The notes under the pieces: model-generated
Seen by the model: only the letters and a program-made list of their open reading frames with translations
Told to the model about the DNA's origin: nothing
Database searches by the model: none
Assembly: GCF_003097535.1 (NCBI RefSeq)
Contig: NZ_CP029187.1
Coordinates: 2,232,001-2,296,000, forward strand
Source: Flavobacterium pallidum
GTDB lineage: Bacteria; Bacteroidota; Bacteroidia; Flavobacteriales; Flavobacteriaceae
Direction: 5' to 3'
DNA: 64,000 bases
Part shown: positions 1 to 64,000 of the stretch, in pieces
Layout: each line of letters starts with the position of its first letter
Numbering within the stretch: position 1 is the stretch's first letter
Made by a program: the position numbers and the translations under genes

Positions 1-650
1 GCATGCAAATGCCAGCCAGTCAGATGAATGTTAAAAAGCGGTCCGTCATGGACCAGGTTGATCAGTAAAGTGGCGACTGTCAGGGCGACCAAAACCGCGG
101 AAAGTTTCAACAGGTTCCATTTTTTGGAAATGATTTCATAACAGAAAAAGAAACCTGCGAGCGGGTTTCCGAATAAGGCAGTAATCCCGGCAGCAATTCC
201 GCAGTTAATTAAGGTGGTTTTGTATTTGCGGAAACGGCTTTCTTTTTTCCGTGCCATCGAGCCGACAGTGGCTGTAGCAACCACCGTAGATACTTCAATT
301 CCGGTTGATCCGCCGAAAATCACAGTAAGGAACCCGTTGATGAAATGCGAAGGGATCTTATAGGCTGGAAGACTGTTGCGTTTGTTGCTGACCGTTTCAA
401 ATATTTCGGTAATGCCCTTGTTTTCCTTTTTCATAAAGACCTTTTCACGCAGCCAGTGAATGACTGAAAGTGCCACAAACGGAAACAGGAAAAATAATAT
501 TGGGTATTCCTTCGCTTTCAGGAAAAAAGAAACCTCGTAAACAAAGGTTATGTTCTTAAGCACCAATGCCAGCAATGTGGAAAGCAGCCCGATTATTGCC
601 GCTGCAGTAAGTAACAGTATTGTGAAATGTAATTTAGAAGTATGCTTCAT
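1..650 (-). CDS. ClC-family chloride channel/antiporter, 5' part (runs off the window)
   Basis: The minus strand is open from an ATG at 650 to the window edge, giving the first 216 residues of a membrane protein. Two hydrophobic segments near the N-terminus (about residues 10-35 and 45-70) are followed by GGSTGIEVSTV at about residue 115, which sits where ClC proteins have their conserved Gly-rich, Glu-containing selectivity segment. A second match, 'NCGIAAGITALFGNPLAG', resembles the ClC stretch after it. ClC proteins move chloride across the inner membrane as channels or Cl-/H+ antiporters. The C-terminal half, and any CBS domains, lie outside the window. The family call is from motifs; channel versus antiporter cannot be decided. 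Confidence 0.8.
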   Translation of the reverse strand, partial: MKHTSKLHFTILLLTAAAIIGLLSTLLALVLKNITFVYEVSFFLKAKEYPILFFLFPFVALSVIHWLREKVFMKKENKGITEIFETVSNKRNSLPAYKIPSHFINGFLTVIFGGSTGIEVSTVVATATVGSMARKKESRFRKYKTTLINCGIAAGITALFGNPLAGFFFCYEIISKKWNLLKLSAVLVALTVATLLINLVHDGPLFNIHLTGWHLH

Positions 651-781
651 TGTGAATCGCGGAATGAGTTGCAAAAATAACCATTGCCATAGCGAATGCC
701 TATTTTTTTGGCAGTACTTTAACCTGTTAACAGTCATCAATGAAATGAAATGGCTAATGAATGTTTAATATTTGCTGCGCG

Positions 782-908
782 TTTTACGTAAGCTCATGTT
801 TCGGGAAAATTGTATTTTACCTTCAGGGAAGGGGATGGTGTTTTCCCTAAGAAATATAAATGATTATTTATTACGGAAAATCCACAGCAGTTGTTAAAGT
901 TTTTAAAT
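782..908. repeat. Dispersed 127-bp element, copy 1
   Basis: This segment aligns without a single gap to 19172-19298, at roughly 78% identity by eye. The best conserved blocks are TGTATTTTACCTTCAGGGAA, TCCCTAAGAAAT, TTACG.AAAATCCACA and TTGTTAAAGT. It contains a small hairpin CCTTC-AGG-GAAGG, and AGGGA could alternatively pair with the downstream TCCCT. Both copies lie just 3' of a minus-strand gene for a stress- or envelope-type protein. The function is unknown; candidates are a small RNA, a long 3' UTR element or a relic of a short gene. Confidence 0.65.
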
Positions 909-950
909 CTGTCTCAACTGTATCAATACATTAATCCGCGAATGCTGAAT

Positions 951-979
951 AAAAAAAGGCATCCGTGAGGACGCCCTTT
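951..979 (-). terminator. Intrinsic terminator of the lipoprotein gene
   Basis: On the minus strand the stem AAAGGGCGTCC / GGATGCCTTT with a TCAC loop is followed by a run of Ts. It lies about 40 bases past the stop codon of the lipoprotein gene at 1018. Confidence 0.75.
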
Positions 980-1017
980 GATAGAATCAATGATTCAGGT
1001 GATATTAAAGTGCTAAT

Positions 1018-1476
1018 TTAATAATTGTGTTCTTTTTTGTAATCGTCAATGTCTTTATTGACGTCATCGACACTTTTTTGGACGCGTTCCTTGAAGGCAT
1101 CCCAGCGCTCTTTTCCTTTGTTCGCCCAGTTATCGAGGTCTTTCTGCAATTCCTCGTTTTTGGCTTCGAGCTTGTCAATCTGCTTCTCGAATTTAGCCTG
1201 GTTTGCGGCTGATTCGGTTTTCAGTTTTACTTTAAACTCTGCAATGCGCGTTTTATTGTCGGCAATTAACTTGTTGGTTTCTGCTTTGAGTCTGGCATAA
1301 TCAGAAACAGAATCGGTTTGTGCTGCATCAGCCTGTTCTTTTGCAATCTGCTCATCCTGCCTTGCCTCGATGACATCATCTTTGGCATCTTCAATGTCTT
1401 TTGACTCATTTTTACAGGAACCCAATAGCATGAGTGAAAAGATGGATGCAGCTGCAATCGTAATATGCTTTTTCAT
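1018..1476 (-). CDS. Coiled-coil lipoprotein of unknown function
   Basis: The protein has 152 residues from the ATG at 1476. This start is preferred over one 24 bases upstream because it places a lysine-led signal sequence (MKKHITIAAAS) and a lipobox LLGSC at the N-terminus, so it should be lipid-anchored at the envelope. The rest is charged and helical: 'DIEDAKDDVIEARQDEQIAK' and a long K/E/Q-rich segment from about residue 55 to 145 with coiled-coil character. No enzyme motif is visible. It is a single gene closed by the terminator at 951-979. Similar small coiled-coil lipoproteins in flavobacteria are often annotated as general stress or YtxH-like proteins, but I cannot confirm a family here. 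Confidence 0.8.
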   Translation of the reverse strand: MKKHITIAAASIFSLMLLGSCKNESKDIEDAKDDVIEARQDEQIAKEQADAAQTDSVSDYARLKAETNKLIADNKTRIAEFKVKLKTESAANQAKFEKQIDKLEAKNEELQKDLDNWANKGKERWDAFKERVQKSVDDVNKDIDDYKKEHNY

Positions 1477-1568
1477 TTTTAATGGATTTTGAATTGTCAT
1501 CCAAAGTTGTCAAAAGTACAATAAAAATCGTTTATGTGAATTTTTTATAATGTTGTAAAATTTCTTTT

Positions 1569-1958
1569 TTACTTCTCATAAAATTCGATCGGTAATTTGT
1601 CCGGATCTGCAATAAAGGTGAATTTTTTTCCTGTAAGTTCATCAGTGCGTAAGGGTTCTGACGCAACATTAAGGGATGAAAAATATTTTACAGCATCGAG
1701 TACATTGTCAACTTCAAATGCGAGGTGGCGCAGTCCCGTGGCTTCGGGCCTCGTAATCCTTACGGGCGGCGACGGGAATGAAAACAGTTCGATGCAATAA
1801 TCGCCGTTCATGCATAAATCGAGTTTATGCGAATCGCGTTCGGCACGATAAGTTTCCCTGATGATCTCCAGTCCGAGTACTTTCGTATAAAAATATTTCG
1901 ACACTTCATAGTCTGAACAGAGAATGGCAATGTGGTGGATGCGGTTGATCTTAAGCAT
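1569..1958 (-). CDS. VOC (glyoxalase/bleomycin-resistance) family metalloprotein
   Basis: The protein has 129 residues, with the start placed at the ATG at 1958 (MLKINRIHHIAILCSDYEVS). Longer frames would only add unrelated N-terminal sequence overlapping the neighbouring gene. The fold signature is clear: 'HHIAILCSDYEVSKYFYTKV' with a first metal-ligand His, 'GDYCIELFSF' carrying a Glu, 'GLRHLAFEVDNV' with the second His, and a C-terminal 'IADPDKLPIEFYEK' with the last Glu. This pattern fits the SMU1112c/YaeR branch of glyoxalase-I-like proteins, whose substrates are poorly known. It lies downstream of the secreted protein at 2008-2391 but behind its terminator, so it probably has its own promoter. 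Confidence 0.85.
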   Translation of the reverse strand: MLKINRIHHIAILCSDYEVSKYFYTKVLGLEIIRETYRAERDSHKLDLCMNGDYCIELFSFPSPPVRITRPEATGLRHLAFEVDNVLDAVKYFSSLNVASEPLRTDELTGKKFTFIADPDKLPIEFYEK

Positions 1959-1975
1959 ATTTTTTTGGATTAGGC

Positions 1976-2002
1976 ATAAAAAAAGCCTGACAGGCAGGCT
2001 TA
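1976..2002 (-). terminator. Intrinsic terminator of the small secreted protein gene
   Basis: On the minus strand the 7-bp stem AAGCCTG / CAGGCTT with a 5-nt loop leads into seven Ts. It sits just after the stop codon at 2008. Confidence 0.75.
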
Positions 2003-2007
2003 TGTAA

Positions 2008-2391
2008 TTATTTTTCGTTGGCGCAAAGTCCTGCGATTTCATGGAATATATCATGGATTTCGCTGAGCAGGATAGTGATTTCTTTGTCGCTGCTGCCAAT
2101 CTTGATTTTTTTGTGCAACGCCCAGCTTTTGATCTGCAGTTTTTCAGTTGCTACGAGGATTTCTTTTGTGCTGAATTCCTTAGGTTTTTCGCCCATGTTA
2201 AGCCTTTCTGCTTTTTGTGCCAGTTCCAGTGAGCGTGATTTTATCGGTTCAAGATTGCCTTCTTCGGAAGGGTGGAAGGTTTGTGAAATGATTTCGTGGA
2301 ATTCCTTCATGGCCGGCCATTTATCAAAAGTGGATTGTGCAAATCCGGCGGGGGACACTATTATGACTAACAATAAGAATAACTTTTTCAT
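2008..2391 (-). CDS. Small secreted protein of unknown function
   Basis: The protein has 127 residues from the ATG at 2391, chosen because it gives a clean signal peptide (MKKLFLLLVIIVSPAGFAQ) with probable cleavage after Ala. The mature part begins 'STFDKWPAMKEFHEIISQTF' and is predicted helical, with repeated Lys/Glu/Leu and conserved-looking 'LHKKIKIGSSDKEITILLSE'. The terminal 'HDIFHEIAGLCANEK' contains His and Cys residues that could bind metal, but this is speculation. It is probably periplasmic. The gene stands alone between a terminator at 1976-2002 and the promoter region of the giant gene on the other strand. Confidence 0.75.
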   Translation of the reverse strand: MKKLFLLLVIIVSPAGFAQSTFDKWPAMKEFHEIISQTFHPSEEGNLEPIKSRSLELAQKAERLNMGEKPKEFSTKEILVATEKLQIKSWALHKKIKIGSSDKEITILLSEIHDIFHEIAGLCANEK

Positions 2392-2740
2392 AAGCTGTAA
2401 ATTATACTGTACCAAAGATACGAAATCAGGTTGATTAAGCAATTATCCAGTGAACAGTAAATTTGCTGGGTCACTTACAGGCTTTTTGACTGCATTTGAT
2501 AAATAATTATACGCACTTATCATTTTTAAGAATAGTGGCCAGACTTAAATAATAAATTTGGAAGCTGTTAAGACCACATTGGGGGAGCTATTCCGATGAA
2601 ATGCTAAAAATTACGCTCAACGGTTGTCATACAATAGCTGTTAATAGTTTCTTAAAGCTATACAGTTGATTATTAAAAAATAAAACTATTTTTGGAAGCT
2701 TTCTTATGACTAAAAAAGCCAAAAACTAGACTATAAATTC
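2392..2740. other. Divergent intergenic region without a gene
   Basis: This stretch separates the minus-strand secreted protein from the plus-strand giant gene. Apart from the promoter at 2665-2694 I see no gene, repeat or hairpin of note. Confidence 0.6.
2665..2694 (+). promoter_or_regulatory. Bacteroidota-type promoter of the giant T9SS gene
   Basis: GTTG (2665-2668), an 18-base spacer and TATTTTTG (2687-2694) match the Bacteroidota consensus TTG-N17-19-TAnnTTTG. Transcription would start about 40 bases before the start codon at 2741. Confidence 0.6.
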
Positions 2741-5700
2741 ATGTTTATGAGGACAAAAATTACTTCATTTTTATTATTTACATTACTTTTTATTTCCACA
2801 TCGTACAGCCAATGCTGGCAAAGCGTTACTGCAGGATATGAAAGCAGCGCAGCTATAAAACCGGATGGAACACTCTGGACCTGGGGGTGGAATGGCTTCG
2901 GGCAACTGGGCTTAGGGAACACAACCAATGTGACGACACCTGTAAAAGTAGGGTCTGCCACCTGGAAAATGGTCAGCATGGGTACTGAAAGTACCTCTTC
3001 AGCCTACGCGATGGCAATCCAGACCAATGGCACCTTATGGGCCTGGGGTGGAAACGGCCAGGGGGAGTTGGGGATTGGAAACACGGTGCAGCAAAACAGC
3101 CCGGTACAGGTGGGCACTGCCACAAACTGGAAATACGTATATGCCGGCCTCAACCACACTGTAGCTATCAAGACAGACGGCACTATGTGGGCTTGGGGAA
3201 GGAATATTTACGGCCAGCTGGGTGACGGTACCAATACAAACCGTCTGAGCCCCGTCCAGGTGGGAACGGCCACAAACTGGAAGATGGCCGCTTTGGGAGG
3301 AAGCAATACGTTTGCATTGAAGACCGACGGTACGATTTGGGCATGTGGCGACAATGCAGGCTATTATGGAAATGGCACCACTACAAATTCCAATATTCCT
3401 GTACAGATCGGCACCGCAACAGACTGGCAAAGCATTTCACGTACCATGGGAACCATACTTGCCATCAAAACAGATGGTACGTTATGGGGATGGGGCGATA
3501 ATAATTACGGCGAACTAGGTATCGGCAGCACTGCAACGGTAAGTTACACCCCTGTACAGGTCGGCACTGCCACATGGACATCGGTTTATGCCGCATGGGG
3601 TTCTAGTTTTGGGATAAAGACAGATGGCACGCTCTGGGCATGGGGCGATAATACCAAAGGACAGCTTGGTGATAATACGACTGTAAATAAACTGTCTCCG
3701 GTACAGGTAGGCACCACCAATAACTGGGCATCCATGGGGACCGGACTTACTTATACATTTGGGATCAAAACTGACGGCTCCATGTTTGCATGGGGTGCAA
3801 ACCAAATGTCACAGCTTGGACTGGGCAACACCACGGAATACCATGTGCCGACAACAATAAATTGTACAGGCTGTGCAACAGCTGCAGAAGGGTTGTATCC
3901 TACAGCCACATTTACTCCGGCATGTACGGGAAGCCAGGAAACAATCACTGCAGATGCCTGGGCAGGAGAATACAGCAATGTGAATGTAGTAGCCAACAGG
4001 TCTTACACTTTCAATAGTTCCGTAACGACTGATTATGTTACCATCACCAATGCTGCCGGCTCAACCATTTATATCAGTGGGTCAGTACCGCTAACCTGGT
4101 TTTGTGCAACATCGGGAACCATCCGTTATGTATTGAATACGAACGCATCTTGTGGAACACAACAGACAAGCAGGACGAGGTATATTACCTGTAATGACGT
4201 ATCCTGTACCACGCCTGTTACAGCATTAACGGCAAATAATATCGCATCAAATTCGGCCACCATTTCATGGACGGCTCCTTCGCCTGCGCCACCGTTGGGA
4301 TACGAATATTTTTATTCAGATGTGAATGCAACTCCGGGTGCCAATCCATCCGGTCTTGGAGGAGTGGGGGCAGGGGTGTTAACCAAAACCCTAACCGGAT
4401 TAACGACTGGCGTACGTTATTATTACTGGGTACGTACCAAATGTACGTCAACAATAAAAGGAAGCTGGGTTTCCGGTGGCAGTTTTGTGCCGACAGAAAA
4501 CCCACCTTGCCTGAACGGAACCCAGTATCCATCAACGAATTATACGCCGACCTGCAGCGGTAGCCAGGAAACGATTGTCACCAACGCATGGGCTGGAGAA
4601 TATACGCTGGTAAACGTGCTGGCCAATAAAGTCTATACTTTTAAAAGCTCTGTCGCGACTGATTATATTACCATCGCGAGTACAGACGGGTTGACGATTT
4701 ACGCTACAGGAGTTTCACCGGTAGTCTGGACTTCGAATGCAGTAGCGGGAACGATAAAATATTTTTTCCATACCGGATCGGGTTGCGGGACATTGCAGAC
4801 GAGCAGAATCAAGTACATTACCTGCGCCGATCCCTGCAACAATGATCCTTCAAACCTGGCGGCAGGAAATGTATATGCTACAAGCGCAACCCTATCGTGG
4901 ACGGCTCCGGTTGTCGCTCCGGGACTCGATTATCAATATTATGTAAGCACGTCGACAACCGCGCCAACTGCAAATACATCACCCACGGGATCTGTAAATG
5001 CAACACTTACATCAGTAGCATTAAATAACCTTTCCGTTACGACGACATATAATTATTGGGTACGTTCCAGATGTTCAGCCACTTCAGTCGGCAACTGGAT
5101 TCCAGGAACAGCATTTACGACTACAGGTTGTAACGCACCTGCAAATATTAATGTCAGTAATATAACGGCTGGCAGTGCTACACTATCATGGACGGCGCCT
5201 GCTTCATTGCCGGAATTTGGATATGAGTATTACTACAGTACTACTAATGTGGCTCCAGTAGCGGGAACATCACCATCTGGCAGCATCAGTTCGGGTGGTA
5301 CTATTGCAGCTTTGGACCTGCTTCCGGACAGTACTTATTATGTATGGATGCGCTCAAGATGTGGTGGATCGGTATATGGCAGTTGGGTATCGGCAGGAAG
5401 TTTTACGTCTTTAAGCTGTAACCCACCGACGGATGTTTCTATCCGGTCCGTTTATGAAGGATTTCTTGTAGTGCAATTCGTAAGGCCGGCCGTTGTTCCT
5501 GAAGGATATGATTATTATGTCAGCACTGCAGCTACAGAACCCACTGCATCAACGCCGAAATCGGGCATTTTTTACATGAGTTCAGTCGATGAGGGTTATA
5601 TATTCGACCTGCTGCCTGACACGACGTATTATGTGTGGATGCGTTCGAACTGCGGAAACGTTTCAAAAGGCGCGTGGATTTCTGCTGGATCGGCTACAAC

Positions 5701-8700
5701 GCTGAGCTGTATGCCACCGACTGGCGTGAGTGTGGCCAATGTATTTTCAAGCACCGCGGAACTTTCTTTTCAAGGTCCGAGTATCGCACAGTATTATTAC
5801 AATACTACTGGCGTTGCGCCTGATACATCAACCCAATATTCAGGTTTGGCTTTCCAAAATCCATACACAATAACGGGGCTAACACCTTCAACTACATATT
5901 ATCTCTGGGTACGTACTTATTGCGATACTTATGCTTACAGTGATTGGATTGCCGTCGCTCCGTTTACGACTGAAGAAGGCAGGGAAGTTATGGGCACCTT
6001 TGTGAATAATACGACAGGAAGTACGACTTCATTTAATCAATCCGATTCGGTAACCTTTACATTCGGCCTGGCGACACCTGCTTATTGGGCAGGGTCCGGA
6101 AACTTATATGTATGGGCTTATTCTTCAGATATGGCTCAGGGCAACTTCCAGCCTTCGCCAAATAACGGCGCATTCGATGCCCCGCTGCCGGCGAGTACTT
6201 TGACCCTTAATCCAAATGGGACATATTCGATTACATTAAACCCTGTAAGCAGCTATTTTTCGAATCAGCCTTATATCGGGCGACTGGATTTTATCGTAAA
6301 GAATGCCAGCGGCAGCAAATTCAGTGCGCCAAACTATGCAGTGTTGGTTAATCCTGTACCAGCACCAACGGCCTTGAATCAATTATTCTGTTCACACGCA
6401 ACAGTAGCCGATCTTGTGGCAACCGGCCAGAACATAAAGTGGTTTACAAGCGGCGCAGGTGGAACGTCGTTGGCGCTATCTACCCCATTAACAACAGGTG
6501 CTTATTATGCTTCACAAACGATAAACGGTAATGAAAGTCTGGGACGTGCCATGATTACCGTTACGGTTAATGAAGTATCGCTTTCGCCTGATTCGGCTAC
6601 CCTTTGCGGCGATATGATCCAGCCGCTCACGGTAACCGCTGCCAACACGACAATCGTACTTAAAATAGGCACAGAAACACAAAGTAACGTCAATTATACA
6701 CCTTACCAGGGTTATTGGGGAGGCGCAAGGTCGCAGGCAATTTATACCGCGGCTGAACTTGGTGCTATCGGATTGCAGGCAGGAAGTCCGATCAATTCCA
6801 TAGGATATAAACTACAAAGCGGAACACCTATCCAGCTTAGTAATTTTACGGTTAAGGCAGGATTTACAACCGCATCGCTATTGCCAGGTTATATCGAAAG
6901 CCCTGCTTATACCGTCTTTACCGATGCCACATATGTACCAGCCACAGCAGTTGGTAATGTCGATTATATCTTATCCACACCTCTCATATGGGACGGTACC
7001 TCAAATTTACTGGTTGAAACCTGTTATAACAACAATAATAACGGGGGGACTGCTGCAAATAATTTAAGTGTCGAGTCTTCGTCAATTTCCACACAGCTTT
7101 ATAAGCACAGGAAAATCGATAATGAGCCGAGTATCTGCACCATCACATCAACTGCAGAGATGACGCTAAGGCCAAACCTTCGATTAGGTACGACCTTTAC
7201 CCCGATAATCAGCTGGTCACCTGCTAATGGATTGTATTCTGATGCATCTGCAACCATACCTTACACCGGAGAAAGCCTGAAAGTTGTTTATGTGAAAACA
7301 ACTACGCCTTCCAGTTATAATGTGAATGTAACCACGGCGGGTTGTACGGCAACCTTCACGGCGACGATTGATGCTCATTTTACACCTGCTCCTGAGTCCG
7401 GCAAGCAATATTTCTGTTCAGGTGCGACTGTAGCCAATCTCGTTGCTACGGGAAGCAATATCAAATGGTATGACGCTGAGAATAACGTACTGAATTCAAG
7501 CGCATTATTGCATACAAGCGTATATTATGTTACACAAACTGCACACGGATGCGAAAGCACAAAAGCTGCGGTATCGGTTATTATCAACGATACCCCCGCG
7601 CCAGAAGTTGCCGCGCAGTCATTCTGTTCTGAAGCAACTGTGGCAGATTTGGTTGCCACAGGAACCGGGCTTCAATGGTTTGACAATGCCAATCATGTTC
7701 TGGCGTTGACTGAGATTATTCATACCGGGATTTATTATGTATCACAAACAGGCCATGGCTGTGAAAGCCCGAAAGCTGCATTTGCTGTAACGGTTAATGT
7801 TACCGCTGCTCCTGTTGCTGAAAATCAGGTTTTTTGTAATGCTGCGATTGTAGCAGATCTTGCAGCAGCAGGTGATAATATCAAATGGTATGATGCGTCA
7901 AATCATATTTTGAATGCTTCCGATGCATTGCAAAGTGGTATTTATTTTGCCACACAAACCCAAAATAACTGCGAAAGCGACCGAACCATGATCACCGTTA
8001 CGGTAAACACTACGCCTGCGCCGGTGGTTGAAAACCAAACCTTCTGCGGTGCGGCATTGGTTTCAGATTTAATAGCTTCGGGTTCTGATTTAAGATGGTA
8101 TGATGCTGAAAATAACGTTTTGGCAGCGAATCATAATCTCTCAACCGGAACGTATTATGTTTCCCAGACAGCACATGATTGTGAAAGTGAAAAAACGGAA
8201 GTGACCGTGACCGTCAATATTACAGTCGCACCTGTAACGTCAGCTCAGACTTTCTGCTCAGGGGCAACCGTTGCCGACTTAATAGCCACAGGAAATGACA
8301 TAAAATGGTATGACAATAACCATATGCTTTTATCTGGAAATACTTTGCTCGTGACCGGTACTTATTATGTTTCTCAAACAGCCCACGCTTGTGAAAGTGA
8401 AATGACTGCTGCAGTGATTATGGTAAACCCAAACACTACCACCTCTGAAATGGTCACTGCCTGCGATTCCTACACCTGGAACGGGCAGTCCTACACTCAA
8501 AGCGGTGACTATACCCATACCAGCACCAATGCTTCAGGCTGTACACATATTGCAAATCTCCACCTGACGATCAACCACAGTACAACGATTTCCGAAACGG
8601 TAACAGCCTGCGGATCATATGCATGGTATGGGACTACTTATACTGCCAGCGGCGATTATACCCATACGGGTACCAACAGCTCAGGCTGCACTGAAACCGC

Positions 8701-10969
8701 CACGCTGCACCTTACGGTAAACCATACGCCTGCCCCGACGGCAAGCTCACAGTCGTTCTGCAGCGGCAGCATCGCAAACCTGACGGCTGCAGGTACCAAC
8801 ATCAAATGGTACGGCACCGCTTCGGGCGGCACGGCCCTGAGCACCGATACGGCCCTTGAACAGGGTACCTATTATGCCACACAAACCATCAACGGCTGCG
8901 AAAGCCCAAGGACTTCGGTAAGCGTTACGATCCAGGTAGCCATGCCATCGGCGCCGTCACCGCAAACGTTCCTTTGCGGTGCGAGAAGGACCAACCTTTC
9001 GGCTACAGGCACTACACTGAGATGGTATACCACCGCCACGGGCGGCACGGCCATGGCCTCGGCAGACCTGCTTGCCACGGGCACCTATTATGTTACCCAG
9101 ACCATCGACGGCTGCCAAAGCTCGAGAAGGGCAGTGGAAGTGATCATCAACACGATCGCCCCACCGACGGCAAACGACCAGACCTATTGCTATAATGGCA
9201 CCGTAGCGAACCTTATGGCCACCGGCACCGATATCAGGTGGTATGCCACGGCTACGGGCGGTACGGCATTGGCCACCACCACGACGCTAACCGCAGGCAC
9301 CTATTACGCATCCCAGAAGACAGGCACTTGCGAGAGCCCAAGGACACCAATCAATGTGACGCTTTCCGGACCTGCACTCCCTGATGCGGCCTCACCACAG
9401 ACCTACAACTGCGGTGCAAGGAGGACGAGCCTTACCGCTACGGGTACCGGACTCAAATGGTACACGACCGCCACGGGCGGCACGGCCATGCTGTCCTCAA
9501 CACAGCTTGTTGCCGGATCGTATTATGTAAGCCAGACGATTGACGGCTGCGAGGGTGCGAGACGGGAAGTACAGGTAACGATCACATACCCGACCCCACC
9601 TACGGCATCCACACAGGTGTTCTGTACGGCGGCCACGGTGGCGAACCTTTACGCCACGGGCACAGGCGTCAAATGGTATGCGACAGATACGGATACCACA
9701 CCTTTGGCATCATCCACACCGCTTTCCAGCGGGACCTATTACGCTTCACAGACCAACTCGATGGTGTGCGAGAGCACACGCACGGCGGTACAGGTGATCA
9801 CGGGCGGCGCCCCTATGCCTGATGCCCCATCACCACAATCGTTCGTCTGCGGAACGAAGAGGCCGGCCCTTACGGCAACGGGCAGTTCATTGCTTTGGTA
9901 CACCGTACCGACTGCAGGCACGGCACTGTCCTCAACAGCAGTGCTTGTCACGGGGACTTACTATGTGAGCCAGACCCTCAACGGCTGCGAGAGCACCAGA
10001 AGGTCGGTATCGGTAACGATCACGAACCCTGCGGCACCATCGGCATCGGCACAGACCTTATGCTCTGGATCCACAGTGGCTAACCTTACGGCAAACGGCA
10101 CCGGCCTTAAATGGTACAGCACCCCGACAGGCGGCACGGCGTTGGCTTCTACGGCTCAGGTTACCGCCGGGACTTATTATGTATCACAAGGTTCGGGCAG
10201 CTGCGAGAGCGAGCGTACTGCGGTAAGCGTGGCAATCAATACCATCGCCATGCCTGATGCGCCATCACCACAGGTATTCAGCTGTAACGTGAAGAGGCCT
10301 GCCCTTACCGCTATGGGAACAAGCCTGTTGTGGTATACGGTGGCAACGGGCGGCACGGCATTGTCCTCGACGGCGCAGCTTGCTACGGGAACGTATTATG
10401 TGAGCCAGACCGTTGACGGCTGTACCAGCGCCAGGCGTGCGGTATCGGTGACGGTGAACGCTACGGCGCCACCGGCGGTATCGGACCAATCGCTTTGCCA
10501 GGGCAAACTGGTAAGCGACCTTACGGCTACGGGTACAGCACTGAGGTGGTATGCTGCGTCGAGCGGCGGGACACCGTTGGCACCGTCGGTGCAGCTTACG
10601 GCAGCAACGTATTATGTGACCCAGACGATCAATGGCTGCGAGAGCCTCAGGGCTGCATCGAACGTGACACTGATGCCTTGTGCGGTGAGGATGCCTGAGA
10701 CGGCTAAGGATGATACCACATCGAATGAGGATATCGCTTCAGCGTACCACATCAGGATATTCCCTAACCCGACGGCTTCGGTGATCAACATCAAATCGGA
10801 TGGTGATTTCAAAGTAGAGCGGGTGGTCATCCTGGATTCAGCGGGAAGGGTAGTGCTGGAGCAATCCGGAGCAGACCAGGTGGATGTATCACGATTCGCA
10901 AGAGGGGTGTATATCCTCCAGGCATTCTCAGGAGAGCAGCGCTACCAGGCGAAGTTCATTAAGGAATAA
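2741..10969 (+). CDS. Giant secreted adhesin-like protein: RCC1 propeller, FN3 and Ig-like repeats, T9SS type A tail
   Basis: 2742 residues; translation could also start at the ATG at 2747. A signal peptide ends near residue 24. Residues about 25-375 hold seven RCC1-type blades, each with an (D/N)GT(L/M/I)W.WG.N-like core, enough for a complete seven-bladed propeller. Two GSQETI..AWAGEY modules (about 395-485 and 600-690) and five fibronectin III domains (from about 490 to 1080) follow. A unique beta-rich block covers about 1085-1205, then one Ig-like repeat, another unique block (about 1280-1548), five Ig-like repeats (about 1549-1898), two short DSYTW/GDYTHT repeats (about 1900-1995) and nine more Ig-like repeats (1996-2645). 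The C-terminus from about 2669 (YHIRIFPNPTASVINI ... GVYILQAF) is a T9SS type A sorting domain. The protein should cross the outer membrane by T9SS and act at the cell surface or outside. Its ligand is unknown. Confidence 0.9.
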   Translation: MFMRTKITSFLLFTLLFISTSYSQCWQSVTAGYESSAAIKPDGTLWTWGWNGFGQLGLGNTTNVTTPVKVGSATWKMVSMGTESTSSAYAMAIQTNGTLWAWGGNGQGELGIGNTVQQNSPVQVGTATNWKYVYAGLNHTVAIKTDGTMWAWGRNIYGQLGDGTNTNRLSPVQVGTATNWKMAALGGSNTFALKTDGTIWACGDNAGYYGNGTTTNSNIPVQIGTATDWQSISRTMGTILAIKTDGTLWGWGDNNYGELGIGSTATVSYTPVQVGTATWTSVYAAWGSSFGIKTDGTLWAWGDNTKGQLGDNTTVNKLSPVQVGTTNNWASMGTGLTYTFGIKTDGSMFAWGANQMSQLGLGNTTEYHVPTTINCTGCATAAEGLYPTATFTPACTGSQETITADAWAGEYSNVNVVANRSYTFNSSVTTDYVTITNAAGSTIYISGSVPLTWFCATSGTIRYVLNTNASCGTQQTSRTRYITCNDVSCTTPVTALTANNIASNSATISWTAPSPAPPLGYEYFYSDVNATPGANPSGLGGVGAGVLTKTLTGLTTGVRYYYWVRTKCTSTIKGSWVSGGSFVPTENPPCLNGTQYPSTNYTPTCSGSQETIVTNAWAGEYTLVNVLANKVYTFKSSVATDYITIASTDGLTIYATGVSPVVWTSNAVAGTIKYFFHTGSGCGTLQTSRIKYITCADPCNNDPSNLAAGNVYATSATLSWTAPVVAPGLDYQYYVSTSTTAPTANTSPTGSVNATLTSVALNNLSVTTTYNYWVRSRCSATSVGNWIPGTAFTTTGCNAPANINVSNITAGSATLSWTAPASLPEFGYEYYYSTTNVAPVAGTSPSGSISSGGTIAALDLLPDSTYYVWMRSRCGGSVYGSWVSAGSFTSLSCNPPTDVSIRSVYEGFLVVQFVRPAVVPEGYDYYVSTAATEPTASTPKSGIFYMSSVDEGYIFDLLPDTTYYVWMRSNCGNVSKGAWISAGSATTLSCMPPTGVSVANVFSSTAELSFQGPSIAQYYYNTTGVAPDTSTQYSGLAFQNPYTITGLTPSTTYYLWVRTYCDTYAYSDWIAVAPFTTEEGREVMGTFVNNTTGSTTSFNQSDSVTFTFGLATPAYWAGSGNLYVWAYSSDMAQGNFQPSPNNGAFDAPLPASTLTLNPNGTYSITLNPVSSYFSNQPYIGRLDFIVKNASGSKFSAPNYAVLVNPVPAPTALNQLFCSHATVADLVATGQNIKWFTSGAGGTSLALSTPLTTGAYYASQTINGNESLGRAMITVTVNEVSLSPDSATLCGDMIQPLTVTAANTTIVLKIGTETQSNVNYTPYQGYWGGARSQAIYTAAELGAIGLQAGSPINSIGYKLQSGTPIQLSNFTVKAGFTTASLLPGYIESPAYTVFTDATYVPATAVGNVDYILSTPLIWDGTSNLLVETCYNNNNNGGTAANNLSVESSSISTQLYKHRKIDNEPSICTITSTAEMTLRPNLRLGTTFTPIISWSPANGLYSDASATIPYTGESLKVVYVKTTTPSSYNVNVTTAGCTATFTATIDAHFTPAPESGKQYFCSGATVANLVATGSNIKWYDAENNVLNSSALLHTSVYYVTQTAHGCESTKAAVSVIINDTPAPEVAAQSFCSEATVADLVATGTGLQWFDNANHVLALTEIIHTGIYYVSQTGHGCESPKAAFAVTVNVTAAPVAENQVFCNAAIVADLAAAGDNIKWYDASNHILNASDALQSGIYFATQTQNNCESDRTMITVTVNTTPAPVVENQTFCGAALVSDLIASGSDLRWYDAENNVLAANHNLSTGTYYVSQTAHDCESEKTEVTVTVNITVAPVTSAQTFCSGATVADLIATGNDIKWYDNNHMLLSGNTLLVTGTYYVSQTAHACESEMTAAVIMVNPNTTTSEMVTACDSYTWNGQSYTQSGDYTHTSTNASGCTHIANLHLTINHSTTISETVTACGSYAWYGTTYTASGDYTHTGTNSSGCTETATLHLTVNHTPAPTASSQSFCSGSIANLTAAGTNIKWYGTASGGTALSTDTALEQGTYYATQTINGCESPRTSVSVTIQVAMPSAPSPQTFLCGARRTNLSATGTTLRWYTTATGGTAMASADLLATGTYYVTQTIDGCQSSRRAVEVIINTIAPPTANDQTYCYNGTVANLMATGTDIRWYATATGGTALATTTTLTAGTYYASQKTGTCESPRTPINVTLSGPALPDAASPQTYNCGARRTSLTATGTGLKWYTTATGGTAMLSSTQLVAGSYYVSQTIDGCEGARREVQVTITYPTPPTASTQVFCTAATVANLYATGTGVKWYATDTDTTPLASSTPLSSGTYYASQTNSMVCESTRTAVQVITGGAPMPDAPSPQSFVCGTKRPALTATGSSLLWYTVPTAGTALSSTAVLVTGTYYVSQTLNGCESTRRSVSVTITNPAAPSASAQTLCSGSTVANLTANGTGLKWYSTPTGGTALASTAQVTAGTYYVSQGSGSCESERTAVSVAINTIAMPDAPSPQVFSCNVKRPALTAMGTSLLWYTVATGGTALSSTAQLATGTYYVSQTVDGCTSARRAVSVTVNATAPPAVSDQSLCQGKLVSDLTATGTALRWYAASSGGTPLAPSVQLTAATYYVTQTINGCESLRAASNVTLMPCAVRMPETAKDDTTSNEDIASAYHIRIFPNPTASVINIKSDGDFKVERVVILDSAGRVVLEQSGADQVDVSRFARGVYILQAFSGEQRYQAKFIKE
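8726..10675 (+). repeat. Nine tandem ~216-bp coding repeats in strict B-A alternation
   Basis: Inside the giant gene, nine Ig-like units of 71-73 codons start at 8726, 8939, 9155, 9371, 9590, 9809, 10028, 10244 and 10463. Odd units (B) open with a PPTA..Q.FC..TVANL type sequence; even units (A) open with MPDAPSPQ.F.CG.KRPAL. The order is B-A-B-A-B-A-B-A-B, so the real unit of duplication is a dimer of about 430 bp. The repeats are visibly more GC-rich and more alike than the five Ig-like units upstream (about 7387-8436). Confidence 0.85.
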
Positions 10970-10990
10970 GCTTAAGCTAAAAATAAATAA

Positions 10991-11022
10991 AAAAAAGCCG
11001 GACCCAATGTCCGGCTTTTTTA
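10991..11022 (+). terminator. Terminator of the giant gene
   Basis: A stem AAAAAAGCCGGAC / GTCCGGCTTTTTT with a short CCAAT loop lies about 20 bases after the stop at 10969. It is symmetric in A and T, so it could work in both directions. Confidence 0.85.
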
Positions 11023-11080
11023 TGGTGCTACTGTTACCTGATGTAGAGGTGATGCTTCATTTTTACGGGGGACTGCAACA

Positions 11081-11163
11081 GGGATAGCAGCGGCATCCTT
11101 TTATGGCGCAGCGCAGCGGAGCCATAAAAGATAGAGCGGATAGCCCGGCCCGCAGGGGTTGCC
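11081..11163 (+). repeat. Two-box intergenic structured element, copy 1
   Basis: Box 1 GGGATAGCAGCGGCATCC is followed by a perfect 10-bp hairpin (CTTTTATGGC at 11098-11107 with GCCATAAAAG at 11121-11130) and box 2 AGCGGATAGCCCGGCC. The same two boxes around a different hairpin occur at 43595-43690 and, inverted and more degenerate, at 45912-46018. It lies between two terminators, in DNA without genes. The function is unknown. Confidence 0.6.
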
Positions 11164-11165
11164 AT

Positions 11166-11203
11166 AAAAAAAGCCGGACAATCAATTGACTGCCCGGCTT
11201 TTT
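11166..11203 (-). terminator. Terminator overlapping the stop of the envelope operon
   Basis: The stem AAAAAGCCGG / CCGGCTTTTT (loop about 15 bases) closes the minus-strand operon that ends at 11202. The stop codon of the last gene overlaps the outer A/T part of the stem. Confidence 0.75.
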
Positions 11204-11708
11204 ATTCTTTCCTTAAATACCAATTTCCTTTGTACTTTTTAAAATCCTTCAAGTCTTTTGGCGTTGTTCCGGGAACGATCCTTAAAAGATTGGGAAGATC
11301 TTGTTCGGTCGGATTGATGTAAACGTTGCCTGCCGCGTCTACCCCGATGACCTTCAAATCATATTTCAGGAATGCTTTCGTATAATCAGCGATTTGCTCT
11401 TTCTTAAAATAGGAAGCGCAGTTTTTATCGGATTCTTTGATGAGGTGGTCATCAGTCTTAACCAGTTCCTTGGTTTTAGGATAAATGGTTGCAATGTATG
11501 CGGGACAATTCAGGTCGAATTCGGCCACCATCAGCATGACATTGGCAGTTTCATCCTTTCCGCGATAGCCTACATAGGAATTCTTTAAGGCGGAAAAATC
11601 CTCAGTGTCATATTTTTTGATCACAGCATCAATTTGTGCCGTACTTAATTCTTTGTGGCAGGAACATAGGGCCAGCGCTGTTGTTGCCAGGACGATTTTT
11701 TTTAACAT
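11202..11708 (-). CDS. Lipoprotein of unknown function
   Basis: The protein has 168 residues from the ATG at 11708, which gives the signal MLKKIVLATTALALCSCHK with a lipobox ending in CSC. The longer frame runs into the upstream gene and is rejected. The mature part is 'ELSTAQIDAVIKKYDTEDFS' followed by alternating strands and helices; two Cys (LNCPAYI and NCASYF) could form a disulfide. I do not recognise a domain. The ATG lies two bases after the stop of the YciI-like gene, so the two are translated from one message with the outer-membrane gene at 13331. The context suggests an envelope role. Confidence 0.75.
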   Translation of the reverse strand: MLKKIVLATTALALCSCHKELSTAQIDAVIKKYDTEDFSALKNSYVGYRGKDETANVMLMVAEFDLNCPAYIATIYPKTKELVKTDDHLIKESDKNCASYFKKEQIADYTKAFLKYDLKVIGVDAAGNVYINPTEQDLPNLLRIVPGTTPKDLKDFKKYKGNWYLRKE

Positions 11709-11710
11709 TG

Positions 11711-12166
11711 TTAGTATTTTTCTTTTGCGATTTTTTCGTGTAACTCCGGAATTTCCTGTAATGCGGCAGTGCAATACAGCAGCGTAAATTCGGCTTCCAG
11801 GATGTTGGCTTTTATGGCCGGATCATTTTCTGTCAAGGCCTTTGCTTCCTCAACCGAATTGACATTAAAAATATAAATGCCGCGGTAATTGCGGTCGTTT
11901 TTACCGAAAGGCCCTGCCACGGAAAGTTTGCCATCAGCAGCCATTTTATTAATATTGGTCATATGGCCCTCGAAAAGGACTTTAAGCTCTTCCTGCGTTG
12001 CGGTAGTATTGGTTCCTGATTTCAGCAGGCAGAACACATATTTCCGCATGCCGTGCGAATCGGCGTTAAGTTTTTTGGCCAGCACTTCATCATAAACCGG
12101 TTTGGTTTCCTGGCAAAAAACCGGCAATGCAATGAGTGCCAACAATAGTAAATACAGGTTTTTCAT
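11711..12166 (-). CDS. Exported YciI-like (YCII-related) protein
   Basis: The protein has 151 residues from the ATG at 12166, with a signal peptide (MKNLYLLLLALIALPVFCQ). The mature part, 'MRKYVFCLLKSGTNTTATQE' through 'MAADGKLSVAGPFGKNDRNY' to 'GIYIFNVNSVEEAKALTEND', follows the ferredoxin-like YciI layout: a first strand, a helix with a His (GHMTNINKMA), a G(P)F turn and a central 'AKALTENDPAIKAN' helix. Cytoplasmic YciI relatives are small dimeric putative enzymes; an exported version is less common. It is the middle gene of a three-gene operon, 4 bases after the outer-membrane gene and 2 bases before the lipoprotein. The catalytic role is unknown. Confidence 0.8.
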   Translation of the reverse strand: MKNLYLLLLALIALPVFCQETKPVYDEVLAKKLNADSHGMRKYVFCLLKSGTNTTATQEELKVLFEGHMTNINKMAADGKLSVAGPFGKNDRNYRGIYIFNVNSVEEAKALTENDPAIKANILEAEFTLLYCTAALQEIPELHEKIAKEKY

Positions 12167-12170
12167 AAAT

Positions 12171-13331
12171 TTAAAATATTTGATAGGAAAGCATGAGCTG
12201 TATCGATCCATAACCAATTGACCAGGTATGAGAGCTGATCAGGCCCTGCACAAAGTTGTATCGCGATTTTATGCTGTATTTCTTATAATTGTATCCAAAA
12301 CCAAGAAACATATTGGAACCTTTTTCCAGCTTGAATTCCGTTCCGCCATACTTCAAAGTAGATGACAATGTAACCCCGATGTTATAACCACCGTCAATGA
12401 AAAGTCGTGATTGTTTTTGTAAAAACATATAATGCCTGAAGCCCAGCGGGATATTCACGGCTTTATAATCCACTTCAAGTTTCACATTTGATACCGACCC
12501 ATCATATTCGAACCGGTGAAAATTCGGGTTTACAAATAATGACCATTTATTATGGTTGAAAGGCAGCACCGACTCCAATTCAACCCCAATGCCGGGCGTA
12601 GCATGGACACCGGTATTGGCATCAACAGTAGGGCTTTCGAACGAAACTCCGGAGAAATTTATGCCGCCGCTAACTGAAAAGTGTAGTGAACCCTTTGAAA
12701 TCTGTTTTTCTTTACTGGTGAAGGTTTGTCCGCTGCCCGCATAATATTTTTCGAAGATGGGAATAAGGGAAGACTGACGGTATTCCAAATTTTGAAAATC
12801 TTTTTGAGTAAGCTGTTCCGATTTCAGGGCGTTGAACAATTGTTGCCTGAAATAATTGTTTTCAGCGATCGTTGTCGCGTCTACAAGATAATTTTTGCAG
12901 ATAAGCTGTTCGACTGTGTCCGTTTCTTTTTTATATATGAAATACCGTCGTTGATTGCCTTGATCATAAGACAGCAAACTGATGTCACCTTCAACAAGGT
13001 ATTTCAGGAACAGCGTCTGTTCACTGAATTCCGGTTGCTTAGAAGCACTTAAAGCATTAATTTCATTGGACGATTGGTCTACATCGACTTTAAACCGCCT
13101 GAATTGCGTACCGTCATCAACCCCAAATGCGGAAACTTCTGAAATATGTCCAATCTTTGCTTCAGATGCTGCCGACATTTTATATTGAAATGTTACCGGA
13201 TTGTCTTTCCATCCTTCGTCACGCACCAGACACGTGGTCGTCTTGTTGTTATTATCAATAAAATATCCGGGGACAAATTCAATTTGTGCTATAGCGGGAA
13301 AGCATATAAGCAATAGAAGGTATTTTTTCAT
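12171..13331 (-). CDS. Outer-membrane beta-barrel protein
   Basis: The protein has 386 residues with a signal peptide (MKKYLLLLICFPAIAQ). The N-terminal half (about 20-200) is soluble, with 'FVPGYFIDNNNKTTTCLVRD' and 'YLVEGDISLLSYDQGNQRRY', a pattern typical of Bacteroidota proteins that carry a periplasmic domain before a barrel. From about residue 215, alternating strands such as 'GSLHFSVSGGINFSGVSF', 'WSLFVNPNFHRFEYDG' and 'GSIQLMLSYQIF' indicate a porin-like OmpB-type barrel ending in Phe. It heads an operon with the YciI-like and lipoprotein genes. Related genes are sometimes mislabelled as tRNA modification GTPase; nothing here supports that. Confidence 0.75.
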   Translation of the reverse strand: MKKYLLLLICFPAIAQIEFVPGYFIDNNNKTTTCLVRDEGWKDNPVTFQYKMSAASEAKIGHISEVSAFGVDDGTQFRRFKVDVDQSSNEINALSASKQPEFSEQTLFLKYLVEGDISLLSYDQGNQRRYFIYKKETDTVEQLICKNYLVDATTIAENNYFRQQLFNALKSEQLTQKDFQNLEYRQSSLIPIFEKYYAGSGQTFTSKEKQISKGSLHFSVSGGINFSGVSFESPTVDANTGVHATPGIGVELESVLPFNHNKWSLFVNPNFHRFEYDGSVSNVKLEVDYKAVNIPLGFRHYMFLQKQSRLFIDGGYNIGVTLSSTLKYGGTEFKLEKGSNMFLGFGYNYKKYSIKSRYNFVQGLISSHTWSIGYGSIQLMLSYQIF

Positions 13332-13379
13332 GTGTTGTTTTTGGAAGCATCAAAATAAAACTATTTTTTATTATTCCTT

Positions 13380-13450
13380 ACAATTCATCATCAAAATTCC
13401 ACATTTCAGTCAGTAATAGTTTTATTGCAAAGGATAAGATTGCACATTTG
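13380..13450 (+). promoter_or_regulatory. Putative LytTR-type operator and promoter of the TonB receptor gene
   Basis: Two nonamers in direct repeat, ACAATTCAT (13380-13388) and ACATTTCAG (13401-13409), start 21 bases apart. A -7-like box CACATTTG (13443-13450) begins 42 bases after the second. The same array, base for base in spacing, precedes the TPR gene at 15732. Direct repeats at two helical turns are the usual layout of LytTR-domain sites (for example AgrA ACAGTTAAG repeats), and a LytTR regulator is encoded at 18380. Binding is inferred. Confidence 0.55.
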
Positions 13451-13469
13451 CGGTACCAAAAAACATCTT

Positions 13470-15608
13470 ATGAAATCAATCCTTACTTTTTTTATGTTGC
13501 TGCTTGTCAGTGCGGGGTTTGCCCAAACGAAAATTTCAGGCAAAGTCACCGATCCGAAAGGAAATCCGTTAAACGGTGCCAACGTTTTCCTTGACGGCAC
13601 TTACGACGGTGCCACAACCGATACAGAAGGGAATTTTTCATTCACGACTACCGAGACGGGAACCGCAACGCTGAAGATTACCTACCTCGCTTTCATGGCC
13701 GTTTCCGAAACTTTTGAAGTAAATGCTTATGTCCCTAAAACATTTTCGCTTAAGGAAAGCCTGAATTCGCTTGATACCGTAGTCATCAACGCGGGTACTT
13801 TTGAAGCTGGCGATAAAGCACGCGTTTCAGTACTCAAGCCACTGGATATTGTCACTACGGCGGGTTCTGCAGGGGATATTGTGGCGGCATTACAGACTTT
13901 GCCAGGCACACAGACCGTGGGCGAAAGCGGCCGCCTTTTCGTTCGTGGCGGCGAATCCGATGAAACACAGACTTTTGTTGACGGGCTCAGGGTACCGCAG
14001 CCTTATGGCGCTTCCGCAAATAATATTCCGACACGCGGGCGGTTTTCGCCATTCCTTTTCAGTGGGATTTCCTTTTCAACCGGGGGTTATTCAGCGGAAT
14101 ACGGTGAAGCTTTGTCGAGCGTTTTGCTTCTCAATACCACTGACGACCCCGAACAGGAAAAGACAGATGTTTCCCTTATGACAGTTGGCCTCGGCGTGGG
14201 CAACACGCAGATGTGGAAGAAAAGTTCGCTGAGCGTAAACGTGGCTTTTATTGACCTCACCGCATACCAGGCTGCCGTTCCGCAGGCGGTGGACTGGAAC
14301 AAGCCTTACCAGTCGCTTTCCGGTGAAGCCGTCTATCGCTATCATTTTGAAAATAATGGATTGCTGAAAGTGTACGGCGCTTTTGATGCTTCAAATTTCA
14401 GCCTGAACCAGGTCGATATCAACCAGCCTGAAAAGGTGCGTTTCAACCTTCAGAACAATAATTTTTATTTCAATACCATGTATAAAGGTTATTTTGGTGA
14501 CAATTGGCAGCTCGTGGCCGGACTGAGCCACGGTTTGGGCAAAAATGACATCGGGATTGATGAAGACGATGTAGACAATACCGAAAATGCGACGCATATG
14601 AAACTGAAACTCAAAAAAAGCTTTTCTGATAACGTGAAGCTGAATTTCGGTGCGGATTATTTCATCACCACTTTTGATGAGCATTTCCAGCAATTCGGCG
14701 GCGCGCGGTACACTTCAGGTTATGATGCCAATATCGCGGCAGGTTATGTTGAAGCCGATGTATTCTTTTCCAAAAAACTGGCGGGAAAATTCGGCTTCCG
14801 CGCTTCAGATAACAATTATTTAGACCAGTCGGCCTTTATGCCAAGGGCTTCGCTGGCATATAAAGTGAGTAAATTCGGGACGGTATCTTTTGCTTATGGC
14901 GATTTCGTACAGGCTCCAAAGCAGGATTATATTAAATATTCAAACCAATTTCAAAATGAAAAAACACAGCATTATATCCTGAATTACCAATATGCGAGGA
15001 ACGGGCAGACTTTCCGCGCCGAAGGATATTACAAAAAGTATGATGATCTGGTAAAATTTACACCGACAACATATAGCAATGACGGTTTCGGGTATGCCAA
15101 AGGAATCGATCTCTTCTGGCGTGATAACAAAAACATCAAAAACCTCGAATATTGGTTTTCCTATTCTTACATCGATACGCAACGCGATTACAGGGATTTT
15201 GCTTATGAGGTAACGCCGAGGTTTGTGTCAAAACATACCGCATCATTGGTTACCAAATACTGGATACAAAGCCTGAAATCGCAGGTAGGGTTTACGAATA
15301 GCTTTAATTCCGGAAGGCCATACAACAACCCGAACGAAACGGGATTCATGCAAGGCAGGACGAAATCTTACAACAACCTGAGCCTGAGCTGGGCGTATTT
15401 ACTGAGCCAGCAAAAGATTTTGTATTTTTCAATTTCGAATGTACTCGGGACGAATAATGTGTTTGGGTATGAATATGCCAATGCTCCTGATGCGAACGGT
15501 GTTTATCAAAGCCGAGCGGTTACGCCAACGGCCGACAGGTTCTTTTTCGTGGGCTTTTTCTGGACCATCAGTAAGGATAAGAAAAGCAACCAGTTGGATA
15601 ATCTATAG
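13470..15608 (+). CDS. TonB-dependent receptor with carboxypeptidase-regulatory-like N-terminal domain
   Basis: The protein has 712 residues from the ATG at 13470, preferred over an upstream TTG because it opens with a signal peptide (MKSILTFFMLLLVSAGFAQ). Residues about 20-105 are a CarboxypepD_reg-like beta-sandwich ('ISGKVTDPKGNPLNGANVFL'), usual in Bacteroidota receptors. A plug domain follows with 'LQTLPGTQTVGESGRLFVRG' and GLRVPQPYG, then a beta-barrel with aromatic-rich strands to the C-terminus. It should import a substrate through the outer membrane using TonB energy. There is no SusD partner, so the substrate is probably not a SusCD-type glycan; ions, cofactors or peptides are possible. 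The gene shares its promoter design with the TPR gene downstream and leads into the LytS/LytTR genes. Confidence 0.9.
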   Translation: MKSILTFFMLLLVSAGFAQTKISGKVTDPKGNPLNGANVFLDGTYDGATTDTEGNFSFTTTETGTATLKITYLAFMAVSETFEVNAYVPKTFSLKESLNSLDTVVINAGTFEAGDKARVSVLKPLDIVTTAGSAGDIVAALQTLPGTQTVGESGRLFVRGGESDETQTFVDGLRVPQPYGASANNIPTRGRFSPFLFSGISFSTGGYSAEYGEALSSVLLLNTTDDPEQEKTDVSLMTVGLGVGNTQMWKKSSLSVNVAFIDLTAYQAAVPQAVDWNKPYQSLSGEAVYRYHFENNGLLKVYGAFDASNFSLNQVDINQPEKVRFNLQNNNFYFNTMYKGYFGDNWQLVAGLSHGLGKNDIGIDEDDVDNTENATHMKLKLKKSFSDNVKLNFGADYFITTFDEHFQQFGGARYTSGYDANIAAGYVEADVFFSKKLAGKFGFRASDNNYLDQSAFMPRASLAYKVSKFGTVSFAYGDFVQAPKQDYIKYSNQFQNEKTQHYILNYQYARNGQTFRAEGYYKKYDDLVKFTPTTYSNDGFGYAKGIDLFWRDNKNIKNLEYWFSYSYIDTQRDYRDFAYEVTPRFVSKHTASLVTKYWIQSLKSQVGFTNSFNSGRPYNNPNETGFMQGRTKSYNNLSLSWAYLLSQQKILYFSISNVLGTNNVFGYEYANAPDANGVYQSRAVTPTADRFFFVGFFWTISKDKKSNQLDNL

Positions 15609-15625
15609 CTTTCAGCTGAAAGCTA
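15606..15625. repeat. Perfect 20-bp palindrome at the receptor stop codon
   Basis: TAGCTTTCAGCTGAAAGCTA reads the same on both strands, begins with the TAG stop codon of the receptor gene and ends one base before the operator at 15626. There is no T-run, so it is not a standard terminator. It could be a dimeric protein site or simply a hairpin protecting the 3' end. Confidence 0.5.
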
Positions 15626-15696
15626 GCAATTCATCATCAAAAAACGACAGTTCAGTCAGCATTAATTTTAAATCGATAATCACAGGATTACATTTG
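15626..15696 (+). promoter_or_regulatory. Putative LytTR-type operator and promoter of the TPR gene
   Basis: GCAATTCAT (15626-15634) and ACAGTTCAG (15647-15655) form a direct repeat with 21-base period. TACATTTG (15689-15696) is a perfect TAnnTTTG -7 box. There is no TTG at the -33 position, which suits an activator-dependent promoter. The region aligns without gaps over 70 bases to the one at 13380-13450, with the central CATCATCAAAA and TTCAGTCAG blocks identical. Confidence 0.6.
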
Positions 15697-15731
15697 TACA
15701 ACAAAATAATAATCATTTAAAAATCAACATC

Positions 15732-16355
15732 ATGACAAAATTTTTTACCATCATTACGCTATTCGTTACCAGCCTTTTCTTTGGCCAGGGAAAATATGAG
15801 GAAGGCATGGGCAAGGCTTTCCAACTGTGGGGAGAAGGCAAAAACACCGAGGCTTCGGCTATGTTTGAAAGGATTGCTTCCGCAGAAAAAGACAATTGGC
15901 TTCCAAATTATTACGTAGCCTTGGTGAATGTGACCGCAGCTTTCACGACCCAGGACAAAGAAAAATTAAGCGCACTGCTTGATAAAGCCCAGGATGCCAT
16001 CGATGCAGAACTGGCAAAAGCACCTGAAAATCCTGAATTATTAGTAGTACAGGCCATGATTTACACTGCCTGGATAGTGTATGACCCGATGACCAACGGA
16101 CAGAAATATGGCGCTAAAGCGATGCAGGTTTACGAGCAGGCCATCAAGATTGCTCCTGAAAATCCAAGGGTAGTTTTCTGTAAAGCCGAATTTGAGATCG
16201 GAGGCGCGAAATTCTGGGGTACCGATACCAAGCCTATGTGTGCTGAAGTGGACCGCGCGATCGGACTTTTCGCAACCTTCAAACCGGAGAATAAATTCTC
16301 GCCAAGCTGGGGACTTGACAGGGCTTTGCAGACACAGGAAGCTTGTAAAAAATAA
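15732..16355 (+). CDS. Exported TPR-like protein
   Basis: The protein has 207 residues with a signal peptide (MTKFFTIITLFVTSLFFGQ). The mature part is helical, with tetratricopeptide-like pairs: 'GKAFQLWGEGKNTEASAMFE' near the N-terminus, 'ALLDKAQDAIDAELAKAPEN' in the middle and 'AMQVYEQAIKIAPENPRVVF' toward the C-terminus. 'GGAKFWGTDTKPMCAEVDRA' may be a ligand-facing loop. It is likely periplasmic and serves protein contacts. It lies 20 bases upstream of the kinase gene and has the same putative LytTR-controlled promoter as the TonB receptor, so receptor, TPR protein and two-component genes look like one regulated unit. Confidence 0.8.
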   Translation: MTKFFTIITLFVTSLFFGQGKYEEGMGKAFQLWGEGKNTEASAMFERIASAEKDNWLPNYYVALVNVTAAFTTQDKEKLSALLDKAQDAIDAELAKAPENPELLVVQAMIYTAWIVYDPMTNGQKYGAKAMQVYEQAIKIAPENPRVVFCKAEFEIGGAKFWGTDTKPMCAEVDRAIGLFATFKPENKFSPSWGLDRALQTQEACKK

Positions 16356-16375
16356 TCTCGAAAAGATACTTTGCC

Positions 16376-17716
16376 ATGTTAATACAGAAAATTTTCCAGG
16401 TTGTCATAAGAGGCTTTATTATAAGCATCGTCATTTTCTTTGCACTCAAAGGAATAGAAATGGCGTTTGGCAAACAATTGGTTTTTGATAGTGCACTGGC
16501 AAGGGAAATCGGATATTATTGTATTTACGGAGTTAGTCTTACAATAATCAATTCGCTGTATTTCAAATACCTGAACAATGAGGTTGTATGGGTTAAATAT
16601 GGCAAATATCGGATACTTATTGGAGCAGCAGGAAGCATTTTACTGTCGTTGATAGGTATATTCTTCGTCCGTTTCTTTATCAATGTAACGCTGGAAGGGC
16701 AGGATGCACATGATTTCATGCAGAAAGAACAATTGAAATTTTACATCGTTCCGCTGATTGTCACCATTATCATTACACTGGTTTTCCATCTCATATATTT
16801 TTACAAGGCGCTAAATGAGAAAAAGATTGTGCAGCAAAAGATCATCGCCGGTACCGCATCGGCGCAATTCGAAAGCCTGAAAAACCAGATTGATCCGCAT
16901 TTCCTGTTCAACAGCCTGAATGTCTTAAGTTCCCTGATCGAGGAAAATCCCGAGAACGCACAGAAATTCACCACGTCGCTTTCCAAGATTTACCGTTATG
17001 TTCTGGAGCAAAAAGATAAGGAACTGGTGAGCCTTGAAGAGGAACTGGCTTTTGCAAAAACCTATATGAATTTGCTAAAGATGCGTTTTGAAAACAGCCT
17101 TTTTTACGAATTGCCCCAAAACGATTGCAATCCTGAAGCGAAGGTCGTACCGCTTTCCTTGCAATTGCTGCTCGAAAATACGGTAAAGCACAATGTGGTC
17201 AGTGAAACAAGGCCATTGCACATCAGGATTTTCATTAAAGATGATTATCTGTATATCCAAAATAACCTTCAGAAAAAAGAAGTGCTGCAGGACAGGCGTG
17301 GCGTAGGTTTGCAGAACATCGTCAGCCGATATGCGATTATCACCAAAAAAGCAGTGTATGTAGAACAAGGTGAACATTCATTTACAGTAAAAATTCCAAT
17401 TCTTACAAAACTACTCACCATGGATAGTACTCCAGAATATAATGAGAATAACGCCTATTACCGCGCAAAGAACAGGGTAGAGGAACTTAAAGGATTTTAT
17501 GGCAACCTGCTTTCGTATTGCATCATTATCCCGATGCTGATATTCGTAAACCTGAATTATTCGCCGGAATTCCACTGGTTTTGGTTCTCCGTTGCCGGCT
17601 GGGGTTTTGGGCTGACAATGCATGCGTTCAAAGTATTCGGATACAGTTCAAAATGGGAAGACAGGAAAATACGCCAGATCATGAACAAACGGGAAAACAA
17701 CCATACGTGGAATTAA
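16376..17716 (+). CDS. LytS-like sensor histidine kinase with C-terminal 2TM domain
   Basis: 446 residues. Four hydrophobic segments (about residues 8-30, 42-65, 78-102, 120-145) form the membrane input. The His_kinase domain has the LytS-family phosphoacceptor motif NQIDPHFLFNSLNVL with His175, and the ATPase part shows LLLENTVKHN and RRGVGLQNIVSRY. After the ATPase, from about residue 357, comes a second unit AKNRVEELKGFYGNLLSY with two membrane segments and WEDRKIRQIM. This is the same 2TM domain that forms the two small proteins encoded next. A kinase carrying a C-terminal 2TM domain is unusual. It should phosphorylate the LytTR regulator at 18380, with which it forms an operon. Confidence 0.9.
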   Translation: MLIQKIFQVVIRGFIISIVIFFALKGIEMAFGKQLVFDSALAREIGYYCIYGVSLTIINSLYFKYLNNEVVWVKYGKYRILIGAAGSILLSLIGIFFVRFFINVTLEGQDAHDFMQKEQLKFYIVPLIVTIIITLVFHLIYFYKALNEKKIVQQKIIAGTASAQFESLKNQIDPHFLFNSLNVLSSLIEENPENAQKFTTSLSKIYRYVLEQKDKELVSLEEELAFAKTYMNLLKMRFENSLFYELPQNDCNPEAKVVPLSLQLLLENTVKHNVVSETRPLHIRIFIKDDYLYIQNNLQKKEVLQDRRGVGLQNIVSRYAIITKKAVYVEQGEHSFTVKIPILTKLLTMDSTPEYNENNAYYRAKNRVEELKGFYGNLLSYCIIIPMLIFVNLNYSPEFHWFWFSVAGWGFGLTMHAFKVFGYSSKWEDRKIRQIMNKRENNHTWN

Positions 17717-17727
17717 AAAATAACATC

Positions 17728-18039
17728 ATGCAAACACATTACGAACAGGAAGAACGCTTCCGCCTTGCAAAGAAAAGAGTTGATGAACTCAAAGGTTTTT
17801 ATGGAAACTTAGTTTCCTATATTGTAGTGAATCTTGGGTTGATGATCCTGAACCTGATGACATCACCGGAGCATTTGTGGTTTTTCTGGCCGATGTTCGG
17901 CTGGGGAGTCGGGGTGCTGTTCCATGCAATGAAAGTATATGGTTTCACGCCTTTCTTCGGAAAAGACTGGGAGGAGCGCAAAATACGACAGTTCATGGAA
18001 GAAGAGAAAAAACGCAACGAATCATTCAAAGGAGAATAA
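17728..18039 (+). CDS. Small 2TM domain membrane protein
   Basis: The protein has 103 residues from the ATG at 17728; longer frames overlap the kinase gene and are rejected. It opens with a charged helix (FRLAKKRVDELKGFYGNLVS), passes the membrane twice (IVVNLGLMILNLM and FFWPMFGWGVGVLFHAMKVY) and ends with a basic-acidic tail, WEERKIRQFMEEEKKR. It is a free-standing copy of the C-terminal domain of the upstream kinase, with which it shares KGFYGNL, GWG.G, HA.KV(Y/F)G and W.(E/D)RKIRQ(F/I)M. It lies 11 bases after the kinase. The likely role is a membrane partner that associates with the kinase; this is inference. Confidence 0.85.
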   Translation: MQTHYEQEERFRLAKKRVDELKGFYGNLVSYIVVNLGLMILNLMTSPEHLWFFWPMFGWGVGVLFHAMKVYGFTPFFGKDWEERKIRQFMEEEKKRNESFKGE

Positions 18040-18040
18040 T

Positions 18041-18379
18041 ATGAAACTTTATAAATCCAGCCGATATAGCGATTCCCTTGTAGACGAGAATTACGCTTAT
18101 GCCGAAAAGAAAGTGAAACGGATCAAAGGTTTTTATGTGCATTTTTTTGTATATATCGTAATCAACCTGGCGGCATTGGCAGCGGTTTATTATGAGGTAA
18201 AGACCAGTGCCGATTTCTGGAAGCTGAAAAATTTCTGGATGGCATTGTCGTGGGGAATTGGGCTTGCAGCACACGCCCTTTCCGTATTCGGGCCACATTT
18301 GCTGTTCGGGCCGAAATGGGAAGAAAACAAAATCCGCCAGATTATTGACAAGGAACGAAAATCACAAAACTGGGAATAA
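18041..18379 (+). CDS. Small 2TM domain membrane protein, second copy
   Basis: The protein has 112 residues from the ATG at 18041, one base after the stop of the previous gene. The layout is the same: a helical lead with AEKKVKRIKGFYVHFFVY, two membrane segments (IVINLAALAAVYYE and MALSWGIGLAAHALSVFG) and a tail WEENKIRQIIDKERK. It is more diverged from the kinase C-terminal domain than the first copy. Its stop codon directly abuts the start of the LytTR regulator gene (TAAATG), which points to translational coupling. Function unknown; a kinase-associated membrane partner is the best guess. Confidence 0.85.
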   Translation: MKLYKSSRYSDSLVDENYAYAEKKVKRIKGFYVHFFVYIVINLAALAAVYYEVKTSADFWKLKNFWMALSWGIGLAAHALSVFGPHLLFGPKWEENKIRQIIDKERKSQNWE

Positions 18380-19126
18380 ATGCAACTGATCATCATCGAA
18401 GACGAAAAACCCGCCGCAAGGCTGTTGCAGCGCAAATTGGAAAAAATGGGATTACAGTCTGCAACCATGCTGCATTCGGTAGAAGAAGCTGTTTTCTGGT
18501 TCCGGAACAATCCGCATCCGGATTTGATTTTCCTGGACATCCAGCTTTCTGATGGGCTTTCTTTTGAAATTTTTGAAAAAGTAGACATCAAAAGCGCGGT
18601 GATTTTTACCACGGCTTATGACGAATATGCCTTGCGTGCGTTCAAACTCAACAGCATCGATTACCTGCTCAAACCGATTGACGAAGACGATCTGGAAGCG
18701 GCATTGCATAAATTCCGCGCCATAAAACAACAAAATCCATTCGACTTCGAAGCCATCCGGAAAATGTTCTCAAACCCTACTGAAAAGACTTATAAAAACA
18801 GGTTTACGGTGAAAATCGGCCAGCATATGAAAGTCATTGCAATTGATGAAATCGAATGTTTTTACAGCGAAAATAAAGGCACTTACATCCATACGACTGA
18901 CAACCGTGATTATTTGATTGAAAGTACTTTGGAAAGTTTAGAGCAGGAATTGGATCCTTCGAAATGCTATCGCATCAGCCGTAAATTCATCGTGCCGTTG
19001 CAATGCATCCGTGAAATCGTAGTGTACAGCAATTCGAGGTTGCGCTTGATTTTGCCCACCTACAAAGCAGATGAAGTTGTCGTAAGCCGTGAGAAAGTTT
19101 CGGATTTTAAAACGTGGATTAGTTAA
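18380..19126 (+). CDS. LytTR-family response regulator
   Basis: 248 residues. The receiver domain (about 1-115) has the acidic pair EDE at residues 7-9, the phospho-acceptor Asp53 (LIFLDIQLSDG), Thr in IFTTAYDEYA and Lys in YLLKPID. The LytTR DNA-binding domain (about 145-245) shows KIGQHMKVIAIDEIECFYSE, DYLIESTLESLEQEL and CYRISRKFIVPLQCI. LytTR domains bind direct repeats spaced about two helical turns. Two such arrays lie upstream of the receptor (13380) and TPR (15626) genes of the same cluster. This regulator, activated by the kinase at 16376, is therefore the natural candidate to control them. Confidence 0.92.
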   Translation: MQLIIIEDEKPAARLLQRKLEKMGLQSATMLHSVEEAVFWFRNNPHPDLIFLDIQLSDGLSFEIFEKVDIKSAVIFTTAYDEYALRAFKLNSIDYLLKPIDEDDLEAALHKFRAIKQQNPFDFEAIRKMFSNPTEKTYKNRFTVKIGQHMKVIAIDEIECFYSENKGTYIHTTDNRDYLIESTLESLEQELDPSKCYRISRKFIVPLQCIREIVVYSNSRLRLILPTYKADEVVVSREKVSDFKTWIS

Positions 19127-19171
19127 CCTGTAATGTAAAATTTCAGGATTAGTTTTAACATTAAGTACGTC

Positions 19172-19298
19172 TTTTACGCAATGCCATGTCGCGGAAAAAT
19201 TGTATTTTACCTTCAGGGAAGGGGTGGTTGCGGTCCCTAAGAAATTCCAGCTGATTTCCATTACGCAAAATCCACACCATTTGTTAAAGTTTCTTATT
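19172..19298. repeat. Dispersed 127-bp element, copy 2
   Basis: It aligns without gaps to 782-908. On the minus strand both copies can be read in one frame as an FN..CGF.V ... FLG.T ... SLKVKYNF pattern, but copy 1 has a stop near its end and substitutions do not favour third codon positions. It sits between the LytTR gene and the csbD terminator, in a 281-base stretch (19127-19407) without genes. An RNA role or a decayed short gene are both possible. Confidence 0.65.
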
Positions 19299-19323
19299 TT
19301 CTTGAGATTTCCCATCTGACCAC

Positions 19324-19388
19324 TTAAAAAAAAGCTGTTTCGCTTTAAACTAGCGCGTTTAGAACGGCGGTTTAAAACGAAACAGCAA
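19324..19388 (-). terminator. Long-stem terminator of the csbD-like gene
   Basis: On the minus strand GCTGTTTCGTTTTAAAC pairs with GTTTAAAGCGAAACAGC (one mismatch) and is followed by eight Ts. The loop of about 30 bases contains a further small CGCGCTAG motif. Confidence 0.85.
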
Positions 19389-19407
19389 TGGTTGTGTTGT
19401 GTGCGGT

Positions 19408-19590
19408 TTAGTCGAACAAGGATTTTATCTCTTTCTCGGTTTTTCCTAATTTCTGTTGCAATTTTCCCCACATTTCCTGCTCTTTACCTTCCTCATACAA
19501 CAAATCGTCGTCGGTCAGGTCGGCAAATTTCTGTTTGAGTTTTCCTTTAAACTCTTCCCAGTTTCCTTTAATTTCTGTCGAATTTGGCAT
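19408..19590 (-). CDS. CsbD-family stress protein
   Basis: 60 residues, the full family length. '[20 protein letters not shown]' and '[20 protein letters not shown]' followed by a KLGKTEKEI tail is the classic CsbD pattern (I.G.W...KGK.K...G.LTDDDL....G). CsbD-like proteins are small soluble helical proteins induced by general stress in many bacteria; their molecular job is not known. Here the gene is monocistronic, closed by a strong terminator. The duplicated 127-bp element lies just beyond that terminator, as it does beyond the lipoprotein gene at 1018. Confidence 0.9.
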
Positions 19591-19682
19591 AGCTTTTGTT
19601 TTTTGTAACTAAATAATTTCTTTTTCAGTTACAAAAATGGGTTTAAAAGCCCTGAATCCTGTTACGGAATTTTTTGCGATTG

Positions 19683-20717
19683 TTACAATATATTTTTTGA
19701 GTGTTTCGCTTCCGCAGATTCCATGCAGAGGTAAAATTGCAATCCGAACAATAATGATGCTATGACCAGGTGAACCGTTTGCGATCCAAAAGGAAAATCC
19801 AGGTAATATATAGCGATTCCCGAAAGGATTTCAAAAATAATCATTCCCATGACGGCATTCATTTTGCCAAAGCCCAGTTTTTTATTTCGATTGAGCATGA
19901 ACAACCAAACTGTCAGCACAAAAACCAAAATCGAAAAGGAGCGGTGGATGTAAAAGATTATCGGGGGATTAATTAATGAATCGTCAATATTGTGATGCCC
20001 GAGCTCACCGACTTGTTCGTCTACAAATTGGCGCACCTGCGTTCCCAACGCAATTTGTGTCAATGTCAGGAACAACGCAAAAACCATCAGCCTGCTGAAT
20101 TGGGGATCGTAAATCATATGGGCACGGTTTCCTTTTACTTTCCGGATAATGTACAGCAGCACGGCAACAATGAGCAGTGCGACGACCATATGCAGTGTAA
20201 TTTTTACCGGATTTAACACCGAATACACCACTCTGGCACCCAGCCATCCCTGTATCCCCATCATGATGACCGTCAGCCACGAAAGAAGTGTTATTTTTTT
20301 ATTTCCTTTCCAAAATGCAAATGAAAATACTGCCATCAGGAACACCGCGAATCCTGCCAGAGCCCCAGCGAGCCTGTTCAGGTATTCAATCCAGGTGTGT
20401 GTAGGGTTAAAATCGGCGTAATCGTGTTTTGTATACGGCCGCCAGTGCGAAGCATCGTAAGTTTGCCCGGTTGTGAAATCGTCTTTGGCTACCCATAATT
20501 TTTCGTCTTTGATGATGACCTGCCCTTCTTCGAATCCACGGTTTGGAGCCCAGGTGAGTTCCTTGATGTCTGTAGGCGGGATGTAATATCCGAAACATTT
20601 CGGCCAGTCCGGGCAACCCATTCCGGAGCCGGTCATGCGGACAAGCGCTCCGGCGATGATGACGAGATAAACGAGGATCAGTGAAGTTTTAGCGAAAATT
20701 AAGAAGTTTTTTTTCAT
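19683..20717 (-). CDS. ctaA: Heme A synthase (CtaA/Cox15)
   Basis: 344 residues with eight hydrophobic segments. The N-terminus LVIIAGALVRMTGSGMGCPD followed by WPKCFG is the family signature. Conserved histidines expected to bind heme lie in 'THTWIEYLNRLAGALAGF' and LHMVVALLIV in the first half, and in 'FYIHRSFSILVFVLTVWL' and VHLVIASLLFG in the second. The enzyme oxidises the methyl group of heme O to give heme A for cytochrome c oxidase. A large extracytoplasmic loop (about 48-100) rich in Trp and charged residues is typical of the Cox15-like Bacteroidota version. A short octamer array lies immediately before the start codon. Confidence 0.93.
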   Translation of the reverse strand: MKKNFLIFAKTSLILVYLVIIAGALVRMTGSGMGCPDWPKCFGYYIPPTDIKELTWAPNRGFEEGQVIIKDEKLWVAKDDFTTGQTYDASHWRPYTKHDYADFNPTHTWIEYLNRLAGALAGFAVFLMAVFSFAFWKGNKKITLLSWLTVIMMGIQGWLGARVVYSVLNPVKITLHMVVALLIVAVLLYIIRKVKGNRAHMIYDPQFSRLMVFALFLTLTQIALGTQVRQFVDEQVGELGHHNIDDSLINPPIIFYIHRSFSILVFVLTVWLFMLNRNKKLGFGKMNAVMGMIIFEILSGIAIYYLDFPFGSQTVHLVIASLLFGLQFYLCMESAEAKHSKNIL

Positions 20718-20720
20718 AAG

Positions 20721-20748
20721 AGTTGCAAAGTAGCAGAGTTACAAAGTT
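20721..20748. repeat. Octamer array, left arm of locus A
   Basis: TTGCAAAG-TAGCAGAG-TTACAAAG repeats with 8-base period between the ctaA start and the stop of the four-helix-bundle gene, which it overlaps by about 10 bases. On the minus strand it reads as tandem TAACTTTG-like words. The inverted partner with unit TTGCTACT lies at 21119-21151. Confidence 0.65.
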
Positions 20749-21098
20749 TTCCTGACTTTGTCTATAAATGAACTTAACATACGTTCAATTTCCCGGCTTT
20801 TTTCATATATATTATTAAATTCTGTTTCTGAATAATATTTTAAGTTGTAAGCTATCTCAATTTGGGTTTGAAATTCAAATAAAGAGCCTAAAGAGATTTT
20901 TAAAAAGCGATGGTAATCTCTGTTTGTATTTCTTCCAAAACCTTCCGCAATGTTACTCGGAATGGAAACAGCACACCTTCTTAACTGTGAAGTCAGGCCA
21001 AACTGCTCATTTTTTGGAAAGGCATTGGTTATGGTATAAGAATCGGTTACTAAGTTCATGGCTTTTTGCCATATTAATAAATCTCTGAATGTTTTCAT
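20739..21098 (-). CDS. Four-helix-bundle protein (S23/IVP family)
   Basis: The 119 residues MKTFRDLLIWQKAMNLVTDS, then 'FGLTSQLRRCAVSIPSNIAE' with GFGRNT, match the family of four-helix-bundle proteins first described from intervening sequences in 23S rRNA genes. The signature SIPSNIAEG is intact, and length and helix layout are normal. Here the gene is not in an rRNA operon but between ctaA and cca, boxed by inverted octamer arrays at 20721-20748 and 21119-21151. It forms pentamers in known relatives, with no agreed function. The boxed position suggests that it arrived as a small cassette, which is inference. Confidence 0.88.
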   Translation of the reverse strand: MKTFRDLLIWQKAMNLVTDSYTITNAFPKNEQFGLTSQLRRCAVSIPSNIAEGFGRNTNRDYHRFLKISLGSLFEFQTQIEIAYNLKYYSETEFNNIYEKSREIERMLSSFIDKVRKTL

Positions 21099-21118
21099 CT
21101 GTCTGGCGTATATAATTT

Positions 21119-21151
21119 AACTTTGCTACTTTGCTACTTTGCTACTTTGAG
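21119..21151. repeat. Octamer array, right arm of locus A
   Basis: AACTTTGC followed by three TACTTTGC-type units, inverted relative to the arm at 20721-20748. The array runs into the 3' end of cca, so the last codons (L-K-V-A-K-stop) of that gene are encoded by repeat units. Confidence 0.75.
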
Positions 21152-22576
21152 CCCCATTTTCCCAGCCTTTTCCATCATAAACCGATACGCGGCATCATAT
21201 TCATTCGGAATATCGCCCTCAAGGATTGCTTCCTTAATAGCTTCTTTCAGTACCCCGATTTCGCGTGACGGTTTCAGGTTAAAAATCTCCATAATTTCTT
21301 CGCCTGTAATCGGTGGTTGGAAATTGCGTACGTGGTCGCGTTCTTCCACCTCAACAATTTTTTTGCGTACCAAATCAAAATTCTGGTGGTACCGCTTGAA
21401 CTTCACCGGATTTTTCGTCGTAATATCAGCTTCACAAAGGATCATCAGGCTTTCGACATCTTCACCCGCATCGAAAACCAGTCTCCTCACAGCCGAATCA
21501 GTCACGATTTCCTGTGACAAAACAATCGGGCGCGAACTCATCATCACCATTTTCTGCACGAATTTCAATTTTTGGTTCAAAGGCATATGCAACCGCTCGA
21601 AGATCTTTTTAGTCATTTTCCCGCCAACGAATTCGTGCCCGTGGAATGTCCAGCCCTGCTTTTTGAAAAAGCGTTTCGTCGGCGCTTTTCCGATGTCATG
21701 CAGCAGCGCAGCCCAGCGTAGCCATACATCTTCAGTATTTTTACTGATGTTGTCGACGACTTCAAGTGTATGGTAAAAATTGTTTTTATGGGTATGGCCT
21801 TCAATTTCCTCTACCTGGTTCAACGCAGTGAGCTCCGGTAAAATAATATCTAATAATCCGGTTTTGTAAAGTAATATGAATCCTTCTGAAGGTTTTTCGG
21901 CGGCAAGTATTTTATTGAGTTCCTCCACAATCCTTTCGCCGGAAATAATCCTGATCCGTTCTTTGTTTTTTGAAATGGAATCTAAGGAGTTTTTTTCAAT
22001 CCGGAAGCCCAATTGCGTCGCAAACCTTATTGCACGCAGCATCCGCAACGGATCGTCAGAATAGGTGATATCAGGATCCAATGGCGTACGGATGATTTTT
22101 TGGTCAAGATCTTCCAATCCGTTGAAAGGGTCAAGAAGTGCACCGAAATTATTTTTGTTCAGCGAAAGTGCCAACGCATTGATTGTAAAATCGCGACGGT
22201 TCTGGTCGTCTTCAAGCGTACCGTCTTCTACTAACGGATTGCGGCTGTCGGATTGGTAAGATTCTTTCCGCGCACCGACAAACTCGATATCGGTATCTTC
22301 GAAACGCAGCATGGCCGTGCCGTAATTCTTGAAAACCTGGACTTTCGTTTTTTTTGGCAACATCGAGGAAACTTGCTGTGCCAATGCTATTCCGCTGCCC
22401 ACCGCGACGATATCAATATCTTTTTTGGTGCCCCTGTCCAGGATCAGATCCCTTACAAATCCACCGATGACATAGCTGTCAACGCCCAATGCTGCAGCAG
22501 CATTACTGATAATCTCAAAAACCTTATTGTGAAGCGCTTCCTTATAATGTGTCTTAACCAAAACGTAAATTGTCAA
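21134..22576 (-). CDS. cca: CCA tRNA nucleotidyltransferase-like enzyme with HD domain
   Basis: 480 residues when the TTG at 22576 is used; no in-frame ATG occurs before the conserved core, so an alternative start codon is required. The N-terminal class II nucleotidyltransferase shows SYVIGGFVRDLILDRG, KDIDIVAVG and RRDFTINALALS. The RNA-binding region has DPLRMLRAIRFATQLGFRIE, and the HD domain has HTHKNNFYHTLEVVD and LLHDIGKAPTKR. This is the Bacteroidota tRNA CCA-adding or poly(A) polymerase family. The start immediately follows the tsaC stop (22577), so the genes are co-transcribed. The C-terminus is built from octamer-array sequence. Confidence 0.9.
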   Translation of the reverse strand: MTIYVLVKTHYKEALHNKVFEIISNAAAALGVDSYVIGGFVRDLILDRGTKKDIDIVAVGSGIALAQQVSSMLPKKTKVQVFKNYGTAMLRFEDTDIEFVGARKESYQSDSRNPLVEDGTLEDDQNRRDFTINALALSLNKNNFGALLDPFNGLEDLDQKIIRTPLDPDITYSDDPLRMLRAIRFATQLGFRIEKNSLDSISKNKERIRIISGERIVEELNKILAAEKPSEGFILLYKTGLLDIILPELTALNQVEEIEGHTHKNNFYHTLEVVDNISKNTEDVWLRWAALLHDIGKAPTKRFFKKQGWTFHGHEFVGGKMTKKIFERLHMPLNQKLKFVQKMVMMSSRPIVLSQEIVTDSAVRRLVFDAGEDVESLMILCEADITTKNPVKFKRYHQNFDLVRKKIVEVEERDHVRNFQPPITGEEIMEIFNLKPSREIGVLKEAIKEAILEGDIPNEYDAAYRFMMEKAGKMGLKVAK

Positions 22577-23146
22577 TTATTTCCTGATAATCTTAACCTG
22601 CATGTCATTCGTCAGTTTGATAATAGCTGACGGATTCCCACCGATCTTATCACGGTGCAAATTTACAACATAGTCCACGCCATTGATGATTTCCGGACTG
22701 ATTTCTTTGAAACTTTTCGGTGTCGGCTGGCCTGAAATATTCGCCGATGTCGATACAAGCGGTTTTTTCATCCGTTCCATCAGTTTGAAGCAAAATGGCT
22801 CTTTTACAATACGCACGCCTAAAGAATTGTCCGGGCTGATGACATTCTTCGCGACATTCCGCGGATTGTCAAGGATCAAAGTCGTCGGTTTTTCACTCAG
22901 GTCGATAATCTGCCAGGCGGTTTCGGGTATTTCCTTAAACACATTATACATCATTTTTTCGCCGTTCATCAGTACAATCATGCTTTGGGTTTCCGCCCTT
23001 TTCTTAAGCGCGAATATTTTGGCAACTGCCTCTTCATTTGTAGCATCACAGCCAATTCCCCAAACGGTATCAGTAGGGTAGAGGATGATGCCGCCGTTCT
23101 GGATCACTTCAAAAGCCTGGTGCACTTCCTGGTTGATATCGCCCAT
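22577..23146 (-). CDS. tsaC: L-threonylcarbamoyladenylate synthase (Sua5/YrdC/TsaC)
   Basis: 189 residues from the ATG at 23146, two bases after the stop of the sulfatase-like gene. A TTG six bases upstream is also possible. The YrdC core is complete: 'GGIILYPTDTVWGIGCDATN', IFALKKRAETQSMIVLM, 'PGT/T-loop' equivalents in EKPTTLILDNP, SLGVRIV and the closing KPLVSTSANISGQPTP. It makes threonylcarbamoyl-AMP from threonine, bicarbonate and ATP for the t6A37 modification of ANN-decoding tRNAs. It lacks the extra C-terminal Sua5 domain, so it is the short TsaC type. Neighbours: the LTA-synthase-like gene upstream and cca directly downstream. Confidence 0.92.
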   Translation of the reverse strand: MGDINQEVHQAFEVIQNGGIILYPTDTVWGIGCDATNEEAVAKIFALKKRAETQSMIVLMNGEKMMYNVFKEIPETAWQIIDLSEKPTTLILDNPRNVAKNVISPDNSLGVRIVKEPFCFKLMERMKKPLVSTSANISGQPTPKSFKEISPEIINGVDYVVNLHRDKIGGNPSAIIKLTNDMQVKIIRK

Positions 23147-23148
23147 AA

Positions 23149-25146
23149 TCAATTCGTTTTGATGTTTTTTTTCTTTGTTGCCTTCAGGTTATTTCCCTTC
23201 ATCGTATAATGCCAGGTCAATGCCATATAGCGGTTGTAATCATCGGTCAGCGGACTGTTGTCCATCCGGCTTTCGCCAAAAGTACGCAGGTTGATTTTCT
23301 CGATCTTGGCTTCTTTCGGGAAATAATACATTTCATCCGGCACCACCATTTTGTCCAGCCCAAATGCTTTATTTTTCGCCTTATCAAATAAAGAAGACCC
23401 GAAACTATAGTATTTGAAGCCTTTCGGCGCAATCATTTCAATTAATGTAGGCATAATGTCGACATGGCTTCCAGGCGTTCGGTTGATTGATTTTGGGATT
23501 GATTTCCCGTACATGATAAACGACACCGACGACTTTTCATAAAGGTTCGGGTTGTGGTTGATAAAACGCCTGCCATAATGGTCGCCCGTAAAGCAGAACA
23601 GCCCGTCGCCGTATTTTTTTGCAGCCGTGTCCATAAATCCCCCAATCGCTTTGTCACCATACCACAAATGCCCCATTTCCTTCATCGTCATGCCACCATC
23701 ATAGTATTTGCGGACGCTTGACGGAAAATCATTTTCAGTATGGTATGAGAATCCTTTGGCGTAAATATCGATTGCATAAGGAGGATGATAGCTCGAAGTC
23801 AGGATAATGTTCAGCGAGTTTTTCGTCGGATCCGTATTTTTCAATACGAGGTTAAAAAGCTTCTCATCCTCAATTCCCCAATCGCCCGAATCGGATTTTC
23901 CTCCGGCATCAACACCCGAAAAAATGCGGTCCACGCCCTGGTACCTGCAGAAATCACCGATATTTTCCCAGGATAAGAATCCGCCGTAGAACAAATTGGT
24001 TTCATAACCTAATTTTTTAAACTGCTTAAAAATCGAAGTTTCAAAAGGCTCGTTTACCGTCCCAAGCTGGCTGATGTTTACCCCACAGTGCGGCACATCG
24101 GTCACAATAGCGCCAAACGAATCAAATGTGGCATTGGCGGCAGGAAGGAAATCGGTGAACTGCGTCCCGTTTGCAGCAATGCGGCTCAGGTTTTCCGAAA
24201 ATTTAAAAGGTTTATACTTGTCCATTAATGGCCATGAATCGTAGCTTTCCATGACCACAAGGAAAATCTGCTTCGGCTTTTCGATTGTGGCACCCTGTGC
24301 GGTTTTTTCAAGCAGATCGGTGATTTTGGCCTGTGGAAAATCGGCATTGAACTGTTTTTCGCTTAAGAAAGGATTTTTCCCCTCGAGCAGGTTCAGTTCA
24401 TCGAAATCCTCCAAAGCATATTTAAGCGACCGGAACGGGTTGACAATCGTTTTATTCAGGAAGGCATCTTTGGAAACACCGGCCCATTTCCGAATCGCGG
24501 GAACTGAGGAAAACGATCCGCGCAAACTGCACACAAACAGCGCTATGACAAGGATGACCAAAATCGGCCTGCTGTACCTGAAACTGAATTTCTGCAAGAT
24601 GCGGTATAATACGTCGCGTCGTTCGGAATAAACCAATATCAGGATTCCGGTGATGAGGACAATCACAAAAGTCATCATATTGAGTACCGGATGGTACTCA
24701 TCGGCCATCAGCGTTTTGGCAACGGCTTTCTGATCGTCATACAATGCCAGGAACAGGAAGTTGTTGAACTGGTCGTGGTATTCCTGGAAATAGCCAATAG
24801 TGATGATGCAGATAATCGTCGAAAGGATTACAAAAAGCACCTGTACTATTTTCCGGCTGATGATCGCCGGCCTGAATTTATCAAATGGTGAAAAAATCAG
24901 CAGCAGCAGGAAAGGCAGGATCAGGAAGTAGCCCATCACAGTACAATCGAAGCTGAAGCCGGAAGACAATGCCTTGAATATTTCGCCACCATCTGCGGAA
25001 GCGCCCAGCTGTTTCCTGAAAATATAAATGAAAGTAATCCTGAAAAGCGTGAAGAAAACAATTCCGAAAAACCAAAAGAAAATCTGGTTGCCCAGTTCTT
25101 TAATGAAATTTTGCCACTTCTGGGTTTTGTCCATAAGAAAATGCAT
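23149..25146 (-). CDS. LTA synthase-like phosphoglycerol/phosphoethanolamine-type transferase (membrane sulfatase fold)
   Basis: 665 residues. Five membrane segments lie in about the first 220 residues, followed by an extracytoplasmic alkaline-phosphatase/sulfatase domain. Visible active-site pieces are 'KQIFLVVMESYDSW' (metal-binding Glu), 'PAANATFDSFGAIVTDVPHC' (likely Thr nucleophile), DSGDWGIEDEKL and 'LFCFTGDHYGRRF' with the Asp-His metal pair. Proteins of this type transfer a phospho-alcohol head group from lipid to a cell-surface polymer, or act as sulfatase-like hydrolases. In a Gram-negative flavobacterium the acceptor would be LPS or a glycolipid, consistent with the four glycosyltransferases that follow. 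The start is the ATG at 25146, with another at 25134. Confidence 0.85.
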   Translation of the reverse strand: MHFLMDKTQKWQNFIKELGNQIFFWFFGIVFFTLFRITFIYIFRKQLGASADGGEIFKALSSGFSFDCTVMGYFLILPFLLLLIFSPFDKFRPAIISRKIVQVLFVILSTIICIITIGYFQEYHDQFNNFLFLALYDDQKAVAKTLMADEYHPVLNMMTFVIVLITGILILVYSERRDVLYRILQKFSFRYSRPILVILVIALFVCSLRGSFSSVPAIRKWAGVSKDAFLNKTIVNPFRSLKYALEDFDELNLLEGKNPFLSEKQFNADFPQAKITDLLEKTAQGATIEKPKQIFLVVMESYDSWPLMDKYKPFKFSENLSRIAANGTQFTDFLPAANATFDSFGAIVTDVPHCGVNISQLGTVNEPFETSIFKQFKKLGYETNLFYGGFLSWENIGDFCRYQGVDRIFSGVDAGGKSDSGDWGIEDEKLFNLVLKNTDPTKNSLNIILTSSYHPPYAIDIYAKGFSYHTENDFPSSVRKYYDGGMTMKEMGHLWYGDKAIGGFMDTAAKKYGDGLFCFTGDHYGRRFINHNPNLYEKSSVSFIMYGKSIPKSINRTPGSHVDIMPTLIEMIAPKGFKYYSFGSSLFDKAKNKAFGLDKMVVPDEMYYFPKEAKIEKINLRTFGESRMDNSPLTDDYNRYMALTWHYTMKGNNLKATKKKNIKTN

Positions 25147-25208
25147 TTGTAAGACTGCGAATTTACGATAAAAATTCCTTTAAGAAATTGTAAACCACTG
25201 CAGTTTTT

Positions 25209-26129
25209 TTATGGCTGGATCTTCTGCTGGTGCCTGATGGAGGAGGCCATAGGCGGACCGAGCGCAATCAATTTGAACAGCAGCCTGAAGTGCTTTGGAT
25301 TGAAAATGGATTTGAACAGAAAGATTAAAATGAAAAAAGCCTTTAGCAGCGCATAACTGAAGAAGCCATGGTTTTTGCGGACGATATAAAGATGTGAAAT
25401 CTTAAGCTCGATCTTTTTTGTATACCCTAAATTGGTGCTTGCACCGTTAATGTGCACATAATCGATGGAAGGGAAGAAAATTGTCTTAAGGTTGTGGTTG
25501 AGCAGCCTTTTGCAGATGTCCATTTCTTCAAAATACAGGAAAATATTGGTATCGAATCCGCCGATAGCGTTGAAATGCGCGGCTTTAAAAAGCATGAAAC
25601 TGCCTACGACATAATCGGTCTGGACGGGTTCCGTATACACTTTATGGCGTTTTGCTTTGGTAGGATTGAGTTTTTCATAAAGCCAATACCCGAAAAACCT
25701 GTTGCTGAACGTATCGAAATGCCCGAAAGCCACCTGTGTCCGTTTATCAGCAAAAACAGGCTGTATGCCCATAACGCCGGTATCAGGATGCGCATCGAAA
25801 TATTGGAAAAGCGGGGTGAAAGAATCGGCGGTCAGCTCGACATCATTGTTGATGAAGGCAAGGTAATTTCCGGATGCAAACTGTACCCCGAACATATTCC
25901 CCGAAGCAAAACCGGTATTGATCCTGCTGCGGATCAGTCGGATTTTGTCATTGTGGAGCGCATCCAGTTTCTGCTGCAGATCGAGGAAATCCTCTTTTTT
26001 AGAGGCATTGTCAACCACAATGATTTCGTAGCTGATTTCCATTGGCGTAGTCTCCATAATCGAAACGACGCAATTGTAAGTCAAAAGCGACGTGTTGTAA
26101 TTGATTATGACTATGGAAACATCGATCAT
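25209..26129 (-). CDS. Glycosyltransferase family 2 (rhamnosyl-like)
   Basis: 306 residues. The GT-A fold begins at the N-terminus with 'DVSIVIINYNTSLLTYNCVV', then 'YEIIVVDNASKKEDF', 'NTGFASGNMFGVQFASGNYL' and the DxD-like 'FINNDVEL'. 'GGFDTNIFLYFEEMDICKRL' is the catalytic-base motif (ED/EE). This layout resembles the WbbL/rhamnosyltransferase-like branch that builds surface polysaccharide. A hydrophobic C-terminal helix (YALLKAFFILIFLFKSIF) may bind the membrane. It follows the next glycosyltransferase gene (26135-26914) by 5 bases, and both read from the promoter at 26933-26962. Donor and acceptor are unknown. Confidence 0.88.
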   Translation of the reverse strand: MIDVSIVIINYNTSLLTYNCVVSIMETTPMEISYEIIVVDNASKKEDFLDLQQKLDALHNDKIRLIRSRINTGFASGNMFGVQFASGNYLAFINNDVELTADSFTPLFQYFDAHPDTGVMGIQPVFADKRTQVAFGHFDTFSNRFFGYWLYEKLNPTKAKRHKVYTEPVQTDYVVGSFMLFKAAHFNAIGGFDTNIFLYFEEMDICKRLLNHNLKTIFFPSIDYVHINGASTNLGYTKKIELKISHLYIVRKNHGFFSYALLKAFFILIFLFKSIFNPKHFRLLFKLIALGPPMASSIRHQQKIQP

Positions 26130-26134
26130 GTTTT

Positions 26135-26914
26135 TTATTTTGGAGCGCTTTGGTACAGCCGCCTTAATTCCTTGTAGCGATGGGACACGCTGAGTGCGTT
26201 CAGGTAGCAGATGATAATCCCCTTCTTGCCGTCAAGTATGCCAAGCCTTACCAGATACTGGTACAGGAAGTTGTAAGCGGAATGCCCGAAATAATGAAAA
26301 ATGGTCGGCTTGAATCCTGAACGGAATTTCTCCATGGCTTTCAGTTTTCCGTAGGCGATCATCTTCGTTTTATAAGATTCATAATCCGCATAAGAATAAT
26401 GGATCAGCTTATTTTTGAACACGGCAATGCGTCCGTTGACATCCAGTTTTTCATGTACGAGCCTCTTGGCCGTGTAACGAGCCTTGTCTTTCCGGAAGAG
26501 CCTGAAAATCCGGTCAGTCTGCCATCCGCTGAAATGCAGTTGTTGCTGTTTGAAAAAGAATTTGCGGTAAAACAGGTAGGCGCTGATGTCGCTGTCATTG
26601 CGTTTTACGGTATCGATGATTTCCTGTTTGAGTTCTGGCGTGAGCCGCTCATCGGCATCGATAAAAAGGATCCAGTCATTTTTTGCCTGGCTGATGGCAA
26701 AATTGCGCTGGCTCGTAAAATTCTCAAATTTATTTTCAATAAACCGAACGTTCGGGAAAGATTCCGAAATGGCTTTTGTCTTGTCTGTACTATAGGAATC
26801 CACTACGATTACTTCTTCTGCGAAGTCGAGGTCACTTAACAATTCCTTCATGTGTACCTCTTCATTTAACGTGATGATAAGAACCGATATGTTGGCTTGC
26901 GGCTTAAATTCCAT
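26135..26914 (-). CDS. Glycosyltransferase family 2, WaaE/KdtX-like
   Basis: 259 residues. 'ISVLIITLNEEVHMKELLSD' and 'AEEVIVVDSYSTDKTKAISE' open the domain. 'SQRNFAISQAKNDWILFIDA' followed by DERLTPEL holds the DxD motif, and 'GWQTDRIFRLFRKDKARYTA' with VHEKL is typical of the WaaE/KdtX branch that adds a sugar to LPS inner core. A C-terminal amphipathic region may contact the membrane. It is the first gene of a minus-strand pair with 25209-26129. Transferring a core sugar is the likely role; the exact sugar cannot be read from sequence. Confidence 0.87.
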   Translation of the reverse strand: MEFKPQANISVLIITLNEEVHMKELLSDLDFAEEVIVVDSYSTDKTKAISESFPNVRFIENKFENFTSQRNFAISQAKNDWILFIDADERLTPELKQEIIDTVKRNDSDISAYLFYRKFFFKQQQLHFSGWQTDRIFRLFRKDKARYTAKRLVHEKLDVNGRIAVFKNKLIHYSYADYESYKTKMIAYGKLKAMEKFRSGFKPTIFHYFGHSAYNFLYQYLVRLGILDGKKGIIICYLNALSVSHRYKELRRLYQSAPK

Positions 26915-26932
26915 TCAATATTAAATATTCAA

Positions 26933-26962
26933 CAAATATAATTTATTTACTATTTTTGCAAA
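26933..26962 (-). promoter_or_regulatory. Bacteroidota-type promoter of the glycosyltransferase pair
   Basis: Read on the minus strand, TTTG (26959-26962), 18 bases and TATATTTG (26933-26940) match TTG-N17-19-TAnnTTTG. The start codon at 26914 follows 18 bases after the -7 box. A plus-strand TATTTTTG at 26951-26958 may serve the divergent gene at 27063, though I see no -33 box for it. Confidence 0.65.
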
Positions 26963-27062
26963 GGTTTAATTCAAAAAAAACTCAAATTTACCGGATTTTG
27001 AGTCTTAAACGGAATTTGTGTATATTCGTTTCCGAAAAATCAAAAGCCAACTACGCCAGCCC

Positions 27063-27887
27063 ATGAAGATAACCGTTGTCATAAGTACTTACAATGCAGA
27101 GAAATGGCTTGAAAAAGTCCTGATAGGCTACAGCAACCAGTCTTACCGTGATTTTGAAGTGATTGTGGCAGATGACGGTTCAAGGGAATCTACTAAAAAC
27201 CTGATTGAGGGTTATGCACAGACTTACCCCGTCCCGCTCAGGCACCTCTGGCATGAGGATAAAGGCTACCGCAGGCAGGAAATCCTCAATATTGCGATTA
27301 TGCAGGCGGCAAATGAATACATTATTATGACCGATGGCGATTGTATTCCGCGCAAGGATTTTGTCGCCGTACATGCAGCATATGCTGAAAAAGGGCGTTT
27401 CCTTTCCGGCGGTTACTGCAAGTTAAATATGCAGGTGAGCGAAGAAATCACCGGGGACGATATTCTTTCAGGGCGTTGTTTTAATGTAAAATGGCTTAAG
27501 ACGAAAGGCAAGCTGGGCTTTTCGCAAACGCTGAAATTGTCTTCCAACGGTCTTCTGGGCAACATCCTCGATACCGTTACGCCAACAAATCCTTCGTTCA
27601 ATAATTGCAATTCTTCAGGTTTTCGTGAGGACATGATTGCGATTAACGGTTATGACGAGCGTATGAAATATGGCGGCCCCGATCGTGAATTCGGGGAAAG
27701 GCTTGAAAATTTCGGTGTAAAGGGATTGCAGATCCGCCACAAAGCCGTGTGCCTGCACCTCGACCATGCGCGAAGTTATAAAACGCCGGAATCTTTGGCG
27801 GCAAACTTAGCCATCCGTAAAGAAGTGAAGGAGAAAAAACTTTCCTGGTCTCCTTTCGGCATCATCAAAGGCGAAAAAACCGCTTAA
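27063..27887 (+). CDS. Glycosyltransferase family 2 with C-terminal galactosyltransferase-like domain
   Basis: 274 residues from the ATG at 27063, preferred over an upstream GTG because the fold begins directly with 'MKITVVISTYNAEKWLEKVL'. Further motifs are 'YRDFEVIVADDGSRESTKNL', WHEDKGYRRQEILN, 'IIMTDGDCIPRKDFV' (DxD-like DGD) and, in the C-terminal part, 'NSSGFREDMIAINGYDERMK' followed by YGGPDREFGERL. The latter is the Glyco_transf_7C-like segment seen in chondroitin- and LPS-type enzymes. It is transcribed away from the other two GT2 genes and ends in a 4-base convergent overlap with the heptosyltransferase-like gene. It probably acts in the same surface-glycan pathway. Confidence 0.88.
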   Translation: MKITVVISTYNAEKWLEKVLIGYSNQSYRDFEVIVADDGSRESTKNLIEGYAQTYPVPLRHLWHEDKGYRRQEILNIAIMQAANEYIIMTDGDCIPRKDFVAVHAAYAEKGRFLSGGYCKLNMQVSEEITGDDILSGRCFNVKWLKTKGKLGFSQTLKLSSNGLLGNILDTVTPTNPSFNNCNSSGFREDMIAINGYDERMKYGGPDREFGERLENFGVKGLQIRHKAVCLHLDHARSYKTPESLAANLAIRKEVKEKKLSWSPFGIIKGEKTA

Positions 27888-28987
27888 AAACCAGACAGGT
27901 ATTTATCTAATACAGGTATAATCAACTCAGGGGAATATTCCTGGTACAATTCCATGGCCTGCTTTTTCATGTCCTTGGGAGATTTTTCGCCGTACAATTC
28001 AGGCTTAAAATCTTTAAGATGTACTGAAACATTGATTTTTCCATCTTCAAACGAGCTCCACGCTTCCTTTTTGATCCAGGTGGAAAAAATGGTAAACGTA
28101 GGGATATTGATGGCCTTCGCCATGTTTACCGCACCGCCTTCGTTGCCAATCAAAGCTTTGCAATGATAAGTGATGGAAAGAAATTCGCGGATGCTTCCGG
28201 GAACCACATCCAGCCGTATTTTTTGCTGTGTTTCCGGCAGGCACAAGCCGTAGATGGTTTTCGCCTGCTGGGTTTGTGACGGCATGTAATTGAACAATAA
28301 AGTGGCACCGGTTTTTTTAACCATGTAATCCAGCAATTTCGCCATGAATGGGAAAGGGTAGGTTTTGTTATTGCCGCTTCCGAGTGCTCCAATCATGATG
28401 ATATTGTCTGCCATGTTGATGTGGTGCCGTTTCAATATCGCTTTGCCATTTTCAATTTCAGCATCGGTAAGCCAGATTTTTGGTTTAATGTCTGCTGCTG
28501 CAGTCGAAGGTTTCAGGAGATTGAGCAGGTTGATGCGGTTTTCCAAAGCCGTGCCTGCGTTGGTAAGTGGTGCTGGGATTTCCTTAACTGTATCGGTATA
28601 AAGGAAACGCGTATATTTTTTGTAAAAGCCTAATTTCACTTTCGCACCGGAAAATAAAACGATGAGGTTGCTTTCCGTTTTTCCGTAAGCATCAATCACC
28701 ACATCATATTTTTGTTTACGCAGGTGCATCGCAAAACGGAACAATGCCATTTTGCTTTTCCGGTATTTATCATCAAACAGGATTACATTGTCGATGTTCG
28801 GATTATTAAGGATTACCGCCTGTGTAAACGGATAAACAAGATAATCCACCTGGGCTTCAGGATAGCGTTGCCTCAGGTTATTGCAGATGATACTCGTAGC
28901 GAGTACATCGCCAATCATTTTCTGCTGGATGACGAGGAATTTTTTTTGAAGTTGCTGAGTTGCTGAGTTGCTGAGTTGCTGAGCCAT
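27884..28987 (-). CDS. Glycosyltransferase family 9 (ADP-heptose:LPS heptosyltransferase-like)
   Basis: 367 residues from the ATG at 28987. The GT9 fold shows 'KKFLVIQQKMIGDVLATSII', 'AQVDYLVYPFTQAVILNNPN', 'YDVVIDAYGKTESNLIVLFS' and, in the nucleotide-binding half, 'MIGALGSGNNKTYPFPFMAK' and CKALIGNEGGAVNMAKA. Members add heptose or related sugars to LPS core. The first 13 residues (MAQQLSNSATQQL) are encoded by an octamer repeat (28949-28984), a translated low-complexity tail not expected in the family. The gene overlaps 27063-27887 by four bases, tail to tail. The exact sugar is not certain. Confidence 0.88.
   Translation of the reverse strand: MAQQLSNSATQQLQKKFLVIQQKMIGDVLATSIICNNLRQRYPEAQVDYLVYPFTQAVILNNPNIDNVILFDDKYRKSKMALFRFAMHLRKQKYDVVIDAYGKTESNLIVLFSGAKVKLGFYKKYTRFLYTDTVKEIPAPLTNAGTALENRINLLNLLKPSTAAADIKPKIWLTDAEIENGKAILKRHHINMADNIIMIGALGSGNNKTYPFPFMAKLLDYMVKKTGATLLFNYMPSQTQQAKTIYGLCLPETQQKIRLDVVPGSIREFLSITYHCKALIGNEGGAVNMAKAINIPTFTIFSTWIKKEAWSSFEDGKINVSVHLKDFKPELYGEKSPKDMKKQAMELYQEYSPELIIPVLDKYLSGF
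28949..28984. repeat. Octamer array, left arm of locus B
   Basis: Four GTTGCTGA units in tandem lie inside the 5' end of the glycosyltransferase gene. The reverse complement unit is CAACTCAG, one base from CCACTCAG, the unit of the right arm at 29043-29130. Confidence 0.85.
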
Positions 28988-29042
28988 CTGTATCTTAATA
29001 AAGGTTTAAAAAGTATTTTGAATTGTTTAGAAAGTTAATTTT

Positions 29043-29130
29043 GCACTCAGCCACTCAGCCACTCAGCCACTCAGCCACTCAGCCACTCAGCCACTCAGCC
29101 ACTCAGCCACTCAGCCACTCAGCCACTAAA
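29043..29130. repeat. Octamer array CCACTCAG, right arm of locus B
   Basis: Nine perfect CCACTCAG units (29051-29122) are flanked by one degenerate unit on each side. The last, CCACTAAA, supplies the TAG stop codon of dapD. The array is inverted relative to 28949-28984, with a 58-base loop between the arms. No gene lies between them. Confidence 0.9.
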
Positions 29131-29941
29131 CCGCCACATCATACTCCCGAAGCGCGTCGTTCAAACTCGTTTTCAAATCGGTTGAGGGTTTTCTTTTCCC
29201 AATGATCAGGGCGCACGGCACCTGGTATTCGCCTGCTGCAAATTTCTTCGTATAACTGCCCGGGATCACTACGGATTTGGCAGGGACCACGCCTTTCATC
29301 TCAACGGGTGACACCCCGGTTACATCGATGATTTTGGTGGAAGCTGTAAGACATACATTGGCACCTAAAACCGCTTCCGTTTCTACACGGACACCTTCTA
29401 CGACAATGCAACGCGACCCGATAAAAGCACCGTCTTCGATGATTACGGGAGCAGCTTGTAAAGGTTCCAATACCCCTCCGATACCGACGCCTCCACTCAA
29501 ATGTACGTTTTTCCCTATCTGTGCACAGCTTCCCACTGTGGCCCAGGTATCGACCATCGTGCCTTCATCAACATAAGCACCGATGTTTACATAACTTGGC
29601 ATCAGGATAACGCCTTTGGAAATATAAGCACCGTGCCTTGCTACCGCATTAGGGACTACACGGATGCCTTTTTCCGCATAATTCCGCTTCAACGGGATTT
29701 TATCATGATATTCGAAAATCCCGGCTTCGAGCGTTTCCATTTTCTGGATTGGGAAATACATGACGACCGCCTTTTTAACCCATTCATTTACCTGCCAGCC
29801 ATGGGCAACAGGCTCGGCAACGCGTAATTTTCCGGTGTCAAGCAATTCAATCACTTCGCGGATGGCGGCAGTGGTTTCGGTATTCTGTAATAAGGAGCGG
29901 TCATTCCAGGCAGTTTCGATAATGGTTTGGAGGGAGATCAT
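29126..29941 (-). CDS. dapD: 2,3,4,5-tetrahydropyridine-2,6-dicarboxylate N-succinyltransferase
   Basis: 271 residues from the ATG at 29941 (MISLQTIIETAWNDRS); the upstream extension would cross an inverted-repeat arm and is not family-like. The N-terminal helical domain is followed by a left-handed beta-helix of hexapeptide repeats: 'RVVPNAVARHGAYISKGVIL', 'NIGAYVDEGTMVDTWATVGS', 'NVHLSGGVGIGGVLEPLQAA' and 'VIIEDGAFIGSRCIVVEGVR'. DapD uses succinyl-CoA in the succinylase branch of lysine and diaminopimelate synthesis, needed for peptidoglycan. Length is normal. The gene sits between array loci B (at its stop codon) and C (upstream of its start). Confidence 0.95.
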   Translation of the reverse strand: MISLQTIIETAWNDRSLLQNTETTAAIREVIELLDTGKLRVAEPVAHGWQVNEWVKKAVVMYFPIQKMETLEAGIFEYHDKIPLKRNYAEKGIRVVPNAVARHGAYISKGVILMPSYVNIGAYVDEGTMVDTWATVGSCAQIGKNVHLSGGVGIGGVLEPLQAAPVIIEDGAFIGSRCIVVEGVRVETEAVLGANVCLTASTKIIDVTGVSPVEMKGVVPAKSVVIPGSYTKKFAAGEYQVPCALIIGKRKPSTDLKTSLNDALREYDVAV

Positions 29942-29965
29942 TTTTTTGTTGGTTAAAAGTTTCAC

Positions 29966-30054
29966 GTACAAGGTACCGGATAAGGGCCCAAAGTTAAATA
30001 AAAATGGCGCTAATTGATATTCCAGAGCTGCAAATTGAACCCTGTAACTTGTAC
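29966..30054. repeat. Paired inverted short-period arrays, locus C
   Basis: GTACAAGGTACCGG (29966-29979) and CCTGTAACTTGTAC (30041-30054) are inverted partners with 12 of 14 positions pairing. Both show an 8-base internal rhythm (AACCCTGT-AACTTGTA-CCCTGCAC on the right). They lie in the divergent region between dapD and the SRPBCC gene. Confidence 0.55.
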
Positions 30055-30103
30055 CCTGCACCTTTTTTACTATTTTAGTATCATTAACCAACAACAAATC
30101 ATT

Positions 30104-30631
30104 ATGAAAATACTGAAGAAAATTTTAATTGCAATCGTGGCCCTTATTGTGTTGCTGCTGATCGTGGCCCTCTTTCTTCCGGAAGAATATACGGTAAGCC
30201 GCTCTGCTGAAATCAACCGCCCGAAACAGGAAGTGTTCGATTATGTAAAATCACTGAAAAACCAGGAACAATACAGTGTTTGGGTAATGGAAGACCCGAA
30301 AATCCAGATGACTTATACAGGAGTTGATGGTACTGTGGGCGCATCATCTGCATGGAAAAGCGAGAAAATGGGCGAAGGCAGCCAGACCATTGCAGCCATC
30401 AGCGACAACAGGATTGATGTCGACCTGAATTTCATCAAGCCCATGACCGACCAGGCCAAAGCGTCGATGGTTGTGGAGGGAGCAGGAGGTGAAAAATCCA
30501 AGGTTACCTGTACGTTTTATGGGAAGGCGGCTTACCCGATGGGAAGGCTTTCCTCTATTATAGGAAGATATTTCGTAGGTGATGCGTATGAAAAGAACCT
30601 AGCAAACGTTAAAAAGAATCTTGAGAAATAA
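30104..30631 (+). CDS. Membrane-anchored SRPBCC (START/polyketide cyclase-like) protein
   Basis: 175 residues from the ATG at 30104. One membrane segment (ILIAIVALIVLLLIVALFLP) is followed by an SRPBCC ligand-binding fold: 'EEYTVSRSAEINRPKQEVFD', YVKSLKNQEQYSVWVMEDP, 'SAWKSEKMGEGSQTIAAISD' and a C-terminal helix YFVGDAYEKNLANVKKNLE. The family binds hydrophobic ligands in a deep cavity; many Bacteroidota members carry this N-terminal anchor and have no known role. It is monocistronic, closed by the terminator at 30636-30662, and divergent from dapD. Confidence 0.85.
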   Translation: MKILKKILIAIVALIVLLLIVALFLPEEYTVSRSAEINRPKQEVFDYVKSLKNQEQYSVWVMEDPKIQMTYTGVDGTVGASSAWKSEKMGEGSQTIAAISDNRIDVDLNFIKPMTDQAKASMVVEGAGGEKSKVTCTFYGKAAYPMGRLSSIIGRYFVGDAYEKNLANVKKNLEK

Positions 30632-30635
30632 TACC

Positions 30636-30662
30636 AAAGGCAGGCCATAAACCTGCCTTTTT
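30636..30662 (+). terminator. Terminator of the SRPBCC gene
   Basis: The stem AAAGGCAGG / CCTGCCTTT with a 7-base loop is followed by TT-C; the stop codon ends five bases before it. Confidence 0.8.
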
Positions 30663-30774
30663 CTATAGCATGAATGGCTTACTTTAGTACCCTGAAGTGA
30701 ATTTATTGGATAAAATAAACCTGACTGGGAGTGAAATATCCTAATTTTAAATAACAAGCAAACAATACCTGAAA

Positions 30775-31875
30775 TTGCCGGATCCTACAGAAAATAATAC
30801 AGCAAGACATAAAATATTAAGCCTGGACGCAATGCGGGGTGCCCTCGCGCTGATGGTGCTCATCAGTCATGTCAATCTGATCCGGTTGTATTTCCGCGGA
30901 AACCAGGTATACAATAATCCTGCGGTATATCACTTGGGGCGTGTGGCGCTGGTCGGATTTTTCGTGCTCAGTGGCTACCTGATCACCTTTACGATTTTAA
31001 GGCGGATGGAAAGTGGGCAATGGCATTTGCGTGGGTTTTACAGGGCAAGGATTTTCCGCATCTGGCCGTTGTATTATACGGTTATATTACTTGCCATATT
31101 CGTATTGCCACACATCGATGCACTGCATTTTACGATGCCGCCTTCAGTTATAAATGCGCATGATGCGCCTGAATATTATGCGTATTATTTCTTCTTCCTG
31201 CCGCAGATACCATCGTTCCAAAGGGTAATATTGCCTTTTGCAGAGCCTACGTGGTCCATCGGCGTAGAGGAAATATTTTATTTGGTGATACCCTTGGCTG
31301 TACTTTTGGCAAAAAGAAAACTGACACTCCTGCTGTATGTCTTCATTATTTTATTCGTAGCCATAAAATACGCTTGCGTATTATTCCCGGGTTTTTCAGG
31401 AAAATTTCTTTACAAGCTGATGCATTTTTACCGTTATGACTGCATTGCTTTGGGATGCCTTGCCGGTGTAATGCATTTTAACAACAGCAAATGGTTTACA
31501 AGGATTGGCGCAAAGCATTTGCTCATGGCCGGAATTCCGATATTACTTTATTTTTTCCGGATGGAGCGCAAAAGTCTGGAATATTTCCCTTTTGCCATTT
31601 ACTTTGTGATGATCATCGCTTTTTTGGTCAATAAAAACCATGTAATTAAAAGTCCGAAATGGCTCGTTTATTTAGGAACGGTTTCCTACAGTTTTTACCT
31701 TACCCATGAGATAGCGATTGTTTTCCTTGTCAATAAAGGGGTTGATGACATTTCGATGCCACTCATGTATGTACTTTCGTTGATGAGTACCCTGGGCCTT
31801 GCCTCGGTTTTTTATTTTGCGGTGGAAAAGCCTTTTATGAAATGGCGTGAAAAACTGGAAGCAAAACCTGTGTAA
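30775..31875 (+). CDS. Acyltransferase 3 family membrane protein (OafA/YrhL-like)
   Basis: 366 residues. The conserved N-terminal motif ILSLDAMRGALALMVLISHV starts at residue 14, so translation must begin upstream of the ATG inside that motif. The only suitable start I see is the TTG at 30775. About ten membrane segments follow, with GFFVLSGYLITF, 'RARIFRIWPLYYTVILLAIF', PTWSIGVEEIFYLVIP and SFYLTHEIAIVF, all typical of acyltransferase 3. The family O-acetylates or otherwise acylates sugars of LPS O-antigen, peptidoglycan or exopolysaccharide. The nearby glycosyltransferases make a surface glycan the likely acceptor. It ends 7 bases from the convergent T9SS gene. Confidence 0.9.
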   Translation: MPDPTENNTARHKILSLDAMRGALALMVLISHVNLIRLYFRGNQVYNNPAVYHLGRVALVGFFVLSGYLITFTILRRMESGQWHLRGFYRARIFRIWPLYYTVILLAIFVLPHIDALHFTMPPSVINAHDAPEYYAYYFFFLPQIPSFQRVILPFAEPTWSIGVEEIFYLVIPLAVLLAKRKLTLLLYVFIILFVAIKYACVLFPGFSGKFLYKLMHFYRYDCIALGCLAGVMHFNNSKWFTRIGAKHLLMAGIPILLYFFRMERKSLEYFPFAIYFVMIIAFLVNKNHVIKSPKWLVYLGTVSYSFYLTHEIAIVFLVNKGVDDISMPLMYVLSLMSTLGLASVFYFAVEKPFMKWREKLEAKPV

Positions 31876-31881
31876 TATTCT

Positions 31882-34335
31882 TTATCTTTTTAAGGCAAAA
31901 TGGCCTTTGATAATGCGTCCGTCTTCCAGGTTCAGGACATACCAGTAATCGTCTGAAGGTAAGGGCTGGCCAAGGAAAGTTCCATCCCATCCGCCTGTGT
32001 CATGCCTTGCAATTTCCTTGATGAATTTACCGAAACGGTCGAATATCAACACATTGGTTTCTTTATTGAAAACCACATCTACGCCATCAATACGCCAGAA
32101 ATCATGAATTCCATCGCCATTCGGGGTAAAGTACTGCGGAATCCCGAGTACGGCAATCAGCCTTGAAACGGTGCCACAGCCGTTTTCGTCTTTTACATAT
32201 ACCGTATGGATTCCCGGAGCGACGTTATCAAAGAAATTTGACTCCTGGAACGATCCGAATTCGTCGTCCATGCTGTATGCATAATTCCCGATGCTGCCAG
32301 GAGTCAGGTTTACGGTAACAGTATTGGTTTCGAAAGTGATATCCTGTATGTCAATTGATTCAATTGTCGCATCCACCGAGGGAAAAACCTCTACGGTACG
32401 CACCTTCCGGCATCCGGTGGGCTTGATTACAGTCACTTTGTAAGTCCCTGGATGATTGACCTGTACGGAATACGTATTCATATGAAACGGAATCCCATTA
32501 TATTCCCAGAGATATTCATAATCGCCAAAAAACGGGTCCAGTACCGCGGCATCAATCGTGATGAATTCATCAGGTTTATTGGAACACACAAAGTCATTGC
32601 CGTCGCTTTGTACCACAATATTGGGCAGTGTATTGACAACCAGGCGAATGCGTCTGATGATATTGCAATCCAGGTCACCGTCATTGATCCTGGCGTACAC
32701 GAAGGACAGGTAAGCTTCCGGATTGGGAAAAGCGCTGGTGTTGCTGATCGGGTTTTCCTGCAGCAGCGCTTCATCCGAAGTATTGTAATAAGCGAGTGTC
32801 TGCCCGTTCACCGGGGCAATATTACTGTCGTTTAGGTCGAATGTCGTAAAGCCGTTTTCCTGCCCCTGAATGTCGCAGGCGTTTAATATGATGTCTGGCT
32901 GGATCTCATCAGTATTGCCATGGAGTACCAATGTGGAATAGGATATACAGCCCGTTTGCGGATTGGTTTGCATGACGACAACAGGCTGGGGATTGGTAGT
33001 ATTTGTATAAAAAGCGGGCAAAGGATCATTATTTTGCACGTCAGTCATACTGGCAAAATACTGCACAGTAATGCCGGGATTCGGAGTGGTGAACAAACCA
33101 TCGGCCCTTTGCAATTCGAAAACGGTGATGCCGTCAGGATGATCTTCAAAATCACATTGAAAAAAGTGCCCGGTGATTTTCTGCGGCAGCGGATTTACGA
33201 TAAGTTGTATTTCAGCAGTGCTGGTGCAGGGTCCTTTTATCGCTTTGATGATGACTGTCTGCATGTTGGGCACCGTGTTATAAAAAGATTGCGGCAACGG
33301 ATTTTGGTTGTTGTCGGCGTCAGTCTGGTTTCGGTAATATTTGATATCATAGCCGTTGAGGTCATTTCCTGCGAAAACGTCCTGCGTTACCTGATCAAGA
33401 TTAAAAAATGCCTGACCGTTGCCATCATCATTATCCCCGTTTGTATTATCGCAGATGGCAGATTCGGTTACCGGAAATTCAATATTATTTACTGAAATGA
33501 TAAACTCAGAATTGTTGAAACAGTGCGTGGTATTGTTTTCAATACGTGCGTAGATGGTTTGCGGGTTTTGTGTATTTATGAAATTACCTGTATTGGCAAT
33601 GGCATTGGAGCCTACCAAAGCATCGTTTTGCGTGATATGGTAAGTGACAGCGACGTTCGACTGATTTCCTGTAATTAATGGCGTGTTCGCGGACAGGTTA
33701 AATGGCGTGGAATCATCATTTGTGCCATCGACATCACATTTTTTGATATCCAATGAAGTAACGCCCGTGGGCAGATCAAAAGTAGGCGGGTCGAAAAAAC
33801 CAGCCGTTCCCGTCCATTCAATTGAAAAATTACTGATACCTACAGGCCTGTCCACAATAAGGTAATATGTGTCGCCTGCGGTCACGTCGAGCATGCTTAA
33901 AAAACTGTTCCCATCTTCTCCGGGGCCTTCGGACACGTCAGTTTCGGTGCTGTTAAGTCCGGTATGGTTGTTTGCCTGCTGCGTTGCCAGGGGATTGGTA
34001 GTGGAGCATCTTTGGATGGTCCCCAGGTTATTGCAGGTCGCATTTGGCCCGAACATAAAAAAATCAAAATCCTCAGTAATGTCATCGCTTTCCGGAATCA
34101 ATGTAAAGCCAAGTGTTCCGGTGGTAGCGATATCGAGCCTGAGCCAGATAGTGTTGTTTTCGCTGCTGCCGCAGGTAATGCCGTTATTGAGCTCCTGTAC
34201 GCCAATACCCGTCACCGTTAATCCGCTGAAACCGGAATTTCCACATACTACTATGGCTTCCACGCAATCGCTTTGTGAAAAAGAAAGCTGGTAAAAGAAT
34301 AATAAAACGATCAGCTGTAAGTAATGATGTTTCAT
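31882..34335 (-). CDS. T9SS type B secreted protein with PPC-like N-terminal domain
   Basis: 817 residues with a signal peptide (MKHHYLQLIVLLFFYQLSFS). Residues about 22-180 form a beta-sandwich with 'GDTYYLIVDRPVGISNFSIE', like bacterial pre-peptidase C-terminal domains. Several SprB/gliding-protein-type units follow, each with a 'CDNTNGDNDDG.G.FNL' opening and 'LPQSFYNT' or 'LPAFYTNT' turns, where the acidic loops probably bind calcium. An Ig-like/PKD-like part (YEYLWEYNGIPFHMNTYSV) precedes the C-terminal type B sorting domain from about 735 (FTPNGDGIHDFWRI, FDRFGKFI, GWDGTFLGQPLPSDDYWY, GHFALKR). T9SS should move it across the outer membrane. It is the third gene of a tandem set, 8 bases after the previous one. 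Confidence 0.9.
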   Translation of the reverse strand: MKHHYLQLIVLLFFYQLSFSQSDCVEAIVVCGNSGFSGLTVTGIGVQELNNGITCGSSENNTIWLRLDIATTGTLGFTLIPESDDITEDFDFFMFGPNATCNNLGTIQRCSTTNPLATQQANNHTGLNSTETDVSEGPGEDGNSFLSMLDVTAGDTYYLIVDRPVGISNFSIEWTGTAGFFDPPTFDLPTGVTSLDIKKCDVDGTNDDSTPFNLSANTPLITGNQSNVAVTYHITQNDALVGSNAIANTGNFINTQNPQTIYARIENNTTHCFNNSEFIISVNNIEFPVTESAICDNTNGDNDDGNGQAFFNLDQVTQDVFAGNDLNGYDIKYYRNQTDADNNQNPLPQSFYNTVPNMQTVIIKAIKGPCTSTAEIQLIVNPLPQKITGHFFQCDFEDHPDGITVFELQRADGLFTTPNPGITVQYFASMTDVQNNDPLPAFYTNTTNPQPVVVMQTNPQTGCISYSTLVLHGNTDEIQPDIILNACDIQGQENGFTTFDLNDSNIAPVNGQTLAYYNTSDEALLQENPISNTSAFPNPEAYLSFVYARINDGDLDCNIIRRIRLVVNTLPNIVVQSDGNDFVCSNKPDEFITIDAAVLDPFFGDYEYLWEYNGIPFHMNTYSVQVNHPGTYKVTVIKPTGCRKVRTVEVFPSVDATIESIDIQDITFETNTVTVNLTPGSIGNYAYSMDDEFGSFQESNFFDNVAPGIHTVYVKDENGCGTVSRLIAVLGIPQYFTPNGDGIHDFWRIDGVDVVFNKETNVLIFDRFGKFIKEIARHDTGGWDGTFLGQPLPSDDYWYVLNLEDGRIIKGHFALKR

Positions 34336-34343
34336 AAGCGCGA

Positions 34344-37300
34344 TTATCGTTTGAGTGCAAAATGGCCTCTTGCCGTGCGGCCGTCATCGAGTTTCAGCAG
34401 GAACCAATAATCATCGGCGGGCAGCGGGTTTCCATTGTATATACCGTCCCAGCCCATATCAGCACCCGAGGGGATTTCCGTGAGTAATTTACCATAACGG
34501 TCAAAAATATAAACGATGGAATTTTTATGGTAAAGCGCATTCATTCCCTTTATTTTCCAGTAATCATTATAACCGTCGCCGTTCGGCGTGAAGAAAGCTG
34601 GTGCACCTACTACGGCTACGGTTTTAGTTGCCATTCCGCAACCATTTTTATCATTGACAAAAACCTCATGTAATCCCGGTGTCACATTGTCAAAATAAGC
34701 GCTGTCCTGGAACGGCCCTACAGGATTGTCAAGGCTGTATTGATAATTTCCAACCCCCGTGACATTAATGCTTATTGAATTCACATCGGAAAGGTCATCA
34801 ATATCCACCGTAGTGATGGTTGCTGTTTGAGAATATTCGACCGTATTGGTCCTCGTCCTGGAACAGCCTGTAATTTTATTGATAATTTTGGTGGTGTATA
34901 CGCCATCCTCGTCAACAGTAAGAAAGTCGATAATGGCATTTGGGATAAGGATGCCATTTCTTGCCCATTCATAGGCGTAACTGCCCGGATTGCCGTTTGC
35001 AAGCCCGGCGTACAGTGTGACGCTTTCATTGACAATGCCTGAGCAAATAATTTCCTCATTATCGTCAAGTATTTCAGGCAGTGGATTTACAGTGAAGGCA
35101 ATCATGGTAGCATCTGCACAATCAGGATTCAACGGATTTTCCACTACAGCTCTCACGTTTTGTGTGCGGCTTTGGAAAGTAGGCGGCAACGGACTTGAAA
35201 GCGGCGTGCCATCTTCATCAAAATATTTTATGATGAATCCTGTCTGTCCCTGCAATAAATCCGATTCGATGGTGGTGGTATCAAACGCGACAATCCCATC
35301 GCTGTCGTCCGGGAGGTCATCACATTGCGCAGGAACAGTCACGGCATGTGCTACCGGCCTTGCATAGACTATAAAAGAAATGGTGCCTTCTTCAGTACAA
35401 TGCCTGCCATTATCATTAGTGAGCACCACCCTGATGTTTTGGGTTGCTGTCCTGAAAGGATTCGGTAATGGACTCGGTAACGGATTGTTGTCCTGGTCAA
35501 AATAGGCCACACTTACATCTGCCTGTCCGTTCAATATCGCATCCTGCAGTCCTGCCGTCTGGAAATCGTGATCAATAATAGCATCCGACACATCACGGTC
35601 ACATTCTTTTTGTAACGGCACCGCATGAAACAGTGGTAGTGCCTCAACAGTCAGTGTGATATAGGGACCAAGCCCGAAACAGGCGTTGTCGGCATTACTG
35701 TCGATACGCACCCAGATGAACTGCTGGTTTGGATAGCCAGTATTACGGTAATTGGAAACATCATTGATGGCCAATGCATTTCCTGCAGCATCGTTTTCCT
35801 GCAAGGCATCAGCCTCGTTTTTGTAATATTTGATGGTATAATTGCTGCCGTTGCCTAAAATAGCATTGATATCAGCCGTAACTGAACTGAAGTTAAATCC
35901 TGTAATGCCATCGTGGTCATCATTTAACACATCTAAAAAATCGTCACATTCTGAAAACGACCTGGAAAAACCGGCAGGTATTTGTGTGGCTGATACGATA
36001 AGGTCAATGCGTGTCACATTATAACAGCCATCATTGTTTGTAATGCGCACCCAAACCGTATTGCCGTTACTATTATTATAAACGGTCTCGTTGGTGATCT
36101 GTTCGCTGACATCATTGGTCTCTGCACCATTTTGGGTGGTGAAATAAGCAAAAGTTTCATTTGCCGCATTGGCAGAAATCTGGCTTTCCTTTTGCCTGAG
36201 ATTGAAATCCGAAAGATTGTCCAGGTCATCATCACATTGGACTAAAGTTATTGAAGCTGCTACGACGGGCCTCGCCAATACCGTAAGTGTAGCCAATGCA
36301 GAAACCAGGCCGCAACTGTTGCCGTCCTTTTGGAGCAGCACGCGATAATGGTTGCCTGACATGGATGGCGTGAGCATGGAAACCGTCAGCGAAGCGGTGT
36401 CAACGCCGGAATATTGGGTATTGTTTACAAGATCCGTAAAACCTGCTTCATTTGAGCCGACCTGCCATTTATAGCCGTTGACCGTATTGGTGTCAATCGT
36501 AAAAGTAACCTGTTGGGCTTCACAACCAGTCTGGTTTATAGGTTGGGTGTTAATAATGATTGGCGCAGCGATAATGTAATTGTTGTTAGGCAACGCCGAA
36601 TAGCCCGTTGCCGAAGTGACTTTGCCATTGGCCGGATTCACGGTAACCGGCGCAACTCCTAATCTTCCGTCGCCATCGCCATCGTTAAGCCCTGCTTCAA
36701 TGACATCATTACAGCCATCCCCATCACTGTCTGCTGATAAAGAATCCGGGATATTGTCAATGCTGTCCGTATTGGCAATATTGAAATTCAGTATGCCACT
36801 GTCAGGCGCAGTTTCCAAAGCATCCAATAAGCCATTTATCCCGAATGCATTGCCGTCAATAACGCCGTCACGATTGGCATCGGTAGCATTTGAACCAGAT
36901 TCCGTGACATCATAAATTCCGTCATTATCACTGTCGAGATCGTAAAAATCGGGTACATTGTCACCGTCGGTATCGAGTTGGCCAAGCCCGGGCTCGATAG
37001 TGTCGTTCATTCCATTATGGTTTTCATCGGTAATAATAGCGTTAATCGTAAGATTGCCCACAGCTTCAATGCTGTCCGGGATACCGTCATTGTCTGAATC
37101 GGAATCACTCCTATCTGCAATGCCATCGCCATCAGTGTCTTTTGGAAGGCATGGCAGGGATAAGCCGAATGTAGCTTTGGTATTTCCGGAATCGATGAGG
37201 TTCTTTTGGGTAAAAATCAATGACGTTACATCTTTTGCCCTGAATGAAAAAGTACCACTTCCTGCGGTGAGTGGCAAACTGCCATTAAGCCTGAAACGTA

Positions 37301-39422
37301 CTTCAAATGATGAAAATTGTGTGATGCCACTTTCAAAAATCCCGTCATAATTCGTATCAACCAGCAATTGGTCATCAGGATTTAACAGCGTGATGGTCTT
37401 ATCGGTTGATACCTGGAGTTTATATTCCCCATCCGGAGTAAGGAAGTCGTTAACATCTGCCGTGGCCGGATAGTCAAGTACTATGCTGGCCGGATTCGTA
37501 AAATTGAACTGTTCCGATGTGGTGTTTCCAATCCCGGCAACGGTTTCCATGATAAAACTTCCTGTGGCACTTCCGTTAAAAGGTGTTGGTACCTGGGGAC
37601 CGGTAGCTGGGCCTGCGGAAAAGGAATATTGATTCATATAAGTCCCGACCTGTATTTGCCCTGTACTGGCAGGCGATAAATCCAGTGAGGCATTTCCGTC
37701 AGATTCGACACAATTGGAAATTCCGTCATTATCCAGGTCTACGTCGGCATTGTCATTGATGCCGTCGTTATCGCTGTCCGGTGCGCAGGAACTTACGGGG
37801 ATTTTGTCCGAAATCAGTTCCGTATTACAAGCTGAAATCCCGGCTTTTACGTAATAAAATCCCGGAGCATCCGGAATATAAGTCCTGCCCGTAGCGCCAT
37901 TAATGGCAACATCGTTAAAATACCATTGAAATTCGTCGAATGCAGTGAGGACATTGACAGACAGTTCGATATTCGGGATGCAGTTTGATGCCATGCTGGT
38001 ATCCAGGTTCTTGAAAGCCACTTCGGGCTTGAACGTGAACCCTGAATAAAATCCACCGTAAGTTGCGGCACCGCTTGACCCGAAATAGGAAAGATATACC
38101 TGTTTCGTAGAATAGACCGAGATGTTACCCTGAAGTCCCTGGAAAGTATACGTCTCATAAGCTGTATTCCCAGGAACACTAAAAGGCCCGTTTGCAGTAA
38201 TCCCCGGCGGCAAATCTGCGAATGAATATGTTTCGCCATTGATGATGAAACTCAGCGTGGCGCCAATTTCCGTCACAATATTCACCGTACCTATAAAGTC
38301 ATTGAGGCTGCCGATCTGATTGATTAACGGGATATTATCAATCACCCTTGGGGTTTCACAACTCAGTGGCGGCAGGAAACACATATTCTGGTTGGCCTGG
38401 CTGATCTGGCCTCCCATTCCCTGATAAGCAAAAACGTTGTGTGATGTGCGTATATATAAATTGCCGTTAGGGCCATAATTAGCACCGTTTAATGAGAGAT
38501 ATTGTCCGGCATCGAGGGTAGCAGTTGGCGTTGGATCACCATTGAGGAACACCTCAGTATTGGGTTCGTTTGCAACGACAAGCGGCCGTTCCACAACATC
38601 TAGGCCATTTCCTTTGATGAAGATGTATTCGCTTCCGGTGCGTTCTGCCGAAACGATCTGGTCAAACCCGAGGTCAAGGTTCGAAGCATCTCCATCAGTA
38701 CCGGCAATAGAACCGCAGTTTACGGCGATGGGTTTATTGGAACTGATCAATGTTCCGATCAAACCGTCGTCGTTGGCATTGTTCGGGCCCTGCACTGCGA
38801 TGGTAAAACTTTCACCGCGGTTTAAAGTTACCGTTTGCGGGGTATTATTGAAGGTTTCATGGTTGATTAAGGTAATTCCGGTATTTGCGGGAGGAGGAGT
38901 GAAAGTGACTTCCGTGTTATTGTCTGTCGCCAATACGGAAGCAAAAGTGTAATGATTTTCATTGGTTGAAGGGATCAGGGTATTGATGAAAGCTCCTACC
39001 CGAAACTGCGTGCCGAGCGCCGCCAGTCCTTTTGAAACCAATCCGCCACCCTGAAAATTCATTGGTGTTGTGGTCATCCTGACCGTGACATAGACCTGGT
39101 CCTCGGCCTCGACGATATACCCTTTGTTCTGCATCACCGAATTTACGCTGAACGAACTCACCAAAAGTTGCGTATCGAATCCGGCACCGATATTGAATAC
39201 GTAAGGATTGTCACGGGTTACGGTGCCATTGACCACTTCACCACCCAAAGCGATGATCCGGAAATTTACCGGTGTAAGGCTGGGGCAGGAAATATACATG
39301 AACTGCCCCTGGGGTTCCTGTGCATCAGAATTTGAAAGTGGTGGTATGTAATGTGTCTTACTGAATTGTGAAAAACAGTTTGCAGCCAGCAGCAGACACA
39401 AGAAAAACAACACTTTTTTCAT
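34344..39422 (-). CDS. Giant T9SS type B protein with IgGFc-binding-like domain and thrombospondin type 3 repeats
   Basis: 1692 residues with a signal peptide (MKKVLFFLCLLLAANCFSQ). Residues about 20-480 resemble the IgGFc-binding protein N-terminal domain of mucin-like proteins (YISCPSLTPVNFRIIALGGE; SFTIAVQGPNN; SNKPIAVNCGSIAGTDGD). Acidic calcium-binding thrombospondin type 3 repeats follow around 545-580 and 770-910, for example PDSDNDGINDNADVDLDNDG and DTDGDGIADRSDSDSDNDG. Then come an Ig-like domain and four or five 'ECDDFLDVLNDDHDGITGF' type units with LPSPLP turns. The type B sorting domain is at the C-terminus (FFTPNGDGYNDYWKIKGM ... GHFALKR). It is the middle gene of three tandem T9SS type B genes. 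A role in surface adhesion is inferred. Confidence 0.9.
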   Translation of the reverse strand: MKKVLFFLCLLLAANCFSQFSKTHYIPPLSNSDAQEPQGQFMYISCPSLTPVNFRIIALGGEVVNGTVTRDNPYVFNIGAGFDTQLLVSSFSVNSVMQNKGYIVEAEDQVYVTVRMTTTPMNFQGGGLVSKGLAALGTQFRVGAFINTLIPSTNENHYTFASVLATDNNTEVTFTPPPANTGITLINHETFNNTPQTVTLNRGESFTIAVQGPNNANDDGLIGTLISSNKPIAVNCGSIAGTDGDASNLDLGFDQIVSAERTGSEYIFIKGNGLDVVERPLVVANEPNTEVFLNGDPTPTATLDAGQYLSLNGANYGPNGNLYIRTSHNVFAYQGMGGQISQANQNMCFLPPLSCETPRVIDNIPLINQIGSLNDFIGTVNIVTEIGATLSFIINGETYSFADLPPGITANGPFSVPGNTAYETYTFQGLQGNISVYSTKQVYLSYFGSSGAATYGGFYSGFTFKPEVAFKNLDTSMASNCIPNIELSVNVLTAFDEFQWYFNDVAINGATGRTYIPDAPGFYYVKAGISACNTELISDKIPVSSCAPDSDNDGINDNADVDLDNDGISNCVESDGNASLDLSPASTGQIQVGTYMNQYSFSAGPATGPQVPTPFNGSATGSFIMETVAGIGNTTSEQFNFTNPASIVLDYPATADVNDFLTPDGEYKLQVSTDKTITLLNPDDQLLVDTNYDGIFESGITQFSSFEVRFRLNGSLPLTAGSGTFSFRAKDVTSLIFTQKNLIDSGNTKATFGLSLPCLPKDTDGDGIADRSDSDSDNDGIPDSIEAVGNLTINAIITDENHNGMNDTIEPGLGQLDTDGDNVPDFYDLDSDNDGIYDVTESGSNATDANRDGVIDGNAFGINGLLDALETAPDSGILNFNIANTDSIDNIPDSLSADSDGDGCNDVIEAGLNDGDGDGRLGVAPVTVNPANGKVTSATGYSALPNNNYIIAAPIIINTQPINQTGCEAQQVTFTIDTNTVNGYKWQVGSNEAGFTDLVNNTQYSGVDTASLTVSMLTPSMSGNHYRVLLQKDGNSCGLVSALATLTVLARPVVAASITLVQCDDDLDNLSDFNLRQKESQISANAANETFAYFTTQNGAETNDVSEQITNETVYNNSNGNTVWVRITNNDGCYNVTRIDLIVSATQIPAGFSRSFSECDDFLDVLNDDHDGITGFNFSSVTADINAILGNGSNYTIKYYKNEADALQENDAAGNALAINDVSNYRNTGYPNQQFIWVRIDSNADNACFGLGPYITLTVEALPLFHAVPLQKECDRDVSDAIIDHDFQTAGLQDAILNGQADVSVAYFDQDNNPLPSPLPNPFRTATQNIRVVLTNDNGRHCTEEGTISFIVYARPVAHAVTVPAQCDDLPDDSDGIVAFDTTTIESDLLQGQTGFIIKYFDEDGTPLSSPLPPTFQSRTQNVRAVVENPLNPDCADATMIAFTVNPLPEILDDNEEIICSGIVNESVTLYAGLANGNPGSYAYEWARNGILIPNAIIDFLTVDEDGVYTTKIINKITGCSRTRTNTVEYSQTATITTVDIDDLSDVNSISINVTGVGNYQYSLDNPVGPFQDSAYFDNVTPGLHEVFVNDKNGCGMATKTVAVVGAPAFFTPNGDGYNDYWKIKGMNALYHKNSIVYIFDRYGKLLTEIPSGADMGWDGIYNGNPLPADDYWFLLKLDDGRTARGHFALKR

Positions 39423-39452
39423 AAGGATGCAAAGTTCAAATGTATGAAGTTT

Positions 39453-41753
39453 TTATCTTTTAAGGGCGAAATGCCCCCTGATAATACGATTTGTAATCGA
39501 AATTGAAAACCAGTAATCTGTTGAAGGCAAGGGTTTTGAGTTGAGCGTGCCGTCCCAACCGCTGCCATTGCCACTGAAGCCATAAACGACTTTGCCATAA
39601 CGGTCGAAAATGATGACTTCCGATGACGGGTAAAGCCTCAGGAAAGGAATTTGCCAGTAATCATTCACGCCGTCGTTATTTGGCGTGAAGAATTTCGGAT
39701 AATCCATTACGAAAATGGATTTTGTAGTGATTCCGCATTCATGCTTATCGTTAACATAAACCGTATATTCGCCAGATACTACATTGGTAAACATCGGATT
39801 ATCAAAATAATGTTGTCCATCGAGTGAGTATTCATAATCGCCGGATCCACTCGCATTGATAAAGACGGTATTCTCATCGCCCCTGAAATCCTGAATGTCA
39901 ACTGAATCAATAGTTGCTTTTTCTGAACCTGTTACAACAAATGTTTTTGTTGCTGTACAACCATTCGTATCGGTAACGGTTACGATGTAAGTGCCGGGCT
40001 GGTCTACATTGATTTTCCTTGTAGTGGAATTCGCCGTATCGTTCCAAGAATAAGAAGGAAATCCTGCCGGAGCTTCGAGCGGTATAGCGACTCCGTTGCA
40101 CATAAAATCCACCATATCTTCCATTCCTGCTGTGGGGAAAATATTCACGGTGAGGTTTACAGGGATCAGCCCATAACAGTCGGGACCATTCGTGATGGCT
40201 GCCCAAATCTGTTGCTGGAATGCCTCGGTATTGTAATAATCATTGGAAAGTTCGTTCTGGCCCATAGCAGCATCCTGCGGATTCAGGTAATAGTTTACAT
40301 CGAGGCCAGCAGGAAGCCCTGTTGTGATCCGTGGTGTCACTTCTGCTGGAAGGTTAAAGTGGTATAAACCGTCAGTGTCGTCATCACAGGTTTTAAACGG
40401 TGGCGGTACAGGCACAGTATTGTTCGCAATCTGAAGGTCGATTGGAACGGTTCCCGGACAGCCATATTGGTTTGCTATTTTGATATATACCGTTTTAGGC
40501 CCTGAAGTATAACTTTGCGGCGTCGTTATAAGATTCGTACCCGATGCATCTTCATAATAATTTATGAAACTGACATTCGGATTGTTATCCAAAATACGGT
40601 CGCTTGCCTTGTTCAGGTTAAAAATAGCCATACCATCATTGTTTTCGTCACATTGGAAAATACCGACCGTACTTTCGTCAAGCGGTGCGGCAAATTCAAT
40701 TTTTATTTCTCCTGTAGATTTACAGGCGGTGGCATTCAGCGTAATCTCTACACTGTAGTCTCCATCCTGAAGAGGCTGAAATTGCGGATTGGTTGCTCCG
40801 GCAATGGCAATATTATTACGAAACCACTGATATGTGTTGTTTCCAGGCTCGGTAGCATCCAGGATTGCCGTGTTGCTTCCATCTGCACAAAGCGGATTCC
40901 CGTTTGCCATAGTGCGGTCTTCGCCAAGGTCTTTTTGCACCCTGAAGCTACCGCCACCCAAAAAAATAGCCGAATCATAACGGATGTTTTTAAAATCGGC
41001 GATAACCAGCTTGATATGGTATTTCACGTTCGGTGTCACAGCAGACTCTGCAGTCATTACCGCTGTCTGTCCATTGAAGTTGATAGGCGCATCCGGACCG
41101 TTGAATCCTCCAAAATAGCTTTCATTCATTGCAGGGCAACCCGGTGATGTGCCGTTCCCGACCTGTGGATGTATGTTTGTGACCAATACTGGTGTGTTCG
41201 TATTGGGAATCACAGCCAGATTCGTATAAGGCTCACTTAAATCCGCCGGCCTCAGAAGAAATGCAAATCCATCAGAGTATTGACAGGTGGCTGTGCCATG
41301 GTACTCTTCAGACGCAAAGATGTAATCAAAACTGATGTGGTTGCTTAACGGGGTAAAGTCGAATTCAAGTACGGTAGCGTTTTTCGTAGGTGTGGTCAGA
41401 TTCAAAGCCTGTTCGAGATCTGTATCTCCAGCCCAGTCCGGAGAACCTTCATCAATAAGGTTGTTGTTGGGACCGGGGCTTCTGTTAGCCCTCGCGGTGC
41501 TCAATACGATTCCGTTTGCAAAAGGGAAACTGCTGCCGTTTCCGTTGAAAAAGGCATAACTGGTCTCTCCCGGATTAAATGTATCGCCGTTAACGGTAAA
41601 ATTTTCAACATTGGCACAGGGACTATTGACCAGTACATCTTCTACAAGCTGCTGTGCAGTATAATGGTCATCAGTAGTAATATATTGTGCATCCGCAGTA
41701 GTTGCGAAGCCAATTAAGAGCCCGAGGGAAAGCGCTTTTCGTATATCATTCAT
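39453..41753 (-). CDS. T9SS type B protein with choice-of-anchor L domain
   Basis: 766 residues from the ATG at 41753; the longer frame adds an implausible Tyr/Lys-rich leader. After a signal peptide (KALSLGLLIGFATTADAQ), residues about 25-290 match the choice-of-anchor L pattern: 'YTAQQLVEDVLVNSPCANVE', 'FANGIVLSTARANRSPGPNN', 'LEFDFTPLSNHISFDYIFAS' with EEY, and 'YHIKLVIADFKNIRYDSAIF'. Ig-like and FNL-type repeat units follow. The C-terminal type B sorting domain reads FFTPNNDGVNDYWQIP ... GHFALKR. It is the first gene of the tandem set, with 30 bases to the next gene. A -7-like TATCTTTG box lies at 41762-41769, just before the start, within the stop region of the ABC permease gene. Confidence 0.9.
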   Translation of the reverse strand: MNDIRKALSLGLLIGFATTADAQYITTDDHYTAQQLVEDVLVNSPCANVENFTVNGDTFNPGETSYAFFNGNGSSFPFANGIVLSTARANRSPGPNNNLIDEGSPDWAGDTDLEQALNLTTPTKNATVLEFDFTPLSNHISFDYIFASEEYHGTATCQYSDGFAFLLRPADLSEPYTNLAVIPNTNTPVLVTNIHPQVGNGTSPGCPAMNESYFGGFNGPDAPINFNGQTAVMTAESAVTPNVKYHIKLVIADFKNIRYDSAIFLGGGSFRVQKDLGEDRTMANGNPLCADGSNTAILDATEPGNNTYQWFRNNIAIAGATNPQFQPLQDGDYSVEITLNATACKSTGEIKIEFAAPLDESTVGIFQCDENNDGMAIFNLNKASDRILDNNPNVSFINYYEDASGTNLITTPQSYTSGPKTVYIKIANQYGCPGTVPIDLQIANNTVPVPPPFKTCDDDTDGLYHFNLPAEVTPRITTGLPAGLDVNYYLNPQDAAMGQNELSNDYYNTEAFQQQIWAAITNGPDCYGLIPVNLTVNIFPTAGMEDMVDFMCNGVAIPLEAPAGFPSYSWNDTANSTTRKINVDQPGTYIVTVTDTNGCTATKTFVVTGSEKATIDSVDIQDFRGDENTVFINASGSGDYEYSLDGQHYFDNPMFTNVVSGEYTVYVNDKHECGITTKSIFVMDYPKFFTPNNDGVNDYWQIPFLRLYPSSEVIIFDRYGKVVYGFSGNGSGWDGTLNSKPLPSTDYWFSISITNRIIRGHFALKR

Positions 41754-41769
41754 AGCACCGGCAAAGATA

Positions 41770-42582
41770 CTATAAATCTCTTTTTTGTAGTAATTTATAT
41801 GATAATAATACAAAGATCACAATCCACGCAATGGCAATGAGCATGGTGCTTAAGTGGACGCCGTAATCACGCACGATGGCTGTGCCGTTGAGTTTCTCCA
41901 ATTGCTGGTAAGCTTCGAGCCTGGTAAACGGTTGCCTGATAAGATTCGACATGGATTCCAGCGGTAAAAACAATGTCACGCTTTTAGGGATTGAAAAGGC
42001 ATTGATGATAATCTGTTCAGCAATGGCCCAAACCACAAAAAATCCGATGGCAAAAGCAGAGCGCTTGATGAGCACGCCCAGGAATAAACAGAATGAAAAG
42101 AAAGCTGTGAGTTTGATAAGGTAAGCCGCGAGGTAATCCATTTCCGAAAATACGATTGATGGCTCATCATAAGAAGAGTAGGAATAGCCGAGCAGCAGCG
42201 TCACTATAAATATATATATCGTCGAAATCACTGCAAATAAAAGTACTGTCAGGAATTTTGATATGATGAATTCCTTTTTGGTCATCCCGTCAATCAGGTT
42301 TTGTTTCAGGGTTCCGTAGCTGTATTCATTGGAAATCATTGATACGATCACAATCGCCAGGAATATCTTTAAAACGGCTGCAACGTAAGTGTTGAAATGC
42401 CAGATATACGGGAAATTAAAAATCCCGATTTCGGCCGGGCGGATATCAATCCCGATAAAATTGAAATTGATTGTCGTAATCAACGCCAATGAGGTCAGCA
42501 GCACGAAGTAGGTAATGGTCAATATACGGCTGGAGCGGCTTTTCCAGATTTTCTGGAGCTCTATAGAAAGTAGTCTTTTCAT
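41770..42582 (-). CDS. ABC-2 type exporter permease
   Basis: 270 residues with six hydrophobic segments. 'MKRLLSIELQKIWKSRSSRI' is the usual cytoplasmic lead of ABC-2 permeases. The membrane spans include 'ILTITYFVLLTSLALITTIN', 'VLKIFLAIVIVSMISNEYSY' with GTLKQNLIDGMTKKEF (the coupling-helix region) and a final 'LIAIAWIVIFVLLSYKLLQK'. It should pair with the ATPase encoded one base upstream (42584-43483) as a two-gene exporter. The substrate is unknown; many Bacteroidota pairs of this type act in antibiotic or peptide export. Confidence 0.88.
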   Translation of the reverse strand: MKRLLSIELQKIWKSRSSRILTITYFVLLTSLALITTINFNFIGIDIRPAEIGIFNFPYIWHFNTYVAAVLKIFLAIVIVSMISNEYSYGTLKQNLIDGMTKKEFIISKFLTVLLFAVISTIYIFIVTLLLGYSYSSYDEPSIVFSEMDYLAAYLIKLTAFFSFCLFLGVLIKRSAFAIGFFVVWAIAEQIIINAFSIPKSVTLFLPLESMSNLIRQPFTRLEAYQQLEKLNGTAIVRDYGVHLSTMLIAIAWIVIFVLLSYKLLQKRDL

Positions 42583-42583
42583 G

Positions 42584-43483
42584 TTATTGTTTTTCGGCGG
42601 TTAATTCCAGGAATTGTTCTTCAAGGCTGTTTTTGCGCTTGTTCAGGTGGGTCAGCACAACGTTTTTCTGGAAAAGATAGCGGTTCAGGTCGTCGGCTTT
42701 CAAATCTTCTTTGAGATACACGATGACTTTTGATTCTTCCACAGCCGTTTTTGCTACGGATGGATGCTCAGAAAGCGCTTCGGTAAGCAACGATGTGTTT
42801 TCTGCCTGGAGCTCAAAAAAGCTTTCCTTTGAAGTCATGCCATCAACAGTGCCGGAATACAGGATTTCGCCTTTGCGCAACACCAGAACATGGGAACAGA
42901 CTTTTTCGACTTCATCCAAAAGATGCGATGCCAGAAGGATTGTCGTTCCCGTTGCGGCAATCACACGGATGATTTCGCGGATTTGGTGGATGCCCTGCGG
43001 GTCGAGCCCGTTTGTGGGTTCATCAAGGATCAGGATTTCCGGATCGTTGAGCAGCGCCGAAGCGATGGCCAAACGCTGTTTCATACCGAGTGAAAAAGTG
43101 CTGAATTTACTGTCTTTTCGTTCCAGAAGCCCAACGAGTTCTAGTTTTTTATGGATGTTGTCGTACTTGACGCCCTTGATTTTGCAGACAAGCTTCAGGT
43201 TCTGTTCCGCAGTCATGTATGGATAGAAATTGGGGCGTTCGATGATCGCACCCACATGTTTGAGTGCTTCACTGTCTTTTAGCTTTCCGCCGAACCATTC
43301 GTAGTCACCGGAAGTTTTATTGACGACATTCAGCACAATGCCCAAAGTAGTCGACTTTCCGCTGCCATTGGGGCCGAGGATGCCATAGACATTGCCTTTT
43401 TGTATTTCGAGGGAGACATTTTTTACGGCTTTGACCTTGCCGTAATTTTTGTACAGGTTTTTAATGGATAGGATGGTTTCCAA
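42584..43483 (-). CDS. ABC transporter ATP-binding protein
   Basis: 299 residues, starting at a TTG (43483) because no ATG precedes the first strand (ETILSIKNLYKNYGKVKAVK). Walker A GILGPNGSGKST, signature FSLGMKQRLAIASALL, Walker B EILILDEPTNGLDPQG and switch His (LLASHLLDEVEKV) are all present, so it should be active. A C-terminal extension of about 80 residues (FELQAENTSLLTEAL ...) is typical of the DrrA/CcmA-like branch of exporter ATPases. It heads the two-gene operon with the ABC-2 permease. Confidence 0.92.
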   Translation of the reverse strand: METILSIKNLYKNYGKVKAVKNVSLEIQKGNVYGILGPNGSGKSTTLGIVLNVVNKTSGDYEWFGGKLKDSEALKHVGAIIERPNFYPYMTAEQNLKLVCKIKGVKYDNIHKKLELVGLLERKDSKFSTFSLGMKQRLAIASALLNDPEILILDEPTNGLDPQGIHQIREIIRVIAATGTTILLASHLLDEVEKVCSHVLVLRKGEILYSGTVDGMTSKESFFELQAENTSLLTEALSEHPSVAKTAVEESKVIVYLKEDLKADDLNRYLFQKNVVLTHLNKRKNSLEEQFLELTAEKQ

Positions 43484-43594
43484 ATTGTTTCGGTTTTGTT
43501 AGGCGTAAGACGAAAGGTGGCGCGGTTTGTTACCGCGTTGTGAAAATTTTCTTAAATGTAGGGAAAATTTTGATTTGGACGAGTGCCCGCGCCA

Positions 43595-43690
43595 GGGATG
43601 GAAGCGGCAGCCCGGAGCCCGCAGGGCGAGGACTACAGCGGACAGCCCGGTCCCGTTGATGCGACGCAGGAAGCAACAACGGGAGGCGCC
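43595..43690 (+). repeat. Two-box intergenic structured element, copy 2
   Basis: Box 1 GGGATGGAAGCGGCAGCC and box 2 ACAGCGGACAGCCCGGTCC match the boxes of 11081-11163 at most positions. The sequence between them (GC-rich here) differs. Downstream, CCCGTTG ... CAACGGG forms another hairpin. Confidence 0.6.
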
Positions 43691-43902
43691 ATGAAAAGTT
43701 TGCAGTAGGCACTTGCAGCAGGAGTTAGAACTCAGGCACGAGGTACTCCTGTACGAAAATAGAAAATGCGCTTCGTGTGGGGCGAAACGCATTTCCATTT
43801 AAAACAAAACAATTATGGACTAACCTAAAAAACCCATTTATATGGTAATAGACGCAGGAAAAATGTAAAGGTTGCTTCTTTAATTAATAATTAACAGTTG
43901 TG

Positions 43903-43972
43903 AATTATGAATTACACCTTGCAAATAAAAAAGCCGGACAGCAATGTCCGGCTCATATCGTAATTCATAATT
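43903..43972. repeat. Paired inverted arms around a terminator, locus D
   Basis: AATTATGAATTAC (43903-43915) and GTAATTCATAATT (43960-43972) are perfect 13-bp inverted partners. The arms continue with short-period AT-rich words (TTTGCAA on the right) and enclose the terminator hairpin at 43925-43955. Confidence 0.65.
43925..43955 (-). terminator. Terminator of the nucleoid-associated protein gene
   Basis: The stem AGCCGGAC / GTCCGGCT with a 6-base loop is followed on the minus strand by six Ts. It lies about 30 bases past the stop at 43985. Confidence 0.85.
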
Positions 43973-43984
43973 TGCAATTTGCAA

Positions 43985-45043
43985 TTAACTTTTCTGTTCC
44001 TTATTAAAATACACCAGGTAATAATACATCTGCTTTTCTTCATCCCAGCCTTTTTCGACGAATTTCTCTGCACTTTCCGGATTGATGAAATCGAGCTTGA
44101 TCTGGATGTTGGTATCGAGGTTGATCACATTCTTCATTTTGCGGCGCGCATCTGAGACGGCGGCATTCGCGATGGGGAACTCAGTCACGTCCTCGATGCT
44201 GTATTTCTCGCCTTTATCCACTTTGTAGCTTTTGAATTCCGGAATCAGGTCCGGATTGTCCAGCACTTCATTCAGGAAATTGGTTTCCTCAAACTGGTCA
44301 TTTTTCGCAAAATAATTCACGGAACGGTTCATGAACATCACTTCTTCCTTCTTGTCCTCAGCCGGAAGCACAACGTCTTTGGCAAAATCCTGGCAGAATT
44401 TCAGGTACTTTTTCGTGATGAAATTCTCGTCCTGGAATGCGTCCACGGAAAGGAAATATTCGAGCCAGTAACGCGCATCATAACGATTGCTGTCTACCGT
44501 CAGGATTTTGTAACCTTCTTCTTTTTTATAATTGAAGATCAGACAGCCTTTGTCCAGTTTATTCAGGTTGATGCCCTGCTGGAGGATCATTTCAAGGTCG
44601 GTTCCTTTCTCCTGGAACTGTAAAAAATCGGTCTGCAATTCACTTTTGAAAATCCCGATGGCGTCCACCGGATTGTTATCAATCGTTAAATTGTTCAGGT
44701 ACGTTACATACACTTCACCGTTCTTAATATGCGGGTGGTTTGACTGCTCATACAAATGATTTGTAATTTTTTTCGAAACCTCGTGCACATTCAAAGGATT
44801 CTCGAAAATCTCGGCAGCATATTTGAACATGTCGTTGTAATCCAGGTCCACTTCATGCGCAAACTGGAAGTAATTTTCCTCCTTGTCACGGAAAGGCTTA
44901 AAGAAATATTCCTTAATCAACGGCACGATTTCATCCTTGAGCATAAACGGTGCATCGGACAGGAAAATGGCTTCATTTCTGGATTTGTTCCCAACGCGGT
45001 GGATGGAAAGCGACTCGATGTGGGTATTGTATAGGTTTATCAT
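43985..45043 (-). CDS. Nucleoid-associated protein, YejK/NdpA family
   Basis: 352 residues from the ATG at 45043 (MINLYNTHIESLSIHRVGNK). The longer frame adds an N-terminus encoded by the adjacent octamer array and is rejected. The pattern of the 37-kDa nucleoid-associated family is present: 'HRVGNKSRNEAIFLSDAPFM', an N-terminal helical region, the central 'GEVYVTYLNNLTIDNNPVDA' and 'IGIFKSE' (IG.FK.E), and C-terminal 'FEETNFLNEVLDNPDLIPEF'. Relatives bind DNA without strict sequence preference. On the minus strand the array just upstream reads as tandem TAACTTTG words and could supply a -7 box. Confidence 0.85.
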   Translation of the reverse strand: MINLYNTHIESLSIHRVGNKSRNEAIFLSDAPFMLKDEIVPLIKEYFFKPFRDKEENYFQFAHEVDLDYNDMFKYAAEIFENPLNVHEVSKKITNHLYEQSNHPHIKNGEVYVTYLNNLTIDNNPVDAIGIFKSELQTDFLQFQEKGTDLEMILQQGINLNKLDKGCLIFNYKKEEGYKILTVDSNRYDARYWLEYFLSVDAFQDENFITKKYLKFCQDFAKDVVLPAEDKKEEVMFMNRSVNYFAKNDQFEETNFLNEVLDNPDLIPEFKSYKVDKGEKYSIEDVTEFPIANAAVSDARRKMKNVINLDTNIQIKLDFINPESAEKFVEKGWDEEKQMYYYLVYFNKEQKS

Positions 45044-45052
45044 TTTTGGAGT

Positions 45053-45135
45053 GGCAAAGCAGCAGAGTAACAAAGTTACAAAGTTTCATTGCGTTCGTTT
45101 TCTTTAGTTACAAAGTGCCAAAGCAACAAAGTTGC
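45053..45135. repeat. Octamer arrays, left arms of locus E
   Basis: Two arrays, 45053-45086 (GCAAAGCA-GCAGAGTA-ACAAAGTT type units) and 45108-45135 (TACAAAGT-GCCAAAGC-AACAAAGT), share the orientation of the left arm of locus A. Their inverted partner lies at 45213-45240. Confidence 0.7.
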
Positions 45136-45212
45136 ATGGCTTGCTTTGCGAGATATTAATATTTATTTTCTTAAATTGATTTTGGATATGGATTTTGATT
45201 TTCTGATAGTCA

Positions 45213-45240
45213 AACTTTGCTACTTTGCTACTTTGCAACT
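45213..45240. repeat. Octamer array, right arm of locus E
   Basis: AACTTTGC-TACTTTGC-TACTTTGC-AACT, inverted relative to the arms at 45053-45135. The final unit merges with the stop codon (TGA on the minus strand) of the acidic protein gene at 45240. Confidence 0.8.
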
Positions 45241-45773
45241 CAATTCCAATTCTCCTCAAATCCATAATCCTCAAAATTCTCCCCGCTGTCGAATTCGTCC
45301 AAATCGTCCTCGTCATACCCGTCTTCATCATATCCGAACTCATTTTCATCGGCTTCAAACTGTTTTTCACCGGCATCGGCAGGCATTTCACCATGCGCAA
45401 ATAACATGGCAGGATAACTTTCCCCTAAAACAGGTTCCTCAATTGCAGCCAGTTCCACCAGGAAGGTCCACATGTTCAGGAAATCGTATACGTAAATGAT
45501 TTTCGTACTGTCCTCATCCACAATCTGCGAAAGCAAATAATCAGACATCGTCATCTGCTCGCCGGGAACATCGCCGCCATCAAAAAGCGGAATTTCCTCA
45601 TCCTGGTTCCACTGGTCATCACAGGTATAGAACGATGCCATTTCCAAACCATCAAACCCGAAAGCATTCACGATCGCATTGTGCAGATCCTCCAGCGTAT
45701 CATTATCCATAATGGCAATATCACGGAAAACATCTTCCTCTGCATCGAGTATCGCCCTGAATTTATAAACCAT
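45240..45773 (-). CDS. pRiA4b ORF-3-like / IS1096 passenger TnpR-type acidic protein
   Basis: 177 residues. The N-terminal part follows the pRiA4b ORF-3 fold: 'MVYKFRAILDAEEDVFRDIA', 'TLEDLHNAIVNAFGFDGLEM', ASFYTCDDQW and TKIIYVYDFLNMWTFLVELA (the Y.YD.GD.W.. position is altered to YVYDFLNMWTF). From about residue 125 the protein becomes an acidic tail with 'ENEFGYDEDGYDEDDLDEFD' and SGENF. Despite the transposon-derived name, no transposase or inverted repeats of an IS1096-type element are nearby. It is common as a stand-alone gene in flavobacteria. Function unknown; the Asp/Glu tail suggests contacts with basic proteins or divalent ions. Confidence 0.82.
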   Translation of the reverse strand: MVYKFRAILDAEEDVFRDIAIMDNDTLEDLHNAIVNAFGFDGLEMASFYTCDDQWNQDEEIPLFDGGDVPGEQMTMSDYLLSQIVDEDSTKIIYVYDFLNMWTFLVELAAIEEPVLGESYPAMLFAHGEMPADAGEKQFEADENEFGYDEDGYDEDDLDEFDSGENFEDYGFEENWN

Positions 45774-45911
45774 AATCTTTGATTTTTATTGAAGGGCAAA
45801 GGTAAAATTTAATTCTGTTTTCAAATCAAAAAGTAATCAACAATCATGAAAATTATTTGGGCGTTCCCGCCTGCATTGCATAAGTTTTTTCATAGTCAAT
45901 CACAGTGGCAG

Positions 45912-46018
45912 GCGGTCGGGCTTTCCGTTGCACCCGGGGCCAAAGGCCTAACTGACCGAAGGTAATCTTTTTAGATTTCCTTCTAGCCTCCGAAAATCTA
46001 AAAAGGATTTCCACTACA
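45912..46018 (-). repeat. Two-box intergenic structured element, copy 3 (degenerate, inverted)
   Basis: On the minus strand, AGTGGAAATCC (box 1), a hairpin CTTTTTAGATTT / AAATCTAAAAAG and ACGGAAAGCCCGACC (box 2) appear in the same order as in the copies at 11081 and 43595. The ATCC-stem-AAAAGAT layout matches copy 1 closely, although the stem sequence itself is different. Confidence 0.5.
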
Positions 46019-46060
46019 CACGAGCGAAGCGACTGCCGAAGGAATCCCTAACGCGGGATT

Positions 46061-46173
46061 CCGAAAGTCAGCAAAGTCCGAATGTCCGTAAGACATCAAT
46101 CGTTAAATAAGGCACAAATAATCTTTCGGACTTTCCCAACTTTCGGACTTTCCAACTTTTTCCGTAACTTTGC
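46061..46173. repeat. Paired inverted short-period arrays, locus F
   Basis: The left arm (46061-46094) has AAAGTC.GCAAAGTCCGAATGTCCG-type words. The right arm (46122-46173) repeats ACTTTCGG-ACTTTCC units and ends in TAACTTTG. The arms are inverted: GAAAGTCCGAAAGT on the complement of the right arm matches CAAAGTCCGAATGT on the left. About 28 bases separate them. Confidence 0.65.
46165..46172 (+). promoter_or_regulatory. -7 box of prfA
   Basis: TAACTTTG fits TAnnTTTG exactly and lies 19 bases before the prfA ATG. It is the last unit of the right arm of array locus F. No TTG is seen at -33. Confidence 0.5.
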
Positions 46174-46191
46174 ACTCCAAAAAGTAAAAAA

Positions 46192-47268
46192 ATGCTAGAC
46201 AGGCTCCAATACGTAAAACAGCGTTTCGACGAAATCTCCGACCTGATCATCCAGCCGGATGTCATCGCTGACCAGAAACGCTATGTCGCGTTAAATAAAG
46301 AATATAAGGAAGTTAAGGCACTCAACGAGAAGCGTGAGGAATACATGAATGTGCTTGGCAACATTGACGAGGCAAACGAGATCATTGCTGACGGCAGTGA
46401 CCCTGAAATGTCTGAGATGGCACAGCTCCAGCTCGACGAAGCCAAACAAAGATTGCCTGAACTTGAAGAAGAAATCAAGTTCATGCTCATCCCTAAAGAT
46501 GCCGAAGATGCAAAAAATGTAATGGTCGAAATACGCGCCGGAACAGGTGGGGACGAAGCCAGTATTTTTGCAGGCGATTTATTTCGCATGTATACCAAAT
46601 ACTGCGAAGGCCGCGGCTGGAGAACATCCGTAGTAGATATGAATGAGGGCACTTCAGGCGGTTTTAAAGAAATAATTTTTGAGGTTACCGGCGAAGATGT
46701 TTACGGCACTTTGAAATTTGAAGCCGGCGTACACCGCGTGCAACGTGTTCCGCAAACAGAAACCCAGGGCCGCGTACACACTTCCGCAGCCACTGTTATG
46801 GTGCTTCCTGAAGCTGAAGAATTCGACATACAGATAGATATGAACGATGTGCGTGTGGACTTTTTCTGTTCTTCAGGACCTGGAGGACAGTCGGTAAATA
46901 CGACAAAATCGGCAGTGCGCTTAACACACATCCCAACCGGATTGGTGGCACAATGCCAGGACCAGAAATCGCAGCATAAAAATAAGGATAAGGCTTTAGG
47001 CGTTTTACGTTCGCGTTTGTACGAACAGGAATTGGCCAAAAAGCAGGAAGAAGATGCTAAAAAACGTACTTCTCAGGTAAGTTCAGGAGATCGTTCCGCA
47101 AAAATCCGTACCTATAATTATGCGCAGGGCCGCGTTACGGACCACAGGATTGGTATGGACGTATTTGATATGGACGGTGTCATGAACGGCAAAATCCAGA
47201 AACTGGTCGATGAGCTACAGTTGGTCAACAACATGGAAAAGCTGAAGGAAGCCAGTGAGATTTACTAA
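46192..47268 (+). CDS. prfA: Peptide chain release factor 1
   Basis: 358 residues, normal RF1 length. The N-terminal helical domain leads into '[20 protein letters not shown]'. The codon-recognition motif is [18 protein letters not shown], with P187-Q-T189 where RF1 proteins have PxT, so UAA and UAG reading is expected. The catalytic [14 protein letters not shown] holds GGQ at 231-233. RF1 releases the finished peptide at UAA and UAG stop codons in the ribosome. It is followed by a terminator and pyrF. Confidence 0.96.
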
Positions 47269-47278
47269 GAATATATGA

Positions 47279-47307
47279 ATGCCTGCCTCCAAGCGGGCAT
47301 TTTTTTT
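47279..47307 (+). terminator. Terminator of prfA
   Basis: The stem AATGCCTGC / GCGGGCATT (one G-U pair) with a 6-base loop is followed by eight Ts, ten bases after the prfA stop. Confidence 0.82.
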
Positions 47308-47314
47308 AACTTTG
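47307..47314 (+). promoter_or_regulatory. -7 box of pyrF
   Basis: TAACTTTG lies 17 bases before the pyrF ATG, directly after the terminator T-run. It is the same box and nearly the same spacing as for prfA. Confidence 0.45.
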
Positions 47315-47331
47315 ATTTACAATAACTACTA

Positions 47332-48150
47332 ATGACAACATCGCAACTCACCCAACAAATACGTCAAAAAAAATCCTTCCTCTGCATCGGCCTTGATGTC
47401 GATTTAAATAAGATTCCAAAACACCTTCTTGAAACTGAAGACCCGATTTTCGAATTCAATAAAGCCATCATCGACGCGACCCATGATTTGGCGGTTTGCT
47501 ATAAGCCAAATACTGCTTTTTACGAAGCTTATGGTTTGAAAGGCTGGCAATCTTTAGAAAAAACCATCCATTATTTAAACGAAAACCATCCCGAAATCTT
47601 CACCATCGCAGATGCGAAGCGCGGCGATATCGGAAATACGTCAACGATGTATGCAAAGGCTTTCCTCGAAGACCTTAATTTTGATTCGGTGACGGTGGCA
47701 CCCTATATGGGAAAGGACTCCGTTGAGCCTTTTTTACAATTTGAAAACAAGCATGCGATCATGCTGGCCCTGACTTCAAATGAAGGCGCTTTTGATTTTC
47801 AGACTTTGGAAGCCCATGGTAAAGAACTTTACAAACAAGTCCTTGAAATTTCCAAAACCTGGAAAAATTCTGAAAGGCTCATGTATGTAGTCGGTGCCAC
47901 GAAAGCGGAATATTTTACGGAAATCCGTAAAATCGTACCGGACAGTTTTTTGCTCGTTCCAGGCGTGGGTGCTCAGGGTGGCAGTTTATCTGAAGTCTGC
48001 AAATACGGAATGAACGACCATGTCGGTTTGCTGATCAATTCTTCGCGCGGGATTATTTACGCTTCCGCAGAAAATGATTTTGCAGAAAAGGCAAGGGAAG
48101 AAGCGATGAGAATTCAGGAAGAAATGAGCGCAATTTTATTGAACCATTAG
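47332..48150 (+). CDS. pyrF: Orotidine-5'-phosphate decarboxylase (type 2)
   Basis: 272 residues, the longer PyrF type common in Bacteroidota and Actinobacteria. '[20 protein letters not shown]' opens the barrel. The catalytic Lys-Asp array is [20 protein letters not shown] with Lys96, and the phosphate-binding end is [14 protein letters not shown] with [10 protein letters not shown]. It decarboxylates OMP to UMP, the last step of de novo pyrimidine synthesis. The last 15 bases overlap, tail to tail, the 3' end of thrC. Confidence 0.95.
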
Positions 48151-49431
48151 AAAATCTTTAAGCGCGCTGTAAGAAGTGATTTTCACACTTTTTTTCTCTT
48201 TTCCCAAAACGCTCTGAATCTGCTCCGGGATATCAAGCGTAATGCCTAAAAGCGGTTCCACGTTTTCAGGAAACTTTATCGGATGTGCAGTTTCTAAAAA
48301 TACACCGATGCTTCCCGGACGCTTTTCCATTTCCTTTTTCAATCCAAGATATCCGACGGCCCCATGCGGTTCAGCAATATAACCGGTTTTTCCGTAGATT
48401 GATGTCATGGCTGATTTTGTGTCCTCATCTGTAAAGGAGTACGAGGAAAAATCCTTTTCAAATTCCGCCAAATCATGATGATACAATTCCTGGATCCGTA
48501 TGAAATTACTCGGATTCCCGACATCCATCGCGTTTGAGATGGTCGCTTTGGATGGTTTCGGCTCATACTTGCCATTTTCAAGAAACCTTGGTACCGTATC
48601 ATTTGCATTTGTTGAAGCTACAAAACGGGCTATCGGTAAACCCAATCTTTTCGCCATAATACCTGCACAAATATTCCCGAAATTCCCGCTTGGGCACGAA
48701 AGGATAATCGGCTTGTTTTGTTTTTTCAATTGCTTGTAAGCGAAGAAAATATAAAACATCTGCGGCAGCCAGCGTGCAATATTAATAGAATTTGCCGAAG
48801 TCAGGTTTCGGGATTTAAGATCGTCATCCAAAAATGCCTGCTTCACCATATCCTGGCAATCATCAAAAACGCCGTCGACCTCCAAAGCGGTAATATTCTG
48901 CCCTAACGTCGTCAGTTGTCGTTCCTGCACATCGCTCACTTTTCCGGATGGATATAAAATCACCACATCAACACCTTTTACGCCCAGGAAGCCACTCGCT
49001 ACTGCACCACCCGTATCGCCCGAAGTGGCGACTAAAACCGTATTGTGCAAATCAGGATTATTGCGGTTGAAATAGGCCAGGCAGCGTGCCATAAAACGTG
49101 CGCCCACATCCTTGAACGCCATTGTCGGGCCGTGGTATAACTCAAGCGAAAAGACGTTATCATCCACTTTTACAGTGGGAAAATCAAAGCATAAGGTTTC
49201 GGAAATGATTTTTTTCAGTTCGCTTTCAGGAATCTCATTGCCTACAAATTGCCTGATCGTCTCGAAAGCAATTTCCTCGTTTGACAAACTTTCAATATTA
49301 TCGAAGAAGTTTTGCGTTAAAGAGGTGATTTTTTCCGGGAAATACAATCCTTTATCCGGTGCAAGTCCCTGAATCACTGCTTGCTGAAAAGAAACGTTCG
49401 GCGCATTGCGGTTTAAGCTGTAATATTTCAT
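48136..49431 (-). CDS. thrC: Threonine synthase
   Basis: 431 residues. The N-terminus [20 protein letters not shown] with [12 protein letters not shown] is typical of bacterial ThrC. The PLP lysine is K107 in [20 protein letters not shown]. '[20 protein letters not shown]' and '[20 protein letters not shown]' bind the cofactor phosphate and substrate. It converts O-phosphohomoserine to threonine, the last step of the pathway. It is the last gene of thrA-thrB-thrC, 47 bases after thrB, and ends inside the convergent pyrF gene. Confidence 0.96.
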
Positions 49432-49478
49432 TTTTTTGTCAAAAAGTTAAGAGTCGAAAGGCGAAAGTCTCTGTAAAG

Positions 49479-50408
49479 TTATTTTAGGGCCAACACTTTT
49501 ATCCCATTATCATTTATTTTTGATACATGGATTTCATAAGGCAATTTCATTTCATCATATATTTTGCACATGGCTCCAGCCACTTTTTCTGCCGTTTCCT
49601 TTCCTTTGCTTAAAGCAAAAATCGATGGGCCGGAGCCGGAAATCCCGCTTCCCAACGCACCATTTTCTTTTGCGGTTTTTTTAATCCGATCAAAACCTGG
49701 AATTAACACACTGCGGATGGGTTCGACAATTTCGTCATGCAGCGAACGACCTATCAGATCATAATCTTTGGTGTATAAACCGGCTACGAGTCCGCCGACA
49801 TTTCCCCATTGCGCAATCGCGCTTTTCAGTGAAATATTCTGTTTGAGGACCGACCTGGCGTCCGACGTTTTGAGTTCAATCTGCGGATGGATTACCGTGG
49901 CATACAATTCCGGCGGACTCTCAATTCTGATGATGTCTAAAGGATCATAGCTCCGGACTAACGTAAATCCTCCCAAAAGCGCAGGCGCGACGTTATCGGC
50001 ATGTGCGCTCCCGCTCGCGAGCTTTTCACCCTGCATCGCAAATTTTACCAGCGCTGCCGCAGAAAATGGATTTCCCAAAAGCGCATTGATCCCGAAAACC
50101 GCCCCGGCTGAACTGGCCGCCGAGCTTCCGATACCGCTTCCGGCCTTAATCTTTTTGTAGATTTCGATTTCAAATCCGCAATCGGCTTCCATTTCATCCA
50201 GCAATGCCAAAGCCGCCACACCGGAAACATTTTTTTCGGTTTCCAAAGGCAGATCGGCACCGACTATCTTGGTAATACGTACTCCTTTTACATCAGATTT
50301 CCTTACAATCATCTCATCACCGACATTGTCAAGGCAAACGCCGAGTACGTCGAATCCGCACGAAAGGTTCGCGATGGTGGCGGGGGAAAATAGTTTGATT
50401 TCATTCAT
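49479..50408 (-). CDS. thrB: Homoserine kinase
   Basis: 309 residues from the ATG at 50408 (MNEIKLFSPATIANLSCGFD). The longer frame would translate the octamer array of locus G and is rejected. GHMP-kinase motifs are present: the N-terminal 'SPATIANLSCGFDVLGVCLD', the ATP-binding 'IKAGSGIGSSAASSAGAVFG' (P-x-G-S-G-L-G-S-S type) and the C-terminal 'NGALGSGISGSGPSIFALSK'. It phosphorylates homoserine for threonine synthase. Between thrA and thrB lies a hairpin-forming pair of arrays, which could tune expression of the distal genes. Confidence 0.96.
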   Translation of the reverse strand: MNEIKLFSPATIANLSCGFDVLGVCLDNVGDEMIVRKSDVKGVRITKIVGADLPLETEKNVSGVAALALLDEMEADCGFEIEIYKKIKAGSGIGSSAASSAGAVFGINALLGNPFSAAALVKFAMQGEKLASGSAHADNVAPALLGGFTLVRSYDPLDIIRIESPPELYATVIHPQIELKTSDARSVLKQNISLKSAIAQWGNVGGLVAGLYTKDYDLIGRSLHDEIVEPIRSVLIPGFDRIKKTAKENGALGSGISGSGPSIFALSKGKETAEKVAGAMCKIYDEMKLPYEIHVSKINDNGIKVLALK

Positions 50409-50502
50409 AGTAGCAAAGTTACATAGTAAAAAAGTAGCAAAGTTTCCAATTGTGGTCAAAAAAACTTTGCCACTTTGTAACTGAGCTACTTTGGTACTTT
50501 TT
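50406..50502. repeat. Paired inverted octamer arrays between thrA and thrB, locus G
   Basis: The left arm (50408-50445) contains AGTAGCAAAGTT and GTAGCAAAGTTT. The right arm (50463-50498) reads AAACTTTGCCACTTTGTAAC-TGAGCTACTTTG. GTAGCAAAGTTT pairs with AAACTTTGCCAC at 11 of 12 positions across a loop of under 20 bases. The thrB start codon and thrA stop codon touch the outer ends. Confidence 0.8.
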
Positions 50503-52957
50503 ATACATTCCCCACCCGGATCACATCGGCAAAAATTCCAGAAGCCGTTACCGCAGCACCTGCTCCGGCCCCTTTAATAATCAACGGTTGGTCGACATAG
50601 CGGTCGGTGTAAAACAATACGATATTGTCTTTCCCTTCCAGATTGTAAAAATCGTGGCCTTTCGGGATCAGCTGTAAACCTACGGATGCTTTTCCATTTT
50701 CAAACTGCGCGACATATTTCAGGCGGCAATCCTTGTCTGATGCTTCCTTATAAAGTGTGTCAAAATGGGATGCATTTGCTGTAAGCGAACTGAAGAAATC
50801 AGGCACATTATCAGTATCCAAAGATGCCTGGGGCAAAAAGGATTTGTTTTCGATGTCATTGATTTCCATTTCATAACCGCTTTCGCGAATGAGAATCAGG
50901 ATTTTACGTGCGACATCGACACCGGAAAGGTCGATTTTCGGATCTGGTTCGGTGAAACCCTGCACGCCGGCTTCTTTGACTACATCATGGAACGAGGCAT
51001 TTTCGTTGAAATTATTAAAGATGAAATTCAGACTTCCAGACAAAACAGCTTGTATTTTATTGACCTTATCGCCGGATGCAATCATTCGCTTCAAAGTGTC
51101 TATGATTGGCAATCCCGCGCCAACGTTGGTTTCGAATAAAAAAGGGGCGTTGTATTTTCGGGATAAATTTTTAAGATTCCGGTAATTGTGAAATTCCGAT
51201 GCGCAGGCGATTTTGTTACAGGTAACTACTGCGATATTCTTTTCGAGATATTGTGCATAGGTTTTTGAAATTTCGGCATTGGCAGTAATATCAACGAAAA
51301 CGCTATTGCGTAGATTGAGCGCTTTGACGCGTTCAATGAAACGTTCCTTATCGGCTTTTTCACCGTCTTCAAGCATGTTTTTCCAATCTTTCAGCGGAAT
51401 CCCGTCTTCATCGAAAAGCATTTTACGTGAATTCGAAACCCCGATCAGGCGCACATTGAGTTTCATGTTTTCCTTCAGGTAGCGTTTCTGGCTGCTGATC
51501 TGCTCCATGAATTTTTCGCCGACGTTACCGACACCCATGACAAAAAGGTTCAGTTGCTTAATGTTGTCCTCAAAGAAACGTTCGTGTAGGGTATTCAACG
51601 CTTTCTGTACATCTTTCTCATTGATCACCACCGAAATATTCCTTTCCGAAGCGCCTTGTGCAATCGCCCGGATATTGACGTTGTTTTTTCCAAGCGTACT
51701 GAACATTTTTCCGCTCAATCCCTGATGGTTCCTCATATTTTCGCCTACCAGCGCAACAATGCAAAGGTTTTTTTCAACGATGCAGGGATCGATCCTGTGT
51801 TGTGCGATTTCGATTTCAAAAGCCAGGTCGATCGCTGTTTTGGCCATATCAGCATCCGAATTCTGAACACCGATACAGATGGAATGCTCAGATGATGCCT
51901 GCGTAATAAAAACCACATTGATGCCATGATTCGACAAAGCCTCGAAAAGCCTTTTCGAAAAACCCGAAACGCCAATAATCCCCGAGCCTTCAAGCGTCAG
52001 TAACGCCATCTTATCCATATGGCTGATGCCTTTAATCGGATTCGATTGCAGGTTGTTTTCGTTTGAAATATAGGTTCCGAATGCTTCCGGTTCGAAAGTA
52101 TTCTTGATCAATATCGGAATATTGAGGTTCAAAACCGGCTGGATTGTGGGAGGATAAAGCACTTTGGCACCAAAATGCGAAAGCTCCATCGCTTCCTGAT
52201 AGGAGATTTTCTCAATCGGTTGCGCCTGTTTGACCAATTTCGGGTTTGCGGTAAACATCCCATTTACATCAGTCCAGATTTCGAGTTCGGTGGCGTTTAA
52301 GGCTGCTGCTATGATTGCGGCGGTATAATCAGAACCGCCGCGGCCTAAAGTGGTATTGTTGCCATCAGTTGATGAGGCCACAAAACCCGGCATGACGGTA
52401 ACGCGTTGCTGGTTTTCGCTGAAATAATCTGAAATCATTTTGTTTGTGAGCTCGAAATTCACTGCCGCCTTTCCGAAACTGCTGTTGGTTTTAATCAGTT
52501 CCCGGCTGTCTTTAAATCCTGTTTCCAAACCGAAATCAATATCGTGTTTCATCGCTTCCGAGATGATGCAAGATGACAGGATTTCGCCAAAACCGACAAT
52601 CGTGTCCGAAGTTCTTGCAGACAATTCGCCCAGTAAAAAACATCCGTCAAGCAAGGTGTCAAGATGGTTGATGACGCGTTTCACGTGGCTTAACAGCGCA
52701 CTTTGATGGTTTACGGGAATCAATTCCTTAATGGCTTCAAGATGTTTTTGCTCGATCAGGCGCGAGATTTCCTTGTAGTTTTCATCTTTCGCGGAAGCTT
52801 CACCGGAAGCCTTCAGCAGCAGATCGGTAACGCCGCTGAGCGCAGAAACGACGACAACAAGGCGACTTTCTTTAGATTTATTTTTTACGATATCGAGTAC
52901 GCGGCCGATATTTGCGGCATCAGCAACCGAAGTGCCGCCAAATTTTAAAATTTTCAT
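50501..52957 (-). CDS. thrA: Bifunctional aspartokinase / homoserine dehydrogenase
   Basis: 818 residues, full length for ThrA. The kinase half starts MKILKFGGTSVADAANIGRV and has TLGRGGSDYTAAIIAAALNA and EIWTDVNGMFTANPK. Two ACT-type regulatory segments follow around 310-460 (KMALLTLEGSGIIGVSGFSK; NVNIRAIAQGASERNISVVI). The dehydrogenase half, from about 465, has LFVMGVGNVGEKFMEQISSQ, FVDITANAEISKTYAQYLEK and 'ASFHDVVKEAGVQGFTEPDP'. It catalyses the first and third steps from aspartate to homoserine. It is the first structural gene of thrABC, and a Thr-rich leader peptide is encoded 78 bases upstream. Confidence 0.96.
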   Translation of the reverse strand: MKILKFGGTSVADAANIGRVLDIVKNKSKESRLVVVVSALSGVTDLLLKASGEASAKDENYKEISRLIEQKHLEAIKELIPVNHQSALLSHVKRVINHLDTLLDGCFLLGELSARTSDTIVGFGEILSSCIISEAMKHDIDFGLETGFKDSRELIKTNSSFGKAAVNFELTNKMISDYFSENQQRVTVMPGFVASSTDGNNTTLGRGGSDYTAAIIAAALNATELEIWTDVNGMFTANPKLVKQAQPIEKISYQEAMELSHFGAKVLYPPTIQPVLNLNIPILIKNTFEPEAFGTYISNENNLQSNPIKGISHMDKMALLTLEGSGIIGVSGFSKRLFEALSNHGINVVFITQASSEHSICIGVQNSDADMAKTAIDLAFEIEIAQHRIDPCIVEKNLCIVALVGENMRNHQGLSGKMFSTLGKNNVNIRAIAQGASERNISVVINEKDVQKALNTLHERFFEDNIKQLNLFVMGVGNVGEKFMEQISSQKRYLKENMKLNVRLIGVSNSRKMLFDEDGIPLKDWKNMLEDGEKADKERFIERVKALNLRNSVFVDITANAEISKTYAQYLEKNIAVVTCNKIACASEFHNYRNLKNLSRKYNAPFLFETNVGAGLPIIDTLKRMIASGDKVNKIQAVLSGSLNFIFNNFNENASFHDVVKEAGVQGFTEPDPKIDLSGVDVARKILILIRESGYEMEINDIENKSFLPQASLDTDNVPDFFSSLTANASHFDTLYKEASDKDCRLKYVAQFENGKASVGLQLIPKGHDFYNLEGKDNIVLFYTDRYVDQPLIIKGAGAGAAVTASGIFADVIRVGNV

Positions 52958-53035
52958 GATCGGGTAATTTTGTAGAGATGTAATAGCGTTTTATTTTCTT
53001 TCGAAAAAACAGGAATAGGATGATATGTGACAAAT

Positions 53036-53125
53036 TTACCCCAAAGGGGTTGTAGTAGTGCCAATCGTTGAGCCTGTGGCTAACGCTGCTGGAAGAAGTG
53101 TCAATATGTAAACAGGATTTGTCAT
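53036..53125 (-). CDS. Threonine operon leader peptide
   Basis: An ATG at 53125 opens a 29-residue frame ending in TAA at 53036. Its C-terminal half is ATGSTIGTTTTPLG: eight threonines in total, four of them consecutive (ACT ACT ACA ACC), and an isoleucine two residues before that run. It lies 78 bases upstream of thrA and just downstream of a -7 box. In enterobacteria the ThrL leader, rich in Thr and Ile codons, controls thrABC by ribosome stalling, and this frame has the same features and position. The stem ACCCC-TTT-GGGGT covers the last Thr codon and the stop. I could not find a standard T-tailed terminator, so classical attenuation is not proven. Confidence 0.72.
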   Translation of the reverse strand: MTNPVYILTLLPAALATGSTIGTTTTPLG

Positions 53126-53136
53126 AAGCGTTTTGC

Positions 53137-53144
53137 CAAAAATA
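53137..53144 (-). promoter_or_regulatory. -7 box of the thr operon
   Basis: On the minus strand, TATTTTTG fits TAnnTTTG. Transcription would begin a few bases before the leader ATG at 53125, leaving a very short untranslated lead. No clear -33 TTG is seen. Confidence 0.5.
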
Positions 53145-53360
53145 CATTTTTTTAAATATAATGATGCCTTCTGTGAAATTTTTACGGATATCTTATAAAA
53201 TGTGTGATGTGTAACTTGTTAAGAGTTGATTTTTTATTTAATTATTGCAAAAAATACTTATTCTGAAATTTGAGCGGTAGTGTAACTTATAATTATTATC
53301 AACAAACTTTGGATTTTAACCGCCGATTGCGGAATTTTGGGCTTTCAATCAAACCACATA

Positions 53361-54869
53361 ATGGACAATACCCACTATATCAGTTCGGATATACTGACCT
53401 TCGAACAAATCAACGACATTATCATACAGCATAAAACGGTAGCACTTTCAGAAGAAGCGAAAGTGAATATCCAGAAATGCCGGGATTACCTCGACAACAA
53501 AATGCAAATGCATGACGACCCGATTTACGGCATCAACACCGGTTTCGGGTCGCTTTATAATATTAAGATATCAAAGGAAAACCTTTCCAAACTTCAGGAA
53601 AACCTGGTCAAGTCGCATGCGTGCGGCATCGGTGATGAAGTGCCGCAGCCCATCGTAAAACTGATGTTGTTGCTGAAAATCCAATCGTTAAGCTACGGAA
53701 ATTCAGGCGTGCAGCTGATTACGGTCGAAAGGCTGGTTGATTTCTATAATAATGATATCCTTCCTGTAATCTATACACAAGGTTCGCTTGGCGCTTCTGG
53801 CGATCTGGCACCTTTGGCCCATTTATCGTTGCCATTGCTGGGATTGGGAGAAGTTTGTTTCGGGCATAAGAAATTACCGGCGATGGATGTATTGACCCAT
53901 TTTGGCTGGAAACCGATCGAGTTGCAGTCGAAAGAAGGCCTGGCCTTGCTGAACGGAACACAGTTTATGAGCGCTTATGGCGTGTATGTATTGCTGAAAG
54001 CCTGTAAATACTCATACCTGGCAGATTTGATAGGGTCGGTTTCGTTAGAAGGATTTGACGGCAGGATCGAGCCTTTCAACGAATTGATCCATTACATCAG
54101 GCCACATAAAGGACAGGTTGTAACGGCGCGCCGCGTGACCGAATTCCTTGAAGGAAGCCAGATTATTTCCCAACATAAGCAGCATGTACAGGATCCGTAT
54201 TCCTTCCGTTGCATGCCGCAGGTGCATGGCGCTTCAAAGGATGCCATCGATTATGTGAAGAAAGTTTTCAAGACCGAAGTGAATTCTGTAACCGATAACC
54301 CGAATATTTTCTGGGAAAGAGATACCATCATTTCCGGCGGGAATTTCCACGGGCAGCCATTGGCGCTGGCCTTGGATTTTATCGCCATCGCGCTGTCAGA
54401 ACTGGGCAGTATTTCCGAAAGGCGTACTTACCAATTGATTTCCGGATTGCGTATGCTTCCGGCATTTTTGGTTGAAAATCCGGGGCTGAATTCCGGTTTC
54501 ATGATTCCGCAGTATACTGCAGCAAGCATCGCCAGCCAGAACAAACAACTTTCTACCCCGGCAAGCGTCGACAGTATTGTTTCCTCGAACGGGCAGGAAG
54601 ACCACGTGAGTATGGGCGCGAATGCTGCGGTTAAAGCACTCAAAGTGATGGAAAACCTCGAAAGGATTCTGGCGATAGAATTGATGAATGCATCCCAGGC
54701 GATACATTTCCGCGAACCATTGAAATCAAGTACTTTTATTGAAAGCTTCCTGAAATCTTACAGGGAAGACGTGCCGTTGGTAGGCGAGGACCGCATTTTA
54801 CATTATGATATTGCTAAAACGGTGGAGTTTTTGAATAGTTTCCAGATTGAGGAAGATCTGTTTAATTAA
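53361..54869 (+). CDS. hutH: Histidine ammonia-lyase (aromatic amino acid lyase family)
   Basis: 502 residues from the ATG at 53361 (MDNTHYISSDILTFEQINDI). The MIO cofactor tripeptide Ala145-Ser-Gly147 lies in TQGSLGASGDLAPLAHLSLP. The catalytic Tyr loop is IYGINTGFGSLYNIKI, and the substrate-side motif NLVKSHACGIGD resembles histidine lyases rather than tyrosine lyases (which tend to SHSSG). The enzyme removes ammonia from histidine to give urocanate, the first step of histidine use. No hutU, hutI or hutG gene is next to it, so a role in another pathway cannot be excluded. The hut call is therefore by similarity alone. Confidence 0.85.
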   Translation: MDNTHYISSDILTFEQINDIIIQHKTVALSEEAKVNIQKCRDYLDNKMQMHDDPIYGINTGFGSLYNIKISKENLSKLQENLVKSHACGIGDEVPQPIVKLMLLLKIQSLSYGNSGVQLITVERLVDFYNNDILPVIYTQGSLGASGDLAPLAHLSLPLLGLGEVCFGHKKLPAMDVLTHFGWKPIELQSKEGLALLNGTQFMSAYGVYVLLKACKYSYLADLIGSVSLEGFDGRIEPFNELIHYIRPHKGQVVTARRVTEFLEGSQIISQHKQHVQDPYSFRCMPQVHGASKDAIDYVKKVFKTEVNSVTDNPNIFWERDTIISGGNFHGQPLALALDFIAIALSELGSISERRTYQLISGLRMLPAFLVENPGLNSGFMIPQYTAASIASQNKQLSTPASVDSIVSSNGQEDHVSMGANAAVKALKVMENLERILAIELMNASQAIHFREPLKSSTFIESFLKSYREDVPLVGEDRILHYDIAKTVEFLNSFQIEEDLFN

Positions 54870-54928
54870 ATCAAGCTTAAGACAGCCAAGGCATAAAAGA
54901 GATTTTTATGCTAACTTAAAATTGCATT

Positions 54929-55480
54929 ATGAAAATTACCTGTTCCCATTGCCATGCTGAAAACGATGCCGGATTGAAGTATTGTGTTACTTGTGGGTAC
55001 GCTTTGCCTGTGCCGGAAATTCAGCAGCAACCCATCACAACTAAAAGTGAAGGCAAACCAAAAAGGACCTCAAAAATAAATATGAAGACCATTATAGGAA
55101 TTGTGATTGGCACCGTATTCGGTACTTTCATATCCCAATATATTTTCTTTCCATCGGTAGAGCGGCAATTGTCGAAAGCGGCCGAAGAAGTGAACCAGAG
55201 GGCACCCGTCGTTATCGACCAGGACCTCAGGTTGAAAAGCGCCGAGGCGTTGCCAAACCGGACTTTTCAATACAATTACAACCTCATAAACTTAACGCGT
55301 GCGGAAGTAAAGACCGACACGGTTAAAAAATACCTGTTCCCGTCCGTGTTGCAGGCGGTAAAGACAAAACCGGAGCTTAAGGCGTTCCGCGACAACGACG
55401 TGACACTGATCTACAATTATATGGATAAGGATGACGAGTTTGTCATTAAGTACGTCATTACCCCGGATATGTATAAATAA
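54929..55480 (+). CDS. Zinc-ribbon, single-pass membrane protein
   Basis: 183 residues. The N-terminus MKITCSHCHAENDAGLKYCV with TCGYALPVP is a CxxC...CxxC zinc ribbon (Cys5, 8, 19 and 22). A linker with basic residues (KPKRTSKINMK) precedes one membrane segment (TIIGIVIGTVFGTFISQYIF). The extracytoplasmic part (about 75-183) carries 'QDLRLKSAEALPNRTFQYNY' and 'DVTLIYNYMDKDDEFVIKYV', a small alpha/beta domain I do not recognise. It lies 32 bases upstream of yaaA and may be co-transcribed. Function unknown. Confidence 0.8.
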   Translation: MKITCSHCHAENDAGLKYCVTCGYALPVPEIQQQPITTKSEGKPKRTSKINMKTIIGIVIGTVFGTFISQYIFFPSVERQLSKAAEEVNQRAPVVIDQDLRLKSAEALPNRTFQYNYNLINLTRAEVKTDTVKKYLFPSVLQAVKTKPELKAFRDNDVTLIYNYMDKDDEFVIKYVITPDMYK

Positions 55481-55512
55481 ACCTGCACGGCAATCGTTTT
55501 GAAAAAAATAGT

Positions 55513-56271
55513 ATGAAAATCGTTATTTCCCCAGCAAAATCACTCGACTTCGAATCGCCGTTGCCCACCGAAAGGCATACGAAACACGCTTTTATGAAAC
55601 AAAGCCGCATCGTGCAATCGGTGGTGAAAAAGAAAAAACCTGCGGAATTGATGGAATTGATGGACATTTCAGACAATCTTGCGCAACTCAACTGGCAGCG
55701 CAATAAAAAATGGAAAACGCCGTTCACGCCTGAAAATGCGCGCCCTGCGATGTATGCTTTTAATGGCGATGTGTACCAGGGATTGGATGCCTACACGATC
55801 CCGTTGGAAAAACTGGATAATTTGCAAAGCAGCCTACGCATCCTTTCAGGCTTGTATGGATTGCTGAAGCCTTTGGATTTAATCCAGCCTTACCGTTTGG
55901 AAATGGGCACGCAATTGCCCGTTGGTGATAACAAAAACCTGTATGAATTCTGGAAAGCCGATCTTACCAAAGCACTGAATAAGGAATTGAAAAAAAATGA
56001 ATTGTTCATCAACCTCGCCAGCCAGGAATACTTTGGGGCGATTGATGCGAAAGCTTTGAAGGTTCCCGTAATTACGCCCGAGTTTATGGATTTTAAGGAT
56101 GGTAAACTCAAGATGATCAGTTTTTTTGCAAAGAAAGCGCGCGGGATGATGGTGCGTTATATTTTGGATACGGATGCAAAGACCGTAGATGATTTGAAAG
56201 GCTTCAACTACGAAGGATATCAATTTGATGCGAATTTATCGAAGGGGAATAAGTTGGTTTTTACAAGGTAA
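55513..56271 (+). CDS. yaaA: Peroxide stress protein YaaA (UPF0246)
   Basis: 252 residues, typical family length. MKIVISPAKSLDFESPLP is the signature start. 'ARPAMYAFNGDVYQGLDAYT', 'LRILSGLYGLLKPLDLIQPY', 'RLEMGTQLPV' and 'INLASQEYFGAIDAKALKVP' are the conserved blocks of the family. In E. coli YaaA lowers free iron and DNA damage during peroxide stress, and it has a DNA-binding fold. It ends three bases before the convergent deacetylase gene. Confidence 0.95.
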   Translation: MKIVISPAKSLDFESPLPTERHTKHAFMKQSRIVQSVVKKKKPAELMELMDISDNLAQLNWQRNKKWKTPFTPENARPAMYAFNGDVYQGLDAYTIPLEKLDNLQSSLRILSGLYGLLKPLDLIQPYRLEMGTQLPVGDNKNLYEFWKADLTKALNKELKKNELFINLASQEYFGAIDAKALKVPVITPEFMDFKDGKLKMISFFAKKARGMMVRYILDTDAKTVDDLKGFNYEGYQFDANLSKGNKLVFTR

Positions 56272-56273
56272 AC

Positions 56274-57071
56274 TCATTGCTGGCTTTGCCTGATATACTT
56301 CGCCACCTCCACCATCGTGGTTACCCAGATATCTTTCTCCCGCTTCTTTAAGTATTCCAGTAATTTCTGGTGCTCTTCTAAACTGATGTTCATCGGATGC
56401 TCGCCACCCACGCCGTGAAACAGGAACACTATGAATGAGTTTGCTTTTTCAGCTTCTTCCACCTGTGCAATCATTTGTGCGGCCGTGGTACCGTCTTCAA
56501 TAAACGCACTGATGTTGGTCAAATCCACATTTTTCGCAGGAAGAAATCCTGATGCCACGCCTCTTGCGCCCACGAAATCATTTTTCAGCTGATTATAATA
56601 TAACGTATCATGAATGGTGAAATCACCGCAGGGGTAGGCAAATGTCCTTTCGTTTTTCCCGTCAATGGCTTTCAGGAAAGCGTTGTTGATTCGGATTTCA
56701 TTTACGGCACGCGCGACGGTATATCGTGTTAAATCATTTTCATTTCCAACCCAATCCCGTCCGGGTAAGGTTCCATCACAGGGATGGTTTAAAGTATGGT
56801 TGCCCAATTCGTGGCCTTGCGCGGCAGCTTTACGCCATTCGGGAATCCGGTTCGTCACTGCGGGGGATGACCCGATGAGGTAAAAAGTGCCTTTAAAATT
56901 GAATGCGTTCAATGCGGGAATCACTTTGTCGAGATGGATGTTTAGCGCATCATCATACGTCAGGACGACCGCACATTTCTTTCCGTTCCAAAGCTTTGTA
57001 TGGGGTTGGGAATAGCTGAGAAAATGAAATAATGATAGTAAAATAACAATAGGAAATTGTTTCAATCTCAT
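56274..57071 (-). CDS. Exported polysaccharide deacetylase (NodB domain)
   Basis: 265 residues with a signal peptide (LKQFPIVILLSLFHFLSYSQ). NodB motif 1, CAVVLTYDDALNIHLDKV, has the Asp pair for metal and base, and motif 2 is GHELGNHTLNHPCDG with the two metal histidines. Motif 3 lies in RTFAYPCGDFTIH, and the late 'SFIVFLFHGVGGEHPMN' gives the catalytic His. All key residues are present, so it should deacetylate an N- or O-acetylated glycan in the periplasm or outside. It lies downstream of the DUF2063/DUF692 genes on the same strand, 60 bases away, and may or may not belong to that operon. Confidence 0.88.
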   Translation of the reverse strand: MRLKQFPIVILLSLFHFLSYSQPHTKLWNGKKCAVVLTYDDALNIHLDKVIPALNAFNFKGTFYLIGSSPAVTNRIPEWRKAAAQGHELGNHTLNHPCDGTLPGRDWVGNENDLTRYTVARAVNEIRINNAFLKAIDGKNERTFAYPCGDFTIHDTLYYNQLKNDFVGARGVASGFLPAKNVDLTNISAFIEDGTTAAQMIAQVEEAEKANSFIVFLFHGVGGEHPMNISLEEHQKLLEYLKKREKDIWVTTMVEVAKYIRQSQQ

Positions 57072-57131
57072 GATGGAAAGGTTTGATTTCCAAAGGTAAT
57101 AAATTTCCGAAGTGTTCCCGAAAGGTTTACA

Positions 57132-57947
57132 TCAGTGCTGATTGATTGCGATAAATCCGGAAGCGATAAAATTTTTCCGCCAGATGGGCCATACATTTTC
57201 GAGTTTTTCATTTTCGATGTTGAATTCGGCAAGCAGTTTTTGTTTCGCTTCAGAAATGGACAAGCCGGATTTTATACTGCTTAAAAAGGAATATTGGTCA
57301 AAGCCGATATTGAATAATCCAAGCCGGTAATTTTGCCGGGACACCGCACAAAAAGTGTTCTGTGGAAAAGGCAGATCCGGGGACCTGTCCGCATTGAAAT
57401 CAAGGTAGAAACTGCAAATAGGGAACTGGTGTTCAAAAAGGTACAGGGTTGGTGATGCGGATAGCCATTCATCGGGCGTATTTTCATTTGCTGTGTTTTC
57501 ATCGGCGTTATTCTTCATGTCAAAAATTACTGATAAGGCAAATTCAAATGCGGCAAGTTCAATCATGAAATCCGGCCATGATTCCTGTTCGCCTTCCGTG
57601 TCGGGCCTTGTTCTGGAAAGAAATTCAGAAAATTTTTCACCTAAATTGTTCAAGGTATAACTGTGCGACGGATTGCTGTCGAGGTATTCATCGGCGAAAG
57701 CCTGAAACAATTCTTCGCCAAGTGCAAACGACAGAGCCTTGAACTGGCTTTGCATACACGAGCGCAACCTCGCAATATAACTGTGCCTGTAGATACTTAA
57801 ATGCTGTGAAGCGCTGAGTCTTTCAGAATCGCAAACCACATCTTCGGCAGTCATTCCTAATGTACTGACCGGAACCGAATTGACCAACATCGATTGCATC
57901 CAATGCTGGATTTCCTTGATTGGCAAATCGTTTTTTTCTTTTGGCAT
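57132..57947 (-). CDS. DUF2063/HvfC-BufC-like partner of the MNIO enzyme
   Basis: 271 residues. The N-terminal helical part 'EIQHWMQSMLVNSVPVSTLG' and 'ASQHLSIYRHSYIARLRSCM' with QSQFKALSFALGEELFQAFA is the DUF2063 signature (Y-R..Y..RL...L...FP.L...LG). The C-terminal part, 'SWPDFMIELAAFEFALSVIF' through 'NFIASGFIAINQH', is the longer region usual in HvfC-like proteins. These proteins work with DUF692 enzymes as substrate-binding partners in making modified Cys-rich peptides. It starts one base after the stop of the DUF692 gene, so the two are translationally coupled. Confidence 0.85.
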   Translation of the reverse strand: MPKEKNDLPIKEIQHWMQSMLVNSVPVSTLGMTAEDVVCDSERLSASQHLSIYRHSYIARLRSCMQSQFKALSFALGEELFQAFADEYLDSNPSHSYTLNNLGEKFSEFLSRTRPDTEGEQESWPDFMIELAAFEFALSVIFDMKNNADENTANENTPDEWLSASPTLYLFEHQFPICSFYLDFNADRSPDLPFPQNTFCAVSRQNYRLGLFNIGFDQYSFLSSIKSGLSISEAKQKLLAEFNIENEKLENVWPIWRKNFIASGFIAINQH

Positions 57948-57948
57948 T

Positions 57949-58899
57949 TTAAAATTTCATTTCGCTGACGAGGAAATCTACGGGATTTGAGATCACCGAA
58001 TCGGCAGGATTGTGATTTGGAACCGCGTTGAACTGCGTGCTGAATCCATTCATGAATTGTTTCGACTTCATCAACTCCTTGTGACAGGTTTCGAAGTCAG
58101 GAATATTGCCATCCCATTCCAGTAATGTTGCGGTGCCGCCTGTGAGCTGCCATGCGAGCGAAAACAATTCCCAAACCGTATCGGTGACCTTCCTGTCGTG
58201 GGTATCAATAATGTAATCGCCGCAATGCTGGTGCCCGGCAATATGCATCTGGACAATGCGGTCGTGGGGCAATTGCTTAATGTAATGCATCGGATCAAAA
58301 TCGTTGTTGAATGAGGACACATATACATTATTCACGTCAAGCAGCAAGCCACAGCCGGTTTCTTCCGTCATGTAGCGCAGGAAGTCGTATTCGGCAATGG
58401 TGGATTGCTTAAAAGTGAGGTATGTGCTGGGGTTTTCAAGGATTAAAGGCCTTTCCAGGAAATCCTGTACCTGATTGATCCGGCTGATGATGTGTTTCAG
58501 CGACGCTTCATTTAAAACTACCGGGAGTAAATCGTGGGTATTGAGCATGTTGATTCCCGTCCAGCAAAGATGGTCGCTGATCCATAACGGATTGATTTCT
58601 GCGGCAAGCGACTTGAGTTTTGAAAGGTATTCGAAGTTCAGATCATCGGTGCTGCCAATAGAAAGCGACACCCCGTGCATTACTACAGGATATCGCTCAA
58701 CCAACTGTCTTAAGATATGGCGCGGCCGCCCGCCTGAATCCATAAAATTCTCTGAAATGATTTCAAACCAATCGACTTCAGGGCGATGCTCAAGTATGTA
58801 ATCGAAATGGGTGCTGCGTAAGCCCAAGCCTAAACCGGGATTTGGCAAGGTTTTGACCATATCGCTGTATGCTGCTGCTGATTTTATGTTGTCTTTCAT
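57949..58899 (-). CDS. DUF692 multinuclear non-heme iron oxidative (MNIO) enzyme, HvfB/BufB-like
   Basis: 316 residues from the ATG at 58899; the longer frame reads through repeat DNA. The TIM-barrel family shows 'LGLGLRSTHFDYILEHRPEV', DWFEIISENFMDSGG, 'VMHGVSLSIGSTDDLNFEYL', LWISDHLCWTGI, 'LLLDVNNVYVSSFNNDFDP', 'IVQMHIAGHQHCGDYIIDTH' and LLEWDGNIPDFE. The His, Asp, Glu and Asn residues that bind the iron atoms in this family are all visible. MNIO enzymes oxidise cysteine or other residues of ribosomal peptides (methanobactin MbnB, TglH, ChrH, bufferin enzymes). The Cys-rich protein at 59172-59759 is the natural substrate candidate. Confidence 0.9.
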   Translation of the reverse strand: MKDNIKSAAAYSDMVKTLPNPGLGLGLRSTHFDYILEHRPEVDWFEIISENFMDSGGRPRHILRQLVERYPVVMHGVSLSIGSTDDLNFEYLSKLKSLAAEINPLWISDHLCWTGINMLNTHDLLPVVLNEASLKHIISRINQVQDFLERPLILENPSTYLTFKQSTIAEYDFLRYMTEETGCGLLLDVNNVYVSSFNNDFDPMHYIKQLPHDRIVQMHIAGHQHCGDYIIDTHDRKVTDTVWELFSLAWQLTGGTATLLEWDGNIPDFETCHKELMKSKQFMNGFSTQFNAVPNHNPADSVISNPVDFLVSEMKF

Positions 58900-58926
58900 A
58901 TAAATTTCATTTCTTTTATTCTTCTT

Positions 58927-59133
58927 TACTTTTTGTCTTGAAACAAAAAGTAACAAAAAATTCAAGCCAGCCTCTTCTGGCTCCGCCCAGTTCGGCCGCT
59001 GACCTCGGGTCGGCGACCTGCTATCCCTTGATTCCTAAAATCAAAAAACTCGCTGCGCTCAAACAGTTTTGATTTTTACGGAATCTTCGGAATGCAGGTG
59101 CCCGCCTGCGAAGCGGAAGGCGGAGTGACTTAC
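58927..59133. repeat. Mosaic of hairpins between the Cys-rich and MNIO genes
   Basis: The stretch contains TACTTTTTGT-CTTGAA-ACAAAAAGTA (58927-58952, perfect 10-bp stem), a longer imperfect hairpin with arms GATTCC.AAAATCAAAA..ACT and AGTTTTGATTTTTACGGAATC (59030-59085), and GCAGG..CCTGC with GC-rich flanks (59093-59130). It resembles dispersed intergenic repeats seen in Bacteroidota rather than an ordinary operon spacer, and divides the cluster into two parts. Confidence 0.55.
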
Positions 59134-59171
59134 TGAAGTATACGATGAATAAAGTATTGGGAAATAATTAT

Positions 59172-59759
59172 CTATTCCTTCTTCCCTTCGCAAAGCCTTT
59201 TGGCATTGTCCGCAGGATTATTAAACCCAAAGGAACACGTCTTGTCGCCACTGTTTCCGCAGGAATCATAAGACCCTAATACCGAAACGAGCCAGGCCTG
59301 TGGCGGACCGCATTCAAACGGAGCAGGCCCGAAATTCCGGTTGGAATCCGTCATCCTTTTTTCAAAAATCACGCGGGCACGTTTCCAGGTGCTTAATCCC
59401 TGGTTGTCGCCGAGCGTACTGAAACGTTCGGCCTGGATGGGTACGGCACAGCTTCCCTGCCATGCACAATTGTTGTTTCCGGGATTCATTTGTTGCTCGG
59501 CATCGCCGTATAAACCACACCCGCCCTGGTTGCGGCAGTTGTTCAGGGTTTGGCAGTTGTGTTGTTCTGCGGTAGCGCAAAAACCTGTGCCGGCACAATT
59601 GTTTGCGCCCGTACGGTCATGCCCTTTGCAGGCATTGAGCCCCATGCAGACGTGAAGCTCTACAGGAACCTTAACGCTTTTCGGCGCGGAAGGTGCTGCA
59701 GGATCTGGTGCTTTGCCGCCGCACATTGATAATTCTGAGTTATATTTTGTTGTAGCCAT
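59172..59759 (-). CDS. Cys-rich protein, candidate MNIO substrate (RiPP precursor-like)
   Basis: 195 residues with 14 cysteines and no classical signal peptide. A short lead (MATTKYNSELSMCGGKAPDP) and a Pro/Ala linker precede the core at 38-104. There CX5C occurs five times (C38-C44, C55-C61, C69-C75, C75-C81, C98-C104), with Gly/Asn-rich loops such as CMGLNACKGHDRTGANNCAG. The C-terminal part (105-195) is less Cys-rich, with Trp and Arg (STWKRARVIFEKRMTDSNRN) and four further Cys. Its place before the DUF692 and DUF2063 genes fits a precursor or metal-buffering peptide of the bufferin type. It is far longer than usual RiPP precursors, and part of it may be a stable domain. Confidence 0.75.
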   Translation of the reverse strand: MATTKYNSELSMCGGKAPDPAAPSAPKSVKVPVELHVCMGLNACKGHDRTGANNCAGTGFCATAEQHNCQTLNNCRNQGGCGLYGDAEQQMNPGNNNCAWQGSCAVPIQAERFSTLGDNQGLSTWKRARVIFEKRMTDSNRNFGPAPFECGPPQAWLVSVLGSYDSCGNSGDKTCSFGFNNPADNAKRLCEGKKE

Positions 59760-59794
59760 AGTCTTTAGATAAATATTTACGAAATGAAAATTGG

Positions 59795-61192
59795 TTATTT
59801 TAAGTCCACGTCCGGGAGGTCATTGATCCTGACTCCGAGGTAGGAAATGGCCGGATATACCGCTACAGCCGCTGTGTACAATGCCTGTAATTGCGCTTTT
59901 GGCCTGGCAACGGGACTGAAATTGTAGTTTTCAAAAGTAGCAGAAGCATAATACTCGTTACCATCGTGCTTGTATTTCAGTTTCATGATGTCACCGCAAA
60001 GCGAATTCAGGATAAAGATCATGGACTTGTGGATGCCGAACATGAAGGTTTCATATTGGGTGCTGCCAGACTTGCGGTAACATTCTTCGATCATTACGAA
60101 GATATAGGTGTACACGCCATTGATCAGATCGGACACCGGAGCGATATGCGCAGGATAATCCGTGGTGGCAGGATTGCTGCGGATGTTCATGACAAACAGG
60201 TCACTGAAGTGGATGTCGGTAATGCCGAGTGCGTCATATTGTTTTTCCATCGCATAATACGACTGGTAGATTTCAGCGAATTTTTCAAAATGGGAGACTT
60301 CTTTGCCTGGTTGCGGCTTGAATTTGTATTTCAGCAAGGCCAGAAAGTCGAGGTTGTTGTCTTTGTCTAAATACGGCGCATCAGGAATGATCTGCCCTTC
60401 GCCCTGTTCGACAATCAGGTTGATGGCTGCGACTGCCGAATCCCTGTCTTTGACGCAAATCAGGTCGCCGCCTTCATTTTCATTAGTGAATACCGGCTTA
60501 TGGTTCCTGTCATAGTATATGGTGTCGATATTGTTCTGGGCGTAAAATCCTTTTTCAGGGACCAGCTGCGGTGCGCGGGTGTTGTAGCGAAGCCCAGGAT
60601 TCTTGTCGAGGCAGTCGATTACCATGTCGTAAAATTCCCCGATGGTCGGATACGGGATGAAATTGCGCGCTGCCTTTAAGGCTTTCTGCTTCGGTTTCAT
60701 CGGTTTTTCGATATTCAGGAAGGTTTCAAGCTGAGCCATCGTAAGTTTGGAAGCATTGATCTTCAAAGCCGGTTTGTGTCCGGGAAGGTCGCAAGGCCAG
60801 GTTGCGGGTGAGCGTCCGTAAAGGATGGGCTGTCCGGCGAGCGCCTGCTTGATGTTCGAGGAAAGCGCCATGTGCAGCATTTCCTCAATGGCAACGCTCA
60901 TGATGATCGCCCCGGCCTTGTTGGCAAACACCATAATATCTGCCGAAAGGTTTAAAGCGATTTCGCCTGCTTCTTCAAAAGTGTAGCGGGGTTCCTTGTC
61001 GATCTTAAGCAGCGCATTGGTCAGTGAATTGATCATCGCCTGCTGGTTGGGTGCCCTGTTGATGGAGTAGTAGGTGAAAAGGTAGGTCGGGATGGTCGAG
61101 ATCTCAATCTCGATGGCTTGCTGTACCGCTTCGCCGAGATTCTCCGGAGTTACCTTTTCCGCCTTCTCGCCGAAAAATTGTTGGTGTATCAT
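59795..61192 (-). CDS. Ferritin-like domain protein (VioB C-terminal/iminophenylpyruvate-synthase-like family)
   Basis: 465 residues. The N-terminal four-helix part carries diiron-type motifs: 'AVQQAIEIEISTIPTYLFTY' (Glu on helix 1), 'ALNLSADIMVFANKAGAIIM' and SVAIEEMLHMALSSN (ExxH). Later helices with SHFEKFAEIYQSYYAMEKQY and 'FVMIEECYRKSGSTQYETFM' could complete the bundle. The family (Ferritin-like, PF12902 type) includes domains of VioB-like enzymes, but no violacein genes are here. It heads the minus-strand set with the Cys-rich, MNIO and DUF2063 genes, 35 bases before the Cys-rich gene. A redox or iron-supply role in the cluster is inference. Confidence 0.8.
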   Translation of the reverse strand: MIHQQFFGEKAEKVTPENLGEAVQQAIEIEISTIPTYLFTYYSINRAPNQQAMINSLTNALLKIDKEPRYTFEEAGEIALNLSADIMVFANKAGAIIMSVAIEEMLHMALSSNIKQALAGQPILYGRSPATWPCDLPGHKPALKINASKLTMAQLETFLNIEKPMKPKQKALKAARNFIPYPTIGEFYDMVIDCLDKNPGLRYNTRAPQLVPEKGFYAQNNIDTIYYDRNHKPVFTNENEGGDLICVKDRDSAVAAINLIVEQGEGQIIPDAPYLDKDNNLDFLALLKYKFKPQPGKEVSHFEKFAEIYQSYYAMEKQYDALGITDIHFSDLFVMNIRSNPATTDYPAHIAPVSDLINGVYTYIFVMIEECYRKSGSTQYETFMFGIHKSMIFILNSLCGDIMKLKYKHDGNEYYASATFENYNFSPVARPKAQLQALYTAAVAVYPAISYLGVRINDLPDVDLK

Positions 61193-61306
61193 CTTAAGTT
61201 TTGGTTTTTGATTGTTTGTTTAAAATTGTCAGTAACCAAACTTAGGAAATAGGGTTGGGGTGTTTACGCGTATTTATACGTGATTTTTTTTGATTAGTTG
61301 TAGTGA

Positions 61307-61349
61307 AACCACCCCGGCCTTCGGCCATCCCTCCGGGGGAGGGGATTGC
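61307..61349. repeat. CCACCCCGGCC-type palindromic element, copy 1
   Basis: AACCACCCCGGCCTTCGGCC followed by ATCCCTCCGGGGGAGGGGATT forms two small hairpins (GGCC-TTC-GGCC; CCCTCC-GG-GGAGGG). A closely similar sequence lies at 63721-63760. This type of sequence is scattered in many Bacteroidota genomes. Confidence 0.7.
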
Positions 61350-61375
61350 ACGTGAAAACTGAAACAATGGCTTCC

Positions 61376-61756
61376 TTAGGCGCTGAGTGCCTTTTCATAG
61401 TTTACAAAGATGTTGATGTAGATGCTCCGGGAAAGGCGTGTGATCAGGGGTAAGAGTACTAACAAGGCGGTGAGTATGGAGATAAAAGACACGTCAACTC
61501 CTGCGTGGAAGCCGTAATGCGTGATTAAAAAGGTGAAAAGCCCCGCCATGACTGCAAGTCCGTAGCTGACGTACATCGCGCCGAAGAAAAAATTCGGTTC
61601 AATCATGAACTGGAAACCGCAGTGGCTGCAATGCTCGTGCATGGTGAGCATTTTGGTGAGATTATACGGGTTTTTATGGGTGTACATTTTGCCGGCCTGG
61701 CATTTTGGGCAGGTTCCGGTGGCGATGCTGTATAGTTTTGTTCCTTTGGTACACAT
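61376..61756 (-). CDS. DUF983 family membrane protein
   Basis: 126 residues. The N-terminal ATGTCPKCQAGKMY and MHEHCSHCGFQF give two CxxC pairs (zinc-binding), followed by PNFFFGAMYVSYGLAV and two or three membrane segments (VMAGLFTFLITHYGF; FISILTALLVLLPLITRLSR). This is the complete DUF983 layout: P.C..G..F, C..CG..F..EP.FF.GAMY..Y. Function is unknown; in some bacteria the gene travels with cytochrome oxidase genes, but here it lies between the Cys-rich cluster and an AraC regulator. Normal length. Confidence 0.9.
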   Translation of the reverse strand: MCTKGTKLYSIATGTCPKCQAGKMYTHKNPYNLTKMLTMHEHCSHCGFQFMIEPNFFFGAMYVSYGLAVMAGLFTFLITHYGFHAGVDVSFISILTALLVLLPLITRLSRSIYINIFVNYEKALSA

Positions 61757-61763
61757 GATGGAT

Positions 61764-61800
61764 AAGAATTATGAATTATGAATTACGAATTATGAGTAAC
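61764..61800. repeat. Heptamer array GAATTAT/C
   Basis: Four tandem units of about 7 bases (GAATTAT, GAATTAT, GAATTAC, GAATTAT) lie upstream of the DUF983 start. No inverted partner was found nearby, unlike the other short-period arrays. Confidence 0.75.
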
Positions 61801-61867
61801 AAAGGTCCGGATATTTTGAATTGAATCGTTGGTGCATATTGCGTGGAAAGTTGTACTTTTAGGACAT

Positions 61868-62758
61868 ATGAATGAAATCGCGGTACTCAACATCAATCAG
61901 TTCCGGAAGGCGGATACTGAGGAACATTTTTACGCCAATACGCTGGCAAACCATCTGGTGACAAGCCATAAGCATATTGAGAAGCCTCATAAGCATGATT
62001 TCTATGCGGTGATATTGTTTACCAAAGGCACGGGGCAGCATCATATCGATTTCAGGACATTTGAAGTGCATGCGGGTAGTCTTTTCCTGATGGCACCGGG
62101 GCAGACCCACAGCTGGTCCCTTTCTGCGGAAGCGGATGGATTCATATTTTTCCATACCAAGGCATTTTATGATTTGCATTTCACGAAAGGCATGGATGGT
62201 TTTACGTTCTTCTCGCCGTTGCGGAACCGGTGTGAGTTGGTGTTGGAAGGAGCGGCATTTGACGAGGCCAAGCACAGGTTTGCCAGAATTTTAGCGGAAT
62301 TTTGCGGCAATGCGTTCAAGCGCGATGCGTTTATGCTCAGTATCGTGAGCCAGATTTATATTGATTTTGAGCGCGCTGCCGCAGATGATATGCAGCCGGA
62401 CGTGGGGCAGCATGTATATTACGGTAAGTTTCACGACTTTGAAAAACTCGTGGAGCGGCACTTCCTTACCGAGAAATCGGCGGAAGGCTATGCAAGGATG
62501 ATGCATATGACGGCGAAACACCTGAACCGCATCAACAAAGCGGTGGTGGGGAAGACGACCACCGACATTATTGCCGACCGTGTAATGCTGGAAGCGAAAC
62601 GGATGCTGATGTATTCCCGGAAAAACCTCAGTGAGATTGCGTATGACCTGGGATTTGAGGATTATGGGTATTTTTCGAAGGTGTTTAAACGAAGGGTTGG
62701 TGTTGGGGTGAGGGAGTTTCAGTCTCAGTCGCAGTCACAGTCGCAGTCACAGTCATAG
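61868..62758 (+). CDS. AraC-family transcriptional regulator
   Basis: 296 residues from the ATG at 61868 (MNEIAVLNINQF). The N-terminal cupin part has 'HIEKPHKHDFYAVILFTKGT', 'GQHHIDFRTFEVHAGSLFLM' and APGQTHSW. The C-terminal double helix-turn-helix is MHMTAKHLNRINKAVVGKTT and 'MYSRKNLSEIAYDLGFEDYG' with YFSKVFKRRVG, the AraC signature. The last residues are a pure Gln-Ser repeat encoded by CAGTCN hexamers, unlike normal AraC proteins, and the stop codon is followed at once by a 21-bp minisatellite. The true C-terminus may have been altered by repeat growth. It is divergent from DUF983; the targets are unknown. Confidence 0.88.
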   Translation: MNEIAVLNINQFRKADTEEHFYANTLANHLVTSHKHIEKPHKHDFYAVILFTKGTGQHHIDFRTFEVHAGSLFLMAPGQTHSWSLSAEADGFIFFHTKAFYDLHFTKGMDGFTFFSPLRNRCELVLEGAAFDEAKHRFARILAEFCGNAFKRDAFMLSIVSQIYIDFERAAADDMQPDVGQHVYYGKFHDFEKLVERHFLTEKSAEGYARMMHMTAKHLNRINKAVVGKTTTDIIADRVMLEAKRMLMYSRKNLSEIAYDLGFEDYGYFSKVFKRRVGVGVREFQSQSQSQSQSQS

Positions 62759-62786
62759 TAGGCAGTACGGTTGACGGTCACAGTGG

Positions 62787-63143
62787 GAACATCGATGGTG
62801 AGGACGCGAACATCGATGGTGAGGACGCGAACGTTGATGGCGAGGGCGCGAACGTCGATGACAAAGACGCAAACGTCGATGGCGAGGACGCGAACATCGA
62901 TGGCGAGGACGCGAACGTCGATGGTAAGAGCGCGAACGTCGATGTCGAGGACGCGAACGTCGATGGCGAGGACGCGAACATCGATGGCAAAGGCGCGAAC
63001 GTCGATGTCGATGACGCGAACGTCAATGGCAAGGGTGCAAATGTCGATGGCGATGGCGCGAATGTCAATGGCATGCATGCGAACGTCGATAGCTAGGGTG
63101 CGAAGGTCAATGGCTAAGGCGCGAAGATGTATGACGAGGTTGT
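62787..63143. repeat. 21-bp minisatellite, about 17 units
   Basis: Units of exactly 21 bases with consensus GAACGTCGATGGCGAGGACGC start at 62787 and continue to about 63143; the first two are identical and the last three or four decay. Because 21 is a multiple of three and the unit holds few stop-like triplets, long frames exist on both strands with heptad repeats (for example AIDVRVL on the minus strand and DGEDANV on the plus). Substitutions fall at all codon positions, so no frame stands out as coding. Confidence 0.9.
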
Positions 63144-63208
63144 GGAGTGTGGCATCCACGAGGCGTGAATCCAACTTCATATATATTATGTACATTTACA
63201 AAAAAAAG

Positions 63209-63634
63209 ATGAATAAGGGTGGACCCATAATTATCATTGAAGATGATATTGACGATCAGGAAATGTTAAGCGAAGTATTTTCTGATTTAAGCTTCAAGAA
63301 TGAAATCATTTTTTTTGCTGACGGTGAAAAGGCGCTGGAGTATTTGACAGATACCTCTATTGAGCCATTTATAATTTTTTCAGATATTAACATGCCAAAA
63401 CTGAATGGGATGGAATTGCGTGAAAAAATCCACCAAAATGAAGATTTAAGGATTAAATCCATTCCATATTTATTTTTCTCTACCAGTGCAGAGCAACAGA
63501 GCGTTGTAGACGCATATTCAAAATCAGTTCAGGGATTTTTTGTTAAACCGACAAACTATCAGGAAATAAAAGATACCATCAAAACAATAGTTGATTATTG
63601 GAACAAATGTGTTTCACCAAACTATGTTAAGTAA
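63209..63634 (+). CDS. Single-domain response regulator
   Basis: 141 residues from the ATG at 63209. The frame is open far upstream through the minisatellite, but the receiver fold begins here with NKGGPIIIIEDDIDDQEMLS (acidic pocket EDD). The phosphorylated Asp is D59 in IIFSDINMPKLNG, the switch residue lies in YLFFSTSAEQ and the conserved Lys is in GFFVKPTNYQEI. There is no output domain. Such Rcp1-like regulators receive phosphate from hybrid or phytochrome-type kinases and act through protein contacts. No kinase gene is adjacent within the window. Confidence 0.9.
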   Translation: MNKGGPIIIIEDDIDDQEMLSEVFSDLSFKNEIIFFADGEKALEYLTDTSIEPFIIFSDINMPKLNGMELREKIHQNEDLRIKSIPYLFFSTSAEQQSVVDAYSKSVQGFFVKPTNYQEIKDTIKTIVDYWNKCVSPNYVK

Positions 63635-63720
63635 TTGGAGATTGCAGATACAGTTATGGCGCTGATTGTAATTTTTTCCCACACATAAAAATATAAAGCA
63701 ATATATTCGGGGATTTAAAC

Positions 63721-63760
63721 CACCCCGGCCTGCGGCCACACCTCGGCGGAGGGGATGGAA
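63721..63760. repeat. CCACCCCGGCC-type palindromic element, copy 2
   Basis: CACCCCGGCC-TGC-GGCC followed by ACCTCGGCGGAGGGGATGG matches the element at 61307-61349 in layout and most bases. It lies just before the start of the last, partial gene. Confidence 0.65.
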
Positions 63761-63778
63761 CCCGGTAGTCAATAATGT

Positions 63779-64000
63779 ATGAATAAAAATACCAAAGTAA
63801 AACTGATATCGTTTTCAGGACGGCAAAGTGCGGAGCAGAAAATCCATGCTGAAAACGATTACTGGAAATTGATTGGCGAGATAGGCGTGGTGGTGGATGA
63901 AACCAGGAACAGTTATGGCAGGCTGCTGGTTTTGTTTGACAGTGACCTGGACGGCTTTGGCGTAGCGAACCACAACCCGGTGAAGCATTCGTTGTGGATT
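63779..64000 (+). CDS. Unknown protein, 5' part (runs off the window)
   Basis: An ATG at 63779 opens a frame that stays open for 74 codons to the window edge. The predicted start is MNKNTKVKLISFSGRQSAEQ, then KIHAENDYWKLIGEIGVVVD, ETRNSYGRLLVLFDSDLDGF and GVANHNPVKHSLWI. It looks like a small soluble protein with a beta-rich centre. I do not recognise a family. Codon use looks normal for the window. The call as a gene rests on length, the sensible start and the absence of any competing frame. Confidence 0.6.
   Translation, partial: MNKNTKVKLISFSGRQSAEQKIHAENDYWKLIGEIGVVVDETRNSYGRLLVLFDSDLDGFGVANHNPVKHSLWI

What the first reader, a model, noticed from the sequence alone, without database searches (positions are those of the whole stretch)
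57132..61192. Four-gene cluster: ferritin-like protein, 14-Cys protein, MNIO enzyme and DUF2063 partner
DUF692 (MNIO) plus DUF2063 pairs act on Cys-rich ribosomal peptides. Here the candidate substrate is a 195-residue protein with five CX5C motifs, far longer than known precursors, and the set is headed by a VioB-type ferritin-like protein. I do not know a described MNIO pathway with a ferritin-like component and such a substrate, so this may be a new RiPP or metal-handling system. The polysaccharide deacetylase downstream may or may not belong.
Basis: partly seen in the sequence, partly recalled or inferred. Interest (0 to 1): 0.85.

Follow-up and report, generated by a model that had tools for sequence, protein, structure and literature searches.

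The report
Ferritin-like and Cys-rich MNIO operon
A conserved four-gene unit found in several bacterial phyla pairs a ferritin-like protein with a cysteine-rich protein that an iron enzyme known from copper-binding peptides probably modifies; in some species the two proteins are naturally fused, which suggests a new kind of modified metalloprotein.

Summary
All 80 loci kept (of 109 found) from a scan of GTDB genomes with the Cys-rich protein (CYS) carry ferritin-like protein (FLP), CYS and MNIO, and 79 of 80 the DUF2063 partner, in one order on one strand. By record title they span four phyla. FLP and CYS are one ORF in 10 of these loci and in 4 further Bacteroidia genomes. The Cys core is related to the bufferin BufA2 domain, but the protein is longer and lacks an evident signal peptide, while the partner is DUF2063 in 43 of 43 tested. 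This departs from the published rule that DUF2063 partners go with signal-peptide precursors. The invariant Cys core is predicted as unstructured. A heme-binding family co-occurs. Best reading: MNIO/DUF2063 installs Cys-derived heterocycles, probably 5-thiooxazoles, on a cytosolic protein that works permanently with FLP as one metalloprotein. Modification, complex and function are inferred, not shown. CYS may be the published, unexplained 'adjamnio-I' precursor group (not comparable here); no FLP link was found in the papers searched.

The parts
59795..61192 (-). Ferritin-like protein (FLP), 465 aa, PF12902; first gene of the unit; four-helix bundle with E30, E104, H107, E369, H388 as candidate metal ligands
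59172..59759 (-). Cys-rich protein (CYS), 195 aa, 14 Cys, no evident signal peptide, Buf2-related core about H36-G82; proposed MNIO substrate and lasting partner of FLP
   Evidence: ten Cys in 78 of 78 aligned rows; likeness to BufA2; core predicted unstructured
57949..58899 (-). MNIO enzyme (PF05114, formerly DUF692), 316 aa from ATG; over the cut-off of the BufB model
   Evidence: NF050167 349 bits, cut-off 310; only one in the genome; groups with other FLP-linked MNIOs; aligns with solved 3bww, 8hci and MbnB chains
57132..57947 (-). DUF2063 partner protein (PME-type 1), 271 aa
   Evidence: PF09836 in 43 of 43 partners tested
58956..59137 (.). Interspersed repeat between the Cys-rich gene and the MNIO gene; not part of the system
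   Evidence: similar copies at 8 other places of this genome

Best explanation
The MNIO enzyme, guided by its DUF2063 partner, oxidises cysteines in the Buf2-like core of the Cys-rich protein, most likely to 5-thiooxazoles, in the cytosol. The product is neither cut out nor exported: the modified protein stays bound to the ferritin-like protein (or is covalently joined to it where the genes are fused), and the pair is one metalloprotein, a di-metal or heme-linked ferritin-like site beside a modified Cys domain that binds a soft metal, probably copper. Its likely job is intracellular handling of copper or of oxidants. Shown here: conserved unit, fusions, relation to Buf2, no evident signal peptide, conserved residues. 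Inferred: the modification, its chemistry, the complex, the location and the function.
For: Unit present in 80 of 80 loci for FLP, CYS and MNIO, 79 of 80 for DUF2063 (the miss, L035, ends inside MNIO at a contig edge); 80 of 109 found were kept by the tool. FLP-CYS is one ORF in 10 of 80 loci plus 4 Bacteroidia genomes; on a quick MNIO tree the state changes 5 times by parsimony, at least 2 forced. From H36 on CYS is as conserved as its enzyme (median identity to the window 62% and 62%; FLP 44%, DUF2063 36%), and FLP-CYS has the highest correlation of pairwise identities (0.87; other pairs 0.68-0.82). Core related to BufA2: hhalign 93%, score 36.9 against a maximum of 21.7 in 60 shuffles that keep the Cys columns; BufA2 model found below cut-off in 7 of 8 further members. 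MNIO over the BufB cut-off. Core predicted unstructured although invariant. Published MNIO-PME1 pairs install 5-thiooxazoles and their products generally bind Cu (PMC12668002, passages and section 10).
Against: No copper-specific gene was seen to recur beside the unit; the recurrent neighbours that could point to a metal are a heme-binding family in 8 of 80 loci and an Nramp transporter in 9 of 80, all Bacteroidota, which would fit iron or manganese better than copper. BufA2 cut-off (60 bits) not reached by the 9 members tested, and the divergent fusion L131 gave no BufA2 match. Low confidence of the core model can come from Cys-rich sequence and a small alignment alone. Shared ancestry raises all pairwise correlations. 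The sixth ferritin ligand is missing in most rows. Some FLP and CYS N-termini are fairly hydrophobic, so the cytosolic location is not certain for all.
Confidence: 0.6

Rival explanations
1. FLP is a second tailoring enzyme: a ferritin-like oxidase that modifies CYS before, after or together with MNIO, and the mature product is the modified CYS alone, as in a conventional RiPP pathway. Fused forms would be enzyme-substrate fusions like borosins (borosins recalled, no call).
For: FLP gene comes first and is in 80 of 80 loci; weak match of the VioB model to FLP; ligand residues conserved.
Against: No exporter or protease recurs close to the unit: ABC-transporter-like ORFs lie in the flanks of 9 loci, only one within 500 bases and in mixed orientation (proteases were not searched for by family). 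Fused forms in 14 loci keep enzyme and substrate in one chain. CYS is conserved from residue 36 to about 175, not only over a short core.
Confidence: 0.22
2. CYS is a plain metal-binding or disulphide-bonded protein; MNIO acts on something else (for example on FLP) or makes only a minor change.
For: Cys with invariant spacing; no experiment on any member was seen in the papers searched.
Against: Precursor-MNIO-DUF2063 order as in bufferin loci, core related to the MNIO substrate BufA2, MNIO of BufB type in the same large subtree as Buf2-linked MNIOs.
Confidence: 0.1
3. It is simply a bufferin of the Buf2 kind that lost its signal peptide; FLP is an accessory copper or iron stress protein in the same operon without contact to CYS.
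For: Core likeness to BufA2, BufB-type MNIO and PME-type 1 partner.
Against: BufA2 cut-off not met; fusions of FLP to CYS; CYS has a conserved C-terminal part that the BufA2 sequences seen here lack; FLP in every CYS locus.
Confidence: 0.08

Closest known systems
Bufferin Buf2 (BufA2/BufB/BufC), MNIO-PME1 systems
   Same: Gene order precursor-MNIO-DUF2063; MNIO over the BufB cut-off; related Cys core
   Different: No evident Sec signal peptide, about 155-277 aa with a conserved C-terminal part, below the BufA2 cut-off, with a ferritin-like protein next to it or fused
adjamnio-I putative precursors (PMC12452194, Table 2)
   Same: No signal peptide, 122-293 residues, 8-21 Cys, gene before an MNIO; ours: 71 split members including the window, 155-277 aa, 11-22 Cys
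   Different: Listed with PME-type 2 partners as major layout, ours have DUF2063 in 43 of 43 tested; no ferritin named in that main text. Sequences not compared: supplements could not be read here
Captophorins / 5-thiooxazole peptides (fontiphorin, gonophorin, oxazolin)
   Same: MNIO-PME1 pair acting on several Cys
   Different: Those products are EGKCG-type peptides; here a protein-sized substrate with C-x5-C spacing and a ferritin-like partner
Ferritin-like protein CC_0557 of Caulobacter (PDB 3hl1)
   Different: Its chain has 317 residues, too short for FLP plus CYS; its sequence was not inspected further, and no function was seen for it
VioB imine dimer synthase
   Same: Weak match of the VioB model to FLP
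   Different: 10.6 to 22.2 bits in the four matching proteins of 14 scanned, against a cut-off of 1250

Membership tests
Buf2 bufferin (BufA2) | NCBIfam NF050166 over 60 bits | tested here: not met
   13.4 bits for the window protein; at most 27.1 bits among 8 others, a match in 7 of 8
Buf2 bufferin (BufA2) | Sec signal peptide | tested here: not met
   By hydropathy only, no dedicated predictor: highest 10-residue mean in the first 45 residues has median 1.1 in 71 split members, against 2.09-2.77 in 4 BufA2. The top members (1.91 and 1.97) come near the lowest BufA2, so a few could be exceptions; starts are mechanical
Buf2 bufferin (BufA2) | Cys core homologous to Buf2 | tested here: met
   hhalign 93%, 29 columns; 0 of 60 shuffles with Cys columns fixed and 0 of 60 full shuffles reach the score
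Buf2 bufferin (BufA2) | bufA-bufB-bufC gene order | tested here: met
   80 of 80 loci up to MNIO, 79 of 80 with DUF2063
Buf2 bufferin (BufA2) | Cys modification with mass loss, absorbance near 305 nm, Cu binding | not testable with these tools
   needs protein
MNIO, BufB type | NF050167 over 310 bits and PF05114 over 25 bits | tested here: met
   349.4 and 349.8 bits
PME-type 1 partner | PF09836 match | tested here: met
   window 64.3 bits, cut-off 27.2; 43 of 43 partners at E <= 0.001
adjamnio-I | Membership by sequence in SSN cluster I | not testable with these tools
   alignment is in a supplement that cannot be read here
adjamnio-I | PME-type 2 partner as major layout | tested here: not met
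   43 of 43 partners tested match PF09836
Ferritin-like PF12902 | PF12902 over 22.3 bits | tested here: met
   126.3 bits
Ferritin-type di-iron protein | Full set of six Glu/His ligands in the helix bundle | tested here: inconclusive
   E30 in 75 of 75 rows without gap, E104 and H107 78 of 78, E369 75 of 78, H388 78 of 78; at the place of the D-helix Glu (385) E in 12 of 78. Ligand roles are recalled; no coordinates were available
VioB | TIGR04492 over 1250 bits | tested here: not met
   17.5 bits

The most novel reading that the evidence does not exclude
The four genes make a new class of cytosolic metalloenzyme: a ferritin-like oxidase or peroxidase-like protein whose metal centre or electron relay includes RiPP-type Cys heterocycles installed by MNIO on an integral Cys-rich subunit or domain, in many lineages served by a heme-binding partner (NF040572). 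MNIO chemistry would then make protein-derived cofactors and not only metallophores.
Probability: 0.3. Interest if true: 0.92.

Novelty: new variant of a known kind. Interest (0 to 1): 0.75.

Why it matters
The largest MNIO groups described make copper-binding peptides with signal peptides. Here the same kind of enzyme pair is tied, across four phyla and through natural gene fusions, to a ferritin-like protein and a protein-sized substrate without an evident export signal. If shown, MNIO modification would be a way to build cofactors into working metalloproteins. It also breaks the published link between DUF2063 partners and signal-peptide precursors, which makes the open question of what these partners recognise directly testable.

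Tried and rejected
Polysaccharide deacetylase as fifth gene: relatives in 0 of 80 other loci. Recurrent flanking genes: 820 flank ORFs were clustered by BLAST; the 25 largest clusters were printed and the 12 largest broken down by taxon. Apart from the heme-binding family, clusters that cross phyla were broad families (PAS histidine kinases 15 loci, none within 500 bases; ABC transporters 9 loci, one within 500 bases; a crotonase-like ORF, a protein-kinase-like ORF, by eye). An Nramp transporter lies downstream on the other strand in 9 loci, all Bacteroidota and at least 7 Sphingobacteriaceae, 5 within 500 bases: possibly metal-related, possibly plain synteny. DoxX was not searched for by family. 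Defence system: no PADLOC match for the four proteins. Fold of CYS: model mean pLDDT 57.6, 2 PDB matches, both at E 10, and no solved relative by sequence (best E 0.88). DUF2063 partner profile found no solved relative at E <= 0.001. Promoter and terminator scans: 9 promoter-like sites against 8.3 expected, 3 terminator-like against 6.2; a promoter pattern from recall gave no match. BufA2 in the own genome and 5 relatives: none, but the controls were silent too, so uninformative. Neighbourhoods of 12 heme-binding genes that are not linked to the unit: no gene shared by more than 2 of 12. One pair (L181, L188) shares seven neighbours, and L184 and L187, from two phyla, share an amine-oxidase and a TPP-enzyme gene; not followed.

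Limits. Among 13 PF12902 hits in 295 Bacteroidia genomes 8 lie beside an MNIO and 5 do not. The CYS profile also hits FLP because fused proteins entered it; that each set holds a Cys core was checked by pattern, 81 of 81. Three loci (L057, L059, L075) were left out because the start-of-core pattern was not found. The tree used 38 of 81 loci and dropped two short MNIOs (L127, L128). Of PMC12452194 I read the abstract, two of four parts of the Results, sections 17, 18, 19 and 21, not section 20, introduction or methods; of PMC12668002 passages and section 10; of PMC12538549, PMC4417212, PMC8224329 and PMC7907618 passages; other papers in search listings only. No supplement could be read. The meaning of 'FMP' in NF040572 was not found.
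Full report
What is there. On the minus strand of the window lie, in transcription order, FLP (59795-61192), the Cys-rich protein CYS (59172-59759), an MNIO enzyme (57949-58899) and a DUF2063 protein (57132-57947). The window is part of a 3.55 Mb genome with one match each for MNIO, PF12902, DUF2063 and CYS. The nearest CYS in the protein search is from Flavobacterium magnum, 95% identical.

Conservation of the unit. A search with CYS found 402 proteins at E <= 0.001, 120 listed. A scan of GTDB genomes gave 109 loci, 80 kept. ORF calling and iterated profile searches found FLP, CYS and MNIO in 80 of 80 and DUF2063 in 79 of 80; in L035 the contig ends inside MNIO. All are on one strand in each locus, in the order FLP-CYS-MNIO-DUF2063. 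By record title the 80 fall into Bacteroidota 40, Pseudomonadota 34, Acidobacteriota 4 and Actinomycetota 2; many are metagenome bins, so single odd placements may be binning errors. In a sample of 295 Bacteroidia genomes CYS reached E <= 0.001 in 6, PF12902 in 12 (13 hits), MNIO in 28 (30 hits). Eight FLP hits lie next to an MNIO; all eight units carry DUF2063 and a CYS domain, four of them fused to FLP (for L136 CYS comes). Five FLP hits have no MNIO beside them. Expected overlap of genomes 1.1, observed 8. Among the genomes of the same genus in that sample 1 of 6 (the own one) has it, so it is patchy; two other Flavobacterium loci came (L003, L017).

Fusions. In 10 of 80 loci FLP and CYS are one ORF: L060, L061, L068, L070, L076, L079 (Pseudomonadota), L054, L074 (Acidobacteriota), L062, L064 (Actinomycetota), and in 4 more Bacteroidia genomes (L131, L132, L134, L135). 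On a quick MNIO tree of 85 rows the fused/split state changes 5 times by parsimony, at least 2 forced by well supported branches. The segment just before the core, roughly PGxPVPxPYPY...GxPLHACMGLNSC, occurs in 15 of 23 rows printed, 5 of 10 fused and 10 of 13 split ones (the split rows were chosen by me, mostly alphaproteobacteria; the Bacteroidota row printed differs). This hints that the enzyme reads an internal stretch and not a free N-terminus.

What CYS is. In the 78 rows that could be aligned (window and 77 loci), Cys 38, 44, 55, 61, 69, 75, 81, 98, 104 and 167 are present in 78 of 78, Cys 175 in 77. From H36 on, identity to the window is 62% at the median, equal to MNIO (62%), above FLP (44%) and DUF2063 (36%). 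The N-terminal 30 or so residues vary. So it looks more like a functional protein than like a precursor with a free-running core. No Pfam family matches the window protein. The NCBIfam BufA2 model matches below its cut-off in the window protein and in 7 of 8 other members, mostly at model positions about 34-62, best E 3.7e-6. Profile comparison of the core with seven BufA2 domains, from five genomes that also hold this system, gives 93% probability over 29 columns; none of 60 shuffles with Cys columns kept and none of 60 full shuffles reach the score. CYS is thus related to Buf2 but has no clear signal-peptide-like stretch, more Cys and a conserved C-terminal part. AlphaFold2 puts residues 1-80 below pLDDT 50 and gives 75 of 195 residues, mostly beyond 80, pLDDT 70-90.

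MNIO and partner. MNIO passes the BufB cut-off and aligns with solved members 3bww, 8hci and MbnB. In a tree of 70 MNIOs the 42 FLP-linked ones form one group (89/81, 90% of bootstrap trees), apart from 8 that lie beside BufA2 matches (2 of these below the BufA2 cut-off) and 20 other Bacteroidia MNIOs. The root is not known and some branches are long. The partner matches PF09836 in 43 of 43 tested: the window, 38 of the 79 loci and the 4 fused Bacteroidia units. PMC12452194 reports that MNIOs of signal-peptide precursors have DUF2063 (PME-type 1) partners and those of signal-peptide-less precursors PME-type 2 (sections 19 and 21). This system looks like an exception.

A heme link. A protein of NCBIfam NF040572 (heme-binding; L030 member 256 bits, cut-off 150) lies at the edge of the unit in 8 of 80 loci from Bacteroidota, alpha- and betaproteobacteria (5 to 208 bases away in the 6 for which a distance was printed). 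In the 295 Bacteroidia genomes it passes its cut-off in 4, all among the 8 with the system (Fisher p 2e-7; with the 2 weak hits counted 3e-6), although not linked there. Of 30 genomes with the system, chosen by me, 14 hold it over the cut-off, 5 of these with it at the unit. The own genome has none. The test ignores kinship (two of the four share a genus code), so it is a lead, not proof.

Mechanism. PMC12668002 states that all characterised MNIO-PME1 cases install 5-thiooxazoles and that the products generally bind Cu (passages and section 10). In Caulobacter two DUF692 loci are strongly induced by copper (PMC8224329, table passage). By homology the same chemistry on the CYS core is the best guess. 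That CYS stays with FLP is inferred from fusion, strict linkage, co-divergence (0.87) and the lack of a recurrent close exporter. What the complex does, copper buffering, or oxidase or peroxidase-like work with iron, manganese or heme, is open; the Nramp neighbours in 9 loci and the heme link speak for the second as much as for the first.

Novelty. No paper in the library held MNIO, DUF692 and ferritin-like together. DUF692 with ferritin gave one copper transcriptome paper with ferritin in its reference list. DUF2063 with ferritin-like gave one Haemophilus influenzae paper, where ferritin-like means Dps and the DUF2063 gene lies in a DoxX cluster. PF12902 gave two papers, one noting such genes near fungal lodA-like genes. 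Further searches: (40 of 70,378 listed, most irrelevant). Ferritin is absent from the main text of the MNIO landscape paper. Its adjamnio-I group (100 sequences, 122-293 residues, 8-21 Cys, no signal peptide) may well be this CYS family; the partner type disagrees and the sequences could not be compared. Subscription papers and supplements were not searched.

Noticed in passing
L030, L038, L058, L063, L069, L070, L072, L079 (edge of the unit): A heme-binding protein family (NF040572) sits beside the unit in 8 of 80 loci, and among 295 Bacteroidia genomes passes its cut-off in 4, all of which hold the system.
   Followed up: partly
L002, L004, L006, L007, L010, L012, L013, L026, L027: An Nramp-type metal transporter ORF lies downstream of the unit on the other strand in 9 loci, all Bacteroidota, mostly Sphingobacteriaceae (one checked by Pfam).
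   Followed up: partly
window 58956-59137: An interspersed repeat of about 180 bases with similar copies at 8 other places in the genome lies inside the operon between CYS and MNIO.
   Followed up: partly
window 62787-63125: Tandem array of a 21-base unit, 16 copies, open in frames of both strands and running into an ORF that looks by eye like a response regulator.
   Followed up: no
L131, L132 (unnamed Bacteroidia genomes): Highly divergent FLP-CYS fusions that keep only part of the Cys core (HxCKGSNxCKxEGGCGF and a CxxxGGCAVPIS stretch), possibly the minimal functional motif.
   Followed up: partly
L143 (genome G302, that of L025 Cognaticolwellia): A BufA2 bufferin with two tandem domains in a genome that also has the four-gene unit; 5 of 18 such genomes have a BufA2 match over the cut-off.
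   Followed up: no
L184 and L187: Unlinked heme-binding genes (NF040572) from two phyla share two neighbours, a flavin amine-oxidase-type and a TPP-enzyme-type gene (Pfam run on the L184 pair).
   Followed up: no
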